The notes beneath the pieces are model-generated. The model worked only from the letters and a program-made list of their open reading frames with translations, searched no databases and was not told the origin of the DNA. From Seiridium cupressi (taxonomy: Eukaryota > Ascomycota > Sordariomycetes > Amphisphaeriales > Sporocadaceae), in the NCBI GenBank assembly GCA_036674765.1, contig JARVKI010000019.1:124001-188000 (forward strand): 64,000 nt of DNA, written 5' to 3'. Positions 1-64,000 of this stretch are shown here, one piece after another (position 1 is the first letter of the stretch; every line of letters begins with the position of its first letter). The translations under genes and the position numbers were made by a program.

Positions 1-579
1 GCTTTTATGGCTTCAATGAGGGTAGTCATCCAGGACGTTGGATTACCCATGATCTAGACAGTCGCTGCTATCTATCTGCTGAGTGGCGAATACAAAAATG
101 GATTCTATAGGCAAGAGTTTACTAGCTGCTGCACCAAATAGGTACGGCGTTTGGATTACTTGATAAGGAATCAGTTAGTGACTTTACGCGGTAGAAGATT
201 TAACCGCCAATCTCAGGCCAATTCCCGTCGTCTTCTATCGTGTCGATGGGCTCGAGTTATGGCGAGCAGTTTTCTTTAAATGCATAGCAATGCTTTAAAA
301 CCTCGGGGAAATTCGTTGAACGGTAGCATTTATATCTCGGCCGAGTCTGAATTTATACGCGTTGTTTCTCTAAATGTCCAACACCCACGGGTCTATTAGA
401 ATGACTAAATATCATTTGAGGTACAATGAGAGCCATAGGCTTCAGGATGTAAACCATTCTGGCATAATGGCTTGAGCTTATGAACACATTGAAACAGTCC
501 ATAATTGAATTATAATCAAGAACATTTGCCACGGACCTTTATCTGATTCTGACGAGACAATTTACGAACATAGGCTCTT
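1..579. other. left-edge sequence without recognisable gene
   Basis: No ORF with recognisable family features is visible on either strand. The first supported gene ends at 580, so this stretch is its 3' flank. A neighbouring gene could begin just outside the window. Confidence 0.5.
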
Positions 580-1669
580 CTATGAATGATGGTGATGAGT
601 GTCATCCTCTGTCTCGGGGGGAAAGGGTGGATCGGCCCCTTCCAACGAAGGGTCCCACGCTGGATTTGTGCCCGCATCTCGCCAGCGGATCGATCGAGGT
701 CCTCCCATGTTCCATTCCAATATAGAGTCGAAGTCGCGGCAGGTGTGCTGTGACGACCAATCGGGCAATGCATCTCGACGTTGAGGCTTGTCTAACGGGT
801 CGTAGAACAGCGCCGGCGTGACATCTGCGGTACACATGAGGCTCATACGTAGCATGTCTATGCAATGATCTAGAACTGATGTCAATACTACCACATATTC
901 AGAGGTTTCATTATGATTATGAGCCCGCTTACCAAAGTGAGTGAAGATGTTCTCCTCATGCACGCCTTCGTCGTACTGTTTGTAGTACTTGTCATAGTTA
1001 TACCACAGCCCCATTCTCAATGTGTTCTATCAATCATCAGTTATCAGTTATCAGCGGCGGTAGGAATATTAAGTGCTGTAACAACATGTACTCACTAAAC
1101 AATGGAGCAGATGGAATACCTCCAGCATGGCAAGATAGCCTCCGCCTTGTTCCTCTGGTACCTTGTGCCATGGTCCTTCAGTTAAGGCTGTCTTGTTCAG
1201 CGCAAGCATCTCCTCTTCGGTGATCCGAATACCACCAGCACCAAGCTCTATGTAGTGCCAAGCGACATCGACATCGTCCGAGTGTACACCAGGTTTTGCT
1301 CGCCACTTGTTCGTCTGCCTAAAGTCGGCATGATATAATTGGGGGTCCAGGTATTGTACTGCTTTTAGTGCTGGAGCTATGAGGTGTTTAGTATAACCCT
1401 TGACTGTGAATAGATGGCCATGACATACATGGGGTAGAGAATTGTCTAAGACATGCTTGAAGACTCGCTTCTCGTCTGTGAGGACCCCAAATGCTAGCGG
1501 CAAGGCAGAAGAGTGTGAAGAAGTTGGTGCATATGAGTATAGCAGTAGAATTACCAGACAACCTGGACCATATTCTGTCGAATACCGGCTGGGAGTTTGG
1601 CGATTTCTTTTGGCTGGAAGTCTCTAGCTGAGGTAAGCTCTGGTACAGTGTCCCTTGCTTCGGCCACAT
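580..1669 (-). CDS. UstYa-like oxidase (DUF3328), RiPP-type
   Basis: Exons on the minus strand are 1669-1429, 1376-1096, 1026-933 and 869-580, giving 301 residues; all introns are GT-AG and keep frame. The ATG at 1669 is followed by a cytosolic N-terminus and one membrane helix at about residues 42-61. The family signature is present twice: HLLHC at 169-173, running into CLNTLR across intron 2, and HFDHC at 204-208, followed by IDMLR; the second motif is only formed by splicing intron 3. The C-terminus ends in a run of histidines. UstYa-family proteins (UstYa/UstYb, PhomYa, AprY) catalyse oxidative cyclisation of ribosomal core peptides in ustiloxin, phomopsin and asperipin pathways. DUF3328 members also occur outside RiPP clusters, but here a Kex2-repeat precursor lies head-to-head 948 bp away, which favours peptide modification. 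Confidence 0.88.
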
Positions 1670-2616
1670 CGTGACTCCCTGATCTGGCTTATACCACAGG
1701 AAACTTTCTTTGTTGTGTTATGCAAGAAGAAATAGGCGAAACAAGCGTTGAGGCTTAGGACTCATCACTTCAAAAGTGTATTGCGCAATATCGACGGATG
1801 CATTGAACGGTGCCGGTGCTCCATCCATCTTCTTCGACGGATGTTGGAGCCGACACGTGTGTATTACATGGCAAATAAGCATCGCCAATACTCTTTGATG
1901 ACATGGTAGACGGTATGCACTAGCCGATGGTTCGATTGTAGGCAGTGGCGAGAACTTTACAACCTGCCGGATTGAGTCTAGTCACTATGGGGAAGACCCG
2001 TTATGCAGTTCCGTAGGATGCGCTGGTGGAACCTTATCTTGGAACTTTTGGACAGATTTTGTGTAACCCTATTCGTAGAACCCGACTAGAGTATACCCAA
2101 CCGTTCTTCTCTATGAACCCGGGGCTGGCGAAGCACGATGAGCGTGACCAGTGGATGTCTATGTTGCCACTGCACCGGCGCGTCAGCTTCGCGTAAGGAT
2201 GTAGATCCTGCTTATTCTGTCATGTGCGATGCGGTTCATAGGTCTGGACGGTGAAACCCCTGATGATGAACCCTGAAAGACTCGGATATTGTCGTTTGCC
2301 AATGCATACATGTGCCTCGACTGCATTAGCTGCAGTTTCCCTACACTAGATAGGCAATTCCATTGGCACCCTACCCCTTCTAGACCTGTCCTGAGTGCTT
2401 TGATTGGACTGGTCTGCGTCATGACCATCATGGATCCAGGCACTGGTAGTCCTTCAATACCCGGGTCTGTGGATTAAACCGAAAGGTCCTGCATGCAACA
2501 TGGTGAACTTAAATTCCCAAGGTATCCTCTGCTGTGCCGCATAGGTTTGATCATAACTCAACATTCATTGAATATTCTTCTCAACCAACTCATTACTCAA
2601 CTCTCAACCCTCCAAG
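1670..2616. promoter_or_regulatory. divergent promoter region, UstYa / precursor
   Basis: A 947-bp intergenic stretch separates the divergent starts of the UstYa-like gene and the repeat precursor. No other coding signal is convincing. The 75 bases before the precursor ATG are rich in CAAC/CTCAAC, like an efficient fungal 5' leader, and the start context is AAGATGC. Co-regulation is an inference from the arrangement. Confidence 0.5.
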
Positions 2617-2986
2617 ATGCAACTGTCCATTCTCACCGTCCTCGGCTTCCAGGCCGCCGCTGTCCTGGCTGCCCCAGTCGCCGACTACACGGATCTCGCC
2701 AAGGACAGCATCATTATCAAGTCTACAGACACCTACAAGCGCGATTACCCCGATCTAGAGAAGGACAACATCATCATTAAGTCTTCAGACACCTACAAGC
2801 GTGACTACGATGATTTGGCCAAGGACAACATCATTATCAAGTCTTCTGACACTTACAAGAGAGACGAGGTATGCTTCCGATGTCCCAGCCTCTCGTTAGC
2901 ACACCTCAGAACAGTAACTGACCACGATGCAGTATGCGGACCTCGCCAAGGACAGCATCATTATCAAATCATCCGACGGCTACTAG
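2617..2986 (+). CDS. secreted Kex2-repeat RiPP precursor (UstA-like)
   Basis: Exons 2617-2868 and 2933-2986 encode 101 residues. Residues 1-18 or so form a signal peptide (hydrophobic, ending VLA-AP). The rest is four near-identical tandem units. Units 1-3 follow DY-x-DL-x-KD-(S/N)-IIIKS-(S/T)-DTY and end in the Kex2 dipeptide KR. Unit 4 starts DEYADLAKD, ends SSDGY and lies mostly in exon 2, so it has no trailing KR. The nucleotide copies are also very similar, indicating recent duplication. UstA-, PhomA- and AprA-type precursors share this plan: the leader is removed, KexB cuts at KR, and the core tyrosine is oxidised by UstYa proteins. Each unit has a Tyr near both ends, so the core cannot be fixed from sequence. 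A non-RiPP Kex2-processed secreted repeat peptide is the alternative. No mating-pheromone motif is present. Confidence 0.85.
2680..2986 (+). repeat. four tandem ~60-bp coding repeats
   Basis: The 60-bp unit encoding the peptide repeat starts at about 2683, 2743 and 2803. The fourth copy begins at about 2863 and is split by the 64-bp intron at 2869-2932. The copies differ at few positions, mostly at the third residue (T/P/D), at A/E and at S/N. Confidence 0.85.
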
Positions 2987-3149
2987 GGGTACCGATGAAG
3001 TCGCCTAGTCTGAGGAGTTCGAGGACACGGCCGTTAAACCCGATATTTACCGCGTAGGGTCAACTTCTAGCTGAATATTAGCATATCATATGAACTCAAC
3101 AGCCTGGTGTACTCTTAGAGATCCCATCGTGGTGCGCAGGTGACCGACT

Positions 3150-4229
3150 TCATGATTCAAAGTCTTCTTCGAATATTTCAACTCCATCAACCTTGGCCTC
3201 AAGGTCTGCGAAATGAAGATTAACTTGTGTCAGAAATTTGAAGCCACGGTTACGAGTCTTACCAGTACCATCGTCACGCAGACTGATAGTGTTCGTATCG
3301 CTTGCCAGTAGCTTAAGCTGAATGGGTGTGGTGCCACGGCGTCCGGCGTGCGAATTGAGTTCCGAAATATTGTAGATCTCATTACCATTGACCATCGCAT
3401 GAATTGTACCGACTAAAATCGCCGGAGATCCTAGTTAAAACTACACGCATCTATTCAGCAGCCTCAGTGGGACGGGCTTACCTAATAGGTCGCTGACTTT
3501 ATAATAAAGCTTGAGTCACTGCTGAGCCTCACTGTCCGTGACGTTTCGAAAGGCAACCCCTCTGTTGCCTATGGTGTCCTTAGAGTTGTTGGTGCTTTAT
3601 GAACAGGGGCGTTGACTCATCAGATTTCCTCGACAATATGGGTTGCTCGGCCGCGCACCTCTTCTTCACAGTGGGGTAGGTCACAACGCCAGTTTTAAAG
3701 TCAACCTTCCACATGTCATGCCAGTCCCTGTCTATGTGCAAAGTCTTGGCATTGCAAGAGAGTCAGCGTCTCACATACCAAAGCTCAATCAAAGACAAAC
3801 CTACCTAGTATCGACTTTCAACGGCAGCCAGACGTAGTCCGAAACAGCTTCCCACGCCGACTTACCCAATATCTCCTATTAGGCTTTGCCAGCTTCGGTC
3901 GCCAGGCACCTGTGGCAGATGGCACAACCTGGCCAATAAAATGCCAGTTTAGCAAGTCTGTGGAAGAGTATATATCCGGAGTTACATATGTCATCAACGG
4001 GTCAATATGGTGCATCACTCTGTGTGTGCGACACGTGGAAGACTTGCTGTTAGTGTCAGGAGCACTGTGACCGATACAGTAGAATGTGCTGCGGTGCTGG
4101 AACACTTGCCCACCATGAGCATCGATCTTGTTGCCGGTTGTGTCAGACCAAGTAGTTCCCGACGCAATCCAAGATGCGGCAGTGACGCTCGGGGGCTGCG
4201 AGAAGCAGAGAAGCTAGTCTGCGAAACAT
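3150..4229 (-). pseudogene. broken GH43-like glycoside hydrolase
   Basis: An ATG at 4229 opens a signal-like peptide (MFRRLASLLLAAP), which runs out of frame in a run of five C (minus strand; plus 4191-4195). In the shifted frame the sequence continues as ASWIASGTTW, then DAHGGQVFQ, DIYSSTDLLNW and WRPKLAKPN. These resemble the start, the AHGG element, the YSSTDLVNW element and the RPKV element of GH43 galactanase-like enzymes. Downstream parts (VWLPLKVDT near 3810, a C-terminal piece at 3150-3395 resembling a carbohydrate-binding domain) lie in different frames with stops and missing sequence between them. The family call rests on remembered motifs. The gene is clearly not intact, although one or two interruptions could be introns. 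It sits between the RiPP-like pair and the regulator, on the regulator's strand. Confidence 0.6.
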
Positions 4230-4293
4230 CTTTAACGCTTGTATCAAGGAAGTATAAGGGGATCGAGAAACCTGTTCGTATATCATAAAGCAA

Positions 4294-5143
4294 TTGATCA
4301 AGCCCAAAAAGGCCACTTTATTTGAGGCTTTGCAATTCTATAGTTTTATTCGCCACTTGTACATAGTAATATGCTAGTTGAGCGCGAAGAAGGAAGCAGG
4401 ACGTCCTTACTGGGACGTTTCTTTGAGGTGACATTGCTAATTTGCCAATACCACCTTGCTGCTCGCCATGTGGGACCGACGACTCAATGAGAACTGATGG
4501 CTGATGGCTGATGGCCTTCTTTCTAAGTCAAACTAAGATGATATGAGTCACTTAGTGCTAACGGCTGGTGCTAAATCTCAGGGAATCACACCTCACGCCC
4601 TTGTAGCTACATTAGTCGTATCAGTATAATGTGCCGTGGTGGGGTTGTATTAGAGTTGCATGCAGCGTCACCTCCGCGAGAAACCCGGGGTTAAGCTCTG
4701 GATATCTGTGTGTAGGGGAAGCCAATTGCTTCGAGAAGCTAACTCCTCTCACAGAACGTTCCGCGATCAGATTAGTCAAATGTGGTTCTGCACTACGACT
4801 AGCCTTTTACTATGAACAATGTTACCCCTAGATGTCAGGTCTAAGCTCAGGGTTCGTACCGACCAACGAAACAGTTACATGGCTACCTCGGCCAACCGCC
4901 CCTCTATGATCCTCGGATGCACCTTTGCCGTCAAGTTTTCTAGACATGATCCGAGAGGTGGTTCCTCCGTATCCTACAACTTGACTTCCATCCTTCATTC
5001 GAGGTCCTTGAATCACGATTGATGGTCTAGTATGGTGTATTCTCCGTTTGTAAGGAGTCCGTTATGAGGCGTTTTGGGTCGATACCTTTTCCTTCTACTC
5101 TATGCAGATCTATCATGATGTTCCAACATGATCAGAAATTGCG
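4294..5143. other. intergenic, no recognisable gene
   Basis: Only short frames without family features are present. A direct repeat of the 7-mer CTGATGG (three copies) lies at about 4494-4514, and a short dyad rich in TTAGTGCTAA / TGCTAA at about 4552-4575. Confidence 0.4.
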
Positions 5144-6998
5144 TCAGATGTTCGGATTAGACGGGACCCAGTATGAGTCAAAGTGAGGGATTGAGACCCC
5201 ATTGTCACGATAATGGCACTCCGAGGGCTCGAAAAGGACAGGCCCTGATCCTACATCCCACCGCCCCAGTTCCGATGGGCCTGGTCCACAATCAGCTTTT
5301 TGAGATAGGATATTAGCGTAGCATTCCAACTGTTTAAGAACATCTCGCATGTCTTGCATTTTATCGCGATCTGTCTTCTTCACCAGGTCCTCCAAGAAGA
5401 GCATGGCCGTTCTGGTCAACTCTTTGTCAGACTCGATCGCCTTATAAGGAGGCTGAACCAAGCTGTTGGCTGTCAAGGAGATTAAGCTAGAATTATGGGC
5501 ACATAGTGTCATGCTTTAGATCCAGTCAGTGGCTAGATCATGTGTGTGTGTGTGTGTGTGTATAGGATGGAACGCACTGGATGAAGAACGTGTCAATCGG
5601 TACGACTGTTGCATGCAGCCTCATGTACTCCCGGCACTCATTCACAAGTGTGTGCCACCCTTGAGGCACTGGCGCACGCAATATGACTTGCCCTGCGGTG
5701 ACCTTCCCACCATAGTCTTTCATATGTCCCATCCACCTGGAGTAGTGGAATGAGTCCCATGCGCTAGCAAAACTGATCAGAGCACGGCATGATAGACGGG
5801 TAGAATATAGGAGACAGAAGTATCTGGATAGCCCAGGCATATCGGCTTGTAGTAACTTCGTGGTATGGAATTCAGGTGGGATTTTGGAAGTCCAGTCATC
5901 AAGCATGTGGGAGATGTGTGCGACGTGTTGCGCTCTCTCTTCGGAGGTGGACTTTTGTGCGGATGCTGAGTAGACACATTCGTAGACTTTTCCTTGGATA
6001 GTCGCGAGATCTACTCGAGAACGGAAGAAGTTCATTTTGGTGTGGCCATCAGCCGCAAATATGAATCCAGTCAGATCATCTTTGGCCTCGAATGGCGGCA
6101 GGTCCAAATCAATATCCTTGTCAAGCTGTACCGGCGGTAGCCTATCACGTAAACTGATATCTCTGTCAAGAATATACGCTATCCAGAAAACTCGGTTTCG
6201 CTGCAGTGCCTCAATTGGGCTCAGCTGATAAGAATGTTTCCTGCTATGGAAACCAAGTCGGTGGGCGAGACGCAACGCGGTAGAGACGAGATATAGGGCC
6301 GGGCCTAAATCATCGGCTGTCCAGAATAACACAACCAGCCCAAGAAGCACCTGGACATTGGCCAAGTCCGCGTCGCGCATGATAACCTCCGTCAGAACCG
6401 ACTGGGCGTTGTTTAGGTAGGTGACAGCGTTACCTATCAGGGACGTATCACATGGGCGGCTAGTATGATGACCGAGCGCGAGCACAACATTAATCAATGC
6501 CCAAATGACGGGATTTCTCGAGTGTGGATTCTGGTACCAGGTTTGGACCTTCTGTAAAAGCGTACCCGGGTGGAACAGGGGTAGGATGGAGTTGAAAGTA
6601 GCAAGGTAATGCTCGACCACGGGTAGGACATCCATGTATGGTGGTAGTTCAAAGACAGGTGAGCTTGGTGCTTGGTAAGTCTGGCTAACATTTTCGCTGA
6701 CATGTCGTGATGTTGAGCATGGGGCATCTTGTTGAGAACCCGAGGTCTTTTCAAGCCTCTCAATCTTATCCAACACTGTGCTCAGTTGGTCTTCGAGGAC
6801 CTGGACGCGAGACTGCAAGGCACTTTCTCGCAGCTGCCGTTGAGCAGTGGCCTGCTTCCGTGATGGCGCCTTGCGACTAGCAGCTTTGTAGGTGCAGTCG
6901 GATTTGAAAGCTACACATGTAGAGCAATGGGGTATTTGGCCATCGCACTTGATTTTCCTCCGGTAACAGAGGTCGCAGGCCTTGGATGAGAGACTCAT
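5144..6998 (-). CDS. Zn2Cys6 transcription factor
   Basis: Exons 6998-5578 and 5486-5144 give 587 residues. The N-terminal binuclear zinc cluster is complete (Cys 8, 11, 18, 25, 28, 35; CDLCYRRKIKC core), followed by a basic linker and a coiled-coil stretch (about 60-85) typical of a dimerisation element. A fungal-specific middle homology region starts around residue 120 (LPPYMDVLPVVEHYL) and includes an ALRLAHRLGFH motif. The 91-bp intron carries a (TG)n tract. Such proteins act in the nucleus as pathway activators or repressors. The gene is divergent from the MFS exporter at 7774, which makes control of that exporter, and possibly of the RiPP-like pair, plausible. Confidence 0.9.
5541..5562. 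repeat. (TG)n microsatellite inside an intron
   Basis: About ten TG units lie within the only intron of the Zn2Cys6 regulator. On the coding strand this is a CA tract starting about 16 nt after the donor. Confidence 0.9.
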
Positions 6999-7773
6999 GT
7001 TAGTGCTAGCTAAAACTAGATACCACCGTGGGTGGGGGCTATCGAAATAGTGATACCTTTCTTTGTGGATGGATTCCTTCCGTCATATTATTTATGAAGT
7101 TGGGTGTTTCTGGTCCATAGATGTTCTCGTGATGTGAAGCAGCTCCTGGGAGTCAAGGAGATTCGGCCTCATGGTGGGGAAAGGATAGAAACAAGTGTTT
7201 AGGAATCAACTGGTTCCGCGGAGGTTCCGTTGACAAATCTCATGAGCTGGCGGGAGTGGGGCTGAAGCTCCTCTGACCAATATGATGGACGCTAGTGTTA
7301 ATTATGCGGTTCCTCGATCAGAGATCAGCACGTAGCTAAGACAATGTACCCCTCTTAACAGATATTTCTATACTAATCGTGAAGATCGAAAGCTTCCGTG
7401 GAAGCATGGAAGTAGAGAAGCAAGCAGGCTTACAGGTTACCCTTGTCCTGATTTTGGCATGTTGAAGTTCCGTGTTACAAATGTGCCTGCCATTCAAGTT
7501 CCGTCACCAATGTTCTGAATCTAGTTCCAAGTTCTCTCGTCCCAATAAAGATCTCAAGATTTCTCTCTGCAATCAAAATGAATACAACAGGCATTTGACA
7601 AAAGAAAAGTCCCACAAACATCCGACCAGATCACATCTGCAAGCAACCAGCGATACCGTCCTACCTGAACCCACCACATTGTCGAACCGCGCAATAAGCG
7701 AACCCAGTTGATAAATGCTAGACTCTCTTGTATCTCAGGCATATTCACGGATACTTCGATCTTTCCGTGTACA
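6999..7773. promoter_or_regulatory. bidirectional promoter, regulator / MFS exporter
   Basis: A 775-bp region lies between divergent ATGs. It contains a perfect CCGCGG palindrome at 7216-7221 followed by a further TTCCG, and a CCAAT at about 7278. CGG/CCG half-sites are what Zn2Cys6 proteins bind, but a site this short is weak evidence. Confidence 0.5.
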
Positions 7774-9607
7774 ATGTCAACATTGGCACTCTATATGTCT
7801 CCCAATCAACTAGAGAAAGATCCAGAACACGCATCCGCCCAGGGAAATACACTCGACCGCGGTCAAAATGGTGGAACAGAGGATAGGGGCCTGAATATAC
7901 CGCCTGAGGAATCATCAGCGGTTGATTCTGAGCAAAAAGGAAGGACAATACGTAGATTCCGCTGGGTCATCATCTGCGTCTCCCTCTACATTACATGTGC
8001 TCTCTATGGCCTTGATACGACGATTGCAGCAGATATTCAAGGTCCTGTGGTCGAAACATTGGGCCACGTAGAGCAACTGGCCTGGGTTGGCGCCGGTTTT
8101 CCCTTGGGTTCCGTATGGTATGTGATTTTTAGTGTATCTCATTGCCTGTTCCAGCTATCTCTTGTGGCCGCATCCGCAATTCCTCCTAAAAAAGTAGTGC
8201 TCACTGCTGACTGACGCATCTAGCGTTATCCTTCTGCTCGGTACTTTGTACAATACGTTCAACATGAAGTGGAACTTCATTACGACCGTGGTGCTCTTCG
8301 AGGCCGGATCGGCTCTTTGTGGCGCCGCCCCGAACATGAACGCCATGATCGTTGGTCGTGTCATCGCCGGCGCCGGCGGCAGCGGTATATACCTCGGGTC
8401 ACTCCAATATTTTGCAGTCATGACGGAGGAGAAAGAGCGCGGCTTCTACATGTCTCTCATCGGCGTGTCTTGGGGGCTTGGGGCAGTGCTAGGGCCGGTC
8501 ATTGGCGGTGCCTTTGCTGTGTCTGCCGCAACCTGGCGCTGGGCCTTCTATATTAATCTGCTAATTGGAGCCCTGTCTGCCCCGGCCTTCTTATTCTATC
8601 TTCCGTCCATTCACCCAATCCAAGGGGTCAGTATCCGCGATCGTCTGGTTACCATTGATTTTGTTGGCTTCATCCTTGGTGCTGGTGTCTGGGTTAGCTT
8701 TCTACTCGCTCTGACGATGGCCGGCGGTCAATGGCCATGGAACGACGGACGAACCATCGCCACCTTTGTCGTATTTGGCGTGGTGCTACTTGTTTACATC
8801 CTACAGCAATACTTCGCGTTCTTCACCACACCGGACCGACGCCTCTTCCCGGGTCATCTATTGCGCGATCGCACGCAGGTCCTGTTGTACGTAGTGACCG
8901 CGGCAGGCACCACAACACTTTTTGTCGTCGTCTACTATATCCCTATTTACTTCCAATTCGTCAACGGTGACGCGGCTCTCATGGCCGCCGTTCGACTACT
9001 CCCCTTTGTCGTCGTAGCCGTTACTGTGAACCTTGTGTCAGGGTCCTTTCTCCATTTCATCAAGATTTACATGGTGCTATACTTTATAGCAGGTGTGTTC
9101 TTGGTAGCCGGGGGTGGTCCGCTTGTTGTTTTCCTAGATCCCAGTTCGACGACAGGCACCATCTACGGTTTGACGGTACTCGTCGCCATTGGCGCCGGCC
9201 TGTCAATGGTGACTTCCTTTACAGTCGCCTCGTTGACGTTGCATCCGAAAGATGCGGGCGCCGGGATCAGCTTGCAGAATGTCGCACAAATCGGCGGTCA
9301 AGTCATATCGCTCGCCGTCGCGAGTCAGATCTACCATTCAACGGCTTTAAGGAACCTCTCGTTGGTCTTGGCAGGCAATGGTTTCTCGGATGCGGAGATC
9401 CGGACCGCGGTGGCAGGCACCCAGAGCACCCTGTTTGAACAGCTGGAGGGGGAGCTGCGGGACAAGGCAATTGTGGCTGTCGCTAAAGCAATGCAAATGA
9501 CCTTTGTTTTAGTACCCGTGGCTGGAGGTGTTATGCTGCTCGTTTCTCTATGCATGAAGCGCGAGAAGCTCTTCGGAACGGTTGCCACTGTCGGAGCTGG
9601 TGCATAG
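7774..9607 (+). CDS. MFS drug/metabolite exporter, DHA 14-TM type
   Basis: Exons 7774-8117 and 8224-9607 (intron 106 bp) give 575 residues. A polar cytosolic N-terminus of about 60 residues precedes the first helix, which carries GLDTTIAADI (Asp 81), the DHA2 TM1 motif. Also present are the VGRVIAGAGGSGIY element and the motif-C-like GLGAVLGPVIGGAF around TM5. Members export small toxic molecules or secondary metabolites by proton antiport at the plasma membrane. The start is taken at 7774 because the frame upstream lacks another ATG with a plausible leader. Its divergent Zn2Cys6 neighbour suggests specific regulation. The substrate is unknown; a peptide product of the nearby RiPP-like pair is one possibility. 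Confidence 0.92.
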
Positions 9608-10631
9608 AGAATCTGAGATCTGTGAAATTGGGGCGTTGGTGAAGCAAAACGGGACTTAGGACCATGTGATACACTTTCCTCGTTCATCTCCTTATATAGA
9701 TAGACTCATAGTAATACTAACAACATGAAAATACACATAGAATTGGAGCTTGTTTGGGACACGATTGTCAACAGACAACATTTACAGGTACTCGTATTTG
9801 CTACCATTAGTAATACATTCATCTTCATGTACTCTTATGCATTGAATTGTTTTACCCATTTATTCTCTTTCCAGATCGGGACGGTGTATTACCCTGTCTA
9901 CCTATCTGCCCTGACACGTTTGATCCAAGTCCAGTATGGAATGGTTGCTCAAGCAGAACGGGAGATATCAAGTGCAATATCAAGATGATCATTGCACAAG
10001 TGGCTGTGGTGGAGGTAAGATCGAAGCAGTCATCTATGCATTGTTACAACGACGACAAACGAGTAATGTTGTTGGCGCTCACGGACGGCGAGCAATGGTT
10101 TCCCTGTCTGAGAAGTTCGTCTGTTTCGAGCAAGTCAAGTATGTTTCTAAACTGCCAAGTTTGGCACCCATCACACGAAATAGTGGGATAATTATGGTGA
10201 TGGTAAAAGAAAATGCAATTTTCGTCCCCGTCTTGAGGGGCAATCAACTATAAACGATTCATCCACCTACCGACCTCGGCGACCCAGTCCAAGCAACCCA
10301 GCAAGAAGTAGACACGCATAGCCATCTGGCATACTATGCATTTCTAAGATCTTTGTTTGGCCACCACTACATGGAGACGCGCCTCATGCCAGCAAGAAAG
10401 AAAATACTCCGCTATCTCGCCTTGAACGCCTGACACCATTTCGATGCCTGTGAAGTATGGAGGTCTCCTATTGAACGCCGGTTTCATGTCTCTTTGCTAT
10501 TGGCCGTTGCCCATCTGGCCCAATGCTGTCGTGATTGTAGGCATCTTTTTCGCTTCCCAAGAGGGACGATTTACCAAAACACCATCTAAATGCTTTCATT
10601 TAGTCATGTGATTATGTTAATATGCAGAACC
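9608..10631. other. intergenic between two convergent genes
   Basis: This holds the 3' flanks of the MFS exporter and the R3H protein. Overlapping small frames at 9725-10253 have no recognisable features and look random. Confidence 0.5.
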
Positions 10632-13351
10632 CTAGATGCCGGTAGGAGGTTTCTGAGGTAGAGTGGCCGGGTTACCATAGTTGGGCAAAGATGTGAAGTG
10701 AGGATGAGTGTTGTTCATCGGCTGAGGTCCTTTACTTGGCAAAGGATGTGTCATTTGATGTGGTATAGGATTTCCTACTTGAGGCATCTGAGGCATGTGG
10801 GAACCGGGATGCTGAGGCAGATGCTGAGGAGGAGTAGCCTGGGGGTGATAGGCTGGCAACGAATTGTTGGAACTCTGGCGGCTCATCCCGTAACCGACGG
10901 GCGCGGTCATGTAAGGCTGGGGAGGCCCATTAGGTGCATATCCAGGATAGGACGGGTGTGGCGATCCGATCTGCGGGCTGCCATGAGGTCCAGCCATGTT
11001 GTAAGGCATAGACGGCTGCGACTGTACAGGTCCCATGCCAGTTCCAGGTACGAACGACTGAGTCTTGGGGTTGAAGGCGTGGCGGTTATAGCTACCAGGA
11101 ATCGGATGCTGGCTCTTAGGGTCATTCGGATTCACATTGACTGGAAGCTGACCAAATGCATAGGGAATCCCTTGCTGTGTGGAAGGCTGAGCAGGACGAC
11201 TTGTCTGTTGCTGGTAGGGGGCCGGTCCGGGCGGTGAAGCTTGAGGATATGTCGGATGCGACCAAACCTGTTGGGGTTGTGGGTTTTGGATAGGGGATCC
11301 GTAACCGGGCATTGAGTTGCCTGTGGAAGGATAGCGCTGCTGGATGGGCTGCGAGGGCTGAGCAGGGAACTTCAAAAGATGTCAGTCTTGTGTGTCTCTT
11401 GATTGTCATCAAGGTACTCACGGATTGCATTGGGCCGTATTGTGGGTAAGCGTTCATCTGACTCTGCTGCACCATTTGCGGATAGTTCTGTGCCGGCTGC
11501 GGATATGGCTGCTGCATGGCGTTGGGGTACGGCTGCTGTACTTGCCCAACGAACTGATTGTTCCCAGCAGAGGCATACTGTCCTTGCCAGCTTCCGGCGG
11601 ACTGAGGTCCCACATAATGGTGAGTATTGTACCAAGCAGTGTACTGTGACCGAGAATCAAAGCTCTCCGAATCATCGCGACGTTGCTTTCCGGTCTTGCC
11701 TCTTTTACCGAGGTTCGACTTGTCCTTGCCCGAAACTGAACTGGCCCGCGACGTGCCATTTGCATCTTCGTTCTCTGTACGCTATTAGCCAGTGTTCCTC
11801 ATAAACAAATTCGACATGAATGTTCTCACCAGGTGTTGATTCACCGGTCTTGTCAGAAGTGCCAAAGATACGTTCCCTTGCCTTATTGTAGGCTTCCTCT
11901 CGTTGCTCTCGAGTCATCCTGGGAGGCATTAGCATTGATATTCTGTTTCGCCGACAGACAGACGGAGGCATACTTTTCCTTGGCCTTGTCTTTTTCCTTG
12001 CCATCACTGCCGACTTCGGACGTCGCCTTTGAGGGACTTGTACTGGCTGGACCAGACTCTGCCTCTTCGCCTCGCCGCATTATCTTCTTCGGCAAAAGTA
12101 CGGGCTGGGCGACGGTCGCATTGCCTTCTGGCTCTTTACTGCCAACAATGCTAGCCAAGGAAAGCGGAACTCTGCAAAAGGGTGTTCTGTATATACGAAC
12201 GGCACCTTGTACAGCCTCAAAGGAATGAGTCATGTGGTAGTAATCAGCCAACTTGTGTGTGAGCATCCTACAAAACGAATTGCTCGGTGGCAAGTCCATA
12301 AATGGTTCCCTAGTTCGAGAATCAGTAACAAGTATCTGTGGAATGAGGGGAGTCCAGATTCTCACTTTGACGACTGAACAAAGTTTATGACATCTTGTTC
12401 GAGTCGCAGCAGGAAAATGCGATCCTTTGGGGAAGCCATTGCCTCCAACAATTTGTCGTCTGGATTCTGTGAATACATGGTACTGAAAGCATCAGGCGTG
12501 CTAGCCACTGTTCCCAGACTTTGAGAAGCGTCCGTGGGGGGAGGTATGCCGGAGTCTACACTCTGAGGAGTTGCAACACCTTGGTCCTGTGATTCGGGAA
12601 GCAGTTGGATGATTCGCCGCTCCGGCATATCACCAATGCGCAGACGGTGAATACGAGCTACCTCTGAACCCATCCTGGAGTTGGCCATTTGCGAACCCCG
12701 GACCGAGAACGACTCGTCGTCTTCGGCTGCAGCTTTCACACTGGCGCTATCGTCGGGCCGAAGTGACTCCTTCTCATCCAGCGCAAACGTTGTGCCAGAA
12801 GTAATGCTCTTTCCGTCTAGGCTGGGAGCCTTGGCCCCAATCTCAGAATTGGAGTCGGCCCTCTGCGAAACATCGTCCGATACGTGGGTTCCATTCTCGT
12901 TCTTACTTTGAGAACCGCCGACGGATGACGACGAGCCATTGACCACCAGACTTGGAGTAGGCAAGTCTGAAGAAAGACTCGACTCGTTTAGCTTCTGAGT
13001 GATCTTGGTGTCTGTAGGGTGGGGAGATTCCTTCTGGCTCAACTTGTCCACCAAAGTGGAAGCCTGGACAGGGGTTTTGACAGTCGCTGTAGGACTGACG
13101 CCCTTGACCGAAGCAGATGTTGTAGTTTTCGCGGCGGAAGCAGCGCCGGTGGATGGAGCTCTACGGTGTTCCATGGTCGGTACTGCGACTCTAAGGGCCC
13201 TGTTGTCTCTGGCGCCGGATGCTGCAACCTGATATGGAGTGTCAGTCTACGCCAAGATACCGCATGGCTGTGGGGAAGTCGATCATCAACGAACCTTTGC
13301 GAAGGACATCTTTACAGGGCCGGTGGACGAGGACGCAGGTGCCGTCGCCAT
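10632..13351 (-). CDS. R3H/SUZ-domain RNA-binding protein
   Basis: Six exons on the minus strand: 13351-13295, 13228-12366, 12309-11974, 11918-11830, 11774-11422 and 11369-10632, giving 811 residues. The start is supported by MATAPASSS...MSFAK joining VAASGARD across intron 1. A low-complexity Ser/Thr-rich N-terminus is followed by an R3H domain at about 285-345, with the R-x3-H signature at Arg321/His325 (CRMLTHKLADYY). A charged SUZ-like segment follows (KKIMRRGEE, then a KEKDKAKEK stretch and REEAYNKARERIFG). The last 350 residues are Pro/Gln/Tyr-rich. R3H-SUZ proteins bind single-stranded nucleic acid, mostly mRNA, in the cytoplasm. The disordered Q/P-rich tail suits recruitment to RNP granules (inference). 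Probably a conserved housekeeping gene. Confidence 0.9.
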
Positions 13352-15042
13352 CGCGAAAATTCAGCGCCTCAAGGTGCTGAGCACAATAGACTCAAGCGCA
13401 ATCCAGAATCGGTAGTGACTGGTTTGACGATCAATGCGCCGAATAGTGATGTCTCCGGTAGTGAACGATACCGAACGATGGCAAGGTAGAACCTCCAGTA
13501 GAAAGTGATATTGCAACGACACAGAGGGCGTGAGAGAAGATCAGAAAAGAAAATCGATCATCGCAGCGTTATGGGATAGACTGTGGTTGATCATTGTCGG
13601 TCGTAAAGGGTATTCAGTGGATGTCGAAGTGCGCCAATCGCCTGTTGTCGTAGTCGTGGTCGTCGTGATGTGATATATTTCCTGGCTGCAAAGAGCGATG
13701 TGGGGGAATTTGTGGTTCCCAGCTTTTGCGATCTTACGGCGCCGAGAGAGTCTGGCGGTAATACCAAGCGGGCGATGGTGCCAAAATTGGACAAGTAGGG
13801 CTGCAGTCAGCCTTGAGGCTGAAGATGGCAGTAAGTCGTTGTGGATGAAGGTGAAAGACGTCGTACGAAGGAACTCGGTCAATCGCGAGCTCACTCTGAA
13901 GAATGCGTGTTGGATGCGCCGATCGCATTCGCACCAACGACGGTTCGGCTACCGGACCAGTGTAATCCTATCTGCAGGCCACCGCAGCAGAGAAGCGGGT
14001 AGGTTCAGGTGATGCGAGGCCGAGGCTGACGTGGGAGGGTTGATGTTCGGGCTGGGTTCGGCGAGAGGGTCGCTGAAGGTTGGAGGTTCGACTGATATTG
14101 AGATGGGCCAAGGGAATTATGCATAGGACCATTCCACCAGCAATGCAATAATGTCCCTTAAGCTGTGGCCGGCATGTGCCCGAAGCAGGCGGGTCTGGAC
14201 ACACGTAGGTGTTAACGGATGTTTGCAGCGGTCCTGCCGGGCGACAGAGGTCGGCACGTACGTACAGCGATGCGCTTGACAGTGCCGCGGGCGCTGGGAT
14301 TCAGATGTGAGGTCGTGAGTTGAACTTGAATCCTGACCTCGAATTCTTCCACTGCTCTGCGCCGACCTTGTCTCGGACGACAGCTTGCTAAGGCAGACGC
14401 TAGAAGAGAAAAGACCTAGCGCCTGGCTGCAGAAGACGGGGGTGCCTCACTTTCGTTTCCCTACTACCGGCAGGAGCCGCTGGTCGTGTGCGAGCTGATG
14501 TTACGGTAGCCTACGGAAAGCGGGAAGGGAGCCTTCACTTGGAGAAAGTGGGGCTGATGACAGACCCATCTTATCATTCCACGCCCCAAAATAAAACCAA
14601 AAATCTGAGCAGTTCACGTTCTGCTATGTTGAGGTACGGGCCAATCCAGGCACCGCATGGCAACTTGACAGCGGCTGTGAGAGGTAATAAGATTGCCGTC
14701 ACCGTCATGCAACGACAAGACAAGATGTCTTGGGGCTGATAGGGGGCGCGAATACCAAAGGACTTCACAGCCCCGAGTGGGGTACACCATTGGCTGACTG
14801 AGCAGATGGCATACCTACGTGGAATCGTTTGCAGTGCATTCCCGTACAACACCAAGGGCTACAGCATAATGCCGAGCAACATCGAACACAACTAAACGGG
14901 TATCATTTTTCTTGGAATATTGCAGCTGAGTAAAATGAGTAGCTGCTAAGCAACACGTGGGATGCGGCGAAGCAGCCCTATCCAAAACGCCGAGCCATGC
15001 AAATGTGAACATCAACACCAAAGTAAACCTCGAGTTGGGGTA
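13352..15042. other. long intergenic region upstream of R3H gene
   Basis: This contains the R3H promoter and 5' leader and the 3' flank of the splicing-factor gene. Several short frames overlap, but none has family features or supported splice structure. No RNA gene was recognised. Confidence 0.45.
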
Positions 15043-15687
15043 CTATGCCAGATCGCCCTCCTCCCTCTCCAATCTCTCCTCTTCCTCATCCTCGCGCTCT
15101 CGTACCCTCATGGCCTCCACGAGCGCGACACCATCCAGTCCCACAGCCTCTCCATCGCCAGCGGAGCCTGGGACGGTTTTCTGCTTCTCCTTCTCTGCCT
15201 TCTTCGAATTGGCTATACGTTCCCTCACCAACTTCGCAATAGCGTTATCCGTCTGTACCCTGAGCATATCCAACTTCTTGTCAAGATCCCGCTTCAGATC
15301 CCAATTTGGTTTTTTGGGCTGTAGCTTGAAGAGATCAATGCCCTTGTCCGCCTCTGCCGCCTCCTCGAGAGCCTTCCGTCTCGCTTCAGCCTCCACTTCT
15401 GCAGCCTGCTCCTCCAAAGTAGGACCGTCCATGTTCAGCGTAGGGGCTGATTCGAAGCCTAGCTTGGGCCCTCTGGTCTCAGCATCATAGTTGCGCCCCG
15501 AGAGGTGCAGTCTGGTGACATCCAACTCCTCCGTTGTGGTTGACACGGCTGGCGGCGAGGGCGCGTGCGTTGATTCGGGGGCTGCAACCTCATCTCCAGG
15601 TTGTTTGCGCTTGAGATTCTTGAGTTTGGCGAGACGCGCCTTGCGGTCGTCTACCGCTGCGCCGAGAGAAGCATTGGTCGCAGACAT
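15043..15687 (-). CDS. cwf18: pre-mRNA splicing factor Cwf18 (CCDC12 family)
   Basis: A single exon encodes 214 residues from the ATG at 15687; an in-frame upstream extension (to 15741) is not needed. The N-terminus (DRKARLAKLKNLKRKQ) is basic and helical. The central block RLHLSGRNYDAETRGPKLGF and the later DLKRDLDKKLDMLRVQTDNAIAKLVRERI are the hallmark conserved blocks of the cwf18/CCDC12 family. The C-terminus is acidic and coiled. Members associate with the NineTeen/Prp19-CDC5 complex of the spliceosome in the nucleus. The gene is head-to-head with the PPR gene. Confidence 0.9.
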   Translation of the reverse strand: MSATNASLGAAVDDRKARLAKLKNLKRKQPGDEVAAPESTHAPSPPAVSTTTEELDVTRLHLSGRNYDAETRGPKLGFESAPTLNMDGPTLEEQAAEVEAEARRKALEEAAEADKGIDLFKLQPKKPNWDLKRDLDKKLDMLRVQTDNAIAKLVRERIANSKKAEKEKQKTVPGSAGDGEAVGLDGVALVEAMRVREREDEEEERLEREEGDLA

Positions 15688-16156
15688 TTTCCCCTCTTGG
15701 TAGATGATTTCGCCGGAACGCCTCGGAGGCAATAGATGCAACGGGATTTGCGTTACGACCGCAAGCGCAGTGTTGTGCGCAAGTGAGCAGAAGCTGAAGC
15801 AGTAGCTTTGAAGTTACAAACTGCAACAGAGGGACTCTGAGCCGCTCCGTAGCTGCCCTGCCTCTGCCTGCATGGAATCACAAGCCGCTGCAGGGCGATA
15901 AGCCGATAAGCCGCTCTAGCGCGGGCCCATCCATGAAATTTCAATGTTCCGGCAGCTCTGGCGCGCCAGTTCGTGTTCGTGCATAGCTTCATTACCATTT
16001 CTCAGGAGGCATTTCTGTACCATATTTGTCATGATTGTAACGTTTCCACTGCGCCGTCTCTATAATTCCTCAATAATGTTGCCATGTATATGATCCCAAC
16101 TCGCATGTACCACTACCCCCCTTGATTTCTAACCATCGCTCCCGAGCCCAGACGGT
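15688..16156. promoter_or_regulatory. divergent promoter, cwf18 / PPR gene
   Basis: A 469-bp spacer separates two head-to-head housekeeping genes. No other coding signal and no clear operator were seen. Confidence 0.5.
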
Positions 16157-19100
16157 ATGCGGCTTCCCTACGTATGTCGACCTTGCTTGGCCCGACTTCG
16201 ACAGTCTTCGTCACAGATTCCACGACACAACTACGCCGCGATTCATACAGTAGTCGCTCCAGAGCAAGACATCAACCCGGAATGGCATGTACATGAGGAG
16301 CTCTCGTACCATTTCAACCAAGAACAGTCTAGGCACAGTGCGACCGCTGGTGATGGTGCTGGAGCCTTTCCAGGAGGAGAGGTTGCTCGCAGGCAAATCA
16401 AAAAACAAAATCGCACCAATACGGCCGAGAGGACACCACATCCCACACACCCTCAACGATTGCGAAGTTGGATCTTGCATCCTCACCACGACATAAAAAA
16501 ATCATGGCGGCGCATAGCTGCGGTCTACGGGCTTCCAAAACCCACTGCTCAAGACGCTGCTGGCCAGCTGGAAAGGTTACTGTCAGATCAGCAATCTGAG
16601 GCCCCTGATCTCTACGCCGAGTATGAGGCCTGGAAATTCGAGTATGGGAAGATCTTGAGGCACTTGTCTAATGCAAGTGCCCACTGGACATCGACCTCGA
16701 CAGATTGGGCTGTTTTCGCCGATGGTACGGTTCCCTCGGCCGCGGCTATGAGGGCGTCTTGGATAGAGGTCGACAAGGAGAAGCGTGAGAAGTTGTGGCC
16801 GAGGATGATTCAATCTATGTTCACTGCCAGCCCCGAGTTACTGTCGAGTTTTTTGCAGGCCACCTACGACCCAAGTTGGTCGCCGTTTTACGTGGCCGAA
16901 GATGTCGTGCGCCTATTACTTCTGCGAAGTAAAACTTCAGAAGCAGGTGGTCATGAAGATCTGCTCGATCTTGTATTTTTCTTGCTGAAATCCGATACTT
17001 CTGGGCGCCTCCAGCTTAGCCAGGACGTTATTGGCACAATCATTTCCAATTCTTCGTTGGTCAGAGTGCACGACCTCTTCCACCATCTGAGAGCTGCTGA
17101 TAAGGCTCTAAAACCTCAGACTTCACTTCACTTTGCCAGCAGATTTGCTAAAAAGAACGAGCACAAGGCATTGGCTGCGGAGATTCTGTGTGGTTTGGCC
17201 CGTCACCAGGATTTTGACATCAATTCGCCGGCTGCTTCCAGTGTGTGTACCTCTTTGCTCCATCTGTCGGACGACGGAGAGGTCCCGCAAGGCCCGGCTG
17301 CACCTGATGAGCTTTTTAGACTACTACTCGAAGCAGGACTGCGTCCAAATATTCTCAACATCACCGCTCTGATGAGAAATTTCTGTATCCGCGGCCATCT
17401 TGACACGGCCTGGACAGTTTTTGAGCTTCTGCTCGGTTACGGAATTGAGCCTGACGAACATGTGTATTCGACATTGCTCCATGCTGCAAAACAGGAACTT
17501 GACGTGGAATCTATCCGACGTATCATGGCTGCCATCCATACGCACAACACCTGGAGTGCTCCCATTCTCAACGACTTCCTTGATATCATCCTTAGAGAGA
17601 GTGAATCGCAACCGGAAAGAAGGCGTAGGCAGAAGAAGACCAATAATGCATTCCGACATATGCTTCTCGTGTATGCCAAGTTCTTCCGCCTTGAGCCACT
17701 ACAAAAGCTTTGCACCTTCCCCCTAGAAGACTATTTGGTATGGCAGGGTCCTCCTTCAGAGAAATCAACAACGATTACCCAAATTGCCGCTGCGTTACTG
17801 CCTCAACCCGAAAGCAAGTTGGCCAAACCGGATACAGTCACTTTGTCGCTCATGCTTTCTGCTGCTATTCGAGGTGCGCCGAGGTTCTATAACTCACTAC
17901 AACCTGGGGTGAAGGAAATGCTGGAGCAAATCAACCATTTTAACAGATTGTTCGACTCTGGGGATAGCACCGCGGTGGCCCTCGTTGACAAGCATGGCAG
18001 CCTGATGTACGATGTCTTTTTACGAGGGATGCTCCAATTCCAACAGTGCTTACATCCTGCCGTGCACCTTGTGCAGACAATGCTGGGACGACACTCCGAC
18101 GAGCAAGGCGGGCATGGCAGGAAAATCCCGTATCCCCGCCCGTCTGTGCATACCTGGACCATGCTCGTCAATGGCTTCAAGAACCATCGCCAACCAGGAA
18201 TCGCCGCATCAATGGTCAGAATGATGATAAGGGAGGGTGGAGTGAAGCCGAATATGGTCACCTGGAATACGCTTATTACAGCATTTTCTTGTGTGCATGA
18301 CGCGCAAGGTGCTGTAAGGACCATCAAATATCTTGAGACGTCAGGTCTCCGACCCGACAAATACACAATACAAGCAATCCGCTCAATGAACTCTCGAGCT
18401 AGGAAACAGGCCCTGGCACTCATGGAGGCCTCGATGGACAAACTGATTCCGCCGGATGACGATGTAGTTCCCCTTCTTGCAGCTCCAGGACCTGTGGGTG
18501 CCGACTACCCTGACCCTGTACTTCAACAGTTAGAGGATGAAAACGCGCCGCCGCTCTCCGATGAAGAGGTCTGGACGGAAATGCGACGTCTCACCGCGGA
18601 GGGTGATGATCTTTTATCACAGGACATAGAGTCATTTGATGAAGACGACTTTCCGGAAGCCCAAAACATGCCGACCGAGTCGGCTGGAGCATTTGGGGCC
18701 AATCATCCACGCAACACAAATCAGCTTGTACGGCTGCTTGAGTACAAAAAGGATGTCGATGCATTCATAGCACGACTTCGTGCTAACAAAGAAGGTGAGA
18801 TGTCTTCTGGATCACTTATTGAGTCCAATCAGCCCATTGCCAAACCGATTATGCCCCCAACCCAGATTTCATACATTCAAAGGTTGAAATCGATATGGGA
18901 TGAGGCCTATGAGGCACGTAACCAGTTGCGGGATCTGAATCATGAGGAGCGGCCACTAGGTCTAAGACCCTGGGAAGAGACACTCCAAGGGCGATTACAA
19001 GCTCGGGCTGAAAATTTTAAGAGTCAGCCTGTCAATATCGAGAAAGGGCTCAACGGGTCAGTCCCAATAGGCATAGTCGCTCGGCAGAACAGGCCATCAC

Positions 19101-19213
19101 ATCCCAGGCTTGCGGCAAGTCGTCAGCTGAATCCCAAGTTGAGGCGGCAGCTGTCAAGAGAGACAAATCCGGACAGAACGCAGGAAGACATACAGAACAC
19201 CACTCATACCTAA
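16157..19213 (+). CDS. mitochondrial pentatricopeptide-repeat protein
   Basis: A single 1018-codon exon starts at ATG 16157. The first 30 residues (MRLPYVCRPCLARLRQSSSQ) are basic and amphipathic without acids, as in a mitochondrial presequence. PPR motifs are visible around residues 390-470 (GLRPNILNITALMRNF, GYGIEPDEHVYSTLLHAAKQ) and 660-750 (HTWTMLVNGFKN, VKPNMVTWNTLITAF, GLRPDKYTIQAI). An acidic stretch lies at about 795-845 and a basic, low-complexity tail at the end. PPR proteins bind organellar RNA sequence-specifically and act in processing, stability or translation; the specific target cannot be told. Length and lack of introns are normal for fungal members. Confidence 0.9.
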   Translation: MRLPYVCRPCLARLRQSSSQIPRHNYAAIHTVVAPEQDINPEWHVHEELSYHFNQEQSRHSATAGDGAGAFPGGEVARRQIKKQNRTNTAERTPHPTHPQRLRSWILHPHHDIKKSWRRIAAVYGLPKPTAQDAAGQLERLLSDQQSEAPDLYAEYEAWKFEYGKILRHLSNASAHWTSTSTDWAVFADGTVPSAAAMRASWIEVDKEKREKLWPRMIQSMFTASPELLSSFLQATYDPSWSPFYVAEDVVRLLLLRSKTSEAGGHEDLLDLVFFLLKSDTSGRLQLSQDVIGTIISNSSLVRVHDLFHHLRAADKALKPQTSLHFASRFAKKNEHKALAAEILCGLARHQDFDINSPAASSVCTSLLHLSDDGEVPQGPAAPDELFRLLLEAGLRPNILNITALMRNFCIRGHLDTAWTVFELLLGYGIEPDEHVYSTLLHAAKQELDVESIRRIMAAIHTHNTWSAPILNDFLDIILRESESQPERRRRQKKTNNAFRHMLLVYAKFFRLEPLQKLCTFPLEDYLVWQGPPSEKSTTITQIAAALLPQPESKLAKPDTVTLSLMLSAAIRGAPRFYNSLQPGVKEMLEQINHFNRLFDSGDSTAVALVDKHGSLMYDVFLRGMLQFQQCLHPAVHLVQTMLGRHSDEQGGHGRKIPYPRPSVHTWTMLVNGFKNHRQPGIAASMVRMMIREGGVKPNMVTWNTLITAFSCVHDAQGAVRTIKYLETSGLRPDKYTIQAIRSMNSRARKQALALMEASMDKLIPPDDDVVPLLAAPGPVGADYPDPVLQQLEDENAPPLSDEEVWTEMRRLTAEGDDLLSQDIESFDEDDFPEAQNMPTESAGAFGANHPRNTNQLVRLLEYKKDVDAFIARLRANKEGEMSSGSLIESNQPIAKPIMPPTQISYIQRLKSIWDEAYEARNQLRDLNHEERPLGLRPWEETLQGRLQARAENFKSQPVNIEKGLNGSVPIGIVARQNRPSHPRLAASRQLNPKLRRQLSRETNPDRTQEDIQNTTHT

Positions 19214-20726
19214 AAACACACATAAGATAGAAAGCCAAGAGAAATGATTAAAAATTTTGAGAGCAGAAATATGTGCTGATAAGACCCGCCTGATCTAATG
19301 CGTACTGATGCGTTGCGGCACAGGATTCCGAAGCGAGTTCTCTGCAAAAACATCTAAACTAATTACATTAGAGGGTCGAATCTTTGCTGTAAATATCTCT
19401 GCCACTCCGATTGACCTGATCTGTACTCTGCCCACTCAATTAGGTATGCCCTCTACTCATAGGGACTTCAGAAGTCAACTTCCCAGATTGTCATGTTCGT
19501 CACTAATCAATTACCACCAAGGCACTCCCCTTCCTGTCATCTATTCTACTCTCTCGTGGACTGGCTACATGATAATGAAGACGCCCCCACCGACTACCTG
19601 CAAATCCTCGCTTGTATTATCAGAGAATGACTTGCTCAGAGGACAGTGTTACCACCGCCATCACCTCTCCATAGGAGAGTCTACTACATATAGATCCGCA
19701 ACTTGTGCATCACGCGCCTCCAGGCGGCTGGCCAGGAATCACAACAGCTTCATTAGCGCGCGTCGGGATCCACAAGGCGGCGGAAGTCGTTGAGCTCTTT
19801 ACGCCGCCTGCCATATATCGGGGGGAGTAGTCTTAGTTGTCCTGCTTGGCCGTTGGTAGTTTTGACGATTTCCCACCTTGGGTGGTCAATTGACCACAAG
19901 TGTGAACCGTGAACCGTGACGGTGACTGCTGGATGCTTTGGACGACCGACGGCACCATGACTAAATTCATAGTCACTGGAGCGGTATATCCAGAGCCCTT
20001 TGGAGAGTACGAAGAAGATGATCCGCGGAAGTGGTGCGACCGCTGGTGCCATGACATAACTATGAGAGTAAAGACACTAACTAGTTGAGGACTGGAAGAA
20101 GCGGTACCAGAATATGGAGTGCTTGGGAGTACCTGGAGACAAGGACCCGAGTGTGCTTCTGCGGCCGGAGACGGCGCAACAAGGCTGTAACTTCTGGGAA
20201 GAGACTGAGGCAAGTTGAACTTCAAGACCCCAGTTGCCTCTTACCGAAAGCATTACTGATTGTGAGCTTCCAGTTGTTAAGGACTGTTTATCAACATCAT
20301 GGTTGGCGAGATAGTTTTAGGGCTGATAAATGTCGACGAGCGCTGATAGAATTAAGAGCGCAAAACAAAGTGTGAATCAGCTGAATTCGCCAACCCATTT
20401 TATAGTTCCAAGGTTTCCACGAGACTCACTGATGAATAGCTCAAGGCTACCAGACTATATGGACGTAAGATATAGAATTCCGTGCTTAACGTTTATGATG
20501 TTAAATTGTCCATTTGAAATAGTCTGGCAGGTTGAAAGCTACGGTGCAATAGACATTCAAAGCCTGGAACTTGCTTCTAACTACTTATTCCGGTTGTTTA
20601 GTGCTCAATGGCTCTGATTTTATCTCTGGACTTGGCGTAAATTGTTATGAAAAAAATCGGGGTTTGTTTATTGTTTGGGGCAGCGGCAAGCCTTCAAATC
20701 TTACTTCAGGCCTCACGGTTATCATT
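19214..20726. other. intergenic, no confirmed gene
   Basis: A 99-codon minus-strand frame with ATG at 20052 (to 19753) is open but has no recognisable domain and no supported upstream exon, so it is not called. The remainder is the 3' flanks of the PPR and MFS genes. Confidence 0.4.
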
Positions 20727-22505
20727 TCATCTCTCCTCTCTTACTCGATGATCATCCTTTTGGTCGCCTTTCAGTATAGTATCTGGGATGAAACAGCATC
20801 CCAAAAGACACAATCCCACCAATGGAGCTAGCATGATAAAAACGATACGGATTCCATGCATTTCGGCACTGAGGATATCTGACTCCCATTCCTTGAATAC
20901 GGGATCTCCTCTCTGCCATGTCCCATCAGTGACTTGAGACGGAAGTTCTGCGGGCATGCTGGAGGGGAGCGATGCTTTGGTGGCGGCATATTTGATAGCC
21001 GTCGAGGATGCCATCCCAAAAACTGACCCAAGCATGCGCATAAGGTTCCATGTCGACGTGGCCATCGCGCGATCTTCCGGTTTGGATAGAGCTTGCAAAC
21101 CGACCAGGGCCCGCTGCAAGACGAAACCGATACCAGCCCCTTCAATGATCAGCACTATCACATAGACAGGTACGGAGGTATCTAATGAGAAGAGGATCTT
21201 GAGGCCGGCTCCTAGGGTCCACAAGGCCATGCCGAAGTACAAAACGGGCCCATATCTTGCCAGCCTGCTCATGATCGGACCAGAAGCCACCCCAGCAAGG
21301 CTTTGGACCATGAAGAGGGGGAGGGCAAGAGTCGCACTTTGTAGGGCAGAATAGCCACGCACTTCTTGGAAGTAGATGGGAAGAAAGTAAATGTCAACCT
21401 GCCACACGCAGTTATAGAGGGCGCTCTGCAGATAAATCACGGCCGTAGACGTTTGGCTGAATAAATGGAGCGGGATCATGGGGATGCGGGCGACTCGCTT
21501 CTCCATGATGCCAAAGACGATGAAGAAGAAACCCCCTATCGACAACATCGAAATGACAAGCGCGCTATGCCACGGGAAGATACTGCCGCCCGAGTTGATG
21601 GGGTCAAGGACGAACACCACAGCAATCATGACAGCGCAAAGTCCGAACCAGTCGATCTTGGCCATATTTTCACGCCAGCTTCCCGTGACTGGCTTCAGAC
21701 GGAGCAGCACCCACATGGCGGCAAGACAAGCCGCAGCCAGAATAGGCGGTACCCAGCAAATCCACCGCCAGCTATCGTCATTGTCCTTGCCTCCATCTAC
21801 GAACGCCGCTGCCAGGAAGGGCCCAGTGCCGGCACCGAGGCCGATAGCCCCACTCAGCATCCCCTGGTACTTGCCGCGATCTTTCAAGCTCACAAGATCA
21901 CTGACGGTGATCTGAACAAGTGAGCTGATGCCGCCACCGCCTACACCGCTCAACCCGCGACATACGTATAGCCACGTGATGCTTTTCGCAAAGCCGCACA
22001 GGACGTCGCCGACGATCAAGCATCCAATCGAGACTAACAAGACAGGTTTGCGGCCAAAGATATCAGAGAGCCGACCGTAGAGGGCTTGGAAGGTCGTCTG
22101 CCCCATCAGGTAGGCCGTGCCGGTCCACGTAATGCTGTTTCCGGCATTGAGCGGCCGCGAAATGGTCGGTAGCGCTGTAGCGACTGAGTTGATGTCGAGC
22201 GTTGAGACGAAGTAGATGGCTGCGAGGCACAGACACGCCGACATGAGACGCCGCAAGGGCAGGCGGGATGTCTGGTTATCAAGGCCTCCTTTTCTGTCGT
22301 GTACTCCAGCATTGTTGTTTGATATTTGCGTACTTGCGACGGGAGTAGAAGTTGGTCCTTCTTGGGGGGAAGTCGGCCCTGTCTCTCGAGACATGAGGTC
22401 GAACTCAATCCCGTGAGATCCACGAGTAGCGGCGTGTCGCTCCAAAGTCGAGCTCGACTTTGTATCAGGCCCATACTGAACCTCCAAGGTATTTGGTGTA
22501 ACCAT
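20727..22505 (-). CDS. MFS multidrug transporter (DHA2-like)
   Basis: A single exon gives 592 residues from ATG 22505. A polar N-terminus of about 85 residues leads into TM1 with LDINSVATALPTI (Asp 104). Motif A GRLSDIFGRKP is at about 144-154, followed by CRGLSGVGGGGISSL and the antiporter motif C GLGAGTGPFLAA. The protein has about 14 helices and a short charged C-terminal tail. It is likely a plasma-membrane proton antiporter for toxic compounds or metabolites. Unlike the exporter at 7774 it has no intron and no adjacent regulator. The N-terminal Ser/Thr-rich tail is a possible phosphorylation region (inference). Confidence 0.92.
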   Translation of the reverse strand: MVTPNTLEVQYGPDTKSSSTLERHAATRGSHGIEFDLMSRETGPTSPQEGPTSTPVASTQISNNNAGVHDRKGGLDNQTSRLPLRRLMSACLCLAAIYFVSTLDINSVATALPTISRPLNAGNSITWTGTAYLMGQTTFQALYGRLSDIFGRKPVLLVSIGCLIVGDVLCGFAKSITWLYVCRGLSGVGGGGISSLVQITVSDLVSLKDRGKYQGMLSGAIGLGAGTGPFLAAAFVDGGKDNDDSWRWICWVPPILAAACLAAMWVLLRLKPVTGSWRENMAKIDWFGLCAVMIAVVFVLDPINSGGSIFPWHSALVISMLSIGGFFFIVFGIMEKRVARIPMIPLHLFSQTSTAVIYLQSALYNCVWQVDIYFLPIYFQEVRGYSALQSATLALPLFMVQSLAGVASGPIMSRLARYGPVLYFGMALWTLGAGLKILFSLDTSVPVYVIVLIIEGAGIGFVLQRALVGLQALSKPEDRAMATSTWNLMRMLGSVFGMASSTAIKYAATKASLPSSMPAELPSQVTDGTWQRGDPVFKEWESDILSAEMHGIRIVFIMLAPLVGLCLLGCCFIPDTILKGDQKDDHRVREER

Positions 22506-23163
22506 CTCGGTCGACTCCGGCTGGACTTCGTTTGTCCTTCCTCAGTCGATATCTTGACATTAATACAATGAAGAAGGAGGGGTAAGAGTGCTTCGGCGGG
22601 GACGGATCACGCAAAAGGATCGACGTTTTCTTTTATTGGTTAATTCCATGCTCTATCTATCTATGTATGTAGATCACCTCTCCGACGGCGTGTCCGGTGT
22701 AAGATTATGCTGTATGTAACTGGTAATTGAACGGTCACTAACAAGGGTTCCCGGGGTTAATGCCAGATATCCAGGCATTCTGAATTTTCCGGCTTCTGGT
22801 CACAACTTTGACGACCTTCCGGTAGTTTTAAAAAGATGAATATCATTAGATGCCGGCCAATATTTCAATATTACGCGGAATATATTATAAGAATATAATA
22901 ACTTAAATCTAAATTTTAATTTGCAATGCGTTAATAATTTACAAAATGGACAATGGTGTTCAAATCAGGATTCATATTTCTTTGAAGCTATAATGTTCAT
23001 AAAATATAACACAAGACAACTACAAAGTAGAGGAAAAATGCATCCGCTCGCCCTAAGAATGCCATTCAGTTGTAATTGTCTCCTGCGGTAGTTGGGCAAT
23101 TGCGATGTTGTGGCCATCGGCGGAGGTGGGAAAGAAGTTATCCCTGCCCGGAGATCCTTGCGT
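22506..23163. other. intergenic with AT-rich tract
   Basis: The upstream part is the promoter of the MFS gene. Positions of about 22840-23020 are strikingly AT-rich (runs of TATTATAAGAATATAATA type) compared with the flanks, as in RIP-decayed repeat remnants. No coding signal is seen. Confidence 0.5.
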
Positions 23164-25352
23164 TTATATTGACATGAAATCAGGGTCGTACTGCATCCTT
23201 GGTGTAATTATTGTTTCCGATCCAGAGAGGTCTAGCGGTAGGCTCCAATCAGCAAGCTCCGGAGGAGCTGGTAAAGCATGAGATTGCAGCTCTCCCACTG
23301 GGAGTGAATATCCTACAGGAGTTGCCTGCACTACTCTGTTTTCTGAGAACTGATCCATGAGTAACTGCATCTGACTCTGGACTTCCTCCGCTTGTGAGAG
23401 CAATTTGACGCTTGGCAAGAAAGGGATAGCATTGCTATCCGCAGGCGGGAGAGTCAATAGCGACATATACCCTTGCAACAATTCCCTCAATCGTCGGATT
23501 TCATCTCGAGTTTCTCGTAAGAGCCCTACGGCGGCCCCCAGTTGTTCTTCGTCAACGTGGTTTGATGAGCTAGTTATATTCGAGGTTCCCTTATTGAAAT
23601 CTTCTCACTGTTAGCGAGTCGTAGATACAAGTGCGCGATTGATTTTTCTTTCTTACAGGGACCTACTCCTTGCGGCATAGGGTTTCTATGAATCGCGTTC
23701 CAGACTCGGCGGTACCGGTATTCGTCCCGCTTTTGATTTATATAAGGTGGTCGACAGGATGGGTCTTGTTTATGTTGCCGGAAACCCTCCGAGTGGTGGA
23801 AAACACCGGATGAATCTCGAGCTTTGGGGGAAATGGTGAAGCAATAATAACAGTGAGAATTTACTGCCTGGTGCCGGGCACGGAGGGACGACGATCGAAA
23901 CATTTCGAAGCACTCGCCGCAAATGAATTGTCTATGTGAACTCCAGTATTGTTTCCTTGGTCTTGTTAATATGGCAAGAAGAGAAGTGCCAACGAGGAAC
24001 GGAATTCAACTCACAGCAAATCTGAGAAATTTGTCAAACGTTTTGTTTCACACTTGTGCCACCTTGAGCAGGGGTTCGACGTGCTGTATGTGCTGGGAAA
24101 GCGGATTTTGTAGGAGCATCGAATTGCTTGCTTTAGTGATCGGCACCGCAACTGTGATGACTGACCACCGTTTGAGGGCCCATCATCTCCTTGTCCGTTT
24201 CCAGCAGCCGAGTCTCTTCCAGAGCCTGTATCCCTTGAGGAACCAGAGCTTCCGTTAGAGTCAGTGCCACCGCCCAACCCTGTTGGACCCCCAGAGTCAC
24301 CTCCGCCTGAAGGGTTCGTGCCGTCCTGGGGATCAGAGCCATTTCCAGAGGTTCCTACAACGACATATCCTAAGGTCTGATTGGTGTTAGGTCCATCGTG
24401 ATCGCTTGAATCAGTGGATTTGTTTTCATCATAGGACACCTTGTTCTCGATCTCCCACTGCTCCAAGATTCTTACCGAATCCCAACGGAAGTCTTCAATC
24501 AGACCACTCAAATGTCCTAAGCTTTCTGCTAAAGTTCCTTCTAGGTCTGGAAGGTGGCAAACTCGGCACGACCGCTCAGCCTGGTGGCCGATCGCCGTTT
24601 CATCTTCTATTATACCCTGGCCATTGTTGATCACTTCTTCTATCACCATTGGGGGGGCCTGTGTTGACGTGTCCGAGATTTGGAGATATTGACTGATGTC
24701 CAGAACTGCTCGTACATAACTTTCGTATGATCCAAGTATCCTAAGCAGCGACCTCAGGATACCTAACTGATATCCCATCGTGGCCGGTTCTTCCGATTCG
24801 AAGGTGCAAACTATTTGCTATGAGAACTTGACTTGAAATATCTTCAACGAGGTCACAAACTTACGAGGACTAGGCACCGGTTCCCCAGGATATATCGCCT
24901 CGTATACCTTGCGCCAGTCTTTCAATACAGCTTTCCGATAATGTGTCGTGTTTGGCAAGACATGATTAGGACGGCGGCAGTGTTGCCTATCGTGGCTTTG
25001 AAGATCACGTGTAGACGGAAATTCTGTGAAGCAACGGGTGCAGACTGCTATGTTATGGGCGGCTTCCAAATGTTCTCTTAGGCTCTATTCAGGCGTTGGT
25101 TTCCATGGAGGGACAATAAGAGGAGAAATCAGCATACCCAATTGCATCAACTTTCAAGAAATTCATGCGTTGACATGATCTGAACTCTAACCTATTGGTT
25201 GAACGGTGGCTGTGCCGGGTTTCACGCTGATAGTAGTGGCAGGCTAGTGGAACGGGTGCAAGTCCCTCAGTAGATGAAGTCGAATGGGTATAGCCGGTGG
25301 AAATGCATGTTGGCAGCTCCTTCCACCTACCATGACGGCTAGGGTCATCCAT
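23164..25352 (-). CDS. Cys/His-rich C2H2-type zinc-finger protein
   Basis: Five exons: 25352-25138, 25082-24865, 24810-24015, 23931-23657 and 23600-23164, giving 646 residues. The protein carries two similar finger blocks. The first is ACHYYQRE...LREHLEAAH, then CTRCFTEFPS...HDRQHC (Cys 86/89, His 102/106), then a WRKVYEAIYPGEPVPSP stretch. The second is RCSYKIRFP...WHKCETKRLTNF, then ICGECFEMF...H (Cys 414/417, His 430), HCYYCF, a GFRQHKQDPSC element and YRRVWNAIHRNP. Between them is a Gly/Ser/Asp-rich low-complexity linker. The C-terminus has a leucine-rich helix (LLRETRDEIRRLRELL). Many Aspergillus proteins share this unnamed architecture; a nuclear regulatory role is assumed only from the fingers. 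The last acceptor (23601) follows a nearer CAG that would give a stop, so that boundary is least certain. Confidence 0.72.
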
Positions 25353-25857
25353 GTGCTTGGTTTTAGCTTCCGCGACGCTAGACGATTAAATATAAAATAC
25401 GAGTGAAGTCCTATCCGTCCAACGCAGTGCTGAACCAGATGAAGCCAGAGGGAAACGGGGATTCAGAGGTACTAAATATCCGCGTGGTCGAGTCTTGGCC
25501 CCCAAGTCTGTCTCGCAAAATGGCGGCGTAACTCAGCCGCCCAACGTCACTGGAAGTTCATTATAGCACTGATTGGCTCATGAGCCCCACCCCATTCAGA
25601 ACCCAGCTTTTCAGTCGACTTTTGGCGACGCAGCGTCGACCTTCTCATCGGCAAATTTGCCAGTCGTTTTCTCTGTGGAAATTTGGCCTGTCTCACTCGC
25701 TCGCTCAAAGCGTTCGGGGCTGCTCGCCTACGGTTGCAGGACCTAACGCATATATCCTGCTTCGTTTGTAACTTACATATCTAGACACTCATGCCGTTGT
25801 TTCTAGCCATGCCGTGCTGGTGCCGCTTATTTGTGCTTCAACAATCTCAAGTTGAGT
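25353..25857. other. intergenic, no recognisable gene
   Basis: Divergent spacer between the zinc-finger gene and the small membrane-protein ORF. No motif or RNA gene seen. Confidence 0.4.
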
Positions 25858-26394
25858 ATGTTTGCTTTATGGTCAAAGTTACGAACGATTGCCAAAGTAA
25901 ACTCCTCATTCCGAACAGTAGAGCAGCGCGACTCTGCATACCAGAAGAGCTACTGTGGACCAATCACTACTAGCGAGGTGGTGGGACATTGCAGGACTTT
26001 TGCCTCGACAGCCTTGGCATGGGGGAAGCAATGCCGAGTTGGGCTTTTTCGCGGGATCCCTGCTGAGGCTGAAGTACGCCTGCAGGTACATTTGGTTCCA
26101 TTTCGTCACTTTCAGCGTTGCAACGGCTCTCAACTAACGGCTCATCAGCTTTGCTACCACGATCTTGAACAGCAATGCTCCCTAGACCAAGATTTATTGG
26201 GGCGACGGCAGTCAGTCAGGAAAGTGCTCGTGGCGATGGCCGTCGGCTTGATCGCTATATTAGTTGTTGGTACAACTGTCGGCATAGTAACAGGTAGCGC
26301 CGACATAGCGCTCCAAACAACACAGACCTCGATTGCATTCTTAGCTGTTGTGGAGGCGGCCGTTTTGCCCATATGCTTCACCGGGCAACTATAG
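25858..26394 (+). CDS. hypothetical small membrane protein
   Basis: A single open frame of 178 residues from ATG 25858. The N-terminal two thirds look structured and soluble (EQRDSAYQKSYCGPITT, FASTALAWGKQCR, RCNGSQLTAHQLCYHDLEQ). Two hydrophobic helices follow at about residues 128-150 and 158-175, and the protein ends just after the second. The family is not recognised. The even composition and coherent domain layout argue for a real gene, but it could also have an unrecognised intron: a GT-AG pair around 26089-26150 would remove residues 78-97. Confidence 0.45.
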   Translation: MFALWSKLRTIAKVNSSFRTVEQRDSAYQKSYCGPITTSEVVGHCRTFASTALAWGKQCRVGLFRGIPAEAEVRLQVHLVPFRHFQRCNGSQLTAHQLCYHDLEQQCSLDQDLLGRRQSVRKVLVAMAVGLIAILVVGTTVGIVTGSADIALQTTQTSIAFLAVVEAAVLPICFTGQL

Positions 26395-27237
26395 GGATTC
26401 ATAGACACCACACCATCAGCCAGAACATCATCGTCTGGCACGTTTTATGACACAATAGTTTCACAAATCAATCTGTTCTGGAATTGCATGCGCCAGATGT
26501 ATATATTAATATTTTCAATGTATACTCGAAAAAGCCGATTTGGTGATTTATGTCATAGAATAAGCTCTGCTGATAAGTTAATTTAATTGATTGACCGATC
26601 TCTTTTGAACTATTGAACTACGCTAGTCGTGCTGGTGCACTAACCTAGGTTAAGTTAGCACTTACTAAGGTATAGGCGAAGCTCGAGCGAGTTAGATTAG
26701 ATTAATAAGCTTTGAGCTGACTTAGCACTAAGCACACATACATGTACATAGTTTCCGATGGCCAAATTCAAATCTATTCTTCTCGAGATTGCGATCTTGA
26801 TTATGACTCCGCGGAATAATGATTATGGAGTTTGAATTCTGATCTCAAAGTGTACGTGCCCCTTGGAAACCACAATCAGTTTTTTTGATCGGGATTAACA
26901 TGAGCCCGGATGTTTCTGTACTCCAAATGTGAGTTTGCCAACAACAAGCTAACCTAGTAACTGAAAATACGACCGGGGCGAGGTGGCATCACCCTAGCTA
27001 GAGAACTGGATACATGCAGTGGCGTTGGGGACCGACGAATACTGGGACCAGAATCTCAGCTGCTTCCGAGGTCTACCCCATTTCGGAACCCCGGAGGCTG
27101 AGAAGTAAAACTATATAATGACATTCGCAATATGCTCGGCAAAGGGGCAAATGTCTTTTCATACCTACAACCGCTTTCCGTGCCTTGATGTCGGAACCTT
27201 TCGGATCCCGGCCTCTCAGTGTCCCAATACCGGCATT
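26395..27237. other. AT-rich intergenic with short palindromes
   Basis: No gene is visible. The stretch 26460-26760 is AT-rich and holds an imperfect 27-bp palindrome centred on CCTAGG (26635-26661) and the inverted repeat CTTAG-CA-CTAAG (26721-26732), possibly a decayed repeat element. Confidence 0.45.
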
Positions 27238-28685
27238 ATGGCGAACTCAAATAATGAGACTGTGCAATCGGAGCTACAGGATATCAATTCACCAACAGTC
27301 TTGGTCTCAAATACAGACACTACCCACATGTCTAGTGAGTCCCAGCCCTTGCTTCCAGGCGCACAATGCATCACCGATACTACTGATGGAATTACAACAC
27401 CGCATTTGTATAGCAATGCCCATATTCCAATTCAAGTCCGCGATTTAGCCAATGAAATACTTTATCTCTTTCTAGCTACTTTGTCTCTGGTTAGTCTAAT
27501 CATTCTACTAAAGACCTATGAGAACAGGGCGAGCCCAGAATGGTCTTTAGGCCCTTGGGGCGTTACTCTGAACACCGTCATCTCGGTTGTATCGACGGTC
27601 TTCCGTGCAAGCCTTTTGATGCCGGTAGCAAATGCTATCAGTCAATTTGGTTGGCTGTGGTATACTCGGCCAAGACCGTTTGAGGATCTCTGCTATTACG
27701 ACTCGGCCAGTAGGGGTCCATTTGGGAGCTTCGTCCTACTATTCAGACTGCGTTCCATGTGAATATTGCCATCGAATCGTTTGTTATCTCGCTGATATTT
27801 CATAGATGCTTTGGTAGTGTAGGATCCATAACCATATTGATGTCACTGGCACTGGGTCCATTCTTTCAGCAAAGCCTAAGATTCAGTCCCAGCTCAGCTG
27901 TCAATCTTCACCAAACAGCACAAGCAGTAACAGCACACAGTTGGGGAGAGGTTTCCAATGCCTGTTAGTAGCGCTCATTGACCCGATTGACTTTGTTCAT
28001 TCACGTAATACAGCCTAGATTCAAACATCCCGTACGAGATGAAAGCAGCTATCTACAATGGCTTGCTTTCTGACAACAATACTCTCTCGCTCCCTGGCCC
28101 ACCATATATTTGCCCGAGCACGGAAAGTCTTTCATAAGCAGTGCGGCTAATACACTGGGGGGCGATCCGATTCCGACTATGCTATATATGTCCTCCAATA
28201 TCACACAAGTTATGAGCAATTTGGCAGATGCCATAACAACCCAGATGCGAGCGAACGGGTCCAATATGGCGACTTCTCTAATCGCCCCCGGACAGGCTGT
28301 TGACGGAAGTGTATGGATACAAGGACAGATTGTGTACGTGCGCTGGGGTTGGCTGTCGCTGCCGATAGCGTTACTTGTCCTTTCAATTTTGTCCCTCCTT
28401 GCTGCGTTTGTGGAGACGAGAAGAAAACGAATTTGTCTATGGATCTCAAGCCCTCTCGCGCTTTACTTCAATGCGCGGCCGGCGGCCCCGAGCTTTGACT
28501 GGAGAGGCGGTCCATTCACTACTGCGTCTGCAATGAAGAATGCCGCGTCAGAGCTAACCGCCATAATCCCAAAGCATGATCCTGGGACGATCGAAATCTA
28601 CAAGAAGGACGATGAGGACGAACTGTCCCGTGACGACATCAAAATGTTGCCCAGAGACTCGTTGCAGATGGATGGTACGGCATAA
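27238..28685 (+). pseudogene. DUF3176 membrane protein, internally deleted
   Basis: From ATG 27238, exons 27238-27758, 27806-27963 and 28019 onward splice in frame. They give typical DUF3176 blocks: a TM helix, WSLGPWGVTLNTVISVVST, AISQFGWLWY, SRGPFGSF, ITILMSLALGPFFQQ and EMKAAIYNGLLSDN, ending at YICPST. In this family a Cys-rich extracellular domain of a few hundred residues normally follows. Here the frame hits TAA at about 28134, and only 10-15 bases away a different frame picks up the family's C-terminal part (28113-28685: VRWGWLSLPIALLVLSIL and LWISSPLALYF). The middle domain is therefore deleted with a frameshift. The fungal function of DUF3176 is unknown. Confidence 0.7.
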
Positions 28686-29096
28686 CCCTCGCGTTAGAAT
28701 TACAACTTTGCGACTTACATTCTTCTGTTCTTACCGAGTCGAATCCATACGAAATCCATACGATCGTGACAATTCCTCAATAGACGACCTTGAGTTTCTG
28801 GAGTCGTTGCCGGTTGAATGCAGCCGACAGTACGCAAATCGATTTCGTGAACCAATGCTGTAAGGATCCGGTAGCACCGACGAAGAGTTCATCTTCGAGT
28901 ATGCCACTATCTTGCTGGAGAAGCATTGTCACTTGCGTTCTGCCATTCACGAAACAAGAATCTTCTGTTTCGGCCACTGGACCCTTTTCGGCTCTCAGAG
29001 AACGCCAGTCTGATTTGAACCCTCCTAGGAAAGCACCTCGGCTATGGCTTTTGGCTGCTCCGGAAACCGACTATTGAGTAACCCGTCCCAGGTGTA

Positions 29097-29780
29097 TACA
29101 TCAACAATACTGCTGATCTTGCAGTGGAGGGTAACGGATACGTTGTGTGTTCTGCAGCATTAGACCTATGGAATAACCAAATCACTGACAAGAGTGACAT
29201 GGCATCTTTGCACCTCTACCCAGGTCCACTCAAGGCAAAACACATTACAGAAACCATATCCAGGCTCAATGAAGACAAAGAGAGCCGAACCCTTGGTAGC
29301 CGTTTGTTGGATGTTTCGGTTTGAAACATTCAATTGTATCGAGACGGAAAATGCAGCTTCGATGAGCGTGACTCAAACAAATTCAGTACAGAAGTCACGC
29401 ATCTGACGAGGCATGATTACACTGTAAAAATCATATACCTCGCTACGTTTCTCGAGGTCAAGCCGAGTGGAAACCAATCGTTGACACATAGGCCGGCTTT
29501 CAAAGCACCAGCACGCTGGGAGCAGTCAATCAATGTCATTACACTTGCTACGCATGTAGAGCATCCTGACATGACGACCACACAATTCAAAGCTCTAGCT
29601 CACAGCTGGGCGAAGAAAGACCTCTTTGGATGTGAGTTGCGATGGTGTATAGTTGGTATGGCTGCAAACGACGAGGTTCGCTGCATCACGACAACGAGCA
29701 TATTCGGCACATTCGGTTTCAGGATGCAGCCAAACGCTTCATACCATGACGACGCCGAACACTGGACCAAAAGAAACTGA
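29097..29780 (+). pseudogene. unidentified ORF interrupted by one TGA
   Basis: One reading frame is open from about 29097 to 29780 except for a single TGA at about 29322-29324. Both halves (EGNGYVVCSAALDLWNNQ..., then RDGKCSFDERDSNKF... to FGTFGFRMQ) have protein-like composition. No family is recognised, no ATG opens the first half, and a TAA precedes it. It may be a decayed gene, or two exons of a gene whose other exons were not found. Confidence 0.3.
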
Positions 29781-30858
29781 TATGGCTGCCGCGGCAGCAG
29801 GGATTTCTGCCGGAGTTATAGCAGTGTTCTAGTTGGACACAAGGGGGGCAGAGGACATTCTCATAGTGGTGCATCCAGTGGCACGCAAGGTAGAGATCTG
29901 CCGATGAATTGACAGCACAACCTAGATTATGACCGAGTTTGGAGTTGATGTAATAATAACTATTTATTTCTCTAATTCATGCAAGTTGATTATACCAGAT
30001 CATGTATGCCCTGGGCCGTGTGCCTGTCTTACTGTGCTCGTGTATGACAAACCCGCCCTACCATACAGGAACCCTAATCGATCGGAACTCGACGGTAAGA
30101 GCTGGCTGTGACTCTGCTAACAATAAACATTCCGTGTAGCGCAAGTCGAGGCGCTTATCTTGTTGCGATATGAAGCCGGACCAAGACATTGCTTGAGAAG
30201 AACGAAAACCAAGTTCCGCAACACTGAAAGCAGGGCAGTTTCTAATGGATTTGGGGATGAGAAAAACAGTCTATCCCTTGCAAATGTAGCTATCGTGCCT
30301 CTATGCGATTTTATCTCTCTTGCCGCCAAGTCCGTGTGTAGAGATTTATACACCATATTTGCAGGTTGACTTCTTGTAGGGGGCGTGACGGGCGGCGTGC
30401 TGCTGGGTTGGTTGGCGTGGATCACTTCCGCCATCATGTTGTATGGCACTCATGCACCAACAGTCTTCTTTTTGTGGCTAATTCCCTTCGTCTTTACCTT
30501 ATCTTCGTTTTGTTGGTCTTCATCTTTTAATTATGCAACTTGGGTATTGTGAAGTGAATAAAATTCATAACGATGAAATAGAACAGTCAATATGAATCAA
30601 AGAAAAGATTCGTCGATCATGCGACTGGGATGGGGTGCAATTAGTTCGATCATAGGGCGATCATGACCACTTGGCCAGGCGCTTGCTCTTCGGGCACATC
30701 AATGTGGCCAATTCGATTTCCAATTATCTCCAATATAACCCACGGTGAGGTCATGATCCGTATCAAAGCCACTTGGTCTGTGATACTAACAAAACTCTTA
30801 ACTAAGAACTCAGTACCCTTGTCAGCTGCTAACGTCAAACCTCGGAAGAGGTTCGAAC

Positions 30859-30885
30859 GCTGGTCTAGGTCAAAGCCAGACCAGC
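30859..30885. repeat. inverted repeat, 8-bp stem
   Basis: GCTGGTCT (30859-30866) and AGACCAGC (30878-30885) are perfect complements with an 11-nt loop. A second imperfect hairpin (GTCTT...AAGAC) follows at about 30903-30925. It lies in non-coding sequence. Confidence 0.6.
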
Positions 30886-33230
30886 AGCGTCTAAGTTAGC
30901 CTGTCTTTCAACTAAGAAGACAAGGCCACGTAGAAACATGGGCATTTTCATCATCGTCCCTTGAGTATACAGAAATTGAACTCGGTGTATGTCTCAATAC
31001 CCAGTACGCCTACCCGAAGAATAGGTGCAACCAACACTTCGCTGCTCCGGATTTCGACTCATAAAGGTGGCCTCCGACGGTACCGTCTTCCTTAGACACC
31101 TGACTGCGTGATCCGGGTCTTGTAGCGTCCACTTTGGTTTCTGTGGACTCCACATCCGAATTGTGAGCGGAATGTGGAAAGACGGCGACGAATAACACTA
31201 TTCTCAGCACGGTTTCTTGCTCTTTGCCGAATGAAATGCCACAATCTGTAAACAGGTTTGGTCAGGTGTCAATTGGTTGATGTTGATGAAAGCTCTGGAA
31301 TCCAATAGCCAGGACATTGGTCACGAGAGTCCAACCTCTCGCAACCTTATCATCAGTTATCTCCCAAATGAACGATGTGACTCGGTCAAAGGCTTGCTTT
31401 TATATGCTGCAACTGGTGTCTTGCCCCTCATGCAGACGTTAAGCTTTTCGCTGCGTCTTCGCAGTATAACAACAAGCTCCCTTGTTGATTCAACATCTGC
31501 CAGTGTTGGGTTTTAATGGGGCTAGAATCGAGTGATCCTGTGGTAACAAGTAGAAGCGGAGGCACTGCAACTGCTCTACTCGCCGTGTTTCGTTTGTGCT
31601 TATAAAGTTTGAGGCTAGCCTGCCTTGAGAGACTATACGGTGGCGAGCAGTGCTCGAGCAAACCGCGGTGAGATCCAGGAAGATATCCGTGCTCTCAAAC
31701 GGATGGCCTCCCCTTATCCCACAGATACCCCAGATCCCCTCCAACAGGATGGCGGTGCGCATAGTGCTCCACCACTGCAGTACCAGCAACTGTCACCGTC
31801 GAGTTTTGCCCTGTCGTAGATACATCATGTGTAGACTCCTCTACACTGTACCGCCGCTGCTGGGTTTATTCGGGCTATCGCTGCAGGTGACAGGTTATTC
31901 CAAGAGACGGCCCATTGATTCCATCCGTGATTTCCCTCTCAGCCTGGCAGTGGCATTTCGCACAAGTCTCATGCGCACATACCAACTGAACCAACACCTC
32001 GAACATGATTCGACGCACAGCTCCGACCTTTTTCCAAAAGCAAAAAGCCGATCGTGGCAAAATCCCTACCGATACGACCCCCCTGCAGTATGCACGGTGC
32101 CGATGGTTTGGAGAGCTCCTCTGCCCAGCGAGCGATGTACCCTTAGGGTAAGACAGGTAAGAGTTCCCTCAGACCTCATCGTATGGTGTTGGATTTATTT
32201 GGGCGTTTCTTCGATATGTTACGACATTTGGTCTCTTCCACCTGATGGGCGGAAAAAGACTTGCGAATCGAAGACCGCGGCTGCTGGCCCTATGATGTGT
32301 CAACCTGCAAGCTAATCAAGATATGTGAGACAAAACAGAAAAATGGGGTGCGGAAGAGAAGAAGATATAGATCTCACGAGAGAATATGACTGAGTCAGAA
32401 AGAAGGGGGCGAATTGTTCTCACAAGGCAAAACATTTTTTGCGCAAGTATGCAGTAATTCTCTGAACCTAGGATAGGGCTAGACGGAGAGCAGAGTGTTA
32501 AAGTTTGGGCTCCCTGTGGCTGTCCTTGGTTGGAGCTCGGGGATTACTAGTTTCGAAGCGGATCTCGACCATGAGCACTGCTCCAAAACCTTAAAGAATG
32601 AGGTTGACCATACATGTGCCAGCCAGTTAGTTCATAAAGCTCGCGTTCTGCTCTTGTGACAACTCGATGTGTCATCCCCGCCCCAGTGAATCTGCTCATC
32701 AAAAGACCAGCATTGTACAAGTCTTCGATAACATCGTTAGACCACAAAGATGATGCCAGGTAAGGAGTACCAGTTTTCAACTGGTCAGTTATTGCTGGAA
32801 TAACCTTTGGGGTACTGGTCGCTGCTTCCTCCACAGTTCATTCGATACGCCCACCGCAGTTAGAACGACAGTCATGTTGAGCCGCTCTCCAAGGACTGAC
32901 ATCAAGAACAGTCTAAGCTCGCGCATTCCAAGATAATTGCAAAGGTAATGTTTACATATCAAACTTCAATCTCCAAGTTGCGAGCCGAAGTTCGTTTTAT
33001 TATGAGAAAACAGCGTGAGGATCCTTGCTATAGCCTTGCTATATAATGCCAAATATGCTACTAATATCGCCCGATATAATACCAACACCATAATTTTACT
33101 CGTATATCAGCCGTGAACTCCCATTGTACCTCTACATAGCACGCTAGGTTTTGATCCCTTCATATCCATAACTCCAAGAGCGCCAATTAACGCCAAGTTC
33201 ATTGCTCATTGATTATCGAGCAAATATTGA

Positions 33231-35534
33231 TCAATCATGGTCTACCTCCATGTTAGCAACCAAGTTCAGATAGCAGCAGAGAGATGTGCCTTACCCAGTC
33301 ATAATTGCCAATACCATCCAATACACTATCCAGTGGCGCAGGATCAATGAAGTCCAGAGAAAATTCCATTGCATTTACGAGCTGAGAGTGATCCATCGGT
33401 GCCATCGTCGCCATTGGGGGCAGCTGCGTATCATTATTCAGAAGACTTGCTAAAGAGCCGTCCCTGATATCTGGTTGCGGTAGCGGCGGCACCGCCGCCG
33501 CCTTCACAGGTTCCTGGGCGGACACCTTTCGAAGTATAGCACCCACAACCCTGGTGGCGTGAGCCGACTCCTTCGACACATTCTTTCTCTCCGACCAGAT
33601 CTTGTAGGATGTGCCCAGAGCCTTGAGCTTCCTGGCACGATCTTCTGGACTGCCACATTATTAGAAACTGGTTGCTCAAACCCCGGTGTTAACTTACCTG
33701 AAAGGAACGTTCTCCGTCAGATCGAGACAGATGATCATTGAAGCAATCAGAAAGTCATGCAAACTCAGGCTGGCCAACATGTACCTGTCCTCATATAGTC
33801 TGCCGCCTGGCCGACATTCCTCTTCATACTCGGCATGAAGGTCAAGAATCCGGATTGCAGCATTCACTGAAGTGCTCCTTGACATGTCGTAGCGATGATC
33901 ATCCTTTTCGCTGTTGAGATACTTTCGATGTAGTACACAAAGACTCTTCAGATACATCATCTCCAACGTCACGCGATGGACGATGTCGTGAGTATGGTCA
34001 GTGAAGCTATACGATCTGATGGGTCGGATTCTAAGCGGTGTTGGAATTTGATCGTGGTAGCGCTCGATGTCGTCGTGAAGCCTACGCACCTCCTCGTACG
34101 ACGGCGGCTGAATGCCACTAGCAAGCCGGATTACACGACGGAGCAACCGGCATAATTTCGACTTGATGCAGAGATACAGTGTTGATGTCGGCTCCGTTGC
34201 TGGTCGTGGAGGTGGCAGCATCATGGAATTCTCATCAAAATCAAGATCGAAGAGATTCCCTGGTGACTCGGTATCACACTCGTCTTCCCTGATGCTCGGA
34301 GGCATTCCAAGCTGGAACGAGAACAAGCAATCAAACACTTCAATGAAAAACCAAGCCCTGCGGCGCAACTCACCCTCGAACGGTGTGATATTCGGCAGAT
34401 ATTTGGGATCACGATGATAGCCCATTCGCTGAGCCAGCCGGACTAAAAGCCCGAACTTAGCCCACACCTGTGAGGGGCAATCCTTATTCCTCTGCATTTC
34501 CGTGAAGGCCTGGAGCAATAATGCCTCGATCGAATATGGTTTGGCGGCCAGGTAGTCACCCGCTACCAAACACTCAACAGCCAACTTTGAGAAGTTATCT
34601 GGATGCGCTGCTTCGCAGTCCTTACTTAGGTCTTCCCCCTTGACGGATGCCAGATAAGAGGCAGCCCACAGGATCGAAGCTAGTATGCTAACCCATAGAA
34701 GGCTGACACTCGATGGATCTCTCCAGAAACCGTCATACTCCCTCTGGAACTTGGAGGTGTGTATGTATGGAGCAGCGGTGAACCTATGTCGGAAATAAAT
34801 CAGAACAAGCTGATCAGTCTTGTTCTTTGGCGGGAGCCTGGCCACAGCCTGTTCCATGTTGATTGGAGCCTGAGGCCCGAATACGACGTCTATATCGTGT
34901 AGGCCTGAGGCTGGTGGTGACGGGCTAGGGCCTTCATCAGTATCGGCCTCTATGATGCCTCGGATGTCGTTGATGCTCTCTAGGATGGAAGCCCAGTGTG
35001 TCGCTCCAACGAAGGTGGTGTCCGACTGCGTGGTGAGAATGCCCGAATGGTTCGCACCTATGATACTAGGTGGCGTGCTAAGATCAGAACGAGACTCGCC
35101 GTCGGTGCGTTGGTCCAGGCTTGATGGGGTGTCGAGGGCGTTCTCCGTGTTATGCACGAGCCCGCTCACCATCTCCTCAAGCTTCTGCAGCCGGACCTGG
35201 AGTACCGGACGAGAGACTGCCTCATGTTTGGGCCGATTGTCGGGCTGCGGCCGACTCTCAGACCGGGGTTTACGAGCGGCGCGCGGCGCATACTCGCAGA
35301 AAGCAGCCTCGCCGCTCTTGACGCACCTCTCACACGGTTGCTGTCGATCGCATTTGACCTGGCAATGAAATGAGCCGACCAGGTACAGTAGGGCGCTCAA
35401 TGTTGGTGACTTACCTTGCGCGTTCTGCACAGAAGACACGATACCGGTGGCCGGTTGCGCTTCTGGATTTTGCGCCGTGCCCCGTCGCTGGGCTGGGCGC
35501 GAAACACGCTTTGGTGGTATTGCTGGCCGTCCAT
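33231..35534 (-). CDS. Zn2Cys6 transcription factor
   Basis: Exons 35534-35415, 35358-33698, 33649-33295 and 33245-33231 give 716 residues. The zinc cluster is split by intron 1 and only complete after splicing: SCLLCRTRK joins VKCDRQQPCERCVKSG...C (Cys 33, 36, 43, 49, 52, 61). A coiled linker (LQKLEEMVSGLVHNTENAL) follows. The fungal-specific domain runs from about residue 225 (IYFRHRFTAAPYIH) with the LAQRMGYHRDPK and ELRRRAWFFIEVFDC motifs. The start at 35534 is the first ATG in frame; the last coding exon is only five codons (VDHD-stop). It is divergent from a medium-chain dehydrogenase 1.25 kb away, a possible target. Confidence 0.88.
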
Positions 35535-36784
35535 GCCTCGGACGCAGTCGGGGATAACGTCAGCTACGGTATCGCAGCGCAATTACTCGGAACAAGGGAT
35601 CAGCTCGACCCGCTCCTGGACAAGGTCGGATACCAGTCAGTACGACCAAGCTCAATACAGAGATACTGAGTTGGACAGGCCGAAGTTTCGGGGTTACTGT
35701 TGCTCAAATGGTCGAGCATCCAGCTGTTTCACTGTCGGTAGTCTCGGCTTCAGAAATGGCCCCATACCATCAAACTCCGCATTTGATGGGGGAGCGAACG
35801 AGGCTGGCGGATCTAGTCTCGATTGTGGGGGCCAGACCGACGGAAATTACCGTCTTTTTGCAGCTTAATTCCGATCGACGTGCTTTAGCGAAGACTTTAT
35901 TGTAAGACGAAACGAAACAAGATCCCAGTGGAAAAGCACAACGTCGGGGATATCGTGCAAGCCCCAGACTCGGGAATCAGTCTCTGCCTCTTGCAAAGTG
36001 TGCAACTGTTCTCCGTAAGCAGAAAGGTTCATCGGCCCCTTCAGTTGCCTAACCGTTAATCTATTTCTGCTGGCGGCTCCCGATTAGGTTGCCACTAACA
36101 CAGCGTGGGCTGAGCCACAGCGTGGAGCTGGATTTGAGCTGGGTTGAGCTGAGCCGGCCTGTACGTCATCGGATGGGCCGGATTGTACTGGAGTTAAGAC
36201 TTTGAGACTAATCGGGGGTTGCGCATTTCCAATTGCAGGCTCACTCCTGATGAGTGGCCGTCGAGCACTTCCAAGGTTCGTCAGCTTGGCCCATTGACGA
36301 AGTGTGGCGCCGTGATGCTCAGAGTCGGCCCAGATGCGGCAGCGCCGCCCAATGAACCTCTCTCACTTTTTAAGTTAGCGGTTTACACAATGTCACAATA
36401 TTCAAGACCACCGATGACCTTGGGATTCAAAAGCTCAACACACACACACACACACACACACAAGTTGAAAACTACAGCAAACTTATGCACGATTCATTAA
36501 TATGGATGTCTAAAGACAACATGCTTTATCTCCGCCTGAAGCGTCAAGGCCCGATGCGCGCTGCGTTGCCATGCCATGCCATGCCATTTGGCCCTATCGG
36601 CCGTCTCGGCCGTGAGAAACTAATTTGTCCAGACAATATCGTGGTATAAGTATAACACGAACATAACCTCTAAAACATTATACTGGCATCCAGATCAACT
36701 GCGTAATACTAGTTGAAATAAAAATGAATTAAAACAAAAAAGAACTCATTACTACAAGTACACACCATCTGCGCTCCTACAATC
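35535..36784. promoter_or_regulatory. divergent intergenic region with microsatellites
   Basis: Between the Zn2Cys6 gene and the dehydrogenase. It holds a (CA)n tract at 36438-36462, four copies of GCCAT at 36568-36587, and repeated GAGCTG/GAGCC words near 36110-36160. Any regulator sites are not resolved. Confidence 0.5.
36438..36462. repeat. (CA)n microsatellite
   Basis: About twelve uninterrupted CA units, upstream of the dehydrogenase start. Confidence 0.9.
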
Positions 36785-37885
36785 ATGGCTTCCAAGTCAC
36801 TCATCGTCAACTCCATCTCCTCCCCGCTAGACTTGAGGATTGAAGGAAAGGCAATTCCAAGAGCGGGACCAGGAACTGCTGTAGTGCAAGCTCTCAATGC
36901 TGTGATTGGACCCCAGAGCAAGTTTGCTCTCGCATTCCCCGTGCCGAACTTCCAATTCCCGGTCCCCGGCGTCTACGGGCACAGCTGTATCGGCCGGGTC
37001 GTTTCAGTGGGACAGGACTCGACATCACTGAAAGAAGGCCAGCTTGTACTCGTCGATCCCCACGTCACATCGCGCGATGACCCTAATGTCGAAATCCTCA
37101 TGGGCCTTATGGATGGTGGAACGGAGAAGTCCAAGAAGCTCGCCAACGATGCCTGGCGTGATGGTTGCTGGACCACACATGCAGTCGTGCCTCTCGAGAA
37201 TGCAACTCCGCTTGATGAGGACGCCTTGGTTAAGAGGGAGGGATACGATATCAGCGAGCTTTCCTACCTTGCCCGCTTCGCCGTCGCCTACGGAGGCGTC
37301 TCGGCTCTGGATATCAAGGCTGGCGAGACTGTCATCGTGGGCCCTGCAACTGGCGGTTACGGGGGCGCTGCTGTCGAGGTCGCGTCCGCTAGAGGGGCGA
37401 GGGTCATTGCCTTTGGTCGCAATAAGGACGCTCTGGCCAAGTTGAAGTCACACGTCACGCGTGTAGAGACCGTCGTGCTTACTGGGGATCTGGAAAAAGA
37501 TACGGCAGCCTTAACAGCGTTTGGGCCCGCAGATGCATATATCGACTTTTCACCATTTCAGGCGCAGAACCCTGCCCATATAGGCGCTGGTATTAGGGCG
37601 CTGAGGCGCCGTGGAAGACTGGTTCTCATGGGCGGCGTTTCTACTGATATCAGTATACCTTATTGGCTTATCATGTTGAATAGCATTGAGCTTAGAGGTC
37701 GATGGATGTATAATCGCAAGGAGATCAGGGAGCTCGTGAAGATGGTGGAGACTGGCGTTCTCAAATTGGGCAAGGCAGTAGGCCATGAAATAGCCGGGAA
37801 GTTCGCGCTGGAGGATTGGGAGAGTGCCCTCGAGGCGGCAGGGAAGGCTACCTCGTGGGGTCAGTCGGTTGTTTTCACTCCTTAA
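36785..37885 (+). CDS. medium-chain (zinc-type) dehydrogenase/reductase
   Basis: A single exon of 366 residues from ATG 36785. The N-terminal GroES-like part includes VPGVYGHSCIGRVVSVG and a GQLVLVDPHVTSRDDP segment. The Rossmann fold carries GPATGGYGGAAVEVASARGARVIAFGRN (about 185-215), an NAD(P)-binding GxGGxxxxxxA-type motif. The C-terminus has the GRLVLMGGVSTDISIP strand and a late LGKAVGHEIAG stretch. Members reduce or oxidise alcohols, aldehydes or quinones with NAD(P)H. The usual first catalytic Cys in the CGTD-type motif is not seen, so it may belong to a zinc-independent branch. Substrate unknown. Confidence 0.88.
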   Translation: MASKSLIVNSISSPLDLRIEGKAIPRAGPGTAVVQALNAVIGPQSKFALAFPVPNFQFPVPGVYGHSCIGRVVSVGQDSTSLKEGQLVLVDPHVTSRDDPNVEILMGLMDGGTEKSKKLANDAWRDGCWTTHAVVPLENATPLDEDALVKREGYDISELSYLARFAVAYGGVSALDIKAGETVIVGPATGGYGGAAVEVASARGARVIAFGRNKDALAKLKSHVTRVETVVLTGDLEKDTAALTAFGPADAYIDFSPFQAQNPAHIGAGIRALRRRGRLVLMGGVSTDISIPYWLIMLNSIELRGRWMYNRKEIRELVKMVETGVLKLGKAVGHEIAGKFALEDWESALEAAGKATSWGQSVVFTP

Positions 37886-40800
37886 TCAGAAGGAAAAACG
37901 ATTCAATTCGATTTGTCTACGCACCATGCTATGCACTCCGAAAGTTACTGGCCCATAATTGACTAGTCCCTCCTCAGATAAGAAAAGGAAAAAAAAAAGA
38001 AAAGAAAAGAAAAAAAAAACTTGTTGGTTGGTGAAGAGCTGGTCACTGATGATATGGCAGCGGTATGCACGTTTGCTTCGAAGCAATGAAAACCTTTCAA
38101 TAATTACATAATCCTTAAACCTTGCCATGGAAATACGCATCATATCACGATGTTTGCTTAATGGGATCTTACTCCGATGTACACTCTTCAAGACGTCCCA
38201 TGTACTTCCAATCATCACATGCTTCCCAAGGGTACCAAGGTCAGTACCTTCTACTGTATTCAAGCCCCAAAACTCTTTCCCTACGCTATGAGGATCCATC
38301 CTCCGTGAATTACTAAATATAGGACTCGGGGTGAAATCTGGCTGGATTATGAGTATTTCTGAATCCGATCAATACAGGCCACAGATATTGGTTCTATTAA
38401 ATGCATAGTACTAACAGAAGTCTATATTCACCATACATGTATATTTTATCAAGCGAAGTATTATGACTACTGTGTACTCAAAGTAATCAACTAGCCTTGA
38501 CGACACACTTAGCATCTCAATTCTAAGACATTGTCAAGGTCGTAAAGAATAGGCGAGAAGAGATAGATACGGCGAAGATATTCACTTGAAGATGGTCAGG
38601 ATATTTCAGGGATGAGTACACTCAAAGTTGCAGTATTATTTATAGACTACATGTTCCAATCCGGTCACTGAGGATGACAACAAAGGCAAGCCCCAAGAAT
38701 GGTCAGAAGCCAGAGTTTTCGTCCGCAGTGCTTGCCCTTGGCCATAGCGTATGAGTACCAGTTCAACATATATATTCATAGCAGCTTTTCAACAGCGTTC
38801 ACCCACACCTGGATTACTTACCGCCATTCCATACCTAGTGGCCGTCGATATGGGCTTTTCACATAATATTTGAACGAGGATAACATGGATGTTTAGTATG
38901 ATTAAGTATAGGACTGCTTGCCGTGATGGAAAAACATGCTCGTGATGGGAAACAACTATCTCAAAACCGTTCTGTCAAGGGAGCTCAAAAACAACGCCTG
39001 GCGGGTATATTTCTGTTCCCATGCAGGGTTCAAGGTGTCTTGTGTGTTGGGTATCGTGACGCTATGACATCGGGAGTGGCAGGAGCCGCCGTCAACATCT
39101 CATGATCATCAAGTGGATAGAGAGAAAATTTCGAAACGTTAAAAATAGCGAAAAGAGTGATCATACCTGCATGGATTCTTAAAGTTCACGTCCCAGGTGG
39201 TCAAGACCGAGACTGTCCATGGAATGTTGGGACCATCTAGCTCGGTGAAGAGAGGGCGTAGTCCGAAACAGTCTTCTTGACAAGGCGAGGGCAATAAAGT
39301 TAATTAATTGTACTGGACGGTTTTAGAAGTGTATAAACGCATTATATTAAGTCGGTTGGTGCAAAATGAGCAATATGGGCATAGGTCATTCAAGACTTGA
39401 CGTTTCAATAAACACTCTTCTGCAGCCCGGCGGTTGCATTGAGGCTCAGTCTTTAATTAGCAACTTTCCCAGAATAACAACAGCCAGGGGTCGCCCCACG
39501 CTGCGATACCAATTAAAGGGGGATGCCTGGGGTTGCTTTCAAGTCTTGTGAGATGCCGGCAGTTCGCCCTGGCTCGTGGTCCTGACGTATGTCTACCAGG
39601 GCGCATGTACGTTCAGTACGCCAATGGGAGTGAAGTGACGACGACAAGGTCTACCTGCATACCATACCTCATGTCTCTCCTCTGGCGCCAGTAATAACTT
39701 CATCGAGCCTGCCGCGAGTAAGGTCAGACCTCTGACCTCTTCCCCAGTCTCAAGGATGCCGGATCTATGGAGTCAATCGGCCGCCCGACCAATAAGAATC
39801 TTCACAAGTACTGACATAAGCGCTTCTAGAAGGCAGGACGTGCCATGGCTAGACGCTCGTCTGCATGAGGCAGCATAACATACATGAGCAGATCTCTGAG
39901 CAAGGTATCAAAGCGTGGGAGAGCTTAGCGCCCACGTGCGTCTGCCTCGTACCTGCATAACCGCCGTATGTCAGTGCTGCAAAAATAGTTTTTGACGCCA
40001 GCGGCGCATGGCCAACATCTTGATGAGACCGCGTTCCTGGGGGGTTGTCGTCTGGAGGAGGAAGCGTTCTAGAAAAGCTCGTAAGCTGGGTGCTCACAAC
40101 AGGGGACTGGGGAGGGCGCTTAACGCTATACATTGTAGTGAGCGGCTATCTGCGCTATCCTGCTTACCATTGGACGGAGCTTGGCGGGAGGTTACAACGT
40201 CACCAAGGGGACGCTGAGATATTCTTAGATTAGAGGAGTATTCATCGAAAAGATGATTGACATCGTATAAGGTGTGGTATTATTAGATGTTGGTTTTTGA
40301 TGCTCTCGCCGATGTGGATTTAGGTTCAGGTCCGGGTCGCGGCTGAGAAGTATCCTAAGGTTCAAAAGCTCCATGACTGCGGCAGAGCGCGCGCATAGCA
40401 TTCAAGCGAATTTAGCGCAGTCCATACGTAGTGCCGCCAAAAGTGCGGAGTACACGTACGGGAGCTTCAATTCGGTACGAAGAGATGACCGTCTACACTC
40501 TGTAGGCATTGCAAGCTTAAATTCTCAAGAGTACTGGTCGTGCAAGATGCCTGGAGCACCTCTTATTCGTAGCTGTGCATCGTCGCGAAGGGATGCTCTT
40601 TCAACCCTCAACGCTTCGTCTACCTCCGCTCCGTGCTCGGCTTAACTTGGCGAGCGTCAAAAGCAAACTTGGCTAGGCGTGCTGGGCGAAATCCTTGCTG
40701 GGAGTAAGGGAGCCAGTAGTGCAAGGTAAGGGTCGGGAAGCGCACAAGGATTCCTCCGGCAACCTTGAAAGCCTTTTCGGTCACCGACAGCTTGGATCTG

Positions 40801-43800
40801 GGTCAGTAGTGCCAGCCCCGAGGAACCATCCGCCTGGGTCGGCCCCCTCTCGTAAAGGATCAAATCAAGAAGCAGGAAACCGGCGCACGCACTGGCAAGC
40901 AACGGGATCTTGCATCAAGGTTGGGACTGAGGCGTCTGGCTAGCTTCTCTGTGGTGAAGGTTGCACCCTCAACGCAGCAGAAAGAGCGCACCGAGCGCAC
41001 AATATGAATGAGGGCAAGACGAGACAAACTCCAGGGAAAACATGGGTGCTGTGTGGCCGCCCTCAGCTAGAGTTTACTGTGGTAGCGTTTCATCGCGCTT
41101 GCACAATGCACACACGGCTCGCTACCTTAACGCACACGGTTTGCGCCGTTGGCACCGTGTGCGAGCTGAGCACTTAACGTCTGGCACTGGCACTAGTTGG
41201 CACTAATTCCCCAAACGGCCTCGTCTCAAGGTACATACATCCTGTCGGAGCTCTTTCCGCATTGACAACCACCACCTACATGCCTCCCTTTCTTCCCTCT
41301 CCTGGCTTGATCCAGTGTGATCGAAGCAGTCAGCAGCCCTGCGAATCACCGCCTGAGAGAGCTCTGCATCTTCTACTGCAGTACCCACCCGAAGCCGATA
41401 GACACGCTCCGACGCAATGGGCACGAAGGATCGAGGTCAATCTGAGCGGCACAGCACTTTAAGAGCAGCGGCGCCTCGGTTTACCGGGACCGCGCCCTCT
41501 TGGTACTGGTGTCAACCAAGGCAAAGGGTAAGTGACATTCTTCTCGAGCCCAAGCCTAGAACAGATCGATCGGAGTGCCGAATGTGGCCACCCCCTAATC
41601 TGGACTCACTGCGACTCTACTGTGAGCCGGACGCAGACGTTGCCCACCTTATCCCCCCGTTTGTAAGGAGATACGTAGTTGATGGAGGGTTGCAATTCGA
41701 GCCCTCTTCGTTGACCTAATCCGCGACGCCAATGACCTTTCCGAGGTGGGCGCACGAACCCGTGTCAAGACAAATTACAATACATCGATATTGGACAGCC
41801 GCATAATCACTGTCTCGCGCGAAGGTTCCTACCGTGCACATCAATCTCCGCCATCGCAAGAGGACAAAGTTCCGACTGAATAAGCGACGATCCCGTTGCT
41901 AATTAAAGATGCCTTCACGCATAGGCGCATCCGAAGAACACAAAGCTTCCAGCCATAGGCTGACTATCTGACGCAGGGAGCCAATCAGCGGCTGGCCGCT
42001 TAAGGACGATGATCGCTGTGGCGGTAAGAAGCTCCCGGGGAGAATTGCGGGAGTATTGAAGCGCCAGCATGCCCGTCAGCCCCCCCTCACTGCAGCTGAG
42101 GTACCAAACCTCCAACTCGGAAGACAGTCCGTGGACAAAGAGGACAGGAAATCGATAATTCCTATGAGCCGTCAAACATCTTGCCGACACAAGACAAGAA
42201 CGGTCCGCTCTATACGGGGCCTAGTTCTAAAATTATCGTCGCGGGATGTCCTATAGCTCCACCATCTACATGTAGGTAAGGCTCGAGATTACACGCGCAC
42301 GGCAATGGGCGCGGAATATGGCCACAGGGTCCTTCCACACGTTACATCACGAATGTCATCCCGGAACTGCCTCTGTCTGCACAAAATGACCTCACTCAAC
42401 ACATCTCACCCCCGTTTGATGCCTGGCGCCTGGCCCACCGAACAAATCAGGTTGACTTGCCCAAAAGCAACATAAGACCTGGGCTCGAAAATGGTACCGT
42501 GCATTGCTACGCAACCCCAAGTTGACAACCCTGGATATGCCCGAGCCTGGTGCCGACAGTCACCATGGCTTCCTCTTTCGGGAAGAAATGTCGAAGAAGG
42601 CCTGGGCCCGTCCTGGATCCAGGAAACCAACCACACCAGATCGCCCTGCCACCCTGCGCGGCAACCGGATCAGACCTGTTGGCGGCATTGTTCGAGAAGA
42701 AACAACAAGGTTGGCATTTGGCCATCCGCAACAAAGCGTCCCCGGTTTATACAGATCTTTATCGGGGTCCAATTCCAACTACCAACTCTAACCTGCAACC
42801 TATCTTCTCGTCATCGAATCGCGCGCAATTACGGAAGTAGGTAGACTCTGCGTGGTGTAATTCCTTTGCCAGTGCCGCGCCGCCGCCCGGGTTCAAGGGT
42901 GCCCCGCCAATTCCTGCTTCCGCAGCGGCTGCGCTGTGCCTCCTGTCGTTGCGCTGGGTGCGGCAATACGAGCGACACTTGCGACAAGGACCCCTCCCTC
43001 TACGCGCGCTAGAACGAATTGGACAAGTTGCTCCATGCTCCATTAGACGCGGGCGCTCCATGTGCCTCATGGCCCTGGCGACCACTTCAACATCACACAT
43101 TTCGCGTCAAATTACACTGCATCATATCCCTGTCTCCGCTGCTTATTGGCCGCCAAGACAAGACTACCAAGCCTGCATATTCACCAAGTGTCATCGTAGC
43201 CCCATCGGCAGTGCCCATTCACTGCCGCCTTCTGCTGTCTATGTGGGGTTTGACCCGACTGGTCTCTAGCAGGGAGGAATAACTATGTGCGCCCCAAGGT
43301 ATAGCAATGAGTGAATGGCAAGAGCGTCGGGTGGTCTCCGTCGCAAACCAATCTCGCGGTGTGTCGAGGAAGCGCCGCATCAAGAAGGATCAAGGACCCT
43401 TCGAACCTTTCCCCACGACGAATCGACCAACCACCCCTGCAAGTCACATGCCTCGAAGTTTGCTGCCTCAGGACAAGGGTATCATCCTGTGCTATTTCGA
43501 CATGGACATTGGCTGGCGATCACAAGTTCGAGCAAGCCGTGACGATCTTTTTGGCGGTGTGAGCCGTATCACATCGCTGTCGTAAGTCAGTTCTCGTTCT
43601 GGTTCTCTGGGGAATGGTCATAGTTTTGCAAGACGAAGAAGCTCGGTGTAACAAGTCGAATGCGAGGGGCTGGGAGTCTCGTCCATGAAGACCAGGCTTC
43701 GCTAATGGCAGTGATCTCCATGTGTGCATTACCTCATATGATCCTTTGAAATCAGAGACGCGGCTATGTATCGCCAATTTTGATACCAGATCTTGCCCCC

Positions 43801-45405
43801 AATATCTTCCAAGATCGTCGCTGTCCCTTCCCGCAGTCAAGATAGGCGTGCTGGCTGTGGGACAATACTGCATATGGCCTACTGACAAGCCTCACGCTAC
43901 TGTCCAACTTTTTGGTCAAATCTGCTGCTGTGGAATGCGTGGTCGCTTAGCCAACGTCGCTTGACTTTCTGCTCTTGCGGCAAGATAGCGGGCGCCGAAA
44001 GCTAATGCGTGAGCAAGACACAGACACTGCAATCATGGACAAGGCAATGCACAGTGCTCAGAGCCAATATCTTGTGATTTGCGAAAAAAGAGTCCTGCAA
44101 TGCAATTGGAAGGGAGGGTGGCAGACGCACCCCCCTGCCCGCCACGGACCGCTTATTGTGCCTGATCCCGGTCGCAGCCCGTCGCATTTGCTCGAGGGGT
44201 ACATGCGAAAGAAGTACATTCTGAAGCAGCGAAGCGCCATGCAGCTAATACCAGGGGCAGCATTCCCAGGGTTTGGCGGTTTAGCGGATGATCTGGTACA
44301 AAAGTATCTGGGCATCCGCCGAGGCATGAGCCGTCCGGGGGGTCTCCATTGATGATTCGCATTTTATTGCTTGCCTAACCGTCTCGGAGGCGCGCAGCTG
44401 CTGGGTGCTTGCTGGCTCACTACCTTACATTTGCCCTTACATCAGGACCACCTCTATCCTGAACTTCCGAGCTCCGCCGGCAATTCTACACTTCCACTCA
44501 TCTTCCTACCCAGCTCGCAACGGCGTGACATGGACTTAGCCAAGTGCAGTGATTGAAGCTCACGAATTGGTAAAAACTTTTGGCTGCGACTGACTCTTCG
44601 GATACTCGTCCCAAAGAGGAAATCGAAAAGACGTTCATTAACCCTCAGTTTGGCGTAAAGATAATCGCACGTTAGTTCCTCAAGCGCCGGGCCTGTCGCA
44701 AAGCAAAGCCGGAACTCGTCAACGCAAGCAAAGGCCACGGGTTTGGAGTTTCGGACGTGAGGCAGAGTTTTGGAGGGAAGGGATATCGCGGGCCGGATCT
44801 CGCGAGGTTCCATTTGGGCTGGGCAATTTCAAGTTTCCTGAACGAGTCGCACCACGGCTTTTTCGGCAGTCCTTCGAAATAGGCGAGGGTTTAATCGTTG
44901 GGCAGCTCATCAATTGTACACCGCACCACGCAGCCTAGCAAAGTCTTCCGCAGATGCAGGGCGCCTTTCGCAGCCTCCCGTCCAGATTGAGAATCTCCGC
45001 CCTCCGAAGTACCTCAGCTCAGAATTCCGAGCTTCTCTGCGTTTCCTCCTGAAGCCCATCCGATTAGCGCCTATCAGTCAAATCGTTTGGGAAACCAGGA
45101 CCAAGATCGAGGGGTCGCACCGCGTTTTGGTTCATCGGCCTTCCCCGTTGCGATCTTGTCGGAGTGTTCAGTCTGTGCACAGGTGACAGGTCTAGGACTG
45201 GGGCGAATCTTCAGTGTTTGCAAGCCGGCTGGGACGGAACTGCTTCAACATTGCTTCTTAGACCGGGCCTGGAGTAATTCGAGCTATTCGCGTCAGGCTC
45301 AATCTTGGTACATTTTGCTCGTTCCAAACCAACAGGCTCCGGCTCCGGTTCAGCCTCCACGGAACGGTGCAATATTCAGTTCTTGGTCTTCTTGCTACAG
45401 TTGTA
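37886..45405. other. 7.5-kb stretch without recognisable gene
   Basis: Short overlapping frames occur in all phases, especially at 42.5-43.6 kb, but none shows a known domain, an ATG plus splice structure, or low-complexity coding bias. A T-arm-like word near 41690 lacks the rest of a tRNA. The last several hundred bases are probably promoter and 5' leader of the gene starting at 45406. Confidence 0.45.
37981..38020. repeat. A-rich tract
   Basis: A-rich (GAAAA)n-like low-complexity sequence, about 40 bp, just 3' of the dehydrogenase. Confidence 0.85.
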
Positions 45406-47522
45406 ATGGCAACATTCACTGCTTTGAACGGGAATGAGCCCCAAGCGACAGAGAGTTTGAACCGCAGCCCTGCTTCGAAGCCGGTAGAGACCGAGGAGCG
45501 TGGTGCCACAGCTGGTCAGGAGCAGAGGACATCGGGGGAGGTCTCATCCAGTCAACGGGAACATTGGTCGGGTGGCAGCGGGGAGAGGGCTGCATACCAG
45601 GCAGCGGATTATGCTTCCTACGATGGTGTTCATAAGCGCAAGCGATCTACCTCATCCGAGCCTCGTAGAGAAGCCGCAGGTCTACCGGATGAGAGAAATG
45701 CAAGTCACCACCACCCGGAATCACGTGATATCTATGGAGCGCATCACCGAGAACGGGATCACCGTTCCTATGGTGACGAAGGCAGGGAAGACTCGTGGTA
45801 TTCGCAGTCGCAGTCCCAAAGAGATGGCAGGACTGCATATGATCAACAGCACTCGAGCGGATCGATATTGCAAAATGAGGAACAATCTGGAGATGGACTA
45901 AGAGGCGGTCCGGGAACAGCCGATTCACAAGATTATTCACCAACCAGTCCTGATGATGGAGATGACTCTGCGTATTACGGGGGTTCTTATACGTCAGATC
46001 ACCGGAGAGACGGTGCCGTCCAATCTGACCCTAAGAAGAGAAAGCGCAACTTTAGCAACCGAACCAAGACCGGGTGTTTGACATGCCGCAAAAGGAAGAA
46101 GAAGTGTGATGAATTGAAGCCCGAATGTGAGTTTCTAGAATTCGAAGCAAAGACTGTGCTTGCAATAACAAACTAAACAATCTTAGGCAACAATTGTCTT
46201 CGCGGCGGCTTCCTTTGTCAGGGATATCCCAACCAGCGAGGTTACCAAAAGATGGAAAGCAAACCCACGGCCGTACCACTCGAGTCGAAAGACCCCAGTT
46301 ATGTGCCTCCTGGCGCCTACGGGATGCCACAAGCACAATCACCATATGTAAACCATTTACAACCACCGTCGAAACGGGAGCCGCCACCGCCATTCCGGGG
46401 TCCATCTTTGCGTATAGATCCTCCGCAAGGCCGAACAATACATTCCGAAGACGAGCAGACCGCATCCACAATCCCAACGGCATCGGTTTTCAGCCCGGAC
46501 AACAAACCTTCAGCTGTGTCTGCTTACACGACACCAGCGAACGTGTTCCCTACGCCGATCAGTGCGATCAGCTCGGCTAATACCAACTTTGGCGAACATC
46601 GAGGAATGCAGAAAGAATACCAGAGAATACCTCCACTACATGACACCAGCCGGACAGAACCCGAGACTCCCCATCCAGGCAGCGCACTACCGCAGATTAA
46701 CATTTTCCAACCCACACGGACTAGCAGCCCAGCGAGACAGCCACAGCCACCCACAAGCAATGCACAAGTAGCTGCCCAGCTGGCTCTAAATCATAATCAT
46801 TTTGCTGCCGCGAAACGACCGCCGACACAGAAGGAGTTGATGCTACGCGGGGAATCGTATAAACCTTTTGACAAAGAACTTGTGCTTGAGCGGGAAAGGT
46901 GCAGTGCTGCTTGCTGGCGGTTCAACAACGCGACCAACCCTAATAATGGAGTATCAGCAGCCGAGAGAGCTCGCTTATTCCATGAAATCTTGACGCCATC
47001 GGAGCCGATTCACCTTTCCCCAACGCAGACTTCCCCCGTCAATGCTCAAGGCCGAGTAGGAGTAGAATGTGTGGTCGAAGCCCCCTTCGTTTGTGACTAT
47101 GGCTACAACATCAGCATCGGTGACAACGTCTTCATTGGTCGGAACTGTACGGTGCTGGATGCCTGCTCTGTCACAATCGGGAAAAATGTCTACATTGGCC
47201 CCAACGTTAGCATCTTCACAGCCACTCTCAGTACCGACCCTGGCAAACGCGGGGGCAGCAAGAGCTCCCAGGTTGGTAGGAAAATCATGATCGAAGACGA
47301 TGCTTGGATTGGTGGAGGTGCCATCATCCTGCCTGGTCGACGAATCGGCAAAGGGTCCACGGTGGCGGCGGGTTCTGTTGTCACCAAGGTATGTCCCAAC
47401 CTTTTTTTTTTCTTCAGCTGTCTCCACTTTGCTAACCAGAATCACAGGACGTCCCGAACTTTGTCATCACTGCTGGAAATCCCAGCCAGATCATCCGAGG
47501 CGTCACAACCGGCTCGCTATGA
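45406..47522 (+). CDS. Zn2Cys6 - maltose/galactoside O-acetyltransferase fusion
   Basis: Exons 45406-46126, 46187-47388 and 47448-47522 give 665 residues. A disordered charged N-terminus leads to a complete Zn2Cys6 cluster (Cys 224, 227, 234, 241, 244, 251) that is split by intron 1. After a long Pro/Gln/Ser linker comes a maltose-acetyltransferase N-terminal block (KELMLRGESYKPFDKELVLER, about 455-475). A left-handed beta-helix follows with hexapeptide repeats (ISIGDNVFIGRNCTVLDAC, VTIGKNVYIGPNVSIF, WIGGGAIILPGRRIGKGSTVAAGSVVTK, then VPNFVITAGNPSQIIRG from exon 3). Fusions of this kind are known in Pezizomycotina. At the position of the usual catalytic His (TATHPLDP in bacterial enzymes) this protein reads TATLSTDP, so it may sense or bind rather than acetylate, or use another residue (inference). 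Confidence 0.88.
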
Positions 47523-48578
47523 TTTATGTTTTAAGAACTACCACTGCGGTCTGGACAATTTTGAGTTCCTCGCAACCAGGGCGTGAGGGTCGATTGGTTT
47601 GAACCACGCTCTTCACCTCCGAAAAGTGGTGCCTTTTGTTTCCTTAAGGCACCTGACGTCAAACCGACTCAACGGCGACATCTCTCCAGAGGAAATATGC
47701 TCATTTCTGTGGTCATAGGCTTGAGCTGCTCCTCTGCGTAGAGGGTCTGATTGAATCTCTCCTTCATCAACACACCCTTGAGATATATGTTCTCTCGGAC
47801 ATATGCAAAAAACCTCATAATCATTGTTTTCCCGTTGTTTGCCATTGTTCATGATACCCGAAGATGTTGTTTTTTGTATTCAGTGGGGGGGAATTAGCAC
47901 AAACAGCTTGCCTCACATAACCACGATCTTTTCCCTGTCTTGTGGGAGGGGGATTTGGCATTGTCGCGATGCAGATGTTGCTAGAGCGGATATGATTTCG
48001 CGTCGTTTTGTTAGCTATTTGTTAGAAGTCGTTGCGTGTGCTCGAGAACACCAAAAATTTAAAGGGGTAGTAGATAGGATCAGGATGCGAGGACATCATC
48101 AGCTCTGGAAGCTTACATATACTTGGGGAAGGCGCGCAATTTTTCTTGCCGTCGAGTCGCTGCTTGACAACATGTGCATGAGCAGGCAGGATCATTGGCA
48201 TGTATAGGATCACCATCTGTGGAACCAAGGGCAACGGACAATAATTATATAACATTATTATTAAACTCGTTTCCCATAATCCTTATACCGGCAAAATCAG
48301 GAAAAGGCGTTAAAGTGGCCAGATTCGGTCTTGTGCGATTTGGTAATATATCTGTGAGTAGACACTCAGTACGTCCGTACAGACCTCGCATGAGCCCTGA
48401 TTACGACATCGGTCTGACACGTAGTCTGGCATTCAATGTATCCTTCGTGATCGAGGCGTTGGATATAACAAACATGGCGTCTCCACAGATCCCATCCAGC
48501 GTTTCTGAACTTGCATCACATATCCTGAGTCTTGCTTTGATACCGAACACACGACGACAGTCTCCGCAAGAGGTTTGT
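47523..48578. other. intergenic between convergent genes
   Basis: 3' flanks of the acetyltransferase fusion and of the oxygenase. Frames at 47824-48207 and 48174-48671 have no recognisable features. Confidence 0.5.
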
Positions 48579-49764
48579 CTAATATTGAGTTTTCGCACGC
48601 ATACGACGATACTCGTCCTGTGTAATTGGCTCGTATCTGGGAGGGTTGTCCTCGCTGGCACATTGAGGTAGACACTCGATCACTGCTGTCGGATTGGGAG
48701 ACACGAAATACGGGATCGAGTATCGCGCCCTCGTTACGTCCCCTGACGGCTGTTCTCTAGCACCGTTGGCACCAGTCCCTGCGTCTGCAATTGGTGGCAT
48801 GGTGACGCGGTGCAGTGTTGATTTCAAGTAGTCTATACTCAGGTATTAATACACAAGACACCAGCTTCCAGGGTCAAACTTGAAAGCACTTACCATTACT
48901 CCAGCGCATCAACAGGTCGCCGACGTTCATAACCAGCGCATTTTTCATGGGCTTGGCGTCAACAAATCGCCCCGGTTCGTTCGGATCCTCGACTTGTAGG
49001 CCACCGCACTCATCTTGGAATAACATGGTGATGGATCCCCAGTCCGAATGTGCCGGCATGCGCGCAAAAGCGTTGCTGGTCAACTTCTCCGTGTCGATGG
49101 GCGGGTAATGGAGCAAGCGCAGTTGATTGTTCTCGCCGCTGTGGGACTTGAGGAAGTACTCCTCGTCGTCGAGTCCAATGCCGATGGCCAACGCACGGAG
49201 TAGCTGTTTGGCCGGTTCGAAGCACTGCCAGTAGAAGTTCACCATGAAGACACGAAAGCCCGGCAGGACGTCTTCGGGCAGCCAGACGTTGGGCTGGCGC
49301 GCGAATGTCTCGCTGCCAACTTCGTAGCTTTCCTATCAATAGATAAGGGTCTCTTCTTCGGACAACATCACATGGAGACGAAGGAAAAGCCTTACCTTGT
49401 AATCCTCGACCTTCCTCAATTCCCGGCCCATTTTCTCTGCCTTATCGTCATCTCCGTCACCCTCGGTATGGATGTACTGCGACACCTTTTCCAATCCCGG
49501 CCACGAATAGCCACGGTGCACATTGGGACCCGGGGGATGTGGGGCAAGCATCTTCTCATCTTGCCGGAGGTCGAAGAGTTTCTTGGACCATGCGAAGGCT
49601 TCTTCGAGCAGCGGCACTGGGACTCCATGGTTCACGACGTAGACAAACCCAACGTGCCGGCATGCGGAGGTCAAGTCTTGCGCAACCCGGGCGCGAGAGT
49701 CAAGGGTGCCCGTGGTGAAGGCGCTAAGGTCTATCGCGGGGATAGGAGACTGCGAGAGTGTCAT
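48579..49764 (-). CDS. 2-oxoglutarate/Fe(II) dioxygenase (isopenicillin N synthase-like)
   Basis: Exons 49764-49396, 49332-48894 and 48832-48579 give 353 residues. The N-terminal DIOX_N part begins IPAIDLSAF and contains ACRHVGFVYVVNHGV. The metal ligands are His218 and Asp220 (MPAHSDWGSITMLFQ) and His277 (DYLKSTLHRV, formed across intron 2). The co-substrate pair is Arg306 and Ser308 (RARYSIPYF). The fold and length match the IPNS-like family of fungal oxygenases, which hydroxylate, desaturate or cyclise small metabolites. No biosynthetic partner genes adjoin it. It is probably cytosolic, since no targeting signal is seen. Confidence 0.92.
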
Positions 49765-52700
49765 GGCGGTATGCTGGGTCAGACAGGATGAGTGCTATTG
49801 AAGCAGAGCTTCCTGCGTGTATTTGTAGTTGTATGCTTTGAGACCGAAAAGTGAACATGCAAAGTCCCGATAGTCTAGGTCGTGCTTCCGGCGGTAGTAT
49901 CCGAATCTATGTCATTGGTATGCATGCTTGTAGCTCTGTGAAACCCCACCATCTGAGTGGCATAGTATAGGCAAAGTTTATCGCCACAGCCCAGGGGTTC
50001 ATTCCCGCATTTGTATCAGTCCTGGTCTTGGGAACCAGACTTTCTCTTTGCGCTGAAATCGCAATAAAATACAATTAAGAGCAGTAGTATTTCAAAGATG
50101 AAGTAAAGAATCTGCATAATGCTCATAGCGAGTGAAGGATGACGGTGAGGATGAGCCCGAAGAACAAACAGTTCATACTGCGGTCATTCAATCTAAATTT
50201 AACGAATAATATTGAGAAGCTCATAGAAATTGTATGGCCTTCTTTAATTATAATTTGATGTCCCCCCTTTGTGACATGATATTTATTTATAGATAAGGAC
50301 GTTTTATACTGCACAAAACTACAGCTTAACCATTGATTTAGCAGACTAACGCTGTTTCTACTTATCTTGCTTACAGTACTATGCTTTTTCTCATCATAAT
50401 CCTCGTCTCTCACTTTTCACTTCATGGCGTAGCTTTAGGGTACACGTGTTATGTTCTGTAAGTGTGCTGGCGGAAATCGCTCAAACGATATGTGATGATT
50501 TCTTTTCTGAACATTATCTTCTCACATGTACATAAGCTCTTTTGCGCCACTGTTGACGTCGTAAAAGGAAGTACCTCCTATAGAAGTATCTTGATCTAAA
50601 GGAATATGTAAGCAGAACCCTGCGTCTTTTCACGTCCTCAAAAGCTAAGCTAACAATTCGCAAGGTATTCTTCGCCATCAATAGTCAACAATTGAACAGT
50701 ACTTAACAGGTCGCACCCCATCGGAATGACACAAATCAGGACCACCACTGAATGCAGGCTCTCGAACGATTGTGTGATTTCTATGTTTTTAAATCGTGAG
50801 TTGCGCATTCAGATCATTATCGTGTTTTGACAGTTACAATTCATGTCGATAAGATGCTGGAAACTACGAGTACATGAGAGGGAAACGAGTATGAACAATA
50901 TGTTACTAGTCAAGAACGTACCGGCACTAAGGCACGAGGAGTTTACGATCGCCCAAAACAGGGCAGCCGAGTGGCGATGGCGGACTACATATCGGCAAGC
51001 TTCACATCTTGAGTTATCGACTTGAAAAATGCTCCTCCGTCTATAGTGCGGCAGTGTCACGGTTCGAGGAGGTCAAACAGGCTATGCTCCAAGGTCCCCC
51101 ATGGAGTGTGTAAATTACAAAAGCTGAAGAGCTGGAGTTAAGCTCCCAGCTCCTACTTAAATACTCCAGGCTGCCAGCGGCTGGCGCTAGCGCCAGTCCG
51201 TAACAGGCAGAGAACAACCAATAGACATTAGGAAACTGTTAAAATATAATCAACATGGCTCCTTAACACTCTATGATGCACAAAGCTCAAATTGAATAGT
51301 CTTATACCCATTTCGTACGTCGGATTTCTCTGCGCTGGTTGTCAACACAAACTTCCAAAATCTAGGTTACTCAGAATATATCCTTTCATTGACCAGATGC
51401 GGTAGCATTTGTGAATTTGGACTGAGTTCGACTGTTAACTTTTTATTATGCGCTCACCGCCCACTATTTAATTGAGGAGCTCAAAGAATCTCTGATATAT
51501 CTCACTGCAGATACTCGAATCCAGAACATTCTACTAAGATAAACCCGCTGCCGGGAAAGCCTCCAATGACGGAGAAGGCGTCCAGGGGATCTATAGCGAA
51601 GCTGGAGAAGTAACGGGGACTGTACAGTATGGTACTGAGCCTGAGGGGAAGCTATTTGCTCACGCTGATGTCTCAGAGCATTTTGTTAGCAGGGTTCGAC
51701 CAAAATCTTCAAAGCTTTGCATCACGGCTATTTAGGTGTGGTTCACAGATTCTCTGTTGTCGATCTCTACTTTTCATCTGTGTATTTCTCGATCAGTTTA
51801 TCAGCCACACCATAGTTCGTTCATACTGTCTCATCTCGACGTGCAGCTATGTATCGACTCTGGTCTGGGTTGATCCATCATCTTGGTTTTATTCTGTATA
51901 ACTGAGATGAAGAAGGGGCTTGGAATTACCTGATGAATTACCAGCGGGTGTTGACGAAGCTGTGTCGCTATTGATTTGTACTATAATTATGTTTCACCGG
52001 AATAGCTGTGGTGAAAACCTCTAATACAAACCCGCGAGAGTGTGTTAATCATGGTCTTGATGAGATATAAAAAGAGTGTGGTCCTATCGCTAGACTAGAA
52101 TCGGATGACAATTCCCTTCCATGAAAGAGGGCGTAGCAGGAGAACACCTTGTCTCGACAATGAGGAGCTAATCCCAGGAGACGTACATCGAACGGCGGCT
52201 AAACGTGCAGCTAATGACAGGGGTTGAAAGGATCCAGCTGGCCGACCAATAAGGCATTCAAGTTTTCCTTCCATATTCGGGGGGTTGAGCTGACGTATTG
52301 AATCCGGTAGATGTATGAGTTGAAGACTATACTGTACTGTGGGACCGGTCCAGCTGTACATATATTCAATGCCTGGTATCACAGCGATGCGGTTGAGTTC
52401 ATTAACTATCCATGTCGACGTTAGAACCACGGACTGCATTTGTGGCCATAAGATACTGTTTGCAATACACTGAGAAGTGGGACAATCAAAACCCGCTACA
52501 GAGTTGAATTGCATACATGGTGAAAGAAGAGAGGCTTTACTGGTGAGAGGTTCCGAATGCCTGAAGTATTATCCGACGGATTTGGGGTGCCTACGGGGTC
52601 GATAGACGGAGGGGCCCGAGATACGGTGACCTGCATGATACATGATGTAATCCACCTAGCAGATTACAGCATCCACCAGTCGACAGCGCGGGGTCTCGCT

Positions 52701-52787
52701 TCAAATAGCGGTGCAAGCCACTTGTTCCGAGGTGAAGTTCGATTCAGCGATAATCCATCGTCTGCAGACTCGGATTGAATAGTCACA
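49765..52787. other. AT-rich gene-poor stretch
   Basis: Long AT-rich segments (50.1-50.6 and 51.2-52.0 kb) carry no recognisable gene. A perfect 16-bp palindrome lies at 51181-51196. An ATG-started 139-codon minus frame at 52095-52514 has no known domain and is not called. Confidence 0.45.
51181..51196. repeat. perfect 16-bp palindrome
   Basis: CTGGCGCTAGCGCCAG reads identically on both strands. It is preceded by GC-rich repeats of CAGCTC/GAGCTGG words, in an otherwise AT-rich stretch. Confidence 0.8.
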
Positions 52788-53917
52788 ATGGCGGTTTCGC
52801 GATTACTTTCTGCTGTATGTGCTATTGCACTGGCTGCCAGCCCATCGCTAGCTGCCGAGATCCCCACCAACGGCGTCAAGGAAATTCCACAGCTCGGTCT
52901 GGGCACCTGGTTGGCCGATAAGGACAAGGTGAGTGAGACATATGGATGCTAGGCGAGTCAGATGATGTAGCTCATATACTGACTACAGACCAGGTCGCGC
53001 ATGCTGTCGACTATGCCCTGAACTCTGGTTACGATCACATTGACGCAGCTTGGATCTACAGTGAGTCTCCGTCACGTCGATATCCCGCCACTTCCCAGAA
53101 ACACGACTGACACGAATTCCCAGGAAACGAGGACCAAACCGGCAACGGAATTGAAGCTTCTGGAATCTCCCGCAAGGATATCTGGGTAACCAGCAAACTT
53201 TGGAACTCCCACCATCGGGCATCGGAAGCGCCCAAGGCCATCGCCAAATCCATTGCCGACCTCGGCGTTGGCTACTTGGACCTGTACCTCGTGCACTGGC
53301 CAGTGGCCTTCGTGCCAGATGAGGGCACCAAGCTCGATGAGGAGACTAGCCTTGTCGATACCTGGCGCGTACTGGAAGATCTGGTGCGAGCGAACCTGAC
53401 TCGGTATATTGGGATTTCCAACTACGCCAAGAAGGATGTACAAACCATTTTGGACATCTGCGAGATCTGCCCGTATGCTCACGAGTTCGAGACGCACCCG
53501 TATCTACAGCAGCAGGACTTTGTTGACTGGCACGGCGAGGTCGGCCTGAAGGTCATTGCGTACTCGCCGCTGGGCAACACGAATCCGACCTACCACAAAG
53601 ACCTGCCCCCGCTGCTGGAGAATGGTTTTTGGAAGGAGCTGGCCCAGAAGAAGAACGCCACGGTCGCGCAGACCGTGCTCGCCTGGGGCTTTCAGAGAGG
53701 CACTATCATCATTCCCAAGGCCTCCAATGAGAAGCACCTGGACGAGAACAGGGACGCTTTGAAGATCCGCTTCAGTGACGAAGAGTTGAAAGAGATCAAC
53801 AAACAGGATAAGCACGCCCGCTTGAACAACCCCGGAAAGAACTGGGGCGTCAAACTCTTTGCGGATCTCGACGACCCCTCGCAGTCCGCTGGTGAAAATG
53901 CTATTGGGGAGCTATAA
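52788..53917 (+). CDS. aldo-keto reductase with N-terminal signal
   Basis: Exons 52788-52928, 52994-53060 and 53124-53917 give 333 residues. The catalytic tetrad is intact: Asp64 (DHIDAA), Tyr69 (WIYRNE), Lys94 (VTSKLWN) and His127 (LYLVHWP). The cofactor-binding element IIIPKASNEKHLDEN near the end is the usual NADPH site. Unusually for this cytosolic family, the protein starts with a hydrophobic MAVSRLLSAVCAIALAASPSLAA leader that fits a signal peptide with cleavage at about residue 22-23, before the GLGTW strand. It reduces aldehydes or ketones; the in vivo substrate is unknown. Two acceptors are possible for exon 2; 52994 is the one that restores the VAHAVDYAL block. It is convergent with the small secreted protein at 54123. 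Confidence 0.9.
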
Positions 53918-54122
53918 AACAGCCTCTCAGGGCCGGTGGAAGTAGCAACAAGGTAGTGATGTATGGTGGTCTCAAGCACCACGTTCGCAAAGACCAGCGA
54001 AATATGGTATTATCGTGTCCAAAATTCAGAAAAGTTTCATGCCATGATTTATTTTCCATGCTTGCTTTCCTGGTTTCCTAACTGCAACGCCTCGCCAGCC
54101 CGAAGTCATCGTGATAAATACA

Positions 54123-54700
54123 TCAAGTGCAGGTAGGGGAGGTTGTCGGAGGCGAAGCCGCATTCGTAGGGTTCGTCGCTCCACATCCATACGCTGTACC
54201 ACCAACTGTGTCATCCACAGCGGCGGTATACGCAGCACCGCAGTTTGCGTCACTGCAGCCCATGTCAGTAAACCGCTTCCAAGTCCGATGTCATAGGCTC
54301 CACGTACCTTGCACCACCGCTGGCGTTGTTGAACCACGAGCAGATATCGTGCGAGAAACAATCTTGGGTGTAGGCGTTGCCTATGGCTGCGCCCGTGCAA
54401 CCTGCACCGCAGCGACCGTTGCAGGAATAGCTGTTCGCGGTCGGTTAGTCGATACCCATGATATCATCATATTGATATAGATGAAACATACTCTCCGGAG
54501 TTGACGCTGTTGGTCCCAAAGTTGCTCCCCACAACACCCGACCACTTGCAGCTCTTGCCTGCGCTGTTAGTCCAGGTTGCAGTTGCGGTGGCACCGACCT
54601 TGAGACAAGTGATGGATCGTTTCTCAAGTCCAAGCTCGGCTGGGCTGGGGGCAGCCAAGGCCAGCAGAGGCAGAAGAGCAAGGAAGAGGAAGGACTGCAT
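54123..54700 (-). CDS. small secreted Cys-rich PLA2-like protein
   Basis: Exons 54700-54492, 54430-54308 and 54252-54123 give 153 residues. A signal peptide (MQSFLFLALLPLLALAAP) is followed by a short propeptide ending in the Kex2 site KR (27-28). The mature part has about nine cysteines. Its core is CNGRCGAGCTGAAIGNAYTQDC, then FSHDIC, with a His97-Asp98 pair flanked by Cys as in the C-x-x-H-D-x-C active-site motif of fungal and bacterial (group XIV) phospholipase A2 enzymes. A further NCG...YGC segment follows. It could be an extracellular lipase or a Cys-rich effector-like protein with a PLA2-derived fold. The start at 54700 is the first ATG before the signal peptide. Confidence 0.78.
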
Positions 54701-56109
54701 TGTTGGCTTGACCGGAGGACAAGTCACGCGTCGTTTGAGGTGAAAGTTAGGCTCTCGAGGGCGGGAACTTGCAACTGCAGCTCAAATACTTCAGTTGGCG
54801 CCGGCTATCCGGCCCTTCCTACTTTTATACTCATAGTATCTGATCACGTATCTCGACACCCGGCAAACTCTGCCTGTATTCTAGACCTCCTTCGATATAG
54901 CGCTCCCCGAAGTGTTGGCCCCTTTCGGCAATCAAAGCGGGGCCTCGACGACTCCATGTGTGTATTGCCGGACGCGCGACCGAACATGGTCTGGCGTCAA
55001 CGTGCCCAAGTTGCGCGATCGGGAGCAGGGCCCAAATGTAGGAACGCACGGAGAAATTGTCGGAATTGCGTGCCCGTCACGTATATATTCCCAGGAATTG
55101 GGAGAAGGACATGAAGCCAAAGAATGGTGTGCCGAGGCCTTGGAGAGTCCCCGAAGTCTTGGGTTGTTGGGACAGCAAAGGACGTTGCAGTCGCTTGAAT
55201 AGGTCCGCAGCGTTATGCGCTAATATGCAGGGGTTCTATCTATGGCTGTGGAGGCGCACTCCTTCAACCAGAGCGCCAAGCCCGTCAACCACGCGGGCCG
55301 TTGCAGATGCGTGCACAGTGACTGGAGACCGAAGAAAAAAGACATGTGGTGAATGGGCCCCGCGTCCGAGCATGTGGGCTGATGACTGTATCGTTCCTGC
55401 GTCTGTCTGTGCGCTGCGTCTCCAGAGAGTGTGTGCGCGCGTATGCACGCGGCAACGCGGTTGAAGTAATTACAAAGTAATTGCCGCTGAAGTATCTGTA
55501 CATCTATAGCGGTCGCATCCAATAAGTATGTCCAGGAGACGTGGATCTACTCAGTGTAGTTGGCGTGCCACTTTGCCGTCATTTGTCATGGCTTCCTGTA
55601 GAATTCGCAGTGCGGGCGAGTACACTAACCTTACACCATCACTAGTGTACATAGAGCATCACGACCTTGACTGTATCGTAGACACACTTGAATATTCCAG
55701 GGTTAGAACGTGATCTGTAGTGATTCGGATTTCCTGGATGCAGGCAAATTCGACACTTTACCAGATGCTCACGAACTACCGGCACTGTTGTATTGCTCGA
55801 GGATACAAACAACGTCTCGTCATCGCGAGGACTATTCTGACTGGTAGAGACCAATACTAAAAAACAGCCTCTACAACTTCGCCCCTTGCTCTTGCCTACC
55901 AAAGATCAACCAATTTCTACGCCAATGGGTATACCCACCATGCTAATGCAGTATAGATCCTGTATAGAGTCTTGTCTCTCCACGATAATTCTGGAAGGAA
56001 AATATCTCGGAAGTCGTAGCCAAGATAAAGAAGTAAATAGCCAATGGCGTTCAGGAGCCGAAAACCCCTATGGTTATTAATATTTGAGTCGTCCTGATTC
56101 TTGTGCAAC
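54701..56109. other. intergenic, no recognisable gene
   Basis: Promoter side of the secreted protein and 3' side of the F-box locus. Short frames on both strands lack recognisable features. Confidence 0.45.
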
Positions 56110-57199
56110 TTATACAATCCCAGCGAACACCCCCAACGAGAATATGGGGAAGTCGTCCATACTTTCATCGATCAGCATATCCAGATCCCGGCTATTTATG
56201 ACGACAGGTGGGATGCTGGCAATCAATATGATGATTTCCATTAGCAAAGATACAAGCCAGACTTTAGACCACATAAATGACTGGACCGTCTGATCCGGAA
56301 CGCCAACGACGACGAGCTGAATAAACATCAACGCGAAGCCTATCTGTGATAATGTTAGTCGTTGAGCCACACCCCTGTGAATGTCTGGTCCATTTCCGAG
56401 CGATGCAACGAATCTTACAGCAGCAGGTATGAATATTGCTTTGTGGTCCTGGTAGACACTGAAAGCTGCTACGCCTCCTGCGAAGCCCAGCGAAAATTGA
56501 ACGAGCCCTAGAATGGCCCAAAGTGCTATCACGCCTCGGTTCCATACTTTGCATCTTTGGTGTCGTTCTGGAAACACCAGTAACCGGCGATCTCTGCACT
56601 ACGGCACCTGGGGTCAGCGAGGTACAGCATAGAGTAGGCTACAAAGGGCATAACAATCTTACGAACGGCCATCCGCACCAAGTACAAATTGATGCCATAA
56701 GTTCATTATTGGGCGTTCTCTCTCCCTTGGCGAGCGGCACTATTCTTCCATGGCGACTCAGGTACGAAGAGATTGTTTTGACCTTGAAAGGGGAGAAGGA
56801 AGGAGTGAACGACCGAAAGCTAAGGCGAAAGCAACGGAAACAGGTCGCTCTCCATAAGCCACCGAGACGTTCGTTTTCCGAAATCAGGCAGCGAGTGGGT
56901 GGGATGGTGAGGCATGTGCTGCATATCGATCCGAGAGTACCGTCAAGAAATCCATCAGGTCGAGTGAACTGCTTCGCGACGTACTATGCCGTGATGATTT
57001 GTCGGTACTGCCGGCAGACCTGCCGCACGGTTACGAGACTAGCGGCGTCTAGGCACGAGATGATGATGAGTTGCAGTTCCATTGGCAGAGAGTTCAACGC
57101 CGTCGGGCTCTCCTCCACGTCAACGGGCCTTGGCTGCTCCGGAGGTGGCCCCTCATTGCGGCCGGGAGACCGGTTGTCGTAAGATCTGGACTCCGCCAT
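56110..57199 (-). pseudogene. F-box protein with C-terminal membrane segments, one in-frame TAG
   Basis: From ATG 57199 the first 71 codons contain an F-box (LNSLPMELQLIIISCLDAASLVTVRQVCRQYRQII, about 36-70). The frame then meets TAG at 56984-56986. Immediately after it, the same frame continues sensibly (YVAKQFTRPDGFLD, ICSTCLTIPPTRC, WRATCFRCFRL, ICTWCGWPF), a Cys-rich zinc-ribbon-like part usual in this type of fungal F-box protein. A GT-AG intron (GTAAGA at about 56674 to CGTAG at about 56610) then leads in frame into CRDRRLLVFPERHQRCKVWNRG and three to four hydrophobic helices, ending at 56110. The TAG is one C-to-T change away from CAG. If read as a stop the gene is broken; a mis-sequenced base or an unusual intron are the alternatives. 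Confidence 0.6.
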
Positions 57200-60100
57200 T
57201 GGTTTCGCTCAGCTGTATTGTTATTGCCGATACTCCTGCGAAGAGGCAGAAGATGTAAACGTTGCGCCCGACTGATCCTGCCTAGAACTAACAGGTAGTC
57301 GGAGAGCACGTCTTGACCCGCGGTGTTGTTCAATCTTGATGCTTGTCCTGAATTTGCTAACCTACCGGTCTTTCAGCCGCCAAGACCGAGCTATGCCTTG
57401 CAGGCAAATCGAGCCTGGCCAGGGCTATAATAGTGGCGGTTCACATCTAAAGCGTTGTGCATCCTTTCGATCAACTCTTACAATAGCAAATGATCACGCT
57501 GACCAACATATCTCGTATATGATATTAATGAGTCGGGCATAAGAATTCGCATAGAGGCAAATTCGACATTCCGAGAGACATGCAAATCATACATGTTCCA
57601 CAGCCTATTTCAAAGTGTTCCAGGTTTCGTCACGGCGAAGGTCTTGGTGCCAGATATTGAATAGCTTGCTAGCTATAAGACTTCTTCTTTTCCTTCCATG
57701 CTGGACCGGTTGGAACCTGGCAAATTTGGCATTTCACCCATAGACCAAATACAGTTTGGAGATTCTCAGCCACTGAATCCACATGGTGTCCAAGTCTTCC
57801 TATCTAGTCTGCCTAGGTTCCTAAAAGGCATTCACTCGGCTAATGGCAGCCAGTATCGGGCAACTATTCCGGACAAGTGGGAGTGTAAGACTCAATATGT
57901 AATTGGAAGTCAATACTTTCAAGCTTGCTTCAGAACGCAGGCGTCAATGGATGAGCCATGGATTTAATGCCGCCATAATAAGGCTAGCTGAGCTCGCGAT
58001 AGTGGCGGATCATCCCCCCAAATGCTATCGACACAACCAATAGGTAGTCACATCTTTCAATGAAGCGACACCCAGAGTAAACAGAATGGTTCGGATTTCA
58101 GAGAAGCTATGCGACCGCCTCTGCAGTAGTCGGTCATGAAATCGGGGCAGAGAGTGAGTCAGGTGAGGCAAGAAACGCGGGGTTAACAACATTGAGCGCT
58201 ATAATTAGTGCTAAAGTCATGTTTTCGCAGTTGCTTGCTGCAAGACTTGAGTCGTGCCGCCGCCGATTGAATCGCCAACTTGGTCACCGAATTGCGAACC
58301 ATATAAGCCAAAGTGTCGAACTGACGTTTCAACCCTGCAGGTGTAGCGTCAAACGGCGCCTTGAAAGGACAGTCAATAGTGACTAACTAGCCGCCAGAGA
58401 GCAGCCGAACTGGAGTGAGCCGAAGAGACCTCGGTGGTTGGGCAATGGGAATCTACATTGTAAAGAGCGGTATGTCGGTGAATCATTGGCGCTAGCTCAG
58501 AACACTGTATGTAGCTTGAGAACTGTTCTATTGCAGAGCACAGGCTCGCTTTCTTGAACTGCTGGTGTTTGGCAAGTACGTAGCTCTGCGTTTGATCACC
58601 TGGGAGACGCGTTGGAGAGGGTGCAGCAACGACAGATAAGCCGCAACCTTTGAAGAGTCGGCTGAACTAGCCTTGTCCAGCTTTCTCCACGATCTTTCCG
58701 ACATGTTGGAGACGCAACGCAGCATGCAGGGGTATAGGCGATGATTGGACGTGGCCGGCCCTGCCGCGGAAAGTGTTCAGCGTGGGAGCCAACGTGCAGA
58801 GACGTGAATCGTTGGCTGCCATGATCTGCGGTGAACGGGATCCAAGCAAGTAATCAAGTTTTAGGCTTGCCGTTGAATGCCTGATAGGCTGGGTCAAGAC
58901 GACTCAACGGCTTCGACAGACACGTCGGGTAGGTTTCGATGGCTCCCATTGGTCTCGGAAACCTTATCCCTCAAGACAGGGGGCGTTCAGCCGTGTCCAG
59001 GGGCATTGCTGGATTTGGGGATTCCTTATCGATCCATGAACGGGGCTACCTACCGTATTGTCCAAAGTCCAGAAACAATACGGTCTTTGAGGCAAATAGA
59101 TGGGAATTGGGGAAGCTGTGGTCGTGCAAATCTCGCGCCTCAATGGCCCCCGATGGGTTGATAAGTTTAGATTTCTGGGATGGGAGTGCCACCTGACTGA
59201 GCCTCTCCGGTGCGACTCTGTCTTGGTCTTACGGCTCTTACAGCCTCACGTAGTAAGGACGAGCTTTTCAAGACCAGGAAGCGTTTCGGGGGCAAAATGA
59301 GTTGGCTGCACTGAAGTAATGCTCACATAGTCGCGTGTCTAATGGGCTCGGCCACGTCGCTTTGAGGTTGACAGCACATCTTCACCGACTCATGGTGCAG
59401 AGGCGATACTGTTGAGGGCGGGAGCACGAAAGGGTCCAGTCTAATGTTAGGCACCTCTCCTACCTGAATGCAGGGCACTACCAGCTGCATGGCTAATGTA
59501 GTCAAGACCCGGGCCCAGCTGCTGCGCTGGCTTGTCCATCGTGGCAGCAAGATTCACACTGGAGTGACTCAAGTGATCAATTGAAGCTCGTCGGTACCTG
59601 GCTTACAGACACCTTGGGTCTATGATGTATGATTGTGTCTCCTTTCCCAATCCACAGGTCGTTAATTTGTAGAGCACCACCAGGTAATGAAAAGCCTCGA
59701 GTTCTGGAATTTGGTTGGTTTGGAAGCGGGACCGCCATGGCGGTTCGAGGCTGCCCATTCGCTCGCACAAGACCGCTCAACGCCTCAATCTGCCTGTTTC
59801 CTGTTTACGCCTAGCGCCGCCAAAAGCTTCGTGTGCACGCCCCAATTTGCTTGGGTCGCCAGTGGCTCCAGTGGGGAGCCTCTCGCCTGGCCCAGCGCAC
59901 GGGGCAGTGCCTAGCACCTACGGGGCATTTTGGGGCCTAGCCTGCTATTTGCTAGCGCCAGCCCAAGAAGCAGGCTTGTGACCTGCCTTCTGTCTCGCCG
60001 ATTTCCATTTTCTCCCTTTCGATCTCCTGCCTTCAATTGAAGTCAACAATCACATCGTCGACCACACATCCCACGCGACGGCATTCCCACGGGCTTCTGC

Positions 60101-60341
60101 TCGCCAGTGTCCACCGCCGATACAAGGGCTGTTCCCTTTTCTTATTCCTTGCACATAGAGGATGAACACACGGAACCGCTCAGCGTAAGAGTATCCTCGA
60201 TACTCCTTTCCAAGGCTTGGCCCTCCCTCATCCACCGCCTTTGCCAATTTCCGACGAGCCTCGCTCCGATTTCCGTCCGCCTCAACCACACCGTTTTGCT
60301 TCCGCAGCGGCAGTAAATTCGCATCTGTTCCATCTCCTGCA
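57200..60341. other. intergenic, incl. long leader of casein kinase gene
   Basis: No supported gene. An 89-codon plus frame at 57698 and others near 58.9-59.3 kb have no recognisable features. The last 350 bases (about 59990-60341) are pyrimidine-rich, as in a long transcribed 5' leader of the kinase gene. Confidence 0.45.
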
Positions 60342-61895
60342 ATGGCGTCCTCATCATCAAACGTCGTCGGTGTTCACTACCGAGTGGGCAAGAAGATTGG
60401 AGAGGGTTCCTTTGGTGTTATCTTTGAGGGCACCAACTTGTTGAACAACCAGCAAGTGGCCATCAAGTTTGTGAGTTGGGCTTCCATTCTTCGCACTCGC
60501 ACAGGCGCATCAGATTCTTCCACCGGGCCCTTTGTTTCAATTGACTGACCTAGCTTCATACGTATAGGAGCCTCGAAAGAGCGATGCACCTCAGCTACGA
60601 GATGAATACCGCACGTACAAGATTCTTGTGGGATGCCGTAAGTGCCTGCCGCTGACTAGTTTACCCGTTAGCCTACTCGCCTACTGACCGATCATCAGCC
60701 GGTATCCCAAATGTGTACTACTTTGGCCAGGAGGGCCTTCACAACATCCTGGTGATAGATCTGCTAGGACCATCGTTGGAAGATCTTTTCGACCACTGTG
60801 GACGTAGATTCACCATCAAGACCGTGGTCATGGTTGCCAAGCAAATGGTAAGACACCCGTTAACCAAGGCATGGAAAAGGATGCGCTAGATACTAATCGC
60901 GTGACTAGCTCTCGAGGGTACAAACTATCCACGAGAAGAACTTGATTTACCGCGACATCAAGCCGGACAATTTCCTGATAGGGAGACCGGGAACCAAGGC
61001 CTCGAATGTCATTCATGTCGTCGATTTCGGTATGGCAAAGCAATACCGCGACCCAAAGTCGAAGCAGCACATCCCCTACCGCGAGCGGAAATCGCTGTCG
61101 GGAACTGCCAGATACATGAGTATCAACACGCATCTTGGCCGGGAACAATCACGTCGTGACGATCTCGAGGCTCTGGGCCATGTGTTCATGTACTTCCTCC
61201 GAGGTGGACTACCATGGCAAGGCTTGAAGGCTGCAACCAACAAGCAAAAGTACGAGAAGATTGGCGAGAAGAAGCAGACCACCCTGATTAAGGATCTTTG
61301 CGAAGGCTTCCCCGAAGAGTTTAACAAATACCTGACTTACGTGCGGAACCTTGGATTCGAGGATACACCGGACTACGACTACCTGAGGGAGCTCTTTACG
61401 CAGTCGCTCAAGAACACGGGCGAGGTCGAGGATGGCGAGTATGACTGGATGAAGATCAACAAGGACTCTAGCAAAGGTTGGGATGCCATGCATAAGGCGG
61501 GTGCCTACCACAACCCCAATGCCAGACCGGGTCCGTCTCAGATGGAACTTCACGGCGCATCCCGTGCCGGTGCCAGTACTCCTCATCTCACCCGCGACCG
61601 TTTAAACGCCGCGCAGCCCCCACCTCCCTCGCCAGCGAAGGCGATGGACAAACGCCGGCCAAACGCCCCAGGCGCTCTACAAGCGCAGCGAGGCAGCGCG
61701 GTGGGGGGTCTTCGTGACATGGCTACGCCAACAGGCTCGACTCAGGCCCAATTCCAGAATAGCAACCAGAACTTGCCGCCGAGATTGGCTCCTCAGACAT
61801 CCAACATGGGACCTCAGACCATGCCTGGCAGCCGACCCGCCGAGCCTCAGCCCACTGGCTTCCAGAAGTTCATGAAGGTGCTCTGCTGCGGTTAG
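60342..61895 (+). CDS. ckiA: casein kinase I, palmitoylated (Yck/CkiA) type
   Basis: Exons 60342-60470, 60568-60637, 60699-60847 and 60909-61895 give 444 residues. The kinase domain starts at about 13 ([18 protein letters not shown], glycine loop). It has ATP-binding Lys42, catalytic Asp132 ([12 protein letters not shown]) and the metal-binding DFG at 155-157, and the CK1 hallmarks [26 protein letters not shown] and [19 protein letters not shown] Pro/Gln/Ser-rich tail ends in KVLCCG, a C-terminal double cysteine as in plasma-membrane Yck1/2 kinases that are palmitoylated. The role is therefore expected at the cell periphery in trafficking, polarity and permease turnover. The name follows the Aspergillus nidulans Yck-type orthologue and is inferred from the tail, not from synteny. 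Confidence 0.93.
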
Positions 61896-63800
61896 GGCTG
61901 CAACGTGGGCCGAGCACTGAAGCACTGGCTAGCTGCGTGAGCCTGGAGCTGGCTGACCGATCAGACTAAGTGCACTTTGATGTTTGTCATCAGCGCGATC
62001 CCTTATAGACTATAGAGAGCATTGGATGAGATTCGCATGGTTCGATGCTGTCTTGTACGACATTTTAATATTCTTGGACCGCACCTATTCTCGACATAAG
62101 TGTTTAACGAAGCTGTTCTGCTCAGCTATGACGAATTTGATATACACACACACCAGCGACTTTTCCTCCGACATTCACATCCTTCACGAAACATCTGCAT
62201 CGAGCGTTTGGCCAGGCTGGTGATAAAAGGGATGGGCGCCACGGCGTAATTGACGGCATGATCTGATATGGGCGTCGCTACATCTGGCAAGCCTAATTAT
62301 CGTCTTGTTGCTTGCCATTTGTGCACGCCCACCTCGGAATCTGACATTGGCATGGGGCATTGATGGAGTCACGGAACTGGAAACACAACCCAAAAAACAA
62401 AGTCTCATTCACGACACTCGCTATATGAAACATAGAATGTTGAGAGAAAGTGTCTGTTAATAGTCAGCGAAAGCGATGAGAGCAATGGCGCAAGGGGGAC
62501 AGCATCTGGATTTTCTTGCACTAGTTTACATGTTCATAATTTGAGAGGAGGAAGGCTTTTCGTCGCCTTGTGTGGAGGAGAAATTAGAGATGACACGCCA
62601 GGAGGGTAAGCAATGATGCCCACAGTTGTGGCAGGGCAGTAAGAAGACGTACGGATACAGTGACTGGAGGAAGCGGCGTTCTACCTCGAGATACTGTAGT
62701 GTTGATAGATAGGCGAGAACAATGGGTCAGGGGAATTCTGAATCACTTTTACTCCAAAAAAATCTGTTCTAAATACTTTTGTCCTCGGCTTATCCCATCT
62801 ATCGTCTGCTTAGATAATTGAAAGGGCCAAGGATAGTCAGCGATCTGGAAGAGTGATTCTACTGCTCAGCGTTGAGCTCCGCAACTAGGAGTGTGACAAC
62901 TGTCGTAACTCGTAACAATACAATTCAGTAACCCGGATTCGCACTGAATGCTAATATCCCAGCGGCAACGAAACCAGAAACAAACAATCACAGCCCTAAC
63001 ATCAAAGGGATCGAAGCGGTACGGCCGACGTCCATGGATGCAGTACAAAGTGGGAGGTACATCTGGCAATATAGTAATCATATAAGCGAGCTTGTACCCG
63101 TCAATACGAGAAAAATTGAAATCGAGTAATGACATACGATACACCGTGTGATAACGTCGAAGTAAAAACAGACTGCTCGGTGAATGTTAATCTTGTCATT
63201 TCAGCTGTTCTGATAGCTGTAGCCAGAATACCAACACAAGCATATTGGAAAATTGAGACACGTATGCAGCGTTTTGTGGTGAAGGAGACTTCTTGACATC
63301 TAGACCCCCAATATTAACTTGAGCTCTAAACGTGGAAACATTGACCGAATTCTGGATCACATGAAGCCATGGGTTCTAGATTCAATCTATCTGTTTGACT
63401 TTCAAGTAAGGTTGATCTGATCTGCTAGAGGATCTAAATTGGCGAGACATGATGAGACACGGATGGGAGCCGAACGGTACAGAGTACAAATGACCCTACA
63501 ACATTCACCACTGCTTTCATTATGCTTGAAAGAATATGTTCATGAATACCTCTTCGTAAACGTATCATGAAAACGAGCAAAACAGGTCGTTAATTTGCTA
63601 CCCTGAGTAAATCCCCTTCTGCCGCGCTGTCTGGCGAGATGGGATCAAAGACGCCTACCAAAGTTGTATCATTACAGAGAGATTGCATGTGAAGTTTCCA
63701 TACGAATGAAAACTATAGCCTCCCCTCGTCCTCTTCTATATCCGTATTTGAAGCAGTGTTGCTGCTCCCATCAAAGTCCCGGCCGAATGTATGACCGGAT
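61896..63800. other. intergenic between convergent genes
   Basis: 3' flanks of the kinase and the p24 gene. Frames at 62184-62408 and 62866-63144 have no recognisable features. No RNA gene recognised. Confidence 0.45.
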
Positions 63801-63950
63801 TTACGTGAGCTTCTGCTTGATGAAGAAGGACCGGAGATGCGAGAGTTGCCACGCGCAGGTAGCGCCCAGCACGACAACCTGAATGAACATCCATCGAACG
63901 ACGCGGGCGTTCGTAGTCTCGGACTGATCTCTGAATTCAGCCTCGCGCTC
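63801..63950 (-). CDS. p24/emp24 family cargo receptor, 3' exon only
   Basis: A terminal exon of 49 codons is visible, with the acceptor (ACACAG) at 63951 and an upstream GCTAAC branch point at about 63968-63973; the rest lies beyond the right edge. It encodes the membrane-proximal [20 protein letters not shown] helix end, one transmembrane helix ([16 protein letters not shown]) and a short cytosolic tail with FF and KQK residues ([13 protein letters not shown]). This is the standard C-terminus of p24 proteins that cycle between ER and Golgi; the FF and basic residues bind COPII/COPI. Which of the p24 subfamilies it is cannot be told from this part. Confidence 0.85.
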
Positions 63951-64000
63951 CTGTGTTTTTGTCCCGTGTTAGCACTCAATTCATCTTGATGTGGCCCTCG

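What the first reader, a model, noticed from the sequence alone, without database searches (positions are those of the whole stretch)
580..2986. Undescribed-looking fungal RiPP locus: UstYa-like oxidase head-to-head with a four-repeat Kex2 precursor
Seen directly: a signal peptide, then four units of about 20 residues, three ending in KR, beside a DUF3328 protein with both HxxHC motifs correctly formed by splicing. Established knowledge: this pairing defines dikaritin-type RiPP pathways (ustiloxin UstA/UstYa, phomopsin, asperipin-2a). The unit DY-x-DL-x-KD-(N/S)-IIIKSSDTY does not contain the YAIG, YVIPID or FYYTGY cores, so a new cyclic peptide is possible.
Basis: partly seen in the sequence, partly recalled or inferred. 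Interest (0 to 1): 0.92.

Follow-up and report, generated by a model that had tools for sequence, protein, structure and literature searches.

The report
Small fungal cyclic-peptide gene pair
A fungal genome carries an intact gene for a secreted precursor made of four near-identical peptide units, back to back with a gene for a copper-type oxidase of the family that cross-links such peptides; it is a believable new example of a well-known kind of natural-product gene pair, with no chemistry shown yet.

Summary
Window 2617-2986 (+) encodes a 101-aa protein with a signal-like N-terminus and four units (DYxDLxKD[NS]IIIKS[ST]D[TG]Y), three ending in KR. Divergent from it, 947 bases away, window 1669-580 (-) encodes a 301-aa UstYa/DUF3328 protein (PF11807, E 1.8e-49) with a membrane-type helix and two HxxHC motifs. 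The units differ mostly at silent sites (pS 0.62, pN 0.12). Likeliest reading: a small ribosomal-peptide pathway in which Kex2 releases the units and the UstYa protein oxidises them, probably cross-linking Tyr. With one UstYa gene and no tyrosinase or S41 peptidase match nearby, it resembles the asperipin-2a and epichloecyclin loci more than ustiloxin. A regulator and a transporter at 5.5-9.6 kb may belong. Repeat precursors were found at 3 of the 12 UstYa loci I could read (of 30 in this genome). A published survey found 1758 of 7878 such precursors near DUF3328 genes, so this is a new member of a known kind. Eight strings of the core gave no paper in the open library searched. Orthologues and chemistry could not be tested: the protein database was off and no other fungal genomes were held.

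The parts
2617..2986 (+). Kex2-processed repeat precursor gene, 101 aa, two exons (2617-2868, 2933-2986)
   Evidence: Gene model and translation; tandem repeat score 221; pS 0.62, pN 0.12 between units; no second copy found in the genome
2617..2682 (+). Signal-like N-terminus, residues 1-22 (MQLSILTVLGFQAAAVLAAPVA)
   Evidence: Mean hydropathy above 1.2 for 11-residue stretches starting at residues 1-14; no signal-peptide predictor available
2683..2742 (+). Unit 1 DYTDLAKDSIIIKSTDTY-KR
2743..2802 (+). Unit 2 DYPDLEKDNIIIKSSDTY-KR
2803..2862 (+). Unit 3 DYDDLAKDNIIIKSSDTY-KR
2863..2986 (+). Unit 4 DEYADLAKDSIIIKSSDGY-stop, interrupted by the intron
2869..2932 (+). Intron of the precursor gene, 64 bases, GT-AG
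580..1669 (-). UstYa/DUF3328 oxidase gene, 301 aa, four exons (1669-1429, 1376-1096, 1026-933, 869-580)
   Evidence: PF11807 E 1.8e-49, 169 bits; model and splice sites; genome search hit C19:124706-125377
1099..1113 (-). First HxxHC motif (HLLHC, residues 169-173), inside exon 2
   Evidence: Residues, placed by the exon coordinates
862..939 (-). Second HxxHC motif (HFDHC, residues 204-208), coded by 939-933 and 869-862, joined across intron 3
   Evidence: Residues, placed by the exon coordinates
1670..2616 (.). 947-base region between the two divergent start codons, candidate shared promoter
   Evidence: Start codons at 1669 (-) and 2617 (+); promoter role inferred, not tested
5541..7082 (-). 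Zn2Cys6 transcription factor frame, candidate pathway regulator
   Evidence: Zn_clus E 8.6e-10 and Fungal_trans E 4.8e-20; membership of the cluster inferred from position
7669..9604 (+). MFS transporter frames (7669-8211 and 8198-9604), DHA2/EmrB-like, candidate exporter
   Evidence: 8198-9604: MFS_1 E 5.3e-25, TIGR00711 108.7 bits, below its curated cut-off of 230.2; 7669-8211 alone had no Pfam match and is joined by position only; membership inferred

Best explanation
A compact ribosomal-peptide pathway. The precursor enters the secretory route, Kex2 cuts after each KR and a carboxypeptidase trims KR, giving three 18-residue units and one 19-residue last unit. The membrane-anchored UstYa protein, with two coppers held by the two HxxHC motifs, oxidises the unit, most likely joining a Tyr side chain to an aliphatic carbon nearby (favoured: the C-terminal Tyr to the Ile-Ile-Ile-Lys stretch in IIIKSSDTY). 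A neighbouring regulator and transporter may control and export it. Shown: both genes, their intact reading frames, the motifs, the divergent layout and the silent-site pattern between units. Inferred: secretion, Kex2 cutting, copper binding, the oxidation, the cross-link and its position, and the two helper genes.
For: Intact UstYa with both motifs, a hydrophobic stretch at residues 42-60 and Pfam fit. Precursor units conserved in protein but not in silent sites: pS 0.62, pN 0.12, C-terminal half pN 0.071 against 0.168 for the N-terminal half. Tyr is invariant at both ends of the four units; in print 65.6% of repeats of DUF3328-linked precursors contain Tyr against 38.2% of the others. DUF3328 genes are most frequent at the position next to the precursor gene. 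Two more repeat precursors in this genome lie 1.8 and 2.4 kb from UstYa matches, one of them also divergent. One P_proprotein match in the genome, on C53, the domain expected of Kex2. CctR work shows a family member to be a binuclear copper enzyme that loses activity when the HxxHC residues are changed (PMC12435403, passages). Asperipin-2a is made with one such enzyme, and its putative cluster is precursor, UstYa homologue, transporter and reductase (PMC6514808, passages).
Against: No transcript, mass or mutant data. No orthologue was or could be sought in other fungi. In print only 22% of such precursors sit near DUF3328 genes. The unit is longer than the 4- to 9-residue cores of known members. 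The proximity of my three precursors to UstYa matches is weak evidence: by chance 2.0% for a 2.5-kb limit, 3.1% for 3 kb, 10% for 5 kb, in DNA chosen for holding UstYa genes and with limits set after seeing the data. 9 of the 12 UstYa loci read had no precursor by these scans. In a poorly resolved tree of 13 UstYa sequences the window protein does not group with the C14 one; the C41 one was too short and was left out.
Confidence: 0.68

Rival explanations
1. The UstYa protein acts on this precursor but adds oxygen or another group (hydroxylation, halogenation) instead of closing a ring.
For: DUF3328 proteins are implicated in hydroxylation and halogenation as well as macrocyclisation, and CctR is a shown hydroxylase.
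Against: For ustiloxins, asperipin-2a and phomopsins the DUF3328 proteins are reported as indispensable for cyclisation; Tyr is invariant here.
Confidence: 0.14
2. The precursor yields linear secreted signal peptides and the UstYa neighbour is a bystander.
For: 6120 of 7878 repeat precursors in print have no DUF3328 neighbour; the genome has 42 UstYa matches at 30 loci, so chance neighbours exist.
Against: Immediate divergent neighbour; the residues after the three KR sites are DY, DY and DE, not the XA or XP of the STE13 signature that the 2019 survey links to hormone-like precursors and reports absent from cyclic-peptide precursors (PMC6339444, passages), though the first unit is preceded by APVA; two further precursor-UstYa pairs in the same genome.
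Confidence: 0.13
3. A remnant of a larger dikaritin cluster that lost its tyrosinase and other enzymes and is no longer active.
For: The only tyrosinase match on this contig is about 121 kb away and no S41 peptidase (PF03572) match is on it; decayed-looking neighbours: a galactanase-like GH43 piece at 3821-4213 and half a 2-hydroxyacid dehydrogenase domain in one frame just left of the window.
Against: Both genes are intact with GT-AG introns and the units look protein-constrained; a single-DUF3328 pathway is known.
Confidence: 0.05

Closest known systems
Asperipin-2a pathway (aprA, aprY, aprT, aprR), Aspergillus flavus
   Same: Repeat precursor, a single DUF3328 enzyme, a transporter, no tyrosinase among the four genes (PMC6514808 passages); the asperipin core, like the units here, ends in Tyr
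   Different: Hexapeptide core against an 18-residue unit ending IIIKSSDTY; no aprR-like reductase seen beside it in the frames scanned
Epichloecyclins (GigA), Epichloe
   Same: Four imperfect repeats with KR sites, a DUF3328 gene in a four-gene cluster, nona- and octapeptide products said to be cross-linked between an N-terminal Ile and Tyr (PMC7317419, PMC9233826, PMC6514808 passages); here the conserved end is also nine residues with Ile first
   Different: 27-residue repeats, Tyr internal to that core, and a kexin gene in that cluster; here the only P_proprotein match of the genome is on another contig
Ustiloxin and phomopsin pathways (dikaritins in the strict sense)
   Same: Signal peptide, KR-separated repeats, UstYa family
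   Different: They use two and five DUF3328 proteins plus a tyrosinase; here one and none. Their cores are four to six residues
Kex2-processed repeat proteins with a DUF3328 neighbour (1758 of 7878 in Umemura 2020)
   Same: The general kind; DUF3328 most frequent at the adjacent position
   Different: Five strings of this core not found in the main text of that paper; its supplementary table not readable here

Membership tests
Kex2-processed repeat protein (definition in PMC7329392) | ER signal peptide | tested here: inconclusive
   Hydrophobic N-terminus with an Ala-rich end; the defining program SignalP was not available
Kex2-processed repeat protein (definition in PMC7329392) | At least 3 tandem repeats of at least 8 residues between Kex2 sites, none over 100 residues | tested here: met
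   Four units of 18-19 residues, three followed by KR; the first is bounded upstream by the signal region and the last by the stop, so only two lie strictly between two KR sites
UstYa / DUF3328 (PF11807) | Pfam score above the curated cut-off | tested here: met
   169 bits against 25
UstYa / DUF3328 (PF11807) | Two HxxHC motifs (HxxHC(x)nHxxHC) | tested here: met
   HLLHC at 169, HFDHC at 204
UstYa / DUF3328 (PF11807) | Membrane helix near the N-terminus | tested here: met
   By hydropathy only: best 19-residue stretch 42-60, mean 1.96
UstYa / DUF3328 (PF11807) | Copper-dependent oxidation | not testable with these tools
   Needs enzyme assay
Dikaritin, five-gene definition of Ding 2015 as told in PMC12048977 | Precursor with leader and repeated cores | tested here: met
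Dikaritin, five-gene definition of Ding 2015 as told in PMC12048977 | Tyrosinase in the cluster | tested here: not met
   Only PF00264 match on this contig is C19:247616-248107, about 121 kb away
Dikaritin, five-gene definition of Ding 2015 as told in PMC12048977 | Multiple DUF3328 proteins | tested here: not met
   One PF11807 match on contig C19
Dikaritin, five-gene definition of Ding 2015 as told in PMC12048977 | Methyltransferase | tested here: inconclusive
   None seen, but only 29 of the 104 window frames of 110 aa or more were scanned
Dikaritin, five-gene definition of Ding 2015 as told in PMC12048977 | Transporter or peptidase | tested here: met
   MFS frames 7669-9604, membership inferred; no S41 peptidase (PF03572) match on the contig
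[quoted passage not shown]
   Enzyme present and adjacent; its action on this precursor not testable
Epichloecyclin | Repeat precursor plus DUF3328 gene | tested here: met
Epichloecyclin | Kexin gene in the cluster | tested here: not met
   Only P_proprotein match of the genome is on C53
Epichloecyclin | GigA-like core sequence | not tested
   No GigA sequence was fetched or compared

The most novel reading that the evidence does not exclude
The locus makes a cross-linked peptide of a new scaffold, closed between the C-terminal Tyr and the Ile-Ile-Ile-Lys stretch (or between the two Tyr-bearing ends of the 18-residue unit), and it is one of at least three independent precursor-UstYa pairs with unlike cores in one fungus, one of which has no Tyr and would need a Trp or aliphatic cross-link.
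Probability: 0.4. Interest if true: 0.55.

Novelty: new member of a known kind. Interest (0 to 1): 0.36.

Why it matters
If the product exists it adds a core to the few fungal peptides known to be closed with DUF3328 enzymes, a family whose copper chemistry was reported in 2025 (PMC12435403). With one oxidase and a short precursor, the pair is a simple test of what these enzymes need in a substrate. The two further pairs in the same genome, one without Tyr, would let enzyme and substrate be compared within one organism.

Tried and rejected
No solved structure of the UstYa family was found by sequence (two weak unrelated hits). No structure prediction was asked for: the tool admits window proteins read letter by letter, and this protein is spliced. 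Weak Pfam and NCBIfam hits of the precursor, all below cut-off, were rejected as repeat noise. A kinship of the three precursors' units was tested and not accepted: shuffle figure of the best pair 0.0034 for window against C14, 0.031 for C14 against C41, 0.18 for window against C41, not corrected for choosing the best pair; the UstYa tree gives it no support (13 tips, query-anchored, stops read as X; rows with 60 or fewer residues, the C41 protein among them, and duplicate loci left out). A literature search with epichloecyclin terms was swamped by unrelated words. A zinc-cluster binding-site scan did not run and was dropped. The organism was not identified; an ascomycete is inferred from the many UstYa genes.

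Full report
What was checked. The window is C19:124001-188000 of an unnamed 45.4-Mb, 228-contig genome. I rebuilt both genes from the raw sequence. The precursor runs 2617-2986 on the plus strand in two exons with a 64-base GT-AG intron. It reads MQLSILTVLGFQAAAVLAAPVA, then DYTDLAKDSIIIKSTDTYKR, DYPDLEKDNIIIKSSDTYKR, DYDDLAKDNIIIKSSDTYKR and DEYADLAKDSIIIKSSDGY. The UstYa gene runs 1669-580 on the minus strand in four exons; its 301-aa product matches PF11807 with 169 bits against a cut-off of 25 and carries HLLHC at 169, HFDHC at 204 and a hydrophobic stretch at 42-60. The two start codons are 947 bases apart and the genes diverge.

Is it real. Between the four units silent differences outweigh replacing ones: pS 0.62, pN 0.12, ratio 0.10; the second half of the unit (IIIKSSDTY) has pN 0.071 against 0.168 for the first. 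Six pair comparisons of four units are not independent and copy correction between repeats can distort such figures, but a chance reading frame would not be expected to show this. No second copy of the precursor was found in the genome. Two different repeat scans over 294 kb (the window, its 30-kb left flank and 200 kb around other UstYa genes) gave three repeat precursors, of which this is one. One search also gave two rows rejected on sight (an L011 glycine/arginine tract and an L024 frame) and the antisense of the L018 repeat.

Surroundings. Left of the pair: half a 2-hydroxyacid dehydrogenase domain in one frame, two frames without a Pfam match, then a JAB-MitMem_reg protein, Utp25 and ribosomal protein L17. 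Right: a decayed-looking galactanase-like GH43 piece, a Zn2Cys6 regulator at 5541-7082, an MFS transporter at 7669-9604 whose longer frame scores best with a DHA2 efflux model, though under its cut-off, then an R3H/SUZ-like frame (both matches under the Pfam cut-offs), a cwf18 splicing factor and a PPR protein. So the pair sits in an island of roughly 14-15 kb between genes that look like housekeeping. I scanned 29 of the 104 window frames of 110 aa or more. Genome-wide searches put the only tyrosinase match on this contig about 121 kb away and no S41 peptidase (PF03572) match on the contig. The genome's one P_proprotein match, expected of Kex2, is on C53.

The rest of the genome. PF11807 gives 42 exon-level matches, which fall into 30 loci when matches within 10 kb are grouped. 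At 3 of the 12 the scans found a repeat precursor: here; at C14:580770 (+), 1.8 kb from and divergent to the UstYa match at 578443-578967, with three (A)E(E)DL(E/D)PGAWNAVVITSSAE units and no Tyr; and at C41:298312-297875 (-), 2.4 kb from the UstYa match at 300729-301187, with four units containing LYWASTLL. At 9 of the 12 they found none. No second copy of either was found. The nearest UstYa paralogue of the window protein by best hit among the loci held is the C14 one, 33% identical over 174 aligned positions, but a 13-tip tree of low support does not group them, and the C41 protein was too short to be in it. Among the 294 kb read, 27% lies within 2.5 kb of a UstYa match, so three of three there has a chance of 2.0%; with limits of 3 and 5 kb it is 3.1% and 10%. 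The DNA was chosen for its UstYa genes and the limits were set after the fact.

What is known. Umemura 2020 (PMC7329392; abstract, section 6 part 1 of 2, sections 7 and 13 read) found 7878 such precursors in 1345 of 1461 strains; [quoted passage not shown] 2560 precursors had no homologue, so an unmatched core is common. Venturia inaequalis alone was given nine dikaritin clusters by similar criteria (PMC9632046, passages). CctR work (PMC12435403, passages) describes DUF3328 as a binuclear copper family and shows the two motifs to be needed in CctR. Asperipin-2a has one DUF3328 gene, and the epichloecyclin cluster of four genes includes one. Eight strings of this core and four of the two other precursors gave 0 papers in the open library searched.

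Reading. The most economical account is a minimal ribosomal-peptide pathway in which the UstYa protein oxidises Kex2-released units, probably cross-linking Tyr. It is like asperipin-2a and epichloecyclins in parts list and is not a dikaritin by the five-gene definition. The core is most likely the C-terminal nine residues, IIIKSSDTY: it is the more conserved half, it abuts KR, and epichloecyclins also include nonapeptides with Ile first; this is inference. The rivals are hydroxylation or the like in place of cyclisation, a bystander UstYa gene, and a decayed cluster. Nothing here shows chemistry.

Judgement. Observation confirmed; interpretation partly supported; new member of a known kind; interest 0.36.

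Noticed in passing
L018:3770-4129 (+), genome C14:580770-581129: A second repeat precursor, three units (A)E(E)DL(E/D)PGAWNAVVITSSAE separated by KR and without Tyr, divergent from the UstYa match at C14:578443-578967; the acceptor of its intron is not settled.
   Followed up: partly
L025:7312-6875 (-), genome C41:298312-297875: A third repeat precursor, 145 aa, four units containing LYWASTLL with KR sites, 2.4 kb from the UstYa match at C41:300729-301187.
   Followed up: partly
L029/L030, genome C10:649916-654520: Two UstYa matches beside a tyrosinase match (C10:654176-654520), parts of a ustiloxin-type cluster; the repeat scans found no precursor there.
   Followed up: partly
window 3821-4213 (-), with further short frames down to 3150: A decayed-looking GH43 galactanase-like piece (PDB best E 1.7e-06) with no Pfam match, between the precursor and the regulator.
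   Followed up: partly
L011:9398-9718 (+), just left of the window: Second half of a 2-hydroxyacid dehydrogenase NAD-binding domain in one frame; whether the gene is whole was not resolved.
   Followed up: no
window 45262-47583 (+): A frame ending in a Zn2Cys6 piece followed by a frame with Mac and hexapeptide acetyltransferase domains.
   Followed up: no
genome G000, 30 loci: 42 exon-level UstYa matches at 30 loci, several in groups (C67 four, C56 four, C14:273-277 three matches).
   Followed up: partly
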